In this document: piece after piece, positions 1 to 34,076 of the stretch | How the letters are laid out: each line of letters starts with the position of its first letter | Numbering within the stretch: position 1 is the first letter of the stretch | Assembly: GCA_009786825.1 (NCBI GenBank) | Contig: WQRI01000010.1 | Location: forward strand, 1 to 34,076 | Origin: Bacillota bacterium | Lineage (GTDB): Bacteria; Bacillota; Clostridia; Christensenellales; WQRI01 | Reading direction: 5' to 3' | Length of the DNA stretch: 34,076 bases | The notes under the pieces: generated by a model | Seen by the model: only the letters and a program-made list of their open reading frames with translations | The model's database searches: none | Told to the model about the DNA's origin: nothing | Made by a program: the position numbers and the translations under genes

Positions 1-52
1 ACACAATATTACTAATAGCCACGCCAGGCGAACGCAACCACGAAATCGCCGC
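1..52 (-). repeat. DGR variable repeat (VR), 5' part
   Basis: Read on the minus strand from 52 to 1, this aligns without gaps to the template repeat read from 4027 downward, with 47 of 52 bases identical. The five differences are template A to G (three) and A to T (two). None of the 41 non-adenine template positions differs. The codon changes are Asn to Gly, Asn to Ile (twice) and a silent change in a Val codon. Adenine-only substitution is the hallmark of DGR mutagenic retrohoming. The repeat continues past the left edge. Confidence 0.92.
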
Positions 53-937
53 TTGACGATTAGCATTTCCCGTGGTATTATCTCTCATTCTAGGCCACAT
101 AAAATTATAACCAACAAGCGCTTGAGAGCCAGCAGACCAACCACTACTTCCAGTTAAAGCATTAGCAGAGTTAGCGTATCTTAGCCCCAAATTATCTAGC
201 GCTTGCGTTTGTTGCATATCTAAAATAAATACTGTGTCGCGATGTACGTATCTGTGAGATGTGCCGTGTGTATGACCATTTCCGCCCGCAATGCCAGAGT
301 TTGTAGCCCACGTAGGCGACGCAGCCCAGCCCGCACCATCTACAATAGCCTCTATTTGCCCAGCAGCCAAAGCAGTAGTATATCTAGCCGCAACGCCCGC
401 ATTTGTTCTGATTGTCTCTAGCCTTACGTTTGGTATAATTGCCGCACTTTCCGCCGCACTAAAATTACTTAAAAAGCCACCAGCACTAAAATTGCCAGCG
501 CCCAAATCAGCCCTGTTGTTCAAAAACGACCTTAACTCAGATGTAGCCCAAAAGTTAACATTACTAGAATGAAACCTATTACCGCGGTTATCCCCCAAAA
601 GCGTTGGGTGTGGCGCTTCTAAACTATCAGTCCTTAATAGTGGCGCGCCCGGCATACCCGTAATCGAGCCATTAGTGTCAAAACCAATCACTCGCCACTT
701 CCTACCACCAAAATTCTGTATGTAGTCGCCAATAGCCATATAGCGCGACTGCATTACACTAGCCTGCCCCAACTCACCATTACTCTGACTGTCAGACACC
801 AACATAACAGCCCCAATAATACTTCCAACCGATAACACCAACCCCATAGCCAGCACCATCAACCTACTAAACCACTTAGATTTAGTTTTCCCACTTTGTA
901 AGCCTTCGCCCACAAACTTTTCAATTTGTTTTCCCAT
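1..937 (-). CDS. DGR target protein, membrane-anchored, C-terminus cut off by window edge
   Basis: This reading frame is open from an ATG at 937 to the left window edge, about 312 residues with no stop. A GGAGG lies 9 nt upstream of the ATG. The N-terminus is short and basic, followed by one hydrophobic segment at about residues 24-44 (VLAMGLVLSVGSIIGAVMLV), so the protein is probably anchored with its bulk outside. The rest resembles the C-type-lectin/sulfatase-modifying-like ligand domains that DGRs diversify (RKWRVIGFD, then SNVNFWATSELRSFLNN, then AAISWLRSP). From position 52 downward the DNA matches the template repeat near 4027 with changes only at template adenines, which marks the start of the variable repeat. 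The end of the variable repeat and the stop lie outside the window. The ligand is unknown. Confidence 0.88.
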   Translation of the reverse strand, partial: MGKQIEKFVGEGLQSGKTKSKWFSRLMVLAMGLVLSVGSIIGAVMLVSDSQSNGELGQASVMQSRYMAIGDYIQNFGGRKWRVIGFDTNGSITGMPGAPLLRTDSLEAPHPTLLGDNRGNRFHSSNVNFWATSELRSFLNNRADLGAGNFSAGGFLSNFSAAESAAIIPNVRLETIRTNAGVAARYTTALAAGQIEAIVDGAGWAASPTWATNSGIAGGNGHTHGTSHRYVHRDTVFILDMQQTQALDNLGLRYANSANALTGSSGWSAGSQALVGYNFMWPRMRDNTTGNANRQAAISWLRSPGVAISNIV

Positions 938-959
938 AAACTTTTTCCTCCTTTTAGTT

Positions 960-1039
960 GTCATACTGAGCGTAGCGAAGTATCTAGGCGTAGCCGAATT
1001 CCGCTTCGCTAGACCCTTCGACTTCGCTCAGGGTGACAC
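960..1039. repeat. Dispersed palindromic repeat, copy 1
   Basis: An 80-bp element reads GTCATACTGAGCG at one end and CTTCGCTCAGGGTGAC at the other, so the ends are near inverted repeats. A second copy lies at 33831-33909 with the same internal TCTAGGCGTAGCC and CCGCTTCGCTAGACCCTTC blocks. It looks like a REP-type or miniature non-coding element. No transposase is associated with it in this window. Confidence 0.8.
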
Positions 1040-1238
1040 TCACGGGGACGTTTTAACTGACCCAAAATTCTAAGGTCAACCTATCCCCACCCATTGTATT
1101 TTAAATTTTTATATATATTTTTACATATATTTTCTTATTGTTTACCGCCAACCATTTTATAAAGCTTCTCTTTTTTAGTTGCAAATAATTACAAATTATG
1201 TTACAATGTTTTAAAAAGTTAATGTCAAGGAGGTCTTA

Positions 1239-1269
1239 TTAAAGGAGGTCGATTTCGACCTGCTTTAAT
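1239..1269. promoter_or_regulatory. Near-perfect inverted repeat upstream of the KilA-N gene
   Basis: Arms ATTAAAGGAGGTCGA and TCGACCTGCTTTAAT pair over about 15 bp with one mismatch and almost no loop, ending 10 nt before the ATG at 1279. The left arm contains a perfect Shine-Dalgarno (AAAGGAGGT), and a second AAGGAGGT stands just upstream. No ribosome site lies at normal distance from the ATG. The repeat may be an operator, or an RNA hairpin that hides or repositions the ribosome site. Confidence 0.55.
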
Positions 1270-1278
1270 AGCAAAAGT

Positions 1279-2130
1279 ATGAAACAAAAAATAACAATTG
1301 ATAATAAAATGCTTGTTAAAGATATTGAAATATCCACTAAGGGAAAGAACAAAATCACTTATATATCCTTAACAGATATTGCAAAAATTAAAAACCCTGC
1401 CGACCCACGCTTTGTTGTTATTAATTGGCTACGCTCAAAAGAAACTTTGTCTTTCGTTGGACTTTGGGAAATTTTAAATAACCCAAATTTTAACCGTGTC
1501 GAATTCGATACGGTTAAAAACGAAGCCGGGTATAATGCTTTTTCTATCTCGCCTAGCCAATGGATAAAGAAAACAAACGCTATTGGCATAATATCCACAG
1601 CAGGCAGGCATAATAGCGGAACATTTGCCCACCCAGACATTGCTTTTGAATTTGCTAGTTGGGTCTCTTCTGAATTTAAACTTTATCTAATTCTAGAATT
1701 TCAGAGGCTTAAAGAACACGAACAAAAACAATTAGAGTGGAACGCACGCAGAGAAATTGCCAAACTTAATTATGCTTTGCAAACAGATGCAATTAAAGAA
1801 CATTTAATTGTGCCAGAATTAAAATCTCATCAAATTTCTTATGTATATGCGAGTGAAGCAGATATGCTTAATGTTGCACTATTTGGACAAACTGCTGCAG
1901 AGTGGAAAATACAAAACCCTACTTTAAAAGGAAATATGCGCGACCACACCACTATACAACACTTGCTTGTCCTTGCAAATATGGAAAGTTATAACGCACA
2001 AATGATTAAGGATAAAATAAGTGCCAAAGATAGACTGATTAAATTAAATGAAATGGCAAGGCAACAACTTAAAACATTTAGCCAATCTAAAAATCCATTA
2101 TTCATAGAAAATAACGATAATGAAGTTTAA
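1279..2130 (+). CDS. KilA-N domain protein
   Basis: The protein has 283 residues. Residues about 25-150 match the KilA-N domain of phage and mobile-element proteins, with ITYISLTDIAKIKNP, then VINWLRSKETLSFVGLWE, then WIKKTNAIGIISTAGRHNSGTFAHPDIAFEFASWVS near the end. The C-terminal half (about 150-283) is helical and charged, with no family I recognise. KilA-N domains are thought to bind DNA, and they occur in phage antirepressors and in chromosomal accessory genes. The gene is on the plus strand, between the DGR target and the Avd-like gene, which are on the minus strand. It is therefore probably an inserted accessory gene rather than a DGR core component. The start is the first ATG in frame and lacks a close ribosome site. 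Confidence 0.85.
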   Translation: MKQKITIDNKMLVKDIEISTKGKNKITYISLTDIAKIKNPADPRFVVINWLRSKETLSFVGLWEILNNPNFNRVEFDTVKNEAGYNAFSISPSQWIKKTNAIGIISTAGRHNSGTFAHPDIAFEFASWVSSEFKLYLILEFQRLKEHEQKQLEWNARREIAKLNYALQTDAIKEHLIVPELKSHQISYVYASEADMLNVALFGQTAAEWKIQNPTLKGNMRDHTTIQHLLVLANMESYNAQMIKDKISAKDRLIKLNEMARQQLKTFSQSKNPLFIENNDNEV

Positions 2131-2147
2131 TAATTTTACATTTTAAA

Positions 2148-2768
2148 TTATATTGCATACTTCTTCCTATCCGCATTTATAAACGCACCCAACAAATTTT
2201 TACAGTCCGTAAGCAACTTTACAACTTCTTTGCCCTGATTAGATGTAAGCGCATTATATTCCATAGCAAGCGTTATGTAAAAGTCTAACAAATTAAAATG
2301 AGACATTGCCCTAAACGAATAACCTAATCTAATTTGTATATTGTCTTCCAACTTAAGTCGCTTAGCCATTTTTAATTGAAATTGTTTTTGCAACTCAAAG
2401 TCTGTTAAGCCAACACCACCTTGCTTATTGTCATCTACCTTATCGTTCGTAAAAAAACTTTGTTGCCCCGCCAATTCGTTACTTAACACCGCTTGCTCAT
2501 TTTGCAAAACCGCTTGTTTACTCTCGCTCTGCTTTTTAGCAAGCGCACTAAGCGTCCTTTCCATATCTTTTATTGTTTTGGTCTCTACATATGTCGCATT
2601 AGCAAAGTAAATGTTCTCTAGCCCCTGACGCGCCGCATTTATTAAATCTGCAACAATCGTATGCCTATACTTTTTGGGCGAAGCCTTAGTGTAAGTGTGC
2701 AAAAGCCTAATCAAATCTTTTGTCTTAGTAACCACACTTAAACCACCACCACCCGCACTATTTTTCAT
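2148..2768 (-). CDS. avd: Avd-like DGR accessory variability protein (four-helix bundle) with an insertion
   Basis: The protein has 206 residues. The first segment (about 14-65: DLIRLLHTYTKASPKKYRHT, then NAARQGLENIYFAN) and the last (about 135-203: LEDNIQIRLGYSFRAMSHFN, then LLTDCKNLLGAFINADRKK) look like the paired helices of the Avd/S23 four-helix bundle. Avd binds the DGR reverse transcriptase and nucleic acid and is needed for mutagenic retrohoming. Typical Avd has about 120-130 residues. Here roughly 70 extra residues, rich in Gln, Ser and Asn with repeated QAVL/NE words, separate the two helical pairs. The same strand as the reverse transcriptase and the target supports the assignment. 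The start at 2768 has only a weak ribosome site (AGTAGGG). The N-terminal GGGG is unusual. Confidence 0.72.
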   Translation of the reverse strand: MKNSAGGGGLSVVTKTKDLIRLLHTYTKASPKKYRHTIVADLINAARQGLENIYFANATYVETKTIKDMERTLSALAKKQSESKQAVLQNEQAVLSNELAGQQSFFTNDKVDDNKQGGVGLTDFELQKQFQLKMAKRLKLEDNIQIRLGYSFRAMSHFNLLDFYITLAMEYNALTSNQGKEVVKLLTDCKNLLGAFINADRKKYAI

Positions 2769-2901
2769 ATCCCTACTAACTAATATCCTAATACCACCAC
2801 CCCCTTTTCAAGCCCCACCCCCAAGCAACATTTTTATATTTTTTATTCATTAAAGCATTTTCTAATTCGCTTCTCTTTCAAAATGTTTTTAATCTAAAGT
2901 G

Positions 2902-2930
2902 TTGACTTTTTACCTAAAATGCTATATACT
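2902..2930 (+). promoter_or_regulatory. Promoter of toxin-antitoxin module 1
   Basis: TTGACT, a 17-bp spacer and TATACT stand 34 bp upstream of the antitoxin ATG, followed by AAGGGGG as ribosome site. The spacer resembles that of the other two toxin-antitoxin promoters in the window almost base for base. Confidence 0.85.
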
Positions 2931-2964
2931 AAATACAAAGTAAATTCTTAAGGGGGTATTTATT

Positions 2965-3246
2965 ATGACAACAATAAACATATCAGAAAACACAAACTGG
3001 CAAGAAGTTCAAGATGTATTAAAATCTAAAGGCTCTAAAGTAGTTGTTATGTCTGAAGCAGAACTAAAAGAACACACAGAGAAAGAACTAGCAACAAAGT
3101 GGTTAATGGCAGAACTAGCAAAAGCCGAAAAAAGTTTAGCACAAGGTCATTCCACAACTTATACAATGGCAGACCTTAAAGCCGGTAAATTTAAGCAAGA
3201 TGTTATTAAAAGGCACGCGGCAAATCTAAAAAAGCAAAAATCTTAA
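2965..3246 (+). CDS. Putative antitoxin, module 1
   Basis: This 93-residue protein has an N-terminal segment (TTINISENTNWQEVQDVLKS) shared in pattern with the antitoxins at 6446-6754 and 17427-17675. A helical, Lys-rich C-terminal tail (KAGKFKQDVIKRHAANLKK) would suit toxin binding. It is followed 8 bp later by a ParE/RelE-type toxin. The N-terminal part is expected to bind DNA in a Phd/YefM-like way and autoregulate the operon, but this is inferred from position and composition. It has a good promoter and an AAGGGGG ribosome site. The pair is inserted between the DGR template repeat and the Avd-like gene. Confidence 0.75.
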   Translation: MTTINISENTNWQEVQDVLKSKGSKVVVMSEAELKEHTEKELATKWLMAELAKAEKSLAQGHSTTYTMADLKAGKFKQDVIKRHAANLKKQKS

Positions 3247-3254
3247 AAAATCTT

Positions 3255-3554
3255 ATGAAAAAAATCGTTAATTCAGTAGATTCTGAAATAGATATTGATA
3301 GGCTTTATGCGTGGATTTATGTAAACAGCCCTAAAAATGCACTTGCTTTTTTAGATAAAATAGACAGCCATTATAAAACTATCGGTATGTTCCCCAAAAT
3401 CTGTATGCCTTTAACAAATAAAATAGATGTACAAACAGATTTAAAGTATTCAATTTCTAGTCCTTATGTAATTATTACAAAGCACTTCCCAACCTACATA
3501 GAAGTTTACAGAGTGTTTCACGGAAAAGAAGACTACTTAAATAAACTTTTTTAA
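3255..3554 (+). CDS. RelE/ParE-family toxin, module 1
   Basis: This 99-residue protein is of the RelE/ParE superfamily. It has an N-terminal helix with IDRLYAWIYVNSPKNALAFLDKI, the 'NSPKNA' turn also present in the two other toxins of the window, then a beta-rich half (YSISSPYVIITKHFPTYIEVYRVFHGKEDY). Members either cleave ribosome-bound mRNA or poison gyrase; the sequence alone does not decide which. It is the most divergent of the three toxins and lacks the KFGIDT...NSKYPY block the others share. It lies 8 bp after its antitoxin. Confidence 0.82.
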   Translation: MKKIVNSVDSEIDIDRLYAWIYVNSPKNALAFLDKIDSHYKTIGMFPKICMPLTNKIDVQTDLKYSISSPYVIITKHFPTYIEVYRVFHGKEDYLNKLF

Positions 3555-3693
3555 TAATGAAAGCAGTTAAGCGGTTGTCTTAAGCGGTTATCTCTAACCC
3601 CAAAACGTAAAACAACCACCTGCTTTTATATTCGAGTGCAACGCCCTAAACTTTTATGAGCCGCCTTTTCACTAAGCACCCAAGCAAATCTTG

Positions 3694-3744
3694 CCCGCGC
3701 CAGCGTGCAACCATTGTTCAGTGTTCACTGTTCAATGTTCAATC
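3694..3744. repeat. Composite repeat: CCCGCGC hairpin plus 7-mer tandem repeats, copy A
   Basis: CCCGCGCCAGCG, then TGCAACCA, then degenerate tandem copies of TGTTCAN. The same layout, with a different tandem unit, occurs at 5686-5749 and in inverted orientation at 30386-30437. Confidence 0.75.
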
Positions 3745-3865
3745 AAACAAAGCGATACCATAAAATCTACAAACCCTACACTTCTGGGATAATGCTCCTC
3801 TCTAAACCTCATTCAGCACGGGGCTTAGGCACTTGCCACAGCCTATCTCGCTAGTGTAAGCAAAG

Positions 3866-4027
3866 CCCACACTTGTTCGTGAGAGCGGGCGCGAACGACC
3901 GGACGCCATTATTAGTATTGAATGTATTCGAGGCATTATCATTATTCACTTGCCCATCGTGCGGCCACAGAATGCATACATTATTACTATTAGCCACGTT
4001 AGGCGAACGCAACCACGAAATCGCCGC
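3866..4027 (-). repeat. DGR template repeat (TR)
   Basis: Read on the minus strand from 4027 downward, this encodes AAISWLRSP, then a stretch dense in AAT/AAC codons (NVANSNN, VNNDNASNTFNTNNGVRS), then FAPALTNK. Asn codons placed where variable residues belong, and a GVR-type ending, are typical of DGR templates. Its first 52 nt match the variable repeat at 52-1 except at adenines. It lies downstream of the reverse transcriptase on the same strand and would be transcribed with it. The 3' end is estimated, because the variable repeat runs out of the window. Confidence 0.9.
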
Positions 4028-4145
4028 ATATTCAGCATTACCCCATTTTAATGTTAAATTGTAAATGTTTAATGTTAAATTATATTAACTAGCAATTGTA
4101 AACTGTTCAAAAGTAAAGCATCAAAAGAGTTTAACAATTTAAAAT

Positions 4146-5564
4146 TTAAAATTTAGCATTTAACATTTTCCTAACTTGCCAACTTTTATGCCTTAAACTA
4201 ACAAAATCTCTCTTACCCGCTAATTCTCTTAAACTTATAAAATCTAAATTTTTATGCCTTTTACGCCTTTTTACTTTTTCTGCTTTTTCTAAGTTAGTTT
4301 TTTTGGCATTTGGTATTAGTGGGTGGTTTTTTAAATTAACTTTATCTATAACAAATCGGCGTAGCCTATAAGTGTTACCCCACCGCGCGTGTCCAAGCCA
4401 ACCCGCAAAACTAGCACGTATCTTTTCCGTAAGCAAGTTGTGCAAAGCCACATCTTTACTCGTATAAAACTTCTGCTTACCCTTATCGCTGTTCCCTGCC
4501 CGCTGTTCGCTGAGCAACTTGTTGCTCAACTTATCGCTGTTCCCTGCCCGCTGTTCGCTGAGCAACTTGTTGCTCAACTTATCGCTGTTCCCTGACCGCT
4601 GTTCGCTGCGCAGCCACAACTTGTTGCTCAGTTTATTAAATATCCGCACCTTGCGTTTAACATTCTGCTTAGACTTTTGTCTAAGTTTTTTATATATTTT
4701 GCCACTCTCGGTAACAAAAAATCTAAACCCTAAATAATCTACACCTTGTTTGGCAGGAAAAATCTGCGTCTTGTCGTTTAACTTCAACTTTAAATGCAAA
4801 TCTAAAAAAACTTTTATTTTATCTAAACATTGTCGCAAATGTTTTTTGCAAGGGTGTATAATAACAAAGTCGTCCATATATCTGTTATACCACTTAATTT
4901 TTAGCACTTCCTTTATGTATCTATCTAACTTGCTTAAATAAAATATTGCAAACAACTGGCTTGTAACATTACCAAGCGGTATGCCTATATCACCCGCCGT
5001 GCTATCTAAAATCTCATCTAACAACCACTTTGTATCCGCGCAATTTATATGCTTGTATAAATTGTGTTTAAGCGTTGGCTTGTGTATGCTGTAAAAATAC
5101 CTTTGTATATCCGCCTTTAATATGTAAAAGTCTAACCCGCTTTGCACCTTGCTACCTTTACTACCCTTAGCACCCTTACTACCCTTACTATAATTATACG
5201 CTTGCCTTAAAAACTTCTCTAACCGCCTCATTCCAAAATGTGTTCCCTTACCAACTTGACAAGCCACATTATCCCTAATAAGCAGGCTTGCAACTTTTGG
5301 GTAAAGCACCTTAAACACAGACATCACAACTACGCGGTCTGAGTAATTTATTGCGCTTATAAGCCGCCGCTTAGGCTCACTCACATAAAAATCTCTATAA
5401 CCACTAACCTTATAAGTTTTAGCAATAAGTGCAGAATGTAAAGCGTAAACATTACTGTTTAAATCAAACTCAAACTCTTGCACACTTTTTCTAAAACGCT
5501 TACCAGCCCGAGTCAACTTACTAGCCCTAAGCAAAGCCTTAAAACAAACAATTTTATCAAACAT
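4146..5564 (-). CDS. DGR reverse transcriptase
   Basis: The 472-residue protein has the reverse-transcriptase order: fingers (VSEPKRRLISAINYSDRVVV, about 61-80), LKADIQRYFYSI (149-160), GIPLGNVTSQ (194-203, the DGR-type motif ending in SQ), YMDDF (229-233) and DYLGFRF (276-282). The C-terminal SFAGWLGHARWGNTYRLRRF is also typical of DGR enzymes. It copies the template RNA with errors at adenines for transfer into the variable repeat. An AGGGGA ribosome site precedes the ATG. Two low-complexity insertions stand out: SKGSKGAKGSKGSK at 126-139 and about three 16-residue repeats (core SEQRAGNSDKLSNKL) at about 312-362 in the thumb. At 472 residues it is longer than usual for this group. The catalytic residues look intact. 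Confidence 0.94.
   Translation of the reverse strand: MFDKIVCFKALLRASKLTRAGKRFRKSVQEFEFDLNSNVYALHSALIAKTYKVSGYRDFYVSEPKRRLISAINYSDRVVVMSVFKVLYPKVASLLIRDNVACQVGKGTHFGMRRLEKFLRQAYNYSKGSKGAKGSKGSKVQSGLDFYILKADIQRYFYSIHKPTLKHNLYKHINCADTKWLLDEILDSTAGDIGIPLGNVTSQLFAIFYLSKLDRYIKEVLKIKWYNRYMDDFVIIHPCKKHLRQCLDKIKVFLDLHLKLKLNDKTQIFPAKQGVDYLGFRFFVTESGKIYKKLRQKSKQNVKRKVRIFNKLSNKLWLRSEQRSGNSDKLSNKLLSEQRAGNSDKLSNKLLSEQRAGNSDKGKQKFYTSKDVALHNLLTEKIRASFAGWLGHARWGNTYRLRRFVIDKVNLKNHPLIPNAKKTNLEKAEKVKRRKRHKNLDFISLRELAGKRDFVSLRHKSWQVRKMLNAKF
4480..4632. repeat. 48-bp tandem repeat inside the reverse transcriptase gene
   Basis: Two near-identical copies and one diverged copy of a 48-bp unit occur here. Each contains GCTGTTCGCTGAGCAA and, in the first two, the internal palindrome GAGCAACTTGTTGCTC. 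The unit is a multiple of three and keeps the frame. Related CGCTGTTCGCT words occur in intergenic repeats at 28960-29033 and 20449-20480. Confidence 0.85.
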
Positions 5565-5685
5565 AAAATTCCCCTATTAAGTGTAAAGTGTAGAGTGTAA
5601 ATTGTAAAGTGCCTAAACTCATTAATTACAAAGCGTTTGAACAGTCTGCGTTATGCACTTTTACACAATTTGCTATTAATTTTTT

Positions 5686-5749
5686 CCCGCGCCAGCGGGT
5701 GCAACCACTTTACACTCTACACTTTACACTTTACACTTTACACTATTTA
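5686..5749. repeat. Composite repeat: CCCGCGC hairpin plus TTTACAC tandem repeats, copy B
   Basis: CCCGCGCCAGCGGG forms a small hairpin (CCCGC/GCGGG), followed by TGCAACCA and about six copies of a 7-bp unit ACTTTAC/ACTCTAC. The layout is the same as at 3694-3744. Confidence 0.8.
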
Positions 5750-5973
5750 CCGCTTCCCTTTTAACACTTTGTTAATTTCTTACCCACTTCCCGCGCTACC
5801 CATATGAACATTCTATTAAAGTGTATAAGTATATTTTATCAAAAAAAAAAAAAAAGTCAAGCATATGAACAAACTTTTAACAAATATTAACCACAAACTT
5901 TCATATGCAAAATCAAACACATTTTTCCTTGTCAAAACTAAACACCCAAACCCACAATTTTTTTTCAAACCTT

Positions 5974-6042
5974 GGGTCACGGGGACGTATTAACTGACCC
6001 AAAACCCCAACCCCCGCGGTCAAGGGGACGTATTAACTGACC
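5974..6042. repeat. Two copies of a short GGTCA...TGACC palindromic repeat
   Basis: At 5974-6000 GGGTCA and TGACCC flank CGGGGACGTATTAAC. At 6018-6042 GGTCA and TGACC flank AGGGGACGTATTAAC. A third copy lies at 1039-1063. They resemble small REP-like elements; no associated transposase is visible. Confidence 0.75.
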
Positions 6043-6111
6043 ACAAAAATTCCACAAAAAAAAGCTCTCAAAATTTTGAGAACCTTATCTACTAAACTTT
6101 AAAACTCACAC

Positions 6112-6139
6112 TTTAAGCCTTTTTTATTTCGGCTTTAAA
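6112..6139 (-). terminator. Possible terminator of toxin-antitoxin module 2
   Basis: On the minus strand TTAAAGCC and GGCTTAAA flank GAAATAAAAAA, starting at the toxin stop codon. The stem is short and the following T content modest, so this is a weak call. Confidence 0.4.
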
Positions 6140-6446
6140 ACCCCAGCGTTTTTATGTATTCACTTTTAGAAGGCAACACCCTTAAAATATAAACTGTTTT
6201 ATCTATCACTTCGTATATTGTCACATAAGGATATTTACTGTTAAACAATGCTCTAAAATTGGTATCTATACCAAATTTACCTTTTAATGCTACGCCCATT
6301 TTTGGAAATAGCGTTAAATTTCTCATTGATTTAACAAGATTATCTGTGATTGCCTTTGCATTTTTAGGACTATTAAGTGCAACCCTACTCTCTATACCGA
6401 GAATTTCCCCTTCCGCAACTTCGCTAATTTCTAAAAGATAATTCAT
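6135..6446 (-). CDS. RelE/ParE-family toxin, module 2
   Basis: This 103-residue protein is of the RelE/ParE superfamily: LLEISEVAEGEILGIESRVA, NSPKNAKAI, LFPKMGVALKGKFGIDTNF, NSKYPYVTIYEVIDKTVYIL, RVLPSKSEYIKTLGF. It is closely related along its whole length to the toxin at 17119-17430, so the two modules are recent paralogues. Its ATG overlaps the antitoxin stop by one base (TAATG), which implies translational coupling. Whether it targets mRNA or gyrase cannot be read from the sequence. Confidence 0.87.
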   Translation of the reverse strand: MNYLLEISEVAEGEILGIESRVALNSPKNAKAITDNLVKSMRNLTLFPKMGVALKGKFGIDTNFRALFNSKYPYVTIYEVIDKTVYILRVLPSKSEYIKTLGF

Positions 6447-6754
6447 TAAAACCCGTACTCCTTTGCAAATTCTTCAAATGGTCTTGATGGGCTGTCCTTT
6501 CCTTTTTGAATTTCCGCCATTAGAATTTCTAAGGCCTCTTCCTCTGTCATTGCTGGTTTGCTATCTGTGTATTCTGTCCAATTGTAATACTCATCTTTTG
6601 GTATAACAATGACTTCGCCCTCTTTTACTTTGAATACTTTGGCTTTTTTAGTTTTTAGCACTTCTGCTGCTACTTCAGTTAGATTTGTGTTTTTGGTTAG
6701 TGTCATTGTCGGTTCTTTTAGATTTGTATTTTTGGTTAGTGTTACTGTTGACAT
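6446..6754 (-). CDS. Antitoxin, module 2
   Basis: This 102-residue protein precedes the toxin and overlaps its start. Its N-terminus is duplicated: TLTKNTNL occurs at residues 5-12 and 18-25, a 39-bp in-frame repeat, so the ancestral start may be the second Met. The C-terminal half (PAMTEEEALEILMAEIQKGKD) matches PAMTKEEALETLMAELQKGLD of the module 3 antitoxin and is the likely toxin-binding part. A GGGGGTG ribosome site supports the start at 6754. It is probably a DNA-binding autorepressor, by family analogy. Confidence 0.82.
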   Translation of the reverse strand: MSTVTLTKNTNLKEPTMTLTKNTNLTEVAAEVLKTKKAKVFKVKEGEVIVIPKDEYYNWTEYTDSKPAMTEEEALEILMAEIQKGKDSPSRPFEEFAKEYGF

Positions 6755-6786
6755 AGTGTCACCCCCGTATGTTTTTGTTTATATAT

Positions 6787-6815
6787 AGTATATATCATTT
6801 TTGGTAAAAAGTCAA
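6787..6815 (-). promoter_or_regulatory. Promoter of toxin-antitoxin module 2
   Basis: On the minus strand TTGACT (6815-6810), a 17-bp spacer and TATACT (6792-6787). The whole block is almost identical to the module 1 and module 3 promoters, including the TTTT and AAAATG words in the spacer. Confidence 0.85.
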
Positions 6816-6887
6816 CTATTAAGGGTAATTTGCTAGATAATAAGTTTGTTGTTATTGGTTTTTATATGCTGTATTGTTAATAGCAAA

Positions 6888-7802
6888 CTAGTCGTATATT
6901 GTTTGTAGTATTTGTTGTCTGATTGTGGCTAGGGTGTTGTCTGTTAGGCTTCTGTCTTTTCTGTTTGTGGGTATGTCTAGTATGTTTTTTATGCCCGTGC
7001 CGCGCTCGCCCAGTATTACTACTTTATCTGCAAGAAGTAGCGCATCGGATATAGAGTGGGTTACAAATATTACTGTAAGTGGGCTTTGGGTCGGTTGGCG
7101 GTTCTCTACGGCGGTTGGTGGTGGGTTGGCAATTGGCGGGTTTGTTGTGGGTTGGTCTGGGGTTGTTGGCTGTGCGTTGTCTGTTAGGTCTATAATATCT
7201 ATTATAGAGTTGAAAATTTGTTGGGCAATTTTTGTGTCTAGCGCGTTAAAGGGTTCGTCCCATAAGTGTAGTGTAGATGGGTATGCAAAGGCTCTTGCAA
7301 TTGAAACCCTTTGTGCCATACCGCCCGACAGTTGTTTTGGGTAAAAGTTTTTAGACTCTAGTATGCCGGTCATCTCTAGGTATTTTTCTATTAGTTGTAG
7401 CCTTTGGGGTTTGTCTGGATATTTTTGTTTAAGCACAAAGTCTATATTGCCAAAAACTGTTTTAAATGGCAAAAGGCGAGGCTCTTGAAAAATGTAAGAT
7501 ATGTCGTTTGGCACGCCCGTAACTTGCCCAAAGGTTATCTCTTGCTGGTGTGGGGTTATCTCTTGCTGGTTTGGGGTATCGGGCAAAGTATCTGATTTGC
7601 TTTGTTTGGTAGTTGTAAATTTGCTGTTAGTTTTGCAGTTGTCTATTTTCTCTAAGCCTGATAGTATACGAAGTAGAGTTGTTTTTCCGCAGCCGGACGG
7701 ACCAAGCAAGGCGGTTATCTTACCGCTTTCAATATCTAAAGAGAAGTTTTTAAAAACCTCTAATTCACCAAAACTTTTTGTAATGTTTTTAATTTGAACC
7801 AT
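6888..7802 (-). CDS. ABC transporter ATPase, NitT/TauT (SsuB-like) family
   Basis: This 304-residue nucleotide-binding protein is for the importer encoded with the next two genes. It has Walker A GPSGCGKTT (34-42), Q-loop FQEPRLLPF (105-113), signature LSGGMAQR (158-165), Walker B LHLWDEP (178-184) and switch His in FVTHS (246-250). The family energises uptake of nitrate, sulfonates, taurine or thiamine precursors. Two low-complexity insertions make it longer than the usual 250 residues. One is at about 52-92, with NQQEITPHQQEIT as an 8-residue repeat. The other is a Pro/Thr-rich stretch at about 209-241, between Walker B and the switch region. All catalytic residues are present, so it should be active. 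It lies last in the order binding protein, permease, ATPase. Confidence 0.9.
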   Translation of the reverse strand: MVQIKNITKSFGELEVFKNFSLDIESGKITALLGPSGCGKTTLLRILSGLEKIDNCKTNSKFTTTKQSKSDTLPDTPNQQEITPHQQEITFGQVTGVPNDISYIFQEPRLLPFKTVFGNIDFVLKQKYPDKPQRLQLIEKYLEMTGILESKNFYPKQLSGGMAQRVSIARAFAYPSTLHLWDEPFNALDTKIAQQIFNSIIDIIDLTDNAQPTTPDQPTTNPPIANPPPTAVENRQPTQSPLTVIFVTHSISDALLLADKVVILGERGTGIKNILDIPTNRKDRSLTDNTLATIRQQILQTIYD

Positions 7803-7979
7803 AGCGATTTTAGCAGTCAGCAGTCAGCGGGTAGCGACAAGCGAGAAGCGACAAGTCCTTTCGCTCTATTGAAGCACAAGGTTGTGGTGAGACGTGGGGC
7901 GCAGATATACAAAATTTTTGACCTTTGGATTTGCCGTCAGGCAAAACAACCGGCAAAAATTTTATATATCAAGCCGGTA
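7803..7979. other. Spacer with tandem repeats and a nested inverted repeat
   Basis: Between permease and ATPase lie AGCAGTC and GCGACAAG-type tandem repeats (7810-7857) and a long inverted repeat (7904-7920 against 7954-7970, 16 of 17 pairs) that encloses a second perfect hairpin, TTTGCC-GTCA-GGCAAA (7930-7945). This could be an mRNA stabiliser or attenuator within the operon. Confidence 0.6.
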
Positions 7980-8798
7980 TTAAGCCTGCCACCTGCACGC
8001 GAATTTCTTTACAAGGTCGAATGCGAATGCTATTGCAAACGACAGTATTATTACAACCAAAGCCCACGCGAATACGTGCGTTACTTGTATTACTTGGTTG
8101 TGCAAAAATATAATTTGCCCTATGCCATAAACTGGGTTTATGATAACTTCTGCCGACACAATGGCTTTTAAATTCATAAGTGTTGCTACTTTTGCGGTAG
8201 AAATTATATGTGGCATAACGCTGAATATGTAAATAGTTGGTATGCGCCTAGGTGGCGGAACATTAAAAACTTTAGACATTTCCAAAACCTTTTTGTCTAC
8301 GCCCTTAACTGCCGACAAAACCCCTTCGTAACAAAGCGGAAAAATCAGCAAAAAGCCAACAAAAATTGGCGCTGTTTCTCTAGAAAAAAACCTTAGCATC
8401 AGCACCGCTATAACCACAACGGGCAAGGCAATAAGCACGTTTATTATAGGCTTAAGCGCATACTCTACCTTGTTTATGGTTGATAAAACAGCCAAAAGTG
8501 CGGCAACTGAAAAACTAATTATAAAAGAGAAAAATACGCGCCAAAGCGTAGCCCTTAGGTGAGCGAAAAAAGTCTGCGTTTGAATTAATCTAAAAAAGGT
8601 TATAAAAACGCCGTCTCTCTCAAAGCCGTTCGCATCAGTTGTAGAAAACGGGCTGGGCATTACAAAAGCGTTTGTGGTTGATGCAAAAAGTTGCCAAACT
8701 AAAATAAGGACAATAGTAGCATAAACTACTATTGCCCTATTTGAAGTTGCTATTTTTTTTGCCTTTCGCAAAACTTTGTCTAAAGTTAGATTATTCAT
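7980..8798 (-). CDS. ABC transporter permease, NitT/TauT (SsuC-like) family
   Basis: This 272-residue integral membrane protein has about six hydrophobic segments (for example ATIVLILVWQLFA near 27-39 and FIISFSVAALLAVLST near 92-107). The EAA-type loop of BPD_transp_1 permeases is seen as EMSKVFNVPPPRRIPTIYIF near 173-192. It would form the membrane channel with the ATPase downstream and receive substrate from the binding protein upstream. Substrate is not determined. Confidence 0.9.
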   Translation of the reverse strand: MNNLTLDKVLRKAKKIATSNRAIVVYATIVLILVWQLFASTTNAFVMPSPFSTTDANGFERDGVFITFFRLIQTQTFFAHLRATLWRVFFSFIISFSVAALLAVLSTINKVEYALKPIINVLIALPVVVIAVLMLRFFSRETAPIFVGFLLIFPLCYEGVLSAVKGVDKKVLEMSKVFNVPPPRRIPTIYIFSVMPHIISTAKVATLMNLKAIVSAEVIINPVYGIGQIIFLHNQVIQVTHVFAWALVVIILSFAIAFAFDLVKKFACRWQA

Positions 8799-8819
8799 AT
8801 TATTTTGAATTTTTAAGTC

Positions 8820-8912
8820 ATAAAAAAGGCGGCTTGCCGCTTCCCTCGCTTGAGGCTCGGCTTTTTTGGCGAGGCGGTTGTACTAGGTTCTCAAAAACGA
8901 TATTTCCTAGTG
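8820..8912. repeat. Dispersed ~93-bp repeat, copy 1
   Basis: It begins AAAAAAGGCGGCTT, continues CCGCTTCCCTCGCTTGAGG and CTCGGCTTTTTT, and ends GATATTTCCTAG. The second copy is at 17839-17929. The A-run/T-run flanks around GC-rich pairing make it look like a bidirectional terminator. Here it separates binding protein and permease, and the binding-protein stop TAG lies in its final TTTCCTAG. Confidence 0.8.
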
Positions 8913-10007
8913 CATAAAAAAGTTATCTGCTGGCAGTCTGCCACCTATAAGCGCCGGGCTTAAGTTGTATACCATTTGAAAAAAGTCGTCTAGTTGCGCC
9001 CTACCCTCTGCCGCTGTCACAAACCTTATATGAGAATGCGTAAGGCTTTGGCGAAGCGGTGCTTCTGCCGCTGGAAGCCCCCAGCGTGGCGGTGTGCCTG
9101 TGTTTTGAGACATTATGTATGCTATCGCCTCGTTTTGTATAGCGGCATCTGCATTAGTTACCCACTCTATGCTTGCCTTTAGTTCTGCCAAAAACCTTGT
9201 TACAAAGGCTTGGTGATTAGTAACAAAATCTGCACGGAAAAATACGCTTGCAAATGGGTGGTCTATTTTGTAGTCTTCAGCTAAATGCTCGTTAATGTCT
9301 ACTCTTTCTAGCCTTGCTGGGTGGTTTTGAGCATTGTTTTGTGTTATAATACCAGTTATCGCCGGCTCTGGCAAAAGCGCCGTTACATTCGTTCCATCTA
9401 TTGTTAGCCCTAATATATAGGCGTTAATCTCGCCAGTAAAGTGATAAACTTGTACAGCGTTTGCTATGTGCGTGCCGCCCGGCATTGTGTAAAAGGGTAT
9501 GTTTTGAGAAGCAAGCACGTGGCGAAAACTAATTGAGGGTATGCCTGTCGCCCCGCCCGGCACTATAACGCGCCTGCCCCTTAGGTCTTCTAGCGTAGTG
9601 ATAGGCTGGCTTGTTGCTATGTTTGTTAGCCCCCAAGTTATTGTGGCTGCAAGCCTATAGTCTGTAGCGTATGGCGAGTGCGTTATCATAGCGCCTAGGT
9701 TTGTTGGCGCAATAACTACTTGCGGTGAGTTTGCTAATTGCATTTCTGTTTGAATTGCTGGCGCGCCGCCCGCTAAAACATCAAAACTGATGTTGTATGT
9801 TGCACCGCCAACTGTTTGCTCGCCTGAAAAGTCGCGCATTAGTTTAGCCGCCGCCGCAACTGGTATTTGGTTTGGAAGCACTACCCTTATGTCAAATTCG
9901 TCCTCATCTGCACAGCAAGCAGCAAATACAGCAAGGCTTAAAAACGAAAATGCTATAACGCTAGTAATTTTTAGTGATAATGCTAATTTTTTGAAAAGTT
10001 TTCTCAT
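8907..10007 (-). CDS. ABC transporter substrate-binding lipoprotein, NitT/TauT (SsuA/NMT1-like) family
   Basis: The 366-residue protein starts with a basic N-terminus, a hydrophobic core and FAACC near residues 29-33, so it is probably a lipoprotein attached outside the membrane. The body is a type II periplasmic-binding fold: RVVLPNQIPVAAAAKLM, then VLAGGAPAIQTEMQL, then TLEDLRGRRVIVPGGATGIPS, the usual 'DLKGKKV' element of this family. It would deliver substrate to the SsuC-like permease downstream. Substrate could be a sulfonate, nitrate or a thiamine precursor; the sequence does not tell. The gene diverges from a Crp/Fnr regulator. Confidence 0.87.
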   Translation of the reverse strand: MRKLFKKLALSLKITSVIAFSFLSLAVFAACCADEDEFDIRVVLPNQIPVAAAAKLMRDFSGEQTVGGATYNISFDVLAGGAPAIQTEMQLANSPQVVIAPTNLGAMITHSPYATDYRLAATITWGLTNIATSQPITTLEDLRGRRVIVPGGATGIPSISFRHVLASQNIPFYTMPGGTHIANAVQVYHFTGEINAYILGLTIDGTNVTALLPEPAITGIITQNNAQNHPARLERVDINEHLAEDYKIDHPFASVFFRADFVTNHQAFVTRFLAELKASIEWVTNADAAIQNEAIAYIMSQNTGTPPRWGLPAAEAPLRQSLTHSHIRFVTAAEGRAQLDDFFQMVYNLSPALIGGRLPADNFFMH

Positions 10008-10070
10008 TTTATTGTTTCTCTCCTAAAATTTTTTCGCAAGGCATTTATTTGCACAATTAGTATAATTTTG

Positions 10071-10094
10071 CAAGATAACGCTTGCGTTCTTGCT
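10071..10094. promoter_or_regulatory. Imperfect palindrome between the binding-protein and Crp/Fnr genes
   Basis: GCAAGA and TCTTGC arms enclose AACGC/GCGTT, a 24-bp dyad with one base of offset that overlaps the -35 box of the regulator gene. It could be a binding site controlling both divergent genes. Confidence 0.4.
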
Positions 10095-10110
10095 TTAATT
10101 ATACTATAAT
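10082..10110 (+). promoter_or_regulatory. Promoter of the Crp/Fnr gene
   Basis: TTGCGT, a 17-bp spacer and TATAAT, with the ATG 44 bp after the -10 box. Confidence 0.75.
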
Positions 10111-10122
10111 ATAAGCATAAGT

Positions 10123-10142
10123 TTTGTTGGAAATCCAACAAA
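10123..10142. promoter_or_regulatory. Perfect 20-bp palindrome, probable operator
   Basis: Arms TTTGTTGGA and TCCAACAAA separated by AA, lying between the -10 box and the ATG of the Crp/Fnr gene. The position suits autorepression. The half-site TTGTTGGA differs from the TGTGA of Crp and TTGAT of Fnr. Confidence 0.6.
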
Positions 10143-10153
10143 CATAGAAGTTT

Positions 10154-10876
10154 ATGGATAATATTTTAGAATTAAGTGAGAGCGTTTTATTTGAAGGCTT
10201 TTGTAAAGATAGTTTTTATAGCATACTTAATTGTATTAGCAACAAAGTAGTCTGCTATAAAAAGGGTGGCTTGATAATCTCGCAGGGTCAGCCGGTTAAG
10301 TCTATTGGGCTTTTGCTAAGCGGTGGCGCTTTAGCAATTAAGTTAGACGAGGGCGGTAACGCGAGTATAGTTTTAAAGTTAAAGCAGGGTGATATTTTTG
10401 GTGATGTACTTACAAGTGCGCAAATGAATGTTGCAGAAGTTAGTATAGAAGCAACGGAAAACAACACCCGCGTATTATTTTTAGACTATAAAAGTATGGT
10501 GTCGCCTTGCGCAAATTTATGTAATATGCACAACCGACTTATAATTAATTTGCTAAAAGTTATTGCTAAAAAAAATTATGCGCTGAATAAAAAAATAAGC
10601 ATTCTGTCTAAGCGAAGCACGAAAGATAAGGTTTTGGCTTATTTAAAAATTGAAAGGGAAAAGCAAATTGGTCTGCACGCTAAAGAAATAAAATCGCCGG
10701 CTAAAAAAAGTTGCTATAAAAAGGTTGATGCTAAATTTATAATTCCCTACTCCAGACAAGAGTTAGCAGATTATTTATGCGTTGAGAGAAGCGCCCTGTC
10801 TGCCGTGCTGTCTGATATGAAGCGCGAAGGGCTAATTGCTTACAAAAAGAACCGCTTCGAGTTATTAGTTCAGTAG
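10154..10876 (+). CDS. Crp/Fnr-family transcription regulator
   Basis: This 240-residue protein has an N-terminal cyclic-nucleotide-binding-like beta barrel (about 15-130: GGLIISQGQPVKSIGLLLSG, LKQGDIFGDV), a dimer helix and a C-terminal winged HTH (about 195-240: YSRQELADYLCVERSALSAV). No Fe-S cysteine cluster pattern like Fnr is evident; the cysteines (for example CANLC near 118-122) are scattered. The effector is unknown. It is transcribed divergently from the ABC importer, so that importer is the obvious target. A perfect palindrome upstream of its own ATG suggests autoregulation. Confidence 0.88.
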   Translation: MDNILELSESVLFEGFCKDSFYSILNCISNKVVCYKKGGLIISQGQPVKSIGLLLSGGALAIKLDEGGNASIVLKLKQGDIFGDVLTSAQMNVAEVSIEATENNTRVLFLDYKSMVSPCANLCNMHNRLIINLLKVIAKKNYALNKKISILSKRSTKDKVLAYLKIEREKQIGLHAKEIKSPAKKSCYKKVDAKFIIPYSRQELADYLCVERSALSAVLSDMKREGLIAYKKNRFELLVQ

Positions 10877-10914
10877 TTGATAGTTAGATTTCATTCAGCG
10901 ATTGCTAATGCGCG

Positions 10915-11688
10915 TTACTTCCTTAATCTACGTCTAAAAGCAATTAGTGACAATACAAAGCCTACTAAAAATATGCCGACTATCCAAAGTGTAGCCTCTA
11001 AAAGCCTTATCTCGCCTATGCCCAAAAACAAATAGCGTAAACTGTCTATTATGGGTGTAGCGGGCTGATAATTTGCGAAAGTGCGTAGCCCCCTAGTCAT
11101 AGTTGCGGTTGGTACAAACGCGCTAGATAAAAACAAAAGCACTTGTGAGATTCCCGGAACGGCAGTAGAACCCTCTACTGTTTTTATAAGCAAGCCAAAC
11201 AATACGCCTAGCCACGATATCGCAAAAATAAACCCGATTATAAGGGCGGCGGCAACTAGCCACTCTGCTAAACTCGCGTCCGTCCTAAAGCCCATTATAA
11301 AGCCGATTACAAAAAGTAAAATTACTGCAATTAATGTTCTAAGCGATGCCGCCAAAACGTGACCTATTATAAAGGCAGACCTTGCGATTGGCAAAGACAT
11401 AAACCTATCTAAAACCCCTTTAGATACATCAGATGTGACAACAGTCGCTTGAGTCATAGCGCCTTGGCAAATTGCCATTGCCATAACCCCAACGAATATA
11501 AAGTTAAGGTAGGTAGACTCGAAGTGGTCTGTATCCATCGCTCCGCCAAAAAGGTTGGTAAACAAAATAAGTATCATAGCAGGCAACATAATTGCAACAA
11601 CTAAAGTTTCTGGGTTTCGCCAACTAAGTTTCGTACATCTAAAAAACATTGTCTTGCTGTCTTTCAAAAAGCGTCTTCCATTACTCAT
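10915..11688 (-). CDS. ABC-2 type exporter permease (DrrB-like)
   Basis: This 257-residue membrane protein has about six hydrophobic segments and the ABC-2 layout: a short cytoplasmic N-terminus (FFRCTKLSWRNPETLVVAIM), a first membrane pair with LPAMILILFTNLFGGAM, then VTSDVSKGVLDRFMSLPIAR as the coupling region. It overlaps its ATPase partner by 8 nt. Such pairs export hydrophobic drugs, antibiotics or lipids. A role in self-protection or peptide export is possible, but nothing in the sequence shows it. Confidence 0.88.
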   Translation of the reverse strand: MSNGRRFLKDSKTMFFRCTKLSWRNPETLVVAIMLPAMILILFTNLFGGAMDTDHFESTYLNFIFVGVMAMAICQGAMTQATVVTSDVSKGVLDRFMSLPIARSAFIIGHVLAASLRTLIAVILLFVIGFIMGFRTDASLAEWLVAAALIIGFIFAISWLGVLFGLLIKTVEGSTAVPGISQVLLFLSSAFVPTATMTRGLRTFANYQPATPIIDSLRYLFLGIGEIRLLEATLWIVGIFLVGFVLSLIAFRRRLRK

Positions 11689-12553
11689 TTTCGCCCCCCT
11701 TGCTGTCTGTATTTTGGCTATCTGCCCTTTGGCTGTCTGTATTTTGGTCTGTACTTTGAGATGTGCTACTTACTTTGTCAGCATTATTTTGCGCGCTACC
11801 ACCCTTGTTCACGATAGACAAAAATACATCTTCTAAAGTAGGCAAGGCGTTTTCGTATTCTGCCACACTAACATCTTTAAGCGCTGTTTTTAACTCTGAA
11901 GGCGTTCCGCCTGCAACAATAACACCGCCGTCTAAAACCGCAACGTAATCTGCTAGCCTCTCTGCTTCTTCTAAATACTGCGTTGTTAAAAATATTGTCT
12001 TGCCCTGATTTTTTAAGTTCTCTATCATATCCCAAAGCCTTAGTCTGCTTTGCGGGTCTAGCCCTGTTGTTGGCTCGTCTAAAAATATAATCTCCGGCTC
12101 GCCCAGTAAAGACATCGCGATGTCGGTCTTCCTTTTCATACCGCCCGAGTATGTTTTTACTAGTTTGTCTGCGTGCTGAGTTAACTCGAACATCTCTAGT
12201 AAGTCTTCCATTTTTTGCGTGTAGTTTTTTAAGTGCCTTAAATTTGCTACAAGCCTCAAATTCTCGCGCGCTGTAAGCATCTCATCAACCGCCGCGTACT
12301 GCCCCGTTAGGCTTATAACTTCGCGAACCTTATTTGGTTGCTTAACTAAATCTGCCCCGCAAACGCTAACGCTTCCGCTTCCAAGCGTAGTGAGTGTAGC
12401 AAGTATGCGAACAATGGTTGTTTTGCCCGCGCCATTAGAGCCAAGCAAAGAAAATACCTGCCCGCGCCGCACGTAAAAATTTACACCCTTTAAAACCTCA
12501 TTGGCTTTAAAGGCTTTTTTTAAATCTGTTACTTCTATAATTTTTTCTACCAT
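11681..12553 (-). CDS. ABC exporter ATPase (DrrA-like)
   Basis: This 290-residue protein has Walker A GSNGAGKTT, signature YSGGMKRK, Walker B IIFLDEP and the DrrA-type TTQYLEEAERLAD switch (Gln in place of His, normal for this group). The C-terminal tail after ALPTLEDVFLSIV is low-complexity: QNTDS-QRADS-QNTDS forms a 15-bp in-frame tandem repeat. The tail is probably a dispensable extension. It is cotranscribed with the permease gene (8-nt overlap). Confidence 0.9.
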   Translation of the reverse strand: MVEKIIEVTDLKKAFKANEVLKGVNFYVRRGQVFSLLGSNGAGKTTIVRILATLTTLGSGSVSVCGADLVKQPNKVREVISLTGQYAAVDEMLTARENLRLVANLRHLKNYTQKMEDLLEMFELTQHADKLVKTYSGGMKRKTDIAMSLLGEPEIIFLDEPTTGLDPQSRLRLWDMIENLKNQGKTIFLTTQYLEEAERLADYVAVLDGGVIVAGGTPSELKTALKDVSVAEYENALPTLEDVFLSIVNKGGSAQNNADKVSSTSQSTDQNTDSQRADSQNTDSKGGENE

Positions 12554-12627
12554 TTTTAACCACCTATATCCTTGTCACATTAACCTATGATTAACATATG
12601 TCACATTAACCCCTTGCTACCCTGTTT

Positions 12628-13959
12628 TTATTGTTTTACTAGCGCAACTTCTCTAACACTCGCTTCGTACCTATCTAGCGCAACCTTTTCCACAACGCCC
12701 GCAACATAATCTAGGGCAGACTGGTTAAACAAAGATGGCACAATAAACTCACGCGTAAGTTCTGTGTCCGCAACACTTTTAGACAGCGCAAGCGCCGCCG
12801 CCAGCATAACATCTGTGCATATTGGTATGTTTGCGCTCGTCTTTTGCTGAGCGTTAAGCACGCCCCTAAAAAGTGGCGGAAACACAAGCGCGTTGTTAAT
12901 CTGATTTTTAAAGTCAGAGCGCCCCGTTCCTACTATGTAAGCCCCACCTTTTTCGGCTTCAACCGGCAGTATCTCAGGGATAGGGTTTGCAAGGGCAAAC
13001 ACAATAGGTTGCTTTGCCATCTGCTTTATCATATCGCCGCTTACAATTCCGCCAACAGACACGCCTATAAATACATCTGCGCCCTTAAGTGCATCGGTTA
13101 GGTTGCCCACCTTGCCTTGCAAATTAGTTATGTTTGTTAGATAACTTTTTAAGTCGTCTAACTTCTCGGCCCCCAAAGCCGACAATCTGCCTTTATGTAA
13201 AATGCCGAACTCATCACACATTATAATGTTTTTAGCGCCGGCGGAAAGTAACAATTCGGCAATTGCAACGCCCGCCGCACCCGGTCCGTTTATCACTATG
13301 TTTATATCCTCTAGTTGCTTGCCTACTAACTTAAGCGCGTTAAACAATGCGCCTAGCGTAACAATTGCCGTGCCGTGCTGGTCGTCGTGAAATACTGGTA
13401 TGTCTAACTCACTTTGCAGTCGCTTCAAAATCTGAAAACATCTAGGCGACGCTATATCCTCTAAGTTTATCCCGCCAAAACTCTGTGCTATGTTTTTAAC
13501 AGTTGCAATAAACTGCTCTGTATCTTTAGTGTCTACCAAAATCGGAATAGCATCTAACCCGCCAAACTTTTTAAAAAGCGCAACCTTGCCTTCCATAACC
13601 GGCAAACTTCCCAAAACGCCAATGTCCCCTAGCCCCAAAACCGCAGTCCCATCAGTTATAACGGCAACCAAATTGCCTTTTCTTGTGTATTCGAAAACCT
13701 TTTGCGGAGCAGCCTCAATCTCTTTGCAAGCCGCCGCAACCCCCGGCGTATACGCAAGGGATAAATCGTAATAGTTGTTAATTTCTGGCACAAGCTCTAT
13801 GCTATATTTGCCCTTCCACTTTTTGTGCGCTTTAATCGCATCTTTAGAAAGTTTATCTGTTGAAAGATTTTTTTGCATCTCAACACTTTTTTTGTAAGTA
13901 GATTTTTTTAGTTTAACCGCGTCCAGAAATTTTCCATACTTCGAAATTAATCCTTGCAT
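12628..13959 (-). CDS. Malic enzyme (oxidative decarboxylation of malate to pyruvate)
   Basis: This 443-residue protein has the bacterial malic-enzyme layout: LSLAYTPGVAAACKEIE with the catalytic Tyr, AVITDGTAVLGLGDIG, HDDQHGTAIV for metal binding, the dinucleotide site GPGAAGVAIAELLL, and FALANPIPEI. It converts malate plus NAD(P)+ to pyruvate, CO2 and NAD(P)H; the cofactor cannot be decided here. GGAGGG upstream supports the ATG at 13959, giving an N-terminal extension of about 35 residues. An internal start at MQKNLSTDK would give a more typical length. It appears to be a single gene, with no related neighbours. Confidence 0.95.
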   Translation of the reverse strand: MQGLISKYGKFLDAVKLKKSTYKKSVEMQKNLSTDKLSKDAIKAHKKWKGKYSIELVPEINNYYDLSLAYTPGVAAACKEIEAAPQKVFEYTRKGNLVAVITDGTAVLGLGDIGVLGSLPVMEGKVALFKKFGGLDAIPILVDTKDTEQFIATVKNIAQSFGGINLEDIASPRCFQILKRLQSELDIPVFHDDQHGTAIVTLGALFNALKLVGKQLEDINIVINGPGAAGVAIAELLLSAGAKNIIMCDEFGILHKGRLSALGAEKLDDLKSYLTNITNLQGKVGNLTDALKGADVFIGVSVGGIVSGDMIKQMAKQPIVFALANPIPEILPVEAEKGGAYIVGTGRSDFKNQINNALVFPPLFRGVLNAQQKTSANIPICTDVMLAAALALSKSVADTELTREFIVPSLFNQSALDYVAGVVEKVALDRYEASVREVALVKQ

Positions 13960-14021
13960 AATATATAACCCTCCAATAAAATCTTTTTACGTATTCACCT
14001 AAACAATTCGCGAAAAATTTT

Positions 14022-14747
14022 CTAGTATATTTCTAACATACCATAGTCTAATTTCCAAATTGTAAAACCTAAAAACTCAGCCTCGCATTCTTTATCTGTT
14101 GCGTACATAATATTTTGTCCGCTAGCGCTTAGGGCTTTTATAACATCTAAAATGGTCGTATTATGGGCTTCACTCTCAACCAAACCTACCCCGCTCTCAA
14201 GCAAACTTTCCCCGCTCTCAACCAAGGTTGCCCCGCTTACGCTTGCAATATTGTCTATTAAAATTAGGTTTGGTCGCCTTACAATTGCCCTTGCAAGCGC
14301 CACAAGTGCTTGCTGGTAGTCTGTTAAATTTTGCACTCTCTCAACCATAAGGCTTTTAAAATCAACACCCGAGTAAGTGCTAATTTGCCTGCTCGCGTCT
14401 TTTACGCTTTCACTAATTATATGCGTATCTACTCGCCTATATCTTAGGGGATAAGCAATATTATCAAAAACTGTTTTGTTTTTTTGAAGCATCAAGTCAG
14501 TCGGAATGTACGAAAAAGGTAAGTCTTTTAAGTGGCTTAGTGGTACGCCCTTATAACTTATATGCCCGCTAGAAGCCTTTAAAAGCCCCGTAGCAAGTTT
14601 TAACAGCGTAGTCTTGCCAGAGCCTTCCCCACCATAAAGCGCAATAGATGTGTTAGACAGTTTTAAATCTAGCGCAAAAGAAATGCCTTTTATAGCATCA
14701 AATCTACGCTTGTCGTAATTATAAAAAACATTGTCAAACTCTAACAT
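14022..14747 (-). CDS. Degenerate ABC ATPase next to ThiT
   Basis: This 241-residue nucleotide-binding domain keeps a good Walker A, GGEGSGKTT (39-47), but other key positions are lost. The signature reads LTDYQ (141-145) in place of LSGGQ. Walker B LILID is followed by Asn166 where the catalytic Glu belongs. The switch region reads YATDKE with no His, and the Q-loop Gln appears to be Thr83. A 7-residue in-frame repeat (LVESGES, LLESGVG, LVESEAH) sits at about 175-196. It may bind but not hydrolyse ATP, perhaps as a regulatory subunit or half of a mixed dimer. Position right after the ThiT gene suggests a transporter link, not proven. Confidence 0.8.
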   Translation of the reverse strand: MLEFDNVFYNYDKRRFDAIKGISFALDLKLSNTSIALYGGEGSGKTTLLKLATGLLKASSGHISYKGVPLSHLKDLPFSYIPTDLMLQKNKTVFDNIAYPLRYRRVDTHIISESVKDASRQISTYSGVDFKSLMVERVQNLTDYQQALVALARAIVRRPNLILIDNIASVSGATLVESGESLLESGVGLVESEAHNTTILDVIKALSASGQNIMYATDKECEAEFLGFTIWKLDYGMLEIY

Positions 14748-14778
14748 TCTCTACCCTTTTAGCGCAATTGAAGTGATG

Positions 14779-14813
14779 TATGTAAAATTTTGAACCGCGA
14801 AAAATTTTACATA
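14779..14813. other. Perfect 13-bp inverted repeat after the thiT stop
   Basis: Arms TATGTAAAATTTT (14779-14791) and AAAATTTTACATA (14801-14813) with a 9-nt loop. It covers the thiT stop codon and lies between thiT and the ATPase gene. There is no T-run, so it is more likely an mRNA-processing or stabilising hairpin than a terminator. The stem resembles that at 7904-7970. Confidence 0.6.
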
Positions 14814-15541
14814 TCGCGCCTGTAGCCCACACCTTGCATTGTGTCTGTTTGATATAATTTGCGCAAGTGGCTCATCAAAACCGGGCTTGCGGTTATTAAA
14901 ATTGCCACAAAAAATACCACCGACATATCTATTAAAATTATAGAATTTACGCTTGCCGAAAGCCACACCGCACTCCAAAATTCTGCTGGTGTAAACTCTA
15001 TCCAAAAAATTATGCCCGCCAAAAAGTGAGAGAAAAACCTAAAAAGGCTAACAACAATAATGCCTATGTATAAGTCTAGTCGCCTTAAAATATTGTCCTT
15101 GCTAAGTATACCCCTTTGTCTTAGGGCTGTTAAAACGCCGCAAAGGGCAATAGTCATAGATGGCACGATATAGTCTAGCGCTATTTGAATTGGGTGTAAA
15201 AGCCACGCCGGGTTTGTAGTAAGTAAATCTAGTAAGCCATACGCAAGCCCTGCAACAAGCCCCCTACGCCACCCGTATACAAACGCATAAAGGCAAAGCG
15301 GCAAAAAGGACACTATAGTAATAGAGCCACCTTGCGGCAGCTGTGCTAGTTTGTAAAAATCTAAAATAATGGCTAAAGACACCATCAAACCGCCCATAAC
15401 CGTAGCCTCTGTTCTGGTGCGCGTACTAGCCGCTTTAAGCCTAGGCTTTTTATTAGTCTCATCTTTAGTAGTAACATCTTGTGAGAATTCTACTTCGCTT
15501 TCAAACTTAGCCGTAGAGTTCTCGTTTTTAATTTTTTCCAT
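14807..15541 (-). CDS. thiT: Thiamine ECF transporter S component (ThiT)
   Basis: This 244-residue membrane protein has the ThiT signature: GGSITIVSFLPLCLYAFVYG, then WRRGLVAGLAYGLLDLL and HPIQIALDYIVPS. These regions carry the residues that bind thiamine in known ThiT. It would work with an energy-coupling module (EcfA, EcfA', EcfT) encoded elsewhere. An extra hydrophilic N-terminus of about 45 residues (NSTAKFESEVEFSQDVTTKD) precedes the first membrane segment and is not usual for the family. The ATG lies only 6 nt after a strong -10 box, so the mRNA seems leaderless and a TPP riboswitch has no room. Confidence 0.88.
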   Translation of the reverse strand: MEKIKNENSTAKFESEVEFSQDVTTKDETNKKPRLKAASTRTRTEATVMGGLMVSLAIILDFYKLAQLPQGGSITIVSFLPLCLYAFVYGWRRGLVAGLAYGLLDLLTTNPAWLLHPIQIALDYIVPSMTIALCGVLTALRQRGILSKDNILRRLDLYIGIIVVSLFRFFSHFLAGIIFWIEFTPAEFWSAVWLSASVNSIILIDMSVVFFVAILITASPVLMSHLRKLYQTDTMQGVGYRRDM

Positions 15542-15547
15542 ACTTCA

Positions 15548-15576
15548 ATTATAAAGCAATTGCTTAATAAAGTCAA
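15548..15576 (-). promoter_or_regulatory. Promoter of thiT, leaderless
   Basis: On the minus strand TTGACT (15576-15571), a 17-bp spacer holding the palindrome AAGCAATTGCTT, and TATAAT (15553-15548). The thiT ATG begins at 15541, where transcription should start. Confidence 0.8.
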
Positions 15577-15584
15577 CTGTGTTG

Positions 15585-16181
15585 CTAAAAGTTTTTAATT
15601 GTCTCAACTATTTTTTTTAGCGCCCTGCCCCTGTGAGATGTCTGCTGTTTTTGCTTCAAACACATCTGGGCAAATGTTAAGTTAAGCGGCGGATAAAAAA
15701 ACAAAGGGTCGTAACCAAAACCATTATCCCCTGCCTCTTTATCTAAAATAATGCCATCAGTTTTTGCGCTTGCATTTATTTGCCTATCAGCCCCTAAATA
15801 CAGCACCAAACAACACTCAAAGTATGCAGACCTATCAGCCTTGCCCCTTAAAGCCTCTAACAACTTTTGGTTATTTTTTGTATCAGACGTCGGCTTACCC
15901 GCAAAGTGTGCCGAGTTTACCCCCGGCTGCCCTTCAAGCGCACTCACAAATAAACCGCTATCATCAGCCAAAACCGGCAAGCCTAAATGCTTATACACAA
16001 ACTCTGCCTTTTTAAAAGCGTTCTCAAAAAGCGTATCCCCCGTCTCAATCTTGTCTAAACAAATGTCTAAGCCAGCCTCTCTCACAGAAACAATATCACT
16101 AAAATAGCCACCTAAATAAGTTTTAATCTCTAAAATTTTCCCGCTGTTATTGCTTGCAATAACCAAAGTATCGTATCTCAT
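15585..16181 (-). CDS. rdgB: Non-canonical purine NTP pyrophosphatase (RdgB/HAM1)
   Basis: This 198-residue protein of usual length has the family motifs in order: ASNNSGKILEI (9-19), LADDSGLFV (71-79), GFGYDPLFF and SHRGRALKK near the C-terminus. It hydrolyses dITP, XTP and ITP to monophosphates and keeps deaminated purines out of DNA and RNA. No clear Shine-Dalgarno sequence precedes the ATG. Confidence 0.96.
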   Translation of the reverse strand: MRYDTLVIASNNSGKILEIKTYLGGYFSDIVSVREAGLDICLDKIETGDTLFENAFKKAEFVYKHLGLPVLADDSGLFVSALEGQPGVNSAHFAGKPTSDTKNNQKLLEALRGKADRSAYFECCLVLYLGADRQINASAKTDGIILDKEAGDNGFGYDPLFFYPPLNLTFAQMCLKQKQQTSHRGRALKKIVETIKNF

Positions 16182-16245
16182 ATTTTTAACCCATATATGC
16201 CTTTATATATTTTTTGCCGTTTTAAAAATTTTTTTGCTAAATTAG

Positions 16246-16275
16246 TTGACAAGTTAACACAAAAAATGCTATACT
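16246..16275 (+). promoter_or_regulatory. Promoter of the tRNA cluster
   Basis: TTGACA, an 18-bp spacer and TATACT, about 120 bp upstream of the first tRNA. The 16182-16396 gap holds nothing else recognisable. Confidence 0.75.
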
Positions 16276-16396
16276 ATTTAGTAGCGGTAGGCTGTAATGC
16301 CTGCCTTTTGTGTGTGTACAATTTGTTTACAACAAAACGTAGTTAAGCATATAATAAAAGTATCAGGGCAGTAACAGTAGTTGCACTTGAAGTATG

Positions 16397-16473
16397 GTGG
16401 GTATAGCTCAGTTGGTTAGAGCGCCAGGTTGTGACTCTGGAGGTCGCGGGTTCAAGTCCCGTTATCCACCCCA
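16397..16473 (+). tRNA. tRNA-His (GTG)
   Basis: Acceptor GTGGGTA pairs with TATCCAC. The anticodon loop is TTGTGAC, the T arm contains GGTTCAAGTCC, and CCA is encoded. A G before the acceptor can serve as the histidine G-1. Confidence 0.95.
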
Positions 16474-16520
16474 TTACTTTTTTATTATACACTATTTTGC
16501 AAAGTTTGTAAAACATTTAC

Positions 16521-16594
16521 GCGGGTGTAGTATAATGGTAGTATCCCTGCCTTCCAAGCAGGCCGCACGGGTTCGATTCCCGTCACCCGCTCCA
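16521..16594 (+). tRNA. tRNA-Gly (TCC)
   Basis: Acceptor GCGGGTG pairs with CACCCGC. The anticodon loop is CTTCCAA, the T arm contains GGTTCGATTCC, and CCA is encoded. Confidence 0.96.
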
Positions 16595-16663
16595 TTAAAA
16601 ACAAAGTTCGACCTAGTTGTTTTGTTTTATAATACCAATCGATTAATCTTTTTATTTTTGCGT

Positions 16664-16740
<77 letters not shown>

Positions 16741-16897
16741 CCCTACTTAAATTTTTCACCGCTTGAGTTTTATTTTCAAGTTGCACTAAAGTTTATCTGC
16801 AGATTGCACTAATAAAACAAACTCTAACTGCTGAAAAGTTTTGGTATTAATGGGCTTAACCATTCTCAATTCTTAATTCTTAATTCTCAATTTTCGT

Positions 16898-16972
16898 TGG
16901 GGTATCGCCAAGCGGTAAGGCACCGGGTTTTGATTCCGGCATTCCCAGGTTCAAATCCTGGTACCCCAGCCA
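16898..16972 (+). tRNA. tRNA-Gln (TTG)
   Basis: Acceptor TGGGGTA pairs with TACCCCA. The anticodon loop is TTTTGAT, the T arm contains GGTTCAAATCC, and CCA is encoded. A TTAATTC-type tandem repeat (16861-16894) lies just upstream, between this gene and tRNA-Arg. Confidence 0.96.
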
Positions 16973-16977
16973 TATAC

Positions 16978-17054
16978 GATCCATTAGCTCAGTTGGCTAG
17001 AGCACCTGACTTTTAATCAGGGTGTCCCGGGTTCGAGTCCCGGATGGATCACCA
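16978..17054 (+). tRNA. tRNA-Lys (TTT)
   Basis: Acceptor GATCCAT pairs with ATGGATC. The anticodon loop is CTTTTAA, the T arm contains GGTTCGAGTCC, and CCA is encoded. It starts 5 nt after tRNA-Gln. Confidence 0.96.
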
Positions 17055-17057
17055 ATT

Positions 17058-17096
17058 AAAATGCGGCTAAAGCGCTTATGCTTTAACCGCATTTAG
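17058..17096 (+). terminator. Terminator of the tRNA cluster
   Basis: AAATGCGG and CCGCATTT arms with inner TAAAGC/GCTTTA pairing, followed by TTTAGTTT. It could also end the toxin-antitoxin transcript from the other side. Confidence 0.75.
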
Positions 17097-17118
17097 TTTA
17101 AATATATAAAGTTCTAGG

Positions 17119-17430
17119 TTACAAACCTAAAGTCTTTAGGTACTCACTACGACTTGGTAAAATTCTAACGACATCTATCTTTTCCGATACTACCCGATAA
17201 GCAGTAATATAAGGATATTTGCTATTAATTAAAATTTGCAAATCAGTATCTATGCCGAACTTCCCACTTAACTTAACCCCCTTATTTGGAAAAATTTTCA
17301 AGTTATCTGCCTTCTTTAACAAGTCTGTGATTATTGCCAAAGCATTTTTAGGACTATTTTGAGATACGCTTTGATGAATTTTAAGCAAGTCTTTATGTGC
17401 CTCGGGTAAAATATCTAAAACATATTTCAT
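17119..17430 (-). CDS. RelE/ParE-family toxin, module 3
   Basis: This 103-residue protein has the same length as the module 2 toxin and many identical blocks: NSPKNALAI, FPNKGVKLSGKFGIDTD, NSKYPYITAYRVVSEKIDVV, RILPSRSEYLKTLGL. It overlaps its antitoxin by 4 nt (ATGA), indicating translational coupling. It is a RelE/ParE-type endoribonuclease or gyrase poison by family; the exact target is unknown. The near identity of C-termini suggests duplication and risk of cross-talk with module 2. Confidence 0.88.
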   Translation of the reverse strand: MKYVLDILPEAHKDLLKIHQSVSQNSPKNALAIITDLLKKADNLKIFPNKGVKLSGKFGIDTDLQILINSKYPYITAYRVVSEKIDVVRILPSRSEYLKTLGL

Positions 17431-17675
17431 AACTTTACTCCAAACTCCTTTGCAACTAACTCAATTGGAATGCCTGCTCCGCTATCTAAACCTTTTTGTA
17501 ATTCCGCCATTAATGTTTCTAACGCTTCTTCTTTTGTCATTGCTGGCTGTATGCTCGCATCTAAAATATGCTTCGCTTCAGACTTTGGCATAAGCAAAAA
17601 CTCTTCATCGCTATTACCAATGAATTTTACTATTTCTTTCAAATCTGTTTTCTTTGTTATTGTTATTGTAGTCAT
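17427..17675 (-). CDS. Antitoxin, module 3
   Basis: This 82-residue protein begins TTITITKKTDLKEIVKF, parallel to the start of the other two antitoxins. It ends with PAMTKEEALETLMAELQKG and a short tail, parallel to module 2. The N-terminal part is expected to dimerise and bind the operon promoter, and the C-terminal part to wrap the toxin. A ribosome site GAGGT precedes the ATG. The middle is shorter than in module 2. Confidence 0.82.
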   Translation of the reverse strand: MTTITITKKTDLKEIVKFIGNSDEEFLLMPKSEAKHILDASIQPAMTKEEALETLMAELQKGLDSGAGIPIELVAKEFGVKL

Positions 17676-17712
17676 ATTTTGTTACCTCACCTAAGTTTGA
17701 TTTCTTTACTTT

Positions 17713-17741
17713 AGTATATATCATTTTCCGCAAAAAGTCAA
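17713..17741 (-). promoter_or_regulatory. Promoter of toxin-antitoxin module 3
   Basis: On the minus strand TTGACT (17741-17736), a 17-bp spacer and TATACT (17718-17713). It is nearly the same as the promoters at 2902-2930 and 6787-6815. Confidence 0.85.
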
Positions 17742-17838
17742 CTAGTTTGTTAAAAACATATAGTCAAGTATTATTTTTTCTTTTGGCTCACTTTTACTTT
17801 GTTGAGTTAATTAAGCACAATATGATTATTAGTAAATA

Positions 17839-17929
17839 AAAAAGGCGGCTTCGCCGCTTCCCTCGCTTGAGGCTCGGCTTTTTTGGACGAAGCCTTTCGC
17901 ACTCATTCAAAAAATGATATTTCCTAGGT
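17839..17929. repeat. Dispersed ~93-bp repeat, copy 2
   Basis: It shares AAAAAAGGCGGCTT, CCGCTTCCCTCGCTTGAGG, CTCGGCTTTTTT and GATATTTCCTAG with 8820-8912. The tail overlaps the first ATG of the GNAT gene. Confidence 0.8.
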
Positions 17930-18522
17930 CATTACAAAATGCTTTAAGTGAATATGAAATTATGCCGATAACCGAAAGTAATTACGAGACTGTTTTTGAT
18001 GTCTACGACACAAACCAAAGTTACTTTCTACTTACCGAAGGCAAGCCAATTACTTTATCTGGCGTATTACAATCTATTTTAAGTGTGCCTAAAGGGGTTA
18101 GCCCAAATAACAAATATTGTTTGGGATTACAAAAAAAGCAAAGCGCAACCGCAGATGTTATTAAAAGTACAACCGCAGATGCTAATACTATTACTCACGA
18201 AACCGCCAACTCAGAACCTAAGATGATTGCTTACTTAGAGTTTTACACCAGCCTACCTTCCCCCGAATGTATATGGCTAAGTTTGCTACTTGTCCACGTA
18301 AAGCATCAAGGCAAGTCTATTGGCGGTGAGATTGTAAAAGCATTAATAAAAGCCGCACGCGCCACAAGACACAAAGAAATTCGTTTAGGTATAGTTGCCA
18401 ACCATTTAAAAGGTGTTAGTTTTTGGAAAAAAATGGGCTTTGTAGAAATTGACAGAGCCACAACAACACAAAGAGACGTCACACTTGAGATAATTATTTT
18501 TAAACTAAATTTAGATTTTTAA
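17914..18522 (+). CDS. GNAT-family N-acetyltransferase
   Basis: This protein of up to 202 residues has the acetyl-CoA-binding part of GNAT near 130-175: LLLVHVKHQGKSIGGEIVKA (motif A, with QGKSIGG in the place of Q/RxxGxG/A), then the LGIVANHLKGVSFWKKMGF element. The acceptor is unknown. An insertion at about 75-100 contains an 8-residue in-frame repeat (ATADVIKS, TTADANTI). The first ATG lies within a dispersed repeat and has no ribosome site. The ATG at 17962 (MPITESNYE) is an equally likely start, because GNAT proteins often begin at that point. Confidence 0.85.
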   Translation: MIFPRSLQNALSEYEIMPITESNYETVFDVYDTNQSYFLLTEGKPITLSGVLQSILSVPKGVSPNNKYCLGLQKKQSATADVIKSTTADANTITHETANSEPKMIAYLEFYTSLPSPECIWLSLLLVHVKHQGKSIGGEIVKALIKAARATRHKEIRLGIVANHLKGVSFWKKMGFVEIDRATTTQRDVTLEIIIFKLNLDF

Positions 18523-18638
18523 GCAACTAATTTTAAGCAAATATTATTGGCTTTTTGCTTACAGGCAAAGTGTGCAAGAAAAATGAAAGCGTGAATCAAA
18601 AAAGGAGTTTGAAAACCAAAACCCATAGTTAAACAAAG

Positions 18639-18709
18639 AGCCGTGTGGAGCGGCGTGCAACGGCTATACCGCCTATATGCACCGCCGCTTTTTCCACACG
18701 GCTTTTTTT
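18639..18709 (+). terminator. Long GC-rich hairpin with T-run
   Basis: AGCCGTGTGGA (18639-18649) pairs with TCCACACGGCT (18693-18703). Inside, GCGGC pairs with GCCGC and GTGCA with TGCAC, and seven T follow the stem. The hairpin lies 117 bp after the GNAT stop. It is most simply a terminator, but its size and the 100-bp approach would also suit a small structured RNA. The rest of the 18523-18790 gap shows nothing. Confidence 0.7.
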
Positions 18710-18790
18710 ATACAATCTTATTACTGCACAAAAGTTTTCTTTGGCTACTTTCTATAAAATTTTCCATCTGACTTAGAATCATCTTTTGAA

Positions 18791-19180
18791 TTAGTCTGCT
18801 AAACGTGTGTCAATACCTGCTCCGGCCCAATATCTAAATGTTACACCCAATCCACTTCTTTCACCCATCCCTCTAACTGCACTTAATAAACTGCCGTCTA
18901 ATCTCCTCCTTACCATTAACCATTCTCCATCTGGTCCGCTCCACAATTGTTCAGCTCCAGTTTCTAAGGCTGTAAAATCAGCATTCCACTGCCGTATATT
19001 ATTTGTTTCTTCCGTGAGTTTCCAATTAGGACTTGATTTCCAATCAGCCAGCATCTTCTCTACCTTGGCTGTGTCATTGCCACCTTCTACATTTTGTGCT
19101 TGTTCTTTAGTCATCGCCTCTCCTTGAGATGGCACAACTAAAGACTTTAGTTGGTTTTGAGTTTTTTGTTTTTTTCGCAT
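18791..19180 (-). CDS. Double-glycine leader peptide, bacteriocin-like (129 aa)
   Basis: The start was chosen at the ATG at 19180, because GGGGAG lies 6 nt upstream; an earlier in-frame ATG at 19210 has no such site. The leader reads LKSLVVPSQGEAMTKEQAQN followed by VEGG at residues 31-34. A peptidase-containing ABC exporter would be expected to cleave after GG, leaving about 95 residues that are Trp- and Gly-containing (WKSSPNWKLTEE, WSGPDGEWLMVRRR). I do not recognise the mature part. The leader is related in pattern to those at 19263-19646 and 29036-29443. Confidence 0.75.
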   Translation of the reverse strand: MRKKQKTQNQLKSLVVPSQGEAMTKEQAQNVEGGNDTAKVEKMLADWKSSPNWKLTEETNNIRQWNADFTALETGAEQLWSGPDGEWLMVRRRLDGSLLSAVRGMGERSGLGVTFRYWAGAGIDTRLAD

Positions 19181-19262
19181 ATTTTCTCCCCTTTGCCCAT
19201 TCGGACACAATTGTTTTTTTAGTATAGGTATAATTCTAACATAAGTTTTAAAGCCTATATTT

Positions 19263-19646
19263 CTATTCGCCTGCTGCGCGGCGAGCGCGTGCGTTCTCCC
19301 TTATGTGTAAAAAGCCGTTGCCTAGTACAGCACCCGTTACTGCGCCTATTCCAGCGCCTACTGCGCCGCCTACTACAGCGCCGATAGGTCCGCCAAAAAG
19401 CCCTATTGCTGCTCCTTTTTTTGCGCCGTACTTAGCCGCGATTGCAGTCGTAGCCTTAACCCCTATTGCAACACCGCCCGTAGTGGAGCCTCCAAATATT
19501 GCGCCCGCACCTATCGTGTCTATGTTTGGCGTTTCGCTGTGAATTGGATTGCGGAACTCTCCTGCGCCGCTTCCGCCTTCAATTTTTTGCATCTGAGCAT
19601 AGTTAAGCTCTAGCCCACTTGTTGGTAAGTTTAAGTTTGTTTTCAT
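19263..19646 (-). CDS. Double-glycine leader peptide with glycine-zipper body
   Basis: This 127-residue protein has the leader MKTNLNLPTSGLELNYAQMQ followed by KIEGG (cleavage expected after residue 25). The mature part is rich in Gly, Ala and Val, with GGPIGAVVGGAVGAGIGAVT at about 84-103, the GxxxG pattern of membrane-inserting bacteriocin-like peptides, and a basic tail (RENARARRA). It is probably exported and membrane-active, by composition. A GGGGG ribosome site precedes the ATG. No exporter or immunity gene is recognised nearby. Confidence 0.8.
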   Translation of the reverse strand: MKTNLNLPTSGLELNYAQMQKIEGGSGAGEFRNPIHSETPNIDTIGAGAIFGGSTTGGVAIGVKATTAIAAKYGAKKGAAIGLFGGPIGAVVGGAVGAGIGAVTGAVLGNGFLHIRENARARRAAGE

Positions 19647-19670
19647 AAAAACATTCCCCCTTAATTAATT

Positions 19671-19738
19671 ATAGTTAAATTTAACTATATACACTAATTT
19701 GTTTTAACATTATCACGTGTTAAATTACAAATTAGTGT
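19671..19738. promoter_or_regulatory. Palindromes upstream of the GG-leader gene
   Basis: ATAGTTAAATTTAACTAT (19671-19688) is a perfect 18-bp palindrome. Next to it ACACTAATTTG (19691-19701) pairs with CAAATTAGTGT (19728-19738), enclosing TTTAACA/TGTTAAA. The TTTAAC/GTTAAA words repeat in both. This suggests operator sites or a long structured leader for the gene at 19263-19646. Confidence 0.55.
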
Positions 19739-19823
19739 CAATTGTTAATTTATTGTATCACAAAATTAAAAAGAAAGCAAGCGTTTTGGGCAAGTATCCA
19801 CAAAAAAATCAAATTAATTTTGT

Positions 19824-19852
19824 TTGCTTTTTATATGTAAATGTGGTATAAT
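19824..19852 (+). promoter_or_regulatory. Promoter, leaderless, of the gene at 19860
   Basis: TTGCTT, a 17-bp spacer and TATAAT (19847-19852). The ATG at 19860 coincides with the expected transcription start. Confidence 0.75.
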
Positions 19853-19859
19853 CTACTAT

Positions 19860-20444
19860 ATGGAGAATTTACAAACACTAAAGGTGGCAGACAGCAAAGA
19901 CGAAGCAATTTTAAACCTTGCTAAAGCCCTTACAGATGCGGGTCTAGAAGAGTTTGCACAAAACTATTACACTAGGGGTGGTAACCCGTTTTTTAAAATT
20001 GAAAAAGCAAAGGGCGCATTCAGAACTATTTACATAGACAGCGAGTTTGATGGCTACTCTGTACACGGAAATTATGGTCACGAGCATACTCTAAGTTTAG
20101 AAAACACAATGCGCTATGTGTCGGGTCTAATAGACGGCACAATCTGTGATATAATTTTAGTAGCCCCGCATTTTGCCGCTAGCGCTTATATAGAAAACAC
20201 AAATGACATTGGCGCTATGGCAAGCGATTTTTTCGACACCATCGGCGCATACGTACAAATGCCTACTTTTACTATTCCAGAGAGTGGTCACTACCACATT
20301 AGAGCCGCCGGCGCACTTTCTATGATAAAATTTGTGAGCGGTAGTTTCCCAAAAGAGATACGCGGCGAAAAGCAATATATTGTATATATCCGCCTAGCAA
20401 CTTGGGGTAAACACGAAGACGTCTTTTTAATACAAGAAGGATAA
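19860..20444 (+). CDS. Unrecognised protein, 194 aa
   Basis: The start was placed at ATG 19860 because a longer frame beginning at a TTG at 19824 would overlap the promoter. There is no ribosome site, so the mRNA is probably leaderless. The protein is soluble, acidic and of mixed alpha/beta composition: an N-terminal helix (DSKDEAILNLAKALTDAGLE), strands such as AFRTIYIDSEFDGYSVHGNY, and HEHTLSLENTMRYVSGLIDG. No signal peptide or membrane segment is present, and I recognise no family. It stands between GG-leader genes and a Na/Pi-family transporter, with no obvious operon. Confidence 0.75.
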   Translation: MENLQTLKVADSKDEAILNLAKALTDAGLEEFAQNYYTRGGNPFFKIEKAKGAFRTIYIDSEFDGYSVHGNYGHEHTLSLENTMRYVSGLIDGTICDIILVAPHFAASAYIENTNDIGAMASDFFDTIGAYVQMPTFTIPESGHYHIRAAGALSMIKFVSGSFPKEIRGEKQYIVYIRLATWGKHEDVFLIQEG

Positions 20445-20693
20445 TATATAGCGGACAGCGATGAGCGAACAGCGGACAGCATTTAGGGGCTATTAGCAGA
20501 CGGCATTGCATAGAAACCATTGCCATTTCTCAGCCAAAGTTTATCGCAATATGCTTGATACCCTAGCGTTTGAACGCCTACACTTTGTTAGTGAAAAATA
20601 TAGGTGGCTTTAATGCTAGCCGTTCAAAAGTAATTGTATATAATGAGTTTAAAATTTGTAATTTGTACACTGTAATTTGTAATTTGTACACTG
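20445..20693. other. Intergenic region with two tandem-repeat tracts
   Basis: GCGGACAGC/GCGAACAGC-type repeats lie at about 20449-20480, and TTGTAAT/TTGTACACTG-type repeats at about 20653-20697. No gene is visible on either strand. Confidence 0.65.
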
Positions 20694-21749
20694 TTAATAA
20701 TCTAGCGGCAGCACTTGCGTTACTTTATCGCTTTGCCCGCAACAATCTGCCCTTAGTTGCTCTTGCTCTTCTTCTGTTAGCTCTTGATTCTCGTCATCTT
20801 TTATTATTTTATGAACAAGGCGGTTAATTTGCTTTATAAACACCAATAATATAAGCGCAGTAAAAAGGTTAAATATAAGCGTAAACACAGAGATTTGCCA
20901 AACAGGGTTTGGTATAAGCCTTTCGTAAAATGGTATAATCGTGCTTTGAAGCGGCCACACAATGCTTAAGAATATAACTGCACCAAACACATTAAACATT
21001 AAATGAACTAGTGCGGTTCTTTTTGCGTTTTTGTTGGCTGGTATGGACGCGAGAATTGTTGTAAGCGTTGTGCCTAAACTTGTGCCAATTACTAAGTATA
21101 TTATGCTAGAAAAACCTATTACGCCGTTTGCCGCCATAGTAATAAAAATTGCAGTTGCGGCGGTTGACGATTGTATTATTGCCGTAAGCAAAAATGCAAA
21201 CAATATTAAAAGAAGCGGAAACTGAATTGTTTCAAAAAGATACTCAAAGCCTTCCCTTAAATAGTCGCTATCAGAAAAAGCGCCACTCATCAAACTTAGC
21301 CCCACAAATATTATACCAAAACTGATAAAAACATCAGATAATTTGTTAAGGCGCGGGCGACGCGTTAAAAGTTTTGTAAAAGCCCCAACAAAAACCAACA
21401 GCATAAAATAGTATCTTATTCTAAAGGCAGATAACGATAGCAACAAGTTAGAAAGCGCGCTTCCAAAGTTTGCCCCAAAAATTACGGGGATTGCTTGTGA
21501 GAGTGTTAGAATACTCGCGTTAACTAAACTCACCGTTATTACTGTTGTTGCCGTGCTAGATTGTATTACAGTAGTCGTGGCTGCCCCCAAAGAAAAATTT
21601 ACAAAGCGGTTCTCACCCACCTTTTCAAAAGTTTTTCTCACGCTTTCTTTTTGCTGTTTCATAAAGTTTGTAAACTTTACGATGCCAACTAAAAAAACGC
21701 CTATCCCAATTAAAAGCGCCAAAACTGAATAAAAAATATCAATAAACAT
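20694..21749 (-). CDS. Na/Pi-cotransporter family membrane protein
   Basis: This 351-residue protein has two inverted half-repeats, each with the family's QSS motif: TTVIQSSTATT near 59-69 and TAIIQSSTAAT near 190-200. About eight hydrophobic segments follow the usual layout. The family takes up phosphate with sodium. The C-terminal PhoU-like domain often found in bacterial members is missing; the tail is a short acidic helix (DDENQELTEEEQEQLRAD). The start is preceded by TTGCAA-17-TATAAT at 21814-21786. Confidence 0.9.
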   Translation of the reverse strand: MFIDIFYSVLALLIGIGVFLVGIVKFTNFMKQQKESVRKTFEKVGENRFVNFSLGAATTTVIQSSTATTVITVSLVNASILTLSQAIPVIFGANFGSALSNLLLSLSAFRIRYYFMLLVFVGAFTKLLTRRPRLNKLSDVFISFGIIFVGLSLMSGAFSDSDYLREGFEYLFETIQFPLLLILFAFLLTAIIQSSTAATAIFITMAANGVIGFSSIIYLVIGTSLGTTLTTILASIPANKNAKRTALVHLMFNVFGAVIFLSIVWPLQSTIIPFYERLIPNPVWQISVFTLIFNLFTALILLVFIKQINRLVHKIIKDDENQELTEEEQEQLRADCCGQSDKVTQVLPLDY

Positions 21750-21785
21750 ACCAAATATGCCCCTACTCTAAATTTCTACCTACCT

Positions 21786-21814
21786 ATTATACTAATTTTT
21801 TATAAAAATTGCAA
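21786..21814 (-). promoter_or_regulatory. Promoter of the Na/Pi-family gene
   Basis: On the minus strand TTGCAA (21814-21809), a 17-bp spacer and TATAAT (21791-21786), 36 bp before the ATG at 21749. Confidence 0.75.
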
Positions 21815-21991
21815 GAAAAACTAATAGGCAAATCCGATATTTTTGCACAAATTTATCACCCTAAAAATATCATAGAACATAGGTTTAAGTCTATAGTGTT
21901 TGGTCTGTTACCCGCTTAGCCTGCACTTTTAGTTTATACTGTTTAGTCTGCCAAGCATAAATGAGCATAGAGATTGCTCTGTACAACAATT

Positions 21992-22579
21992 ATGGTTTTT
22001 CCCGACATTAGTTTATATTGGATAATTATATCGCAAATTATTGGCGTTGTTGCAATAGTTTGCTATTTTATAAGTTGGCAACAAAAAGAAAAGCGCGAAC
22101 TTCTAATGTGGCTATCCGCGGGCAACCTTCTGTCCGCCACTATGTTTGCTATTGTTGGGCTACATCTAATAGCAATATTCAGGGTAATTGCCTTTTTAAG
22201 AAACATCACATTCTACTACACAGATAAACACCGCGACAATCTGCACACCCTAATCCCGCTGTTAATTCTGTTTGTGTTTTTCGCCCTAGCAGGCATAGGC
22301 GCATACTTAACGTGGACTACACCCTACGACGCTATCGTGCTTGCAACTTTCTTACTATTCATATACGGGCTTTGGATGCGCGGAACACACCTTGCAAAAC
22401 TAACACGCGTAGCATACGCACTCGCGCTATTCATACCAAACCTACTCATTCTAAACTTTATGGGTATGGCAATAGAACTAACACTAATACTCTCCACAAT
22501 AATATTCTATATCCGCCTTCACAAACAACGCAAAAACAAACAGCAAGAAAGCGAACAAACAAAAATACTACCGCGCTAA
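21992..22579 (+). CDS. YgjV-like inner membrane protein
   Basis: This protein of about 195 residues has six hydrophobic segments. Its N-terminus, IISQIIGVVAIVCYFISWQQ followed by KEKRELLMWLSAGNLLSATM, matches the Imp-YgjV membrane family, whose function is unknown. The ATG at 21992 (MVFPDIS) was preferred over an in-frame TTG at 21974; neither has a clear ribosome site. The basic, Gln-rich tail is cytoplasmic. The stop codon sits in the loop of a terminator. Confidence 0.8.
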   Translation: MVFPDISLYWIIISQIIGVVAIVCYFISWQQKEKRELLMWLSAGNLLSATMFAIVGLHLIAIFRVIAFLRNITFYYTDKHRDNLHTLIPLLILFVFFALAGIGAYLTWTTPYDAIVLATFLLFIYGLWMRGTHLAKLTRVAYALALFIPNLLILNFMGMAIELTLILSTIIFYIRLHKQRKNKQQESEQTKILPR

Positions 22580-22598
22580 AATTGCGCGGTAGTATTTT
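22562..22598. terminator. Bidirectional terminator between convergent genes
   Basis: Perfect 15-bp arms AAAATACTACCGCGC and GCGCGGTAGTATTTT with a 7-nt loop containing the stop TAA of the YgjV-like gene. T-runs on both sides would serve both strands. Confidence 0.88.
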
Positions 22599-22647
22599 CA
22601 AAAAAGGAGAAAAAAGTTGAGAACTATTTAAAGTTTATAATAGCGTT

Positions 22648-25188
22648 TTACGAGCCTGCCCTTACTGCTTGTAATTGCCTTAGTGCGTTGTATACAACTT
22701 CTACTTGGTAGATTGTTGCATTAAGCCCGCCTATTACCATATACCAACTAGGGCAACTAAGTGGTATTACTAAGTTGTTTTGAACCGCGGACAAATTTCT
22801 GAATAGCGTGTGCGTTTCTAAAATTACAGGAGATGGCACGCCGTCCGTCATAGAGCCTCTGTCTACTACAAATATAATATCCGCATCAACCCCCGCAAAG
22901 AAGCCCGGTCCTACATCTGTTCCGTGTGGGTTTGCGTTGTTAGCAACTGTGTGAGATGCTGCTGTGTCTTGAAGTAGTGCTTCGCCTACGCCAAACTCTC
23001 TGTGTATAAAAGAGTATCTACCAGATGCGCCAAATAACGCAACTGTCTGAACATTTAGTTGAACAATAAGCGCATTAGCGTTAAGGCTAGCAGCAAGTGC
23101 GTTTGTTGCTGCTATACGGCTTTGTAAATTATTAACTAAACCTGCCGCAACATCGCCAACTTGGAAAATTTGACCTAGAGTATGAACACTATCGATAAGA
23201 CCAGATATGTACTCATCTCCGCCCGTTCTTGCCGTTATAAATATTGTTGGCGCAATGTAGTTAAGCCTGCTTATGTGACCATTTCTCGCCCCACCCGCTG
23301 CCATTCTTGGACTTGCTATAATTAAATCTGGTCTAAGCCTCATAACTGTCTCAAAGTTTGGCGTATGAGGTTCGTGCGCGTTAATGTTTGTTAATGCACC
23401 CGGACCACTTTGTGGGAATACTTCGTCTAGGTCTGGCGTTGCCGTTATGTAAGATATACCAACAACATAGTTTTGAAGCCCTAAAGTTTTCATAATATCT
23501 AGTATACCGTGACACCCTACTATAACCCTTTGTGGACTAAGCGGAACGCGTGTAAACTGCTGAAAACGACTGTAACGTTGACCCGCCGGAATAGGCTGGT
23601 TTGCAATTGCTTGCCAGTTAACGTTTTCTACAAACGTGTAGCCAACTTCTCTATCAAATATAGCATTTAGCGCCGCTTGTATACGAGCCGTGTTCTGCGC
23701 TGCTATATCTAGTTGCATATAAGCCGCATTTATAAGCACGTTTATTCTATTACGCTCTGCCTCTACTGCGGCTACACTTATTGTATTACCCGGTAATAAA
23801 CTTATTAGGTGAGCCTCTGCCCCTGTAAGTGCATCATTTGAAGCCGCTAAAAACGCATTTAAGTTATTTTCTAAAACTTGCTCTGCATTTTCTATTCTGC
23901 CTAAAAGCCAAGCAATGTGTGCTGTAAAATCTCCCGCCAACAAAGCGTGGTCTAGCGCAACCCTAGCAGTATTTCTAACTGCATCTGTTGTTGCACTAAA
24001 GTAAGCATTTGAAAGCCTTGAAAGCGCAGTAGCATAAGCAGTAGCCAATTGCGACGCGCTTGGCGCTGCTGGTGTAAAAGTTACTACGCCCGCCGCATTT
24101 ATATTTGCGTTTAAACCTGTTATGCCTGCATCTGCCAAACCTGCTGTTAAATTAGTCTCTGCTACTATCATAGCGTTTACGCTATTGTTTATAGCATTAC
24201 CTAAAGCAGTCGTGGTTAATACCGCTCTTGCCGTTTCATTTGGGCGTGTAGATGGGCTTGCAAAAAGGTTACGTGTGTAATTCCATCTATCTGCCAAACC
24301 CTCTTCTTGAACTAAAACTCTTGTTATATTTGCATTAACAAAAACTTCTGCACTAGTTCTCGCATCTGCACGAGCGCCTGTTGACTGCTCGTATGCTGTG
24401 CGTGCATCGTTTCTAGCGGTTGTTAGCCCCGGTATACTAGCCTCTAAAGACGTTTTTCTAGCCTCAAGCCAAGTGATAAGTTGCGCCCTAGTATAGCCCA
24501 TTGCTAAATTTAAATCTGCACGAGCATCATCTCTTGCTTGAGATGCAGTCTCTGCTGCCACCCCTGCTTGCGTTAGCGCAGTTTCTGCATTGTTGCGTGC
24601 CGTAGTTGCTGCTGTAACTGCCGCTCGCCTTTGTGGTGTTTGTATAGCCGCATACTCTGCTTGCGCGTCGTATAAAGTGTTCTCAGCATTTGTAAGTGCC
24701 GTAGTTGCTGTTTGAACTGCTGTAGTTGCAGTTCTGGCTGCGTTTGCTGCTGCTGTGTATCTTGTTCTTAATTCTATGCGAAGTAAGCCTACTCCGTCCG
24801 CTTCTATGTTAACAAGTTCTAAATCTAATTCGGTACGGGTTATGCTCGCGTTAGCATTTGTTAGTGCAGTTTGCGCCGTTTGATATGCGTTTCTAGCATT
24901 GTTCTGTGCCGTTGTTAAAGCGTGAGTTGCTGCTGGCAGCCTATTGTTTCTTAGTGTAGTAACTGCAGTTTCTGCTGTGTTAAGTGCTGTTAGTTGCTCT
25001 CTTAAGCCTGTTATAACCGCACTTCTTGCTACTTCTACTTCTCTTGCCTCATTTAGTTGGTTAGATAACCTTGCTACTTCTGAAGCAACTGGGTCGTAAT
25101 CGTCATTAGACGAGCACCCTACAAATGTAATAAACGCACCCAGCGTTAATACACTTATGATTAATAAAGACATTAATCTTTTTTTCAT
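22648..25188 (-). CDS. Siderophore-binding lipoprotein with a very long helical stalk
   Basis: This 846-residue protein has a signal peptide with FVGC at 22-25, so it is a lipoprotein. Residues about 554-846 form a FecB/BtuF-type (type III) binding domain: RVIVGCHGILDIMKTLGLQN, then RLRPDLIIAS, and later GVDADIIFVVDRG and PLSCPSWYMVIGG. Usual members have about 320 residues. Here about 500 residues of Ala/Thr/Asn-rich helix (for example TALTNANASITRTELDLELV and ARNNAETALTQAGVAAETAS) are inserted between lipid anchor and domain, probably a coiled-coil stalk. The gene is last in a yclNOPQ-like operon and has its own strong promoter with an operator. The ligand is probably an iron siderophore; vitamin B12 or heme is not excluded. 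Confidence 0.85.
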   Translation of the reverse strand: MKKRLMSLLIISVLTLGAFITFVGCSSNDDYDPVASEVARLSNQLNEAREVEVARSAVITGLREQLTALNTAETAVTTLRNNRLPAATHALTTAQNNARNAYQTAQTALTNANASITRTELDLELVNIEADGVGLLRIELRTRYTAAANAARTATTAVQTATTALTNAENTLYDAQAEYAAIQTPQRRAAVTAATTARNNAETALTQAGVAAETASQARDDARADLNLAMGYTRAQLITWLEARKTSLEASIPGLTTARNDARTAYEQSTGARADARTSAEVFVNANITRVLVQEEGLADRWNYTRNLFASPSTRPNETARAVLTTTALGNAINNSVNAMIVAETNLTAGLADAGITGLNANINAAGVVTFTPAAPSASQLATAYATALSRLSNAYFSATTDAVRNTARVALDHALLAGDFTAHIAWLLGRIENAEQVLENNLNAFLAASNDALTGAEAHLISLLPGNTISVAAVEAERNRINVLINAAYMQLDIAAQNTARIQAALNAIFDREVGYTFVENVNWQAIANQPIPAGQRYSRFQQFTRVPLSPQRVIVGCHGILDIMKTLGLQNYVVGISYITATPDLDEVFPQSGPGALTNINAHEPHTPNFETVMRLRPDLIIASPRMAAGGARNGHISRLNYIAPTIFITARTGGDEYISGLIDSVHTLGQIFQVGDVAAGLVNNLQSRIAATNALAASLNANALIVQLNVQTVALFGASGRYSFIHREFGVGEALLQDTAASHTVANNANPHGTDVGPGFFAGVDADIIFVVDRGSMTDGVPSPVILETHTLFRNLSAVQNNLVIPLSCPSWYMVIGGLNATIYQVEVVYNALRQLQAVRAGS

Positions 25189-25300
25189 TTTGTTTACTCC
25201 TTAGGCAATTTATTTTGCCATATGTAAAAATTTATTTTTTTGTTTGCTGTTTCTTTGGTTCTTAAAGTTGTTTAGTTATTTTAAAGTTGTTTGGTTCTTT

Positions 25301-25326
25301 TAAAAGTTACCCTATGCTAACTTTAA
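25301..25326. promoter_or_regulatory. Second, weaker GTTA...TAAC dyad
   Basis: AAAGTTA (25303-25309) and TAACTTT (25318-25324) share outer words with the perfect palindrome just upstream on the minus strand. It could be a second operator in the leader of the binding-protein gene. Confidence 0.4.
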
Positions 25327-25335
25327 TGCCATTTT

Positions 25336-25359
25336 AAAAGTTAGCGTGCGCTAACTTTT
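25336..25359. promoter_or_regulatory. Perfect palindromic operator of the siderophore-binding gene
   Basis: Arms AAAAGTTAGCG and CGCTAACTTTT with a 2-nt spacer, placed right after the -10 box, over the expected transcription start. The core GTTAGC/GCTAAC recurs upstream of the first gene of the same operon (28652-28669). An iron-responsive repressor of DtxR or Fur type is the natural candidate, by position only. Confidence 0.7.
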
Positions 25360-25365
25360 GTTTAT

Positions 25366-25394
25366 AGTATACACTATTTTTAAACTCGTGTCAA
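25366..25394 (-). promoter_or_regulatory. Strong promoter of the siderophore-binding gene
   Basis: On the minus strand TTGACA (25394-25389), a 17-bp spacer and TATACT (25371-25366). It gives the binding protein expression beyond read-through from the operon. Confidence 0.85.
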
Positions 25395-25422
25395 CTATTT
25401 TTCATAACTTTTTTTAAAAATT

Positions 25423-26184
25423 TTAGACATTATGATAAACACACATTCGTCTACCGCCAGTTTCAACAATCTTACACTTTACATCAAAAACTTCACCTAT
25501 AACGCTCTCTTGCATAATTTCATTAGCAGGCGCTTGCAAAACTAACTTACCATCTTTAAGCGCTACAATCTCTTCTGAATAGCCCGCCGCACAATTAATG
25601 TCGTGTACAACGATAATAATAGTTTTTTGGGTTTGGTCTACAAAGTCTCTCAGCGTTCTCATTATTGCCGACGAGTGCTTCATATCAAGGTTGTTAAGCG
25701 GCTCGTCTAACAAAATGTGGTCTGTATCTTGCGCTATAATCATAGCAATAAAAGCACGTTGACGCTCACCACCGCTTAGTTGGTCTATAAACTTATTTTG
25801 CATATGAGTTAGGGATAGCCACTCTAAAGCCCTATCTATAATCTTTTCATCATCTTTATTAAGCCTGCCTCTAGAGTGCGGAAACCTACCAAAAGCCACT
25901 AACTCTCTTATCTTAAGCCTTATGTTAATTGTATTGTTTTGGCGAAGCGTTGCTACTTTTTTTGCAATTTCAGAATTTTTATACTCGTTTATGTTTTTGC
26001 CTTCAAAGTATACACTACCGCTATCTTGCTTTAAAAAGCGTGCCATTACAGATAACAAAGTAGACTTACCCGCACCATTAGACCCAACAAGGCTTGTGAT
26101 TTTTCCTGTTGGAAAAGTAAGGGACACATTGTCTAAAACTTTTCTAGTGCCATAGGCTTTTGTTACATTTTTTATCTCAAACAT
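25423..26184 (-). CDS. Siderophore ABC importer ATPase (YclP/FepC-like)
   Basis: This 253-residue ATPase is intact: Walker A GSNGAGKST, the family element VATLRQNNTINIRLKIRELV, FGRFPHSRGR, signature LSGGERQR, Walker B HILLDEPLNNLD and switch HDI. It belongs to the FecE/FepC/BtuD group and would drive uptake through the two permeases encoded just upstream. It lies 57 bp after the second permease gene. Confidence 0.93.
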   Translation of the reverse strand: MFEIKNVTKAYGTRKVLDNVSLTFPTGKITSLVGSNGAGKSTLLSVMARFLKQDSGSVYFEGKNINEYKNSEIAKKVATLRQNNTINIRLKIRELVAFGRFPHSRGRLNKDDEKIIDRALEWLSLTHMQNKFIDQLSGGERQRAFIAMIIAQDTDHILLDEPLNNLDMKHSSAIMRTLRDFVDQTQKTIIIVVHDINCAAGYSEEIVALKDGKLVLQAPANEIMQESVIGEVFDVKCKIVETGGRRMCVYHNV

Positions 26185-26241
26185 ATCTTTATTCCTTTTT
26201 TTGTAATTTACGATTTACGTACTTTCTATTTGCTGTATGCT

Positions 26242-27417
26242 TTACGCACTTTTCTTTCTCTCCCTTAGTAGTAAGAAAATAAAGTATACACCGCCCACAA
26301 GGTTTATTATAACCGGCAATTGCATTTGCATTGTAACTATGTGATAAATTAAAAACTGACCAAGTGCTACAAAAATGGCTGCAACTAAAATGGCTGCCGG
26401 TATTGTGTATTTATGGCGGAAATTTTTAATAAGTTGGTAAGCCAAATTAGCGGCTAGTAAACCCAAAAACATTATAGGACCAACCAAAACTGTAGATACC
26501 GCAACCAAAATAGAAACAATAACTAAAATTCTTAAAACAACAATTTTGTGGTTAATGCCAAGCCCTATAGCATTTTCACGACCTAAACTTAATACATCTA
26601 AAACCCTTGTAGACGGCGTAAATAATATGGCAAGCACCGCCGCAACTGTTGCCCCTATCATAACGCTTAAATTAGGGTTTGTAAATGAAGCAAACATTCG
26701 CCCTTGTATAATGTCGAAGTCGTTAGGGTCTATTAATAACATCATATAAGATGTTAAAGAAGCAAACAATGTACTTAAAATAATACCTACTAACAGTAAT
26801 ATAAAAACGCCCTTAGACCCCCTTGTTAAAAGCGGTAAGAAAACTAGCAACGAGAATATAACCATTAGCACAACAGAAAAAGCGTAGTTGGCGTTGCCTT
26901 CTAAAACATAAACAACACCTACAAACTGGCTAGCCATTAAAAAAACTAGCGCTGTTTGAATAAACATATATACGTTTTCAAACCCTAAAACGCCGGGCGT
27001 TAAAATTCTAGCGCCTGTAACTGTTTGAAATATAACCGTAGAATATCCCACACAAACAGCAACTATAATTATCGCAAAAATTGTGGGGTATCTATTTTCT
27101 AAAGAAAACCTTAAAATGTTTAAGTAAAATTCGTCTCCCGTAGCACGATAATCAAAAACATCTGCTAAAAGCCCATAAAAAAGATACGCTACCAACAGTA
27201 TAAGTAAAAATACGCTCAACAAAATTAAAAGCGTTTTGGGTCTTTTTTGAAGGCTTTCTGTAAACGCTTTAAACCTAGTAAAAAGGCGCTTGAACCAAGG
27301 TGGCTCGTCTTTATAGTTGTCTTCTACTAGCCCCGCATTTGAAGGCTCTAGCGCGTTTGGGCTGGTATCAAGTGGGCTAGTTTCGTCGTTTGCAAGGTTA
27401 ACTTCGTTTTTATGCAC
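26242..27417 (-). CDS. Siderophore ABC importer permease 2 (FecCD family, YclO-like)
   Basis: This 391-residue protein has a hydrophilic N-terminus of about 55 residues (DETSPLDTSPNALEPSNAGL) followed by about nine hydrophobic segments. FecCD landmarks include TGARILTPGVLGFENVYMFI, then LGRENAIGLGINHK, then GPIMFLGLLAANLAYQLIK. It forms the channel with the permease encoded upstream, whose stop it overlaps by 8 nt. The long N-terminal tail is not usual for the family. Confidence 0.92.
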   Translation of the reverse strand: MHKNEVNLANDETSPLDTSPNALEPSNAGLVEDNYKDEPPWFKRLFTRFKAFTESLQKRPKTLLILLSVFLLILLVAYLFYGLLADVFDYRATGDEFYLNILRFSLENRYPTIFAIIIVAVCVGYSTVIFQTVTGARILTPGVLGFENVYMFIQTALVFLMASQFVGVVYVLEGNANYAFSVVLMVIFSLLVFLPLLTRGSKGVFILLLVGIILSTLFASLTSYMMLLIDPNDFDIIQGRMFASFTNPNLSVMIGATVAAVLAILFTPSTRVLDVLSLGRENAIGLGINHKIVVLRILVIVSILVAVSTVLVGPIMFLGLLAANLAYQLIKNFRHKYTIPAAILVAAIFVALGQFLIYHIVTMQMQLPVIINLVGGVYFIFLLLRERKKSA

Positions 27418-28594
27418 TGCCTGCCCTCCTTTTTGCTAGTATCAAAAACAAGAAAACAATGCCGCCTAAAACGCCAACCGTAAGCCCTACAGGAATTTCG
27501 AAAAGCGGCCACAAGACAGCCCTTGATATAATGTCGCAAATAAGTAAAAATGTTGCTCCGCCTACCATAGTTACAGGTATTGCTCGGCGCAAATTGTCCC
27601 CCATATACATAGACACAATATTCGGAACAATTAGTCCTAAAAAGGCAATAACACCCGCCATTAAAACAATTGATGCAGTTATTATAGCAACAATAACCAG
27701 CCCTATGTTTACTGTAAGCCTATAGTTTAAGCCCAAATTTTTTGCTACACCCTCTCCAAGCCCCGCCATCATAAAAAAATTAGCAAATATATATGCTACA
27801 ACTACAAAAGATGAGGTGATTAAAATTGGCGCCCAAACTGCCCAACCCGACAACTGCCACGCAAAAGATGCAACAAACATTGTTTGAGCAATCTGTACGC
27901 CCGCTGCAGTTTGTAAAACTATAAAAGTTGTGACGGACGCTATTACACCGCCATAAACAATACCAATAAGTGGCACGAATTCTGCGTTTTTAATTTTAAT
28001 ACGCTCTATCAAAAAGATAAAGAACATTGTGGTTGCAAGGGTTAAAGCAAAAGCAAATGCCCCTTGCGTTAGTGCTGCCGCTCCCGGTATTAATATCATA
28101 GCCAAAACTGCACCAAACCTAGCCCCATCTAGTGTACCCGCAGTCATAGGGGATACAAACTTGTTAGCGGTAAGTGTTTGCATTATAAGCCCGCATATGC
28201 TCATACCAGCACCCGCAGCAATTATGGCTAGCGTGCGCGGCACAGCAGTATGAATAAACAAATCGTATGCCGTAATAGGTCTGTCGTCCGACCTAGAAAA
28301 AATATCTCTTATCGGCATATTTGGTATTAAAAAAAGCGAAACCACGCTTGAGGCTACAAAAAAGAAAATCAACAGCCCTAAAACAGTTCGGCTATCACTT
28401 ATAAAACGCACAAAGCGGTTGTTATGCTTTTTAGGTTTTTTACTAGCAGTACAAGTATCGCTCTCGCAAAAACTCTCGCAATCAGTTGCGTTATTTGTCA
28501 ATACTATTGCACCCGCCGCCACTAGTGTTGCGCCCGCTGTTTCTGCGCCTGATATTGCTTCATTAGTCTTTGGTGTATCTGATTGTGTTTTCAA
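27410..28594 (-). CDS. Siderophore ABC importer permease 1 (FecCD family, YclN-like)
   Basis: This 394-residue protein starts at a TTG codon with AAGGAG 7 nt upstream. The first 60 or so residues are hydrophilic, with four Cys (CESFCESDTC) and a Lys-rich stretch, an extension not usual for FecCD proteins. The membrane part shows the family motifs: RTLAIIAAGAGMSICGLIMQ, ANKFVSPMTAGTLDGARFGA and GVIAFLGLIVPNIV. It is first gene of the operon, with a GTTAGC palindrome upstream. Confidence 0.92.
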   Translation of the reverse strand: MKTQSDTPKTNEAISGAETAGATLVAAGAIVLTNNATDCESFCESDTCTASKKPKKHNNRFVRFISDSRTVLGLLIFFFVASSVVSLFLIPNMPIRDIFSRSDDRPITAYDLFIHTAVPRTLAIIAAGAGMSICGLIMQTLTANKFVSPMTAGTLDGARFGAVLAMILIPGAAALTQGAFAFALTLATTMFFIFLIERIKIKNAEFVPLIGIVYGGVIASVTTFIVLQTAAGVQIAQTMFVASFAWQLSGWAVWAPILITSSFVVVAYIFANFFMMAGLGEGVAKNLGLNYRLTVNIGLVIVAIITASIVLMAGVIAFLGLIVPNIVSMYMGDNLRRAIPVTMVGGATFLLICDIISRAVLWPLFEIPVGLTVGVLGGIVFLFLILAKRRAGSA

Positions 28595-28651
28595 AATTTT
28601 CTCCTTACTTTATAGTGTCGCCTTATTTACATAGTATCGCTTGAAGTCAAA

Positions 28652-28669
28652 AGTTAGCAAATGCTAACT
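28652..28669. promoter_or_regulatory. Palindromic operator of the siderophore operon
   Basis: AGTTAGCA and TGCTAACT with a 2-nt spacer. On the minus strand TTGCTA within it can act as -35 for TACTAT 18 bp downstream, so a bound repressor would block the polymerase. The half-site is shared with 25336-25359. Confidence 0.68.
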
Positions 28670-28740
28670 ATATGATAGCACAAATTTATACTCAAGTCAA
28701 GCATTTTCAAAAAGATTTGTTGGACAAAACAGAAAAAAGG

Positions 28741-28858
28741 CTGTTAGAGTTACAGCCTGCTTTGATAATTTTCTCAGTAAGAAAAAAGGGCTTTGCAATA
28801 TGTTAGAGTTAGAGCCTACTTGAGATAATTCCTACAGTAAGAAAAAAGGGCTTATGAA
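28741..28858. repeat. 59-bp tandem duplication
   Basis: Two units share GTTAGAGTTA, AGCCT, GATAATT and CAGTAAGAAAAAAGGGCTT in the same order and spacing. A fragment of a third (CAGAAAAAAGGCTG) precedes them. Function unknown. Confidence 0.8.
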
Positions 28859-28895
28859 AAACCCTTTACTTCTAAACTTACTGCCCTTTTGGCAG
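28845..28895 (-). terminator. Probable terminator of the GG-leader gene
   Basis: On the minus strand AAAAGGGC pairs with GCCCTTTT, followed by more T, with alternative inner pairing AAAGGG/CCCTTT. The stem borrows the end of the second 59-bp unit. Confidence 0.5.
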
Positions 28896-29035
28896 ACCTA
28901 AATGCTTGCATACTTTCAAGGCAAATTTCAACGCTGTCGCTCAAGCCTTATCTGTCCACTACCCTTATCGCTGTTCGCTCAACGCTCGTCGCTACTTACT
29001 ACCCTTATCGCTGTTCGCTCAACGCTTATCGCTCT

Positions 29036-29443
29036 TTAAGCCATTGCGTAAGACCAACCCCAGCCTTGTGGTCTGTGGGTGTGACCCGCAAACTGACCAA
29101 AGCCCGCAAAGTAAGACCACGCGTAAGAGCCATTTTCTATTACGGCAACCCTTAGTATGTTGTCGTTTCTGTCGCGCTGAATAAACACAGCATCTACGCT
29201 ACCGCCACCACCGCCAAAAAATGCTTGGCTTCCTACAACCGAAATTGTACCGTGGTCGAAAGACAGCATCCTATGTTGCATTGTTCTAGCCCTTCTGCCC
29301 GAATGCGTCATTGCATAATTTTCCCACACATTAACACTACGCCTAACATTTTGCGAAAACGCATCGCTCCCACCACAAACATACTGCATCTCATTGCTAT
29401 CAACAAAAACGCCAGAAGTCGGCAAAACCAAATTCCTTTCCAT
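29036..29443 (-). CDS. Double-glycine leader peptide, bacteriocin-like (135 aa)
   Basis: The start was chosen at ATG 29443, because GGGGGA stands 6 nt upstream; a longer frame begins at 29461. The leader MERNLVLPTSGVFVDSNEMQ plus YVCGG has exactly 25 residues, like the gene at 19263-19646, with NL, LPTSG, MQ and GGS in the same places. The mature part (about 110 residues) has GGGGG at its middle, a central strand-rich segment (VDAVFIQRDRNDNILRVAVI) and an aromatic tail (GWGWSYAMA). I do not recognise the mature domain. Export by a GG-peptidase ABC transporter is expected. Confidence 0.78.
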   Translation of the reverse strand: MERNLVLPTSGVFVDSNEMQYVCGGSDAFSQNVRRSVNVWENYAMTHSGRRARTMQHRMLSFDHGTISVVGSQAFFGGGGGSVDAVFIQRDRNDNILRVAVIENGSYAWSYFAGFGQFAGHTHRPQGWGWSYAMA

Positions 29444-29621
29444 AATCTTCCCCCATTTCACTTCCCCAAAGAAAGCAAATTCCCCTAATATTTTTTTTAA
29501 AGCCTACTGCCACGCAACAAGACTTTAAAATTTATACTTACATTTTAACAGAAAATAAACAAAAACACAAGCATTTTTACAAAAAAAGTTTTTGAAAGCC
29601 TTAAAACTCATTTACGTAACA

Positions 29622-30320
29622 CTAAGGCTTCAGCCTTGTGTCTTTGCCATCTTCACCTGTTTTTTTGATTTTTCTAATTTTGCGCTCGCCCGTTACGCAG
29701 TAAATTACCCATTGGGCTACGTTTTCTGCGTGGTCTCCTATTTTTTCTAAATACTTTGCTATCATCATCAAGTAGATTGCCTCATCTGCTTTTTTAGCAT
29801 TTTTTCTGATAAGCGCAATTAGAGCGGCTTTTGCCTTTAGAAATAATTCATCTACTATGTTGTCCATTTCTATTACTTCTTTAGCAATCTCTATATCCAT
29901 ATTAACAAAACTTTCTATACACCTAGACAACATTTGTTTTGTGCTTTCTGCCATTTTTCTTATATCTGTTGGCGTTGTATAGTCTTCTTCTTCGCAAAGG
30001 TTTATAACAATTTCTGCAATATCTTTAGATTGGTCTGCTATGCGCCTTATATCTGTAGTAGCCTTAAGCGCCGTTGTGATTTTTCTAAGGTCTGAGGCTA
30101 CGGGTTGTTGCATAAGCAATATTTGCATACTTTGTTGCTCTATTTCGCTTGCAAGCATTTTAATCTCTCTCTCATCTTCTATAACAGACAAAGCCTGCTC
30201 TACATTTTGGTCTACTAACGACTTTGCAGAGGCTGTCATAAGTTGCTCTGTTTTTGTGCCTAATTTTATAAGCCCCGTATTTAATTCTTCAAGTTCTCTT
30301 TCAAATCTCGAACGTGCCAT
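29622..30320 (-). CDS. phoU: Phosphate signalling protein PhoU
   Basis: This 232-residue protein is made of two three-helix PhoU repeats, with metal-site-type motifs DVRKI-like DLRKITTALKATTDIRRIAD in the first half and KYLEKIGDHAENVAQWVI in the second. It links the Pst transporter to the PhoR sensor and damps phosphate uptake. GGAGAT precedes the ATG. It is the last gene of the phosphate cluster, separated from pstB by an unrelated four-helix gene. Confidence 0.95.
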   Translation of the reverse strand: MARSRFERELEELNTGLIKLGTKTEQLMTASAKSLVDQNVEQALSVIEDEREIKMLASEIEQQSMQILLMQQPVASDLRKITTALKATTDIRRIADQSKDIAEIVINLCEEEDYTTPTDIRKMAESTKQMLSRCIESFVNMDIEIAKEVIEMDNIVDELFLKAKAALIALIRKNAKKADEAIYLMMIAKYLEKIGDHAENVAQWVIYCVTGERKIRKIKKTGEDGKDTRLKP

Positions 30321-30385
30321 TGTTTTTATCTCCTAAAGTTATGTAATTTTTAATATTATGTTTTTTACTACCGCCACGCTATTCT

Positions 30386-30437
30386 GAATGTTAAATTTTA
30401 AATGTTTAATGTTAAATGTTTTCACCGCTAGCGCGGG
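30386..30437. repeat. Composite repeat: CCCGCGC hairpin plus AATGTTAAAT tandem repeats, copy C (inverted)
   Basis: On the minus strand CCCGCGCTAGCGGTG is followed by AAAACA and tandem TTTAACAT-type units. The layout is the same as at 3694-3744 and 5686-5749. It ends just downstream of the four-helix gene. Confidence 0.75.
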
Positions 30438-30444
30438 CAAATTT

Positions 30445-30804
30445 TTATTTGCTTGTATTAGAGTTTTTAACAATTGAAACTAGTAGTTTAACAATCTCAA
30501 TACAGTCTTTATAAATACTGTCAAATTGCTCATCAGTTAAATAATCTGTTTCGCGCAAAAGTTCAAGCCAATATTTAGTTTCGTTTGCTTCCTTCGATGC
30601 TATAGCCATTTTATTAGCAAAATCTTTCTTACTTGTAGCGTGCTGAGCCTCCGCAACATTTGCTCCCACGCTTGTTGCTGATTTTAACAACTGTTTAGAT
30701 AATATAAATTCTCTCTTATCTTCAGACAAATACTTGTACAAATTGACAACTCTAATTGCGAATTTAAAACTTTTATCTTTAACTACGTTATCTCTCATAA
30801 ACAT
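30445..30804 (-). CDS. Four-helix-bundle protein (S23/Avd superfamily)
   Basis: The protein has 119 residues from the ATG at 30804 (or 117 from 30798). An upstream in-frame ATG at 30885 would add 27 residues not found in the family. Motifs DNVVKDKSFKFAIRVVNLYK, LLKSATSVGANVAEAQHATS and KEANETKYWLELLRETDYL are those of the S23 family, first found in rRNA intervening sequences and structurally related to Avd of DGRs. Its cellular role is unknown. It interrupts the pstB-phoU order and is bordered on both sides by AATGTTAAAT-type tandem repeats, so it is probably an insertion. Confidence 0.88.
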   Translation of the reverse strand: MFMRDNVVKDKSFKFAIRVVNLYKYLSEDKREFILSKQLLKSATSVGANVAEAQHATSKKDFANKMAIASKEANETKYWLELLRETDYLTDEQFDSIYKDCIEIVKLLVSIVKNSNTSK

Positions 30805-30904
30805 TATTTTAACTTCTAAGGGCTTGATAATATTCTCTATGGCGCAGACATTAAACTTTACAAATTGCCGCAAAACAAATCGCAAACTGTTAAAACGTAT
30901 AGTA

Positions 30905-30953
30905 ATTATGCGTTTAACAATTTAACATTTAACATTAAAAATTTAACATTTTT
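30905..30953. repeat. AACATTTAACATT-type tandem repeat between pstB and the four-helix gene
   Basis: Degenerate copies of TTTAACA/ATTTAACATT end next to the pstB stop. The unit matches that on the other side of the four-helix gene and those around the reverse transcriptase. Confidence 0.7.
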
Positions 30954-31715
30954 TTAGCCGAAACGTCCCGTTATGTAATTCTCGCACTTCTTATTTTTTG
31001 GCTGTGAGAATACTTGGCTTGTCTCGCCAAACTCTAACATCTCGCCTAGTAAAAAGAATGCCGTCTTATCTGATATGCGCATTGCTTGTTGCATATTGTG
31101 TGTTACTATAACAATTGTGTACTGCTCTTTAAGTTTGTCGCACAACTCTTCTATCTTGCCTGTAGAAATTGGGTCTAGCGCGCTTGTAGGCTCGTCCATA
31201 AGCAAAATTTTTGGGGACACCGCCAAAGCCCTTGCTATACACAAGCGCTGTTGCTGACCGCCCGAGAGCATAAGCGCCGACTTATTCAGCGTGTCTTTAA
31301 CCTCTTCCCATAGCCCCGCTTTTGTAAGGCTGTCCTCAATTATATGCTCTAGATAGTCGCGCTTTTTAACGCCGTGCGTGCGCGGTCCGAACGCTATGTT
31401 ATCGTAAATAGACATCGGAAAAACGTTGGGCTTTTGAAAAACCATACCCACTTCTTTTCTAAGTTTGTTAACGTCTATCTTGCCGTAAATATCTACGCCG
31501 TCAATTTCTATAAGCCCTGTAATTTTACAACTTTCGATAAGGTCGTTCATTCTGTTAAAGCAACGCAAAAACGTAGACTTACCACAGCCCGACGGACCGA
31601 TAAACGCAGTAATCTCTTTTTCAGCAATATCCATAGTTACAGATTTAAGCGCTTGATGCTCGCCGTAAAATAAGTCTAGATTGTCGACCTTAATTGAAAT
31701 ATTTTTTGTTTCCAT
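30954..31715 (-). CDS. pstB: Phosphate ABC importer ATPase PstB
   Basis: This 253-residue ATPase has the PstB hallmarks: [20 protein letters not shown], Walker [42 protein letters not shown], signature LSGGQQQR, Walker [14 protein letters not shown] and [12 protein letters not shown]. It powers high-affinity phosphate uptake through the PstCA fusion encoded upstream. Confidence 0.97.
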
Positions 31716-31839
31716 ACATTTTAATTATATCATTTTGCGCATCTTTTAGCAAGTGTTTGCAAATATAAATCTAAAACATTTACTAATTCTTTACAAACAG
31801 ACTAAATTATTCTTTAAAAGCAAACTAACTTCTACTAGC

Positions 31840-33657
31840 CTATATTGCAAATCTATTCAGTCTATATTGCAACAATTCGTACGCTAAACAAAAAACTAAA
31901 ACTACAGAAACTAATACTAGCGCCGCGCCGTAAGCATATCCCGCACTACCACCCTCTCTCATTAAAGCAAATAGTGCTACTGACAGGGTCGTGCCACTAC
32001 TCGAATAGCCCGTTGGCAAACTGCCTAGGCTTGCGCCCATTGTAAACAAAAGGGCTGCGCTCTCAGATAACTTACGCGAGATTGCTAGCACAATGCCCGC
32101 TAGTATGCCCACTAGCGCTAGGGGCAAAACCACTTTAACAATCACGCCCAGTTTAGAACAGCCCAGAGCGTAAGCGGCGCTCTTTACTTCCGCGCTTACA
32201 TTCGATATGCTATCCCCGCTTGCTTTAACGACAATTGGCAGAACCATTAAAGCAACAGTAAAACAGCCCGCCAAAATGCTTACCCCAAAACCCAAAAAGC
32301 CTACAAAAAAAACCAACCCAAAAAGCCCAAACACAACACTCGGTATGCTCGATAATACGCTTAAGCACCCATCTATCAGTTTGTAAAAAGGGCTGTCAGG
32401 GCGCGAATACTCAGACAAATAAATTGCCGCCATAACCCCAATCGGCACAACCAACAGCAAAGTTAGCCCAACAAACATCAGCGTAGTAACCAGCGAAGAA
32501 AGTAATGTTGGCGCGCCCGAAAACTGAAAACTGCCAAAAATCAAGTTGATGCTTATATGGCTTGCGCCTTGTAAAAAAATATAGCCCACTATTGCGGTTA
32601 AGGCTGTCACCAAAACAAGTGAAATGGTTTGGCTTAAGCGCTTGCAAATTTTGGCTATGCTCGCGCGCCCTAGTATGTGGTTTGGGCTTATAGTTTTTTG
32701 AGTGCTAAAAAGCCAAATGCTTGCGGCAAGCGCAACAACTATAATCAAAAGCACCAGCCCGCTTGCGATTAAAGCGCCTTGCTGCAGAGCACTAGCGTAA
32801 GACATCTCTAGCGCTATGTTAGAGCTAAGCGTTCTGAATGGTATAAAGGGGGCGTAAGGGATATTCGTGTTTCCGCCGCCCAGTAATAGTACTATTATGG
32901 TCTCGCCAACTGCGCGCCCAGCGCCAAGCGTTAGGGCTGTAAAAATTCCTGATTTGCTTGCGGGCAATACTACCCCGAATACTGCTTGCTCGCTAGAAAG
33001 CCCCAAGGCGCGCGCCGTTCCATAAGTGCTGTCTGAGCCACCCCGCGCGCCACCAACACCACCACTACCCCCTGCATTCATCTTGCCAGCAATAGCAATT
33101 TTAGACAAAACAGCAACTGTAGGCGCTATCATAATACCAAGCATTATGCTAACAGCCACAATGCCCGAGCCATCTCCCGTTACGCTAAAAACCCCAAGCG
33201 CCGACACCACAACCCTTACGCCAAAAAAAGCAAGCACTATGCTAGGCATACAAGCCAGCACATTTACGCAAACATTCAAAATCGCTCTAACCCTACCACT
33301 TGCAAAACAACATATGTAAACCGCAACAAATACACCCAAAACCCCGCCAACAACCAAAGCACCAACAGCAGAAATCACACTAGCCAAAACAAAATTAAAA
33401 ATACCATAACTGCCCCACTCACTAGAAAACAAAAACTGCAAAACCCCAATCTCACCCACAGCCTGTCCACCGCCCACAACCAAAAAAACAAATATGCTAA
33501 CAACAGCAACCCCCGCAAACAAAGCACACACCAAAAACACAACCCTAAAAACCACCCCACCAACCCAACTCTGCAAGAAACTAAAACTTCCAACCCGCTC
33601 ACACAAAACAGAATTACTGCCACTAGCCCGAACTCTAAAAAAACCACCCATACACAC
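31840..33657 (-). CDS. pstCA: Phosphate ABC importer permease, PstC-PstA fusion
   Basis: The 605 residues join two permeases usually made separately. Residues 1 to about 310 are PstC-like (GIFNFVLASVISAVGALVVG, later RAVGETIIVLLLGGGNTNI). Residues about 330-605 are PstA-like (LLSSLVTTLMFVGLTLLLVV, DGCLSVLSSIPSVVFGLFGL, AISRKLSESAALLFTMGAS). A Gly-rich in-frame insertion (GGSGGVGGARGGSDS) sits in the PstC half, just before its coupling loop (YGTARALGLSSEQAV). A fused subunit fixes the PstC:PstA ratio at 1:1. No PstS binding protein is encoded upstream or anywhere in the window. The start at 33657 has only a weak ribosome site. Confidence 0.93.
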   Translation of the reverse strand: MCMGGFFRVRASGSNSVLCERVGSFSFLQSWVGGVVFRVVFLVCALFAGVAVVSIFVFLVVGGGQAVGEIGVLQFLFSSEWGSYGIFNFVLASVISAVGALVVGGVLGVFVAVYICCFASGRVRAILNVCVNVLACMPSIVLAFFGVRVVVSALGVFSVTGDGSGIVAVSIMLGIMIAPTVAVLSKIAIAGKMNAGGSGGVGGARGGSDSTYGTARALGLSSEQAVFGVVLPASKSGIFTALTLGAGRAVGETIIVLLLGGGNTNIPYAPFIPFRTLSSNIALEMSYASALQQGALIASGLVLLIIVVALAASIWLFSTQKTISPNHILGRASIAKICKRLSQTISLVLVTALTAIVGYIFLQGASHISINLIFGSFQFSGAPTLLSSLVTTLMFVGLTLLLVVPIGVMAAIYLSEYSRPDSPFYKLIDGCLSVLSSIPSVVFGLFGLVFFVGFLGFGVSILAGCFTVALMVLPIVVKASGDSISNVSAEVKSAAYALGCSKLGVIVKVVLPLALVGILAGIVLAISRKLSESAALLFTMGASLGSLPTGYSSSGTTLSVALFALMREGGSAGYAYGAALVLVSVVLVFCLAYELLQYRLNRFAI

Positions 33658-33689
33658 ATCTTATGTTACCCAAAACCAAAAAAGTAGCG

Positions 33690-33737
33690 CAACCAAAAAA
33701 GGTTTTTCGGAAATTCCCGAAAAACCTTTTTTGGTTG
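33690..33737. terminator. Perfect 21-bp hairpin upstream of pstCA
   Basis: Arms read CAACCAAAAAAGG plus TTTTTCGG on one side and the exact complement on the other, around a 6-nt loop. A- and T-runs lie inside the stem. It probably ends the transcript of the gene at 33932, or attenuates read-through into pstCA. The rest of the 33658-33931 gap holds AATGAAT-type tandem repeats (33737-33780) and the dispersed repeat at 33831. Confidence 0.78.
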
Positions 33738-33830
33738 AATGAATAATGAATATTGAATAATGAATAATGAATAATGGTTACAAACCATTTAATGCTTTTA
33801 CATTTGAACAGTTAGAAATTTGTTTTAAAT

Positions 33831-33909
33831 GTCATTCTGAGCGAAGCGAAGAATCTAGGCGTAGCCGTGTTTCCGCTTCGCTAGACCCTTCACTTCGTTC
33901 AAGGTGACA
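33831..33909. repeat. Dispersed palindromic repeat, copy 2
   Basis: GTCATTCTGAGCGAAGCGAAG at the left and CTTCGTTCAAGGTGAC at the right; it matches 960-1039 over its length with scattered changes. Confidence 0.8.
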
Positions 33910-33931
33910 TTATATGCTTGTGACAGTTTAA

Positions 33932-34076
33932 TTAGTCCATTCCCCACTCGTCAGCTTCTGATTTTCTACGTGCTCTAATTTTGCTTTGGGCTATGTAGCC
34001 CGCCGTTCCTGCAGCCCCAACACCTGCTACGCTTAGCGTACCTATTATTATGTTGCGTGCTAGGTTGCTACCACTT
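33932..34076 (-). CDS. C-terminal end of a small protein, possibly another exported Gly-rich peptide
   Basis: The frame is open from the right edge to a TAA at 33932. The visible 47 residues include IIIGTLSVAGVGAAGTAGYI, a short hydrophobic Gly/Ala stretch, then a charged tail (RARRKSEADEWGMD). The composition resembles the mature part of the GG-leader peptide at 19263-19646, but the leader is outside the window, so the family is not proven. Alternatively it is the membrane-anchored tail of an unrelated protein. Confidence 0.5.
   Translation of the reverse strand, partial: SGSNLARNIIIGTLSVAGVGAAGTAGYIAQSKIRARRKSEADEWGMD

What the first reader, a model, noticed from the sequence alone, without database searches (positions are those of the whole stretch)
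22648..25188. Siderophore-binding lipoprotein on a ~500-residue helical stalk
The binding domain is ordinary, but between the lipid anchor and the domain lie about 500 residues of Ala/Thr/Asn-rich predicted helix. A stalk this long could lift the binding domain through a thick wall or S-layer, or present it on the surface to capture siderophores. It is more than twice the family size.
Basis: partly seen in the sequence, partly recalled or inferred. Interest (0 to 1): 0.62.

Follow-up and report, generated by a model that had tools for sequence, protein, structure and literature searches.

The report
Iron-siderophore binding protein on helical stalk
A bacterial lipoprotein that appears to catch iron carriers (catecholate siderophores) has about 490 extra, mostly helical residues between its membrane anchor and its otherwise ordinary binding domain; relatives carry stalks of about 0, 135 and 210 residues, so stalk length seems adjustable, probably to hold the trap further out from the cell.

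Summary
One intact 846-aa frame (22648-25188, minus) encodes a lipoprotein signal (C25), about 490 residues of Ala/Thr/Asn-rich, mostly helical sequence (26-514) and a Peripla_BP_2 domain. It is not a joining artefact: coding signal is uniform, and syntenic relatives (FecCD-FecCD-ATPase-binding protein) carry the same domain behind stalks of about 0, 135 and 210 residues. Homologues sampled across the class lack it. The domain keeps all five residues that hold ferric catecholates in CeuE (R628, R724, R777, H755, Y816). Two palindromes (GTTAGCNNNNGCTAAC) follow its promoter; the same palindrome precedes the permease operon, a DtxR-type regulator gene and the relatives' operons, suggesting iron-responsive control. 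Best explanation: a length-variable, probably folded-back helical spacer holds the receptor away from the membrane. The S-layer version is not supported (no SLH or CWB2 found). The odd composition fits a clade-wide trait: exported proteins nearly lack lysine (about 1% against 9% in cytosolic proteins), as in alkaliphiles; the nearest named relative comes from a highly alkaline termite hindgut. New variant of a known kind; stalk function is inferred, not shown.

The parts
22648..25188 (-). Gene for the stalked siderophore-binding lipoprotein, 846 aa
   Evidence: single open frame, uniform coding signal
25114..25188 (-). Lipoprotein signal peptide, residues 1-25, ending FVGC (C25 lipidated)
   Evidence: direct reading; same MKKK/R...GC start in three relatives
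23647..25113 (-). Helical stalk, residues 26-514
   Evidence: composition, helix prediction, periodicity, no Pfam match
22651..23646 (-). Peripla_BP_2 domain, CeuE/YclQ-like, residues 515-846
   Evidence: PF01497 E 9e-20; YclQ (3gfv) E 1e-27
23305..23307 (-). R628, arginine of the catecholate-binding triad
   Evidence: alignment to solved structures, invariant in four relatives
23017..23019 (-). R724, arginine of the triad
22924..22926 (-). H755, Fe(III) ligand position (Geobacillus His218, CeuE His227)
22858..22860 (-). R777, arginine of the triad
22741..22743 (-). Y816, Fe(III) ligand position (Geobacillus Tyr279, CeuE Tyr288)
25365..25394 (-). Promoter-like TTGACA-18-TATACT
   Evidence: direct reading; the same arrangement lies before the binding-protein genes of G299 and G435
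25337..25358 (.). Palindrome 1 AAAGTTAGCGTGCGCTAACTTT, probable DtxR-type operator just after the promoter
25303..25324 (.). Palindrome 2, 34 nt from palindrome 1, one mismatch in the core
   Evidence: identical 34-nt spacing in G299
25423..26184 (-). ATPase of the importer, FecE/FhuC-like
   Evidence: PF00005, NF008409 243 bits, below its cut-off
26242..27417 (-). FecCD permease 2
   Evidence: PF01032 E 1e-42
27410..28594 (-). FecCD permease 1
   Evidence: PF01032 E 3e-54
28653..28668 (.). Exact palindrome GTTAGCAAATGCTAAC before the permease operon

Best explanation
This is the receptor of a FecCD-type ABC importer for ferric catecholate siderophores, in which the short lipoprotein linker has grown into a long, length-variable helical spacer. 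Lipidated C25 holds the protein in the membrane. About 490 residues of helix-turn-helix stalk hold the CeuE/YclQ-type domain away from the membrane, probably within or beyond the cell wall, where it binds ferric siderophore through R628, R724, R777, H755 and Y816 and hands it to the two FecCD permeases and the ATPase encoded just upstream. When iron is short, a DtxR-type repressor leaves the palindromes just downstream of the promoter and the binding-protein gene is expressed from its own promoter. The Lys-poor, Ala/Thr/Asn-rich composition partly reflects a clade-wide adaptation of exported proteins, probably to high outside pH. Shown by sequence: operon, domain, binding residues, palindromes, stalk, graded stalk lengths, lysine depletion. 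Inferred: regulation, substrate, spacer role, physical reach (about 73 nm as one helix, about 24-37 nm if folded in three or two), alkaline habitat.
For: Domain and nearest structures; five binding residues kept and invariant in four relatives; operon with FecCD x2 and ATPase; stalks of about 0, 135, 210 and 490 residues in syntenic relatives; stalk predicted helical in both models with helix periodicity; palindromes at both promoters, before a DtxR-type gene and in relatives with the same spacing; about 0.08 exact cores expected in the genome, three found.
Against: No direct evidence of surface exposure or reach. Structure models are of low confidence. One relative (G433) has no stalk, so the stalk is dispensable for the importer in at least that lineage. 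A receptor far from the membrane must still dock on the permease, which a stiff long stalk would hinder; a folded or flexible stalk is needed. Periodicity in the relatives' stalks is weak (G299 62 of 300, G435 25 of 300 shuffles reach it). The window's palindrome count including mismatched sites is not above chance (28 of 100 shuffles).
Confidence: 0.55

Rival explanations
1. The stalk is an assembly or docking device: its helices form coiled coils with other copies, with the permeases' N-terminal tails or with the wall, clustering receptors near the transporter rather than lifting them outwards.
For: Helix periodicity and heptad-like autocorrelation at lags 7 and 14; helices of equal length separated by short turns, which suggest bundles.
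Against: Stalk length and sequence vary widely among relatives, which a specific interface would not tolerate easily. No oligomer prediction could be run.
Confidence: 0.2
2. The stalk is a near-neutral, low-complexity expansion of the lipoprotein linker with no particular function.
For: Ala/Thr-rich composition, degenerate DNA repeats in the stalk, a relative without it, no conserved stalk sequence.
Against: Helix periodicity kept above shuffles and an open frame through 490 codons; three lineages keep a stalk.
Confidence: 0.15
3. The stalk is a cleavable tether: the domain is shed as a soluble siderophore scavenger.
For: A long exposed linker is open to proteases; this rests on analogy only.
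Against: No evidence for cleavage; nothing in the operon encodes a protease or a second receptor.
Confidence: 0.05
4. Sequence or assembly error joining two genes.
For: The genome is a fragmented draft (103 contigs).
Against: The same architecture occurs in two other genomes with synteny and matching palindromes; uniform GC3 and open frame; the lipobox precedes the stalk and no second signal peptide lies before the domain.
Confidence: 0.02

Closest known systems
CeuE (Campylobacter jejuni) and its Geobacillus homologues (PDB 8b7x, 8bf6)
   Same: Same fold family; Fe ligands His and Tyr and three Arg at matching positions.
   Different: Those have a linker of about 23 residues between the lipidated Cys and the domain (PMC10394670); here about 490 helical residues.
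YclQ of Bacillus subtilis (3gfv)
   Same: Nearest solved structure, E 1e-27 over the whole domain; lipoprotein receptor of a FecCD-type importer (the last point is general knowledge).
   Different: No stalk; about 300-aa protein.
Staphylococcal SstD (NF047879)
   Same: Weak but best NCBIfam match, catecholamine-iron receptor (78.6 bits).
   Different: Far below the curated cut-off of 450 bits; not a member.
Other extended Peripla_BP_2 proteins of the order: pilin-type start (G130, G812), PBP_like_2 fusion (G064), SLH (G021), unassigned repeats (G057)
   Same: A siderophore-type binding domain joined to extra surface or anchor modules.
   Different: Unrelated extra modules; none is a helical stalk.

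Membership tests
CeuE/YclQ-type catecholate siderophore-binding proteins (Peripla_BP_2) | Peripla_BP_2 domain above the curated cut-off | tested here: met
   71.5 bits against 27.5
CeuE/YclQ-type catecholate siderophore-binding proteins (Peripla_BP_2) | Fe ligands His and Tyr and three catechol-binding Arg | tested here: met
   H755, Y816, R628, R724, R777; invariant in four relatives
CeuE/YclQ-type catecholate siderophore-binding proteins (Peripla_BP_2) | Binding of ferric catecholate | not testable with these tools
   needs ligand titration
FecCD-type (BtuCD-like) ABC importer | Two FecCD permeases and a FecE/FhuC-like ATPase in the operon | tested here: met
   same order in relatives
SstD (NF047879) | Score above the curated cut-off | tested here: not met
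   78.6 against 450 bits
DtxR-type metal-dependent regulon | A regulator with PF01325 and PF02742 in the genome | tested here: met
   L038 807-1277 in the window's genome; also beside the operon in G299
DtxR-type metal-dependent regulon | Shared palindrome before regulator and importer genes | tested here: met
   half-sites resemble the GTTAG/CTAAC of the IdeR consensus but the spacing differs
DtxR-type metal-dependent regulon | Metal-dependent binding of the regulator to the palindrome | not testable with these tools
   needs EMSA with Fe(II) and Mn(II)
S-layer-associated lipoprotein | SLH or CWB2 anchoring modules in protein or genome | tested here: not met
   none found in the 86%-complete genome
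Coiled-coil stalk protein | Long helices with heptad-like periodicity | tested here: inconclusive
   helical in both models but low pLDDT; periodicity above shuffles in the window's protein, weak in relatives

The most novel reading that the evidence does not exclude
A clade of gut Bacillota living at very high outside pH carries siderophore receptors on helical stalks whose length sets how far through or beyond the wall the receptor reaches; the receptor collects ferric siderophore at the outer wall face and returns it to the transporter, a reach-out mode that I do not know to have been described for monoderm ABC importers.
Probability: 0.25. Interest if true: 0.7.

Novelty: new variant of a known kind. 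Interest (0 to 1): 0.45.

Why it matters
Lipoprotein receptors of monoderm ABC importers are usually thought of as sitting close to the membrane on short linkers. A syntenic series with stalks of about 0, 135, 210 and 490 residues offers a natural experiment on whether receptor height matters for uptake. The near absence of lysine in exported proteins of this clade, while cytosolic proteins have normal lysine, suggests a sequence test for life at high outside pH in uncultured gut bacteria.

Tried and rejected
Joining artefact: rejected. S-layer anchoring: no SLH or CWB2. Diderm envelope with the stalk spanning a periplasm: no Omp85; one family only, incomplete genome. Tandem-repeat stalk: only weak internal similarity. 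Second copy of the stalk in the genome: none. Genome-contig scan with the whole protein found nothing; a two-row domain alignment found only the G299 record. Full-length and stalk-only AlphaFold models were too uncertain for a fold search, so none was run; relatives known only from genome-search loci were not handed to the predictor, following its stated rule. Literature searches for stalked binding proteins gave nothing on point.

Full report
OBSERVATION. The ORF at 22648-25188 (-) is real and intact: 846 aa from ATG with an upstream AAGGAGT. GC3 stays at 0.26-0.36 along the whole frame and all other frames hold stops. Residues 1-25 are a lipoprotein signal ending FVGC. Peripla_BP_2 covers 562-808. 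Between them, residues 26-535 are A 21.6%, T 12.0%, L 9.8%, N 9.4%, with no cysteine and one lysine. No Pfam family matches there. AlphaFold2 gives about nine helices from 33 to 514 and the first real strand at 517; confidence is low (mean pLDDT 43 full length with two sequences, 52 stalk alone; best 63-78 around residues 135-235). Hydrophobic helix periodicity exceeds shuffles (1 of 300 reaches it). I therefore accept a helical stalk of about 490 residues, but with breaks and likely hairpins, not one rod.

SIZE. Among about 110 PF01497 frames in 151 genomes of the order this is the longest. The other long ones proved to be different things: a domain behind unassigned repeats (G057), an open frame that runs upstream of an ordinary lipoprotein start (G017), a PBP_like_2 fusion (G064), SLH-bearing proteins (G021) and a pilin-type fusion (G130).

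RELATIVES. A search of 396 genomes of the order found one clear relative, G299 (38% identity over the domain, E 7e-51). Its record is WRAY01000005.1, Bacillota MAG Lab288P1bin55; Lab288 is the soil-feeding termite Labiotermes labralis (PMC7024585). Its binding protein (573 aa) has a lipobox and about 210 residues before the domain, in the same gene order FecCD-FecCD-ATPase-binding protein, with a DtxR-type regulator nearby. Searching the family of G299 gave G435 (486 aa, stalk about 135) and G433 (350 aa, no stalk), again after the same ATPase. Sixteen further homologues in 391 genomes of the class have open frames of 318-403 aa. The stalk is thus, in this sample, a clade feature of variable length.

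FUNCTION OF THE DOMAIN. The nearest solved structures are YclQ and two Geobacillus-group CeuE homologues. CeuE binds ferric catecholates with His227, Tyr288, Arg118, Arg205 and Arg249 (PMC5382913); the Geobacillus stearothermophilus ligands are His218 and Tyr279 (PMC10394670). By the numbering of the alignment, H755 is His218 and Y816 is Tyr279; R628, R724 and R777 occupy the arginine positions. All five are invariant in the four relatives. I infer a ferric catecholate receptor. It is not SstD itself (78.6 against 450 bits).

REGULATION. TTGACA-18-TATACT (25394-25365) is followed at once by two palindromes with core GTTAGCNNNNGCTAAC at 25340-25355 (exact) and 25306-25321 (one mismatch). An exact third lies before the permease gene at 28653. 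In 1.7 Mb about 0.08 exact cores are expected from base composition and three are seen, two of them here. In the window alone, counting sites with up to two mismatches, the number is not above shuffles (28 of 100 reach it), so the argument rests on exact matches and position. G299 has the pair before the binding protein with identical 34-nt spacing and two more before the permease; G435 has the pair at 33 nt; G433 has them only before the permease (gene positions). A regulator with both DtxR-type Pfam domains in the window's genome has two such palindromes upstream. I infer metal-dependent, most likely iron-dependent, repression; manganese is not excluded.

COMPOSITION. The mature protein has 2 Lys and 53 Arg. 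This is not special to it: 16 lipoproteins found in 786 kb of the genome average 1.3% Lys against 8.9% in cytosolic ORFs, with Arg 6.2 against 4.7%; G299 and G433 show the same (1.2 and 1.4%); lipoproteins of other members of the order average 4.2% (Mann-Whitney p 0.001 for G000 and 0.0005 for G299 plus G433). The classes were made by simple sequence rules, and the control set consists mostly of homologous binding proteins from small loci, so the contrast is indicative. Fewer Lys and more Arg, Asn and Gln are described for the alkaline adaptation of M-protease (PMC8153356). The anterior hindgut of soil-feeding termites exceeds pH 12 (PMC8784593) and P1 is called highly alkaline in PMC7024585. 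The window's own habitat is unknown; a high-pH niche is an inference.

MECHANISM. I favour a spacer (0.55). As one helix 489 residues would span about 73 nm; folded in two or three, 37 or 24 nm, comparable to a monoderm wall (general knowledge). Clustering or docking (0.2), near-neutral growth (0.15) and shedding (0.05) remain. No SLH, CWB2 or Omp85 was found, so the S-layer version is not supported. Nothing here shows surface exposure. Another lipoprotein of this genome, with a short coiled-coil-like start and collagen-like repeats before a C-terminal part, suggests that raised lipoproteins are not unique here.

NOVELTY. The importer and receptor are a known kind; the long, graded helical stalk is a new variant. 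I found no paper on such stalks in the held library, which is a limited search.

Noticed in passing
G000 (L089-L128 and window), G299 (L129-L134, L064), G433 (L135-L139, L068): Exported proteins nearly lack lysine (lipoproteins 1.2-1.4% against 8-9% in cytosolic ORFs) and are richer in arginine, an alkaliphile-like signature across this clade.
   Followed up: partly
L054 2763-4103 (-) in G130; L150 1504-2829 (+) in G812: A siderophore-type binding protein whose N-terminus is a type IV pilin/prepilin segment (PF07963 plus PF01497 in one frame), followed by FecCD; kept in two genomes of one genus at 72% identity, while relatives in the family lack the pilin part.
   Followed up: partly
L104 440-1156 (+), G000 contig C6: A lipoprotein with a short coiled-coil-like start, collagen-like GPQGPAGNDG repeats and a C-terminal part: another possible stalked lipoprotein of this genome.
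   Followed up: no
L049 2598-4955 (-) in G057: A 785-aa frame with repeats before a Peripla_BP_2 domain; the repeats look NEAT-like by eye but Pfam does not confirm it.
   Followed up: no
L053 1752-4655 (+) in G021; L051 3801-5570 (+) in G064: Two tandem Peripla_BP_2 proteins, the first with an SLH match near its C-terminus (the second was not scanned), and a PBP_like_2 plus Peripla_BP_2 fusion.
   Followed up: no
window 4146-5564 (-): Reverse transcriptase-like ORF (PF00078, E 3e-11) with a 48-nt tandem repeat inside at 4482-4612.
   Followed up: no
window 30445-30885 (-): A 23S rRNA intervening-sequence protein family member lying between a PhoU gene and an ABC ATPase gene.
   Followed up: no
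window, many places (e.g. 5706-5744, 16862-16892, 30387-30420, 33738-33776): Many short tandem arrays with a period of 7 bases and differing units.
   Followed up: no
G000:C22:3653-3668 (L036 1501-1516): A third exact GTTAGCNNNNGCTAAC palindrome, at the C-terminal end of a large membrane-protein ORF rather than clearly before an iron gene.
   Followed up: no
L109 8773-11312 (-), G000 contig C8: Three tandem paralogous lipoproteins of 260-288 aa with closely similar signal peptides and starts.
   Followed up: no
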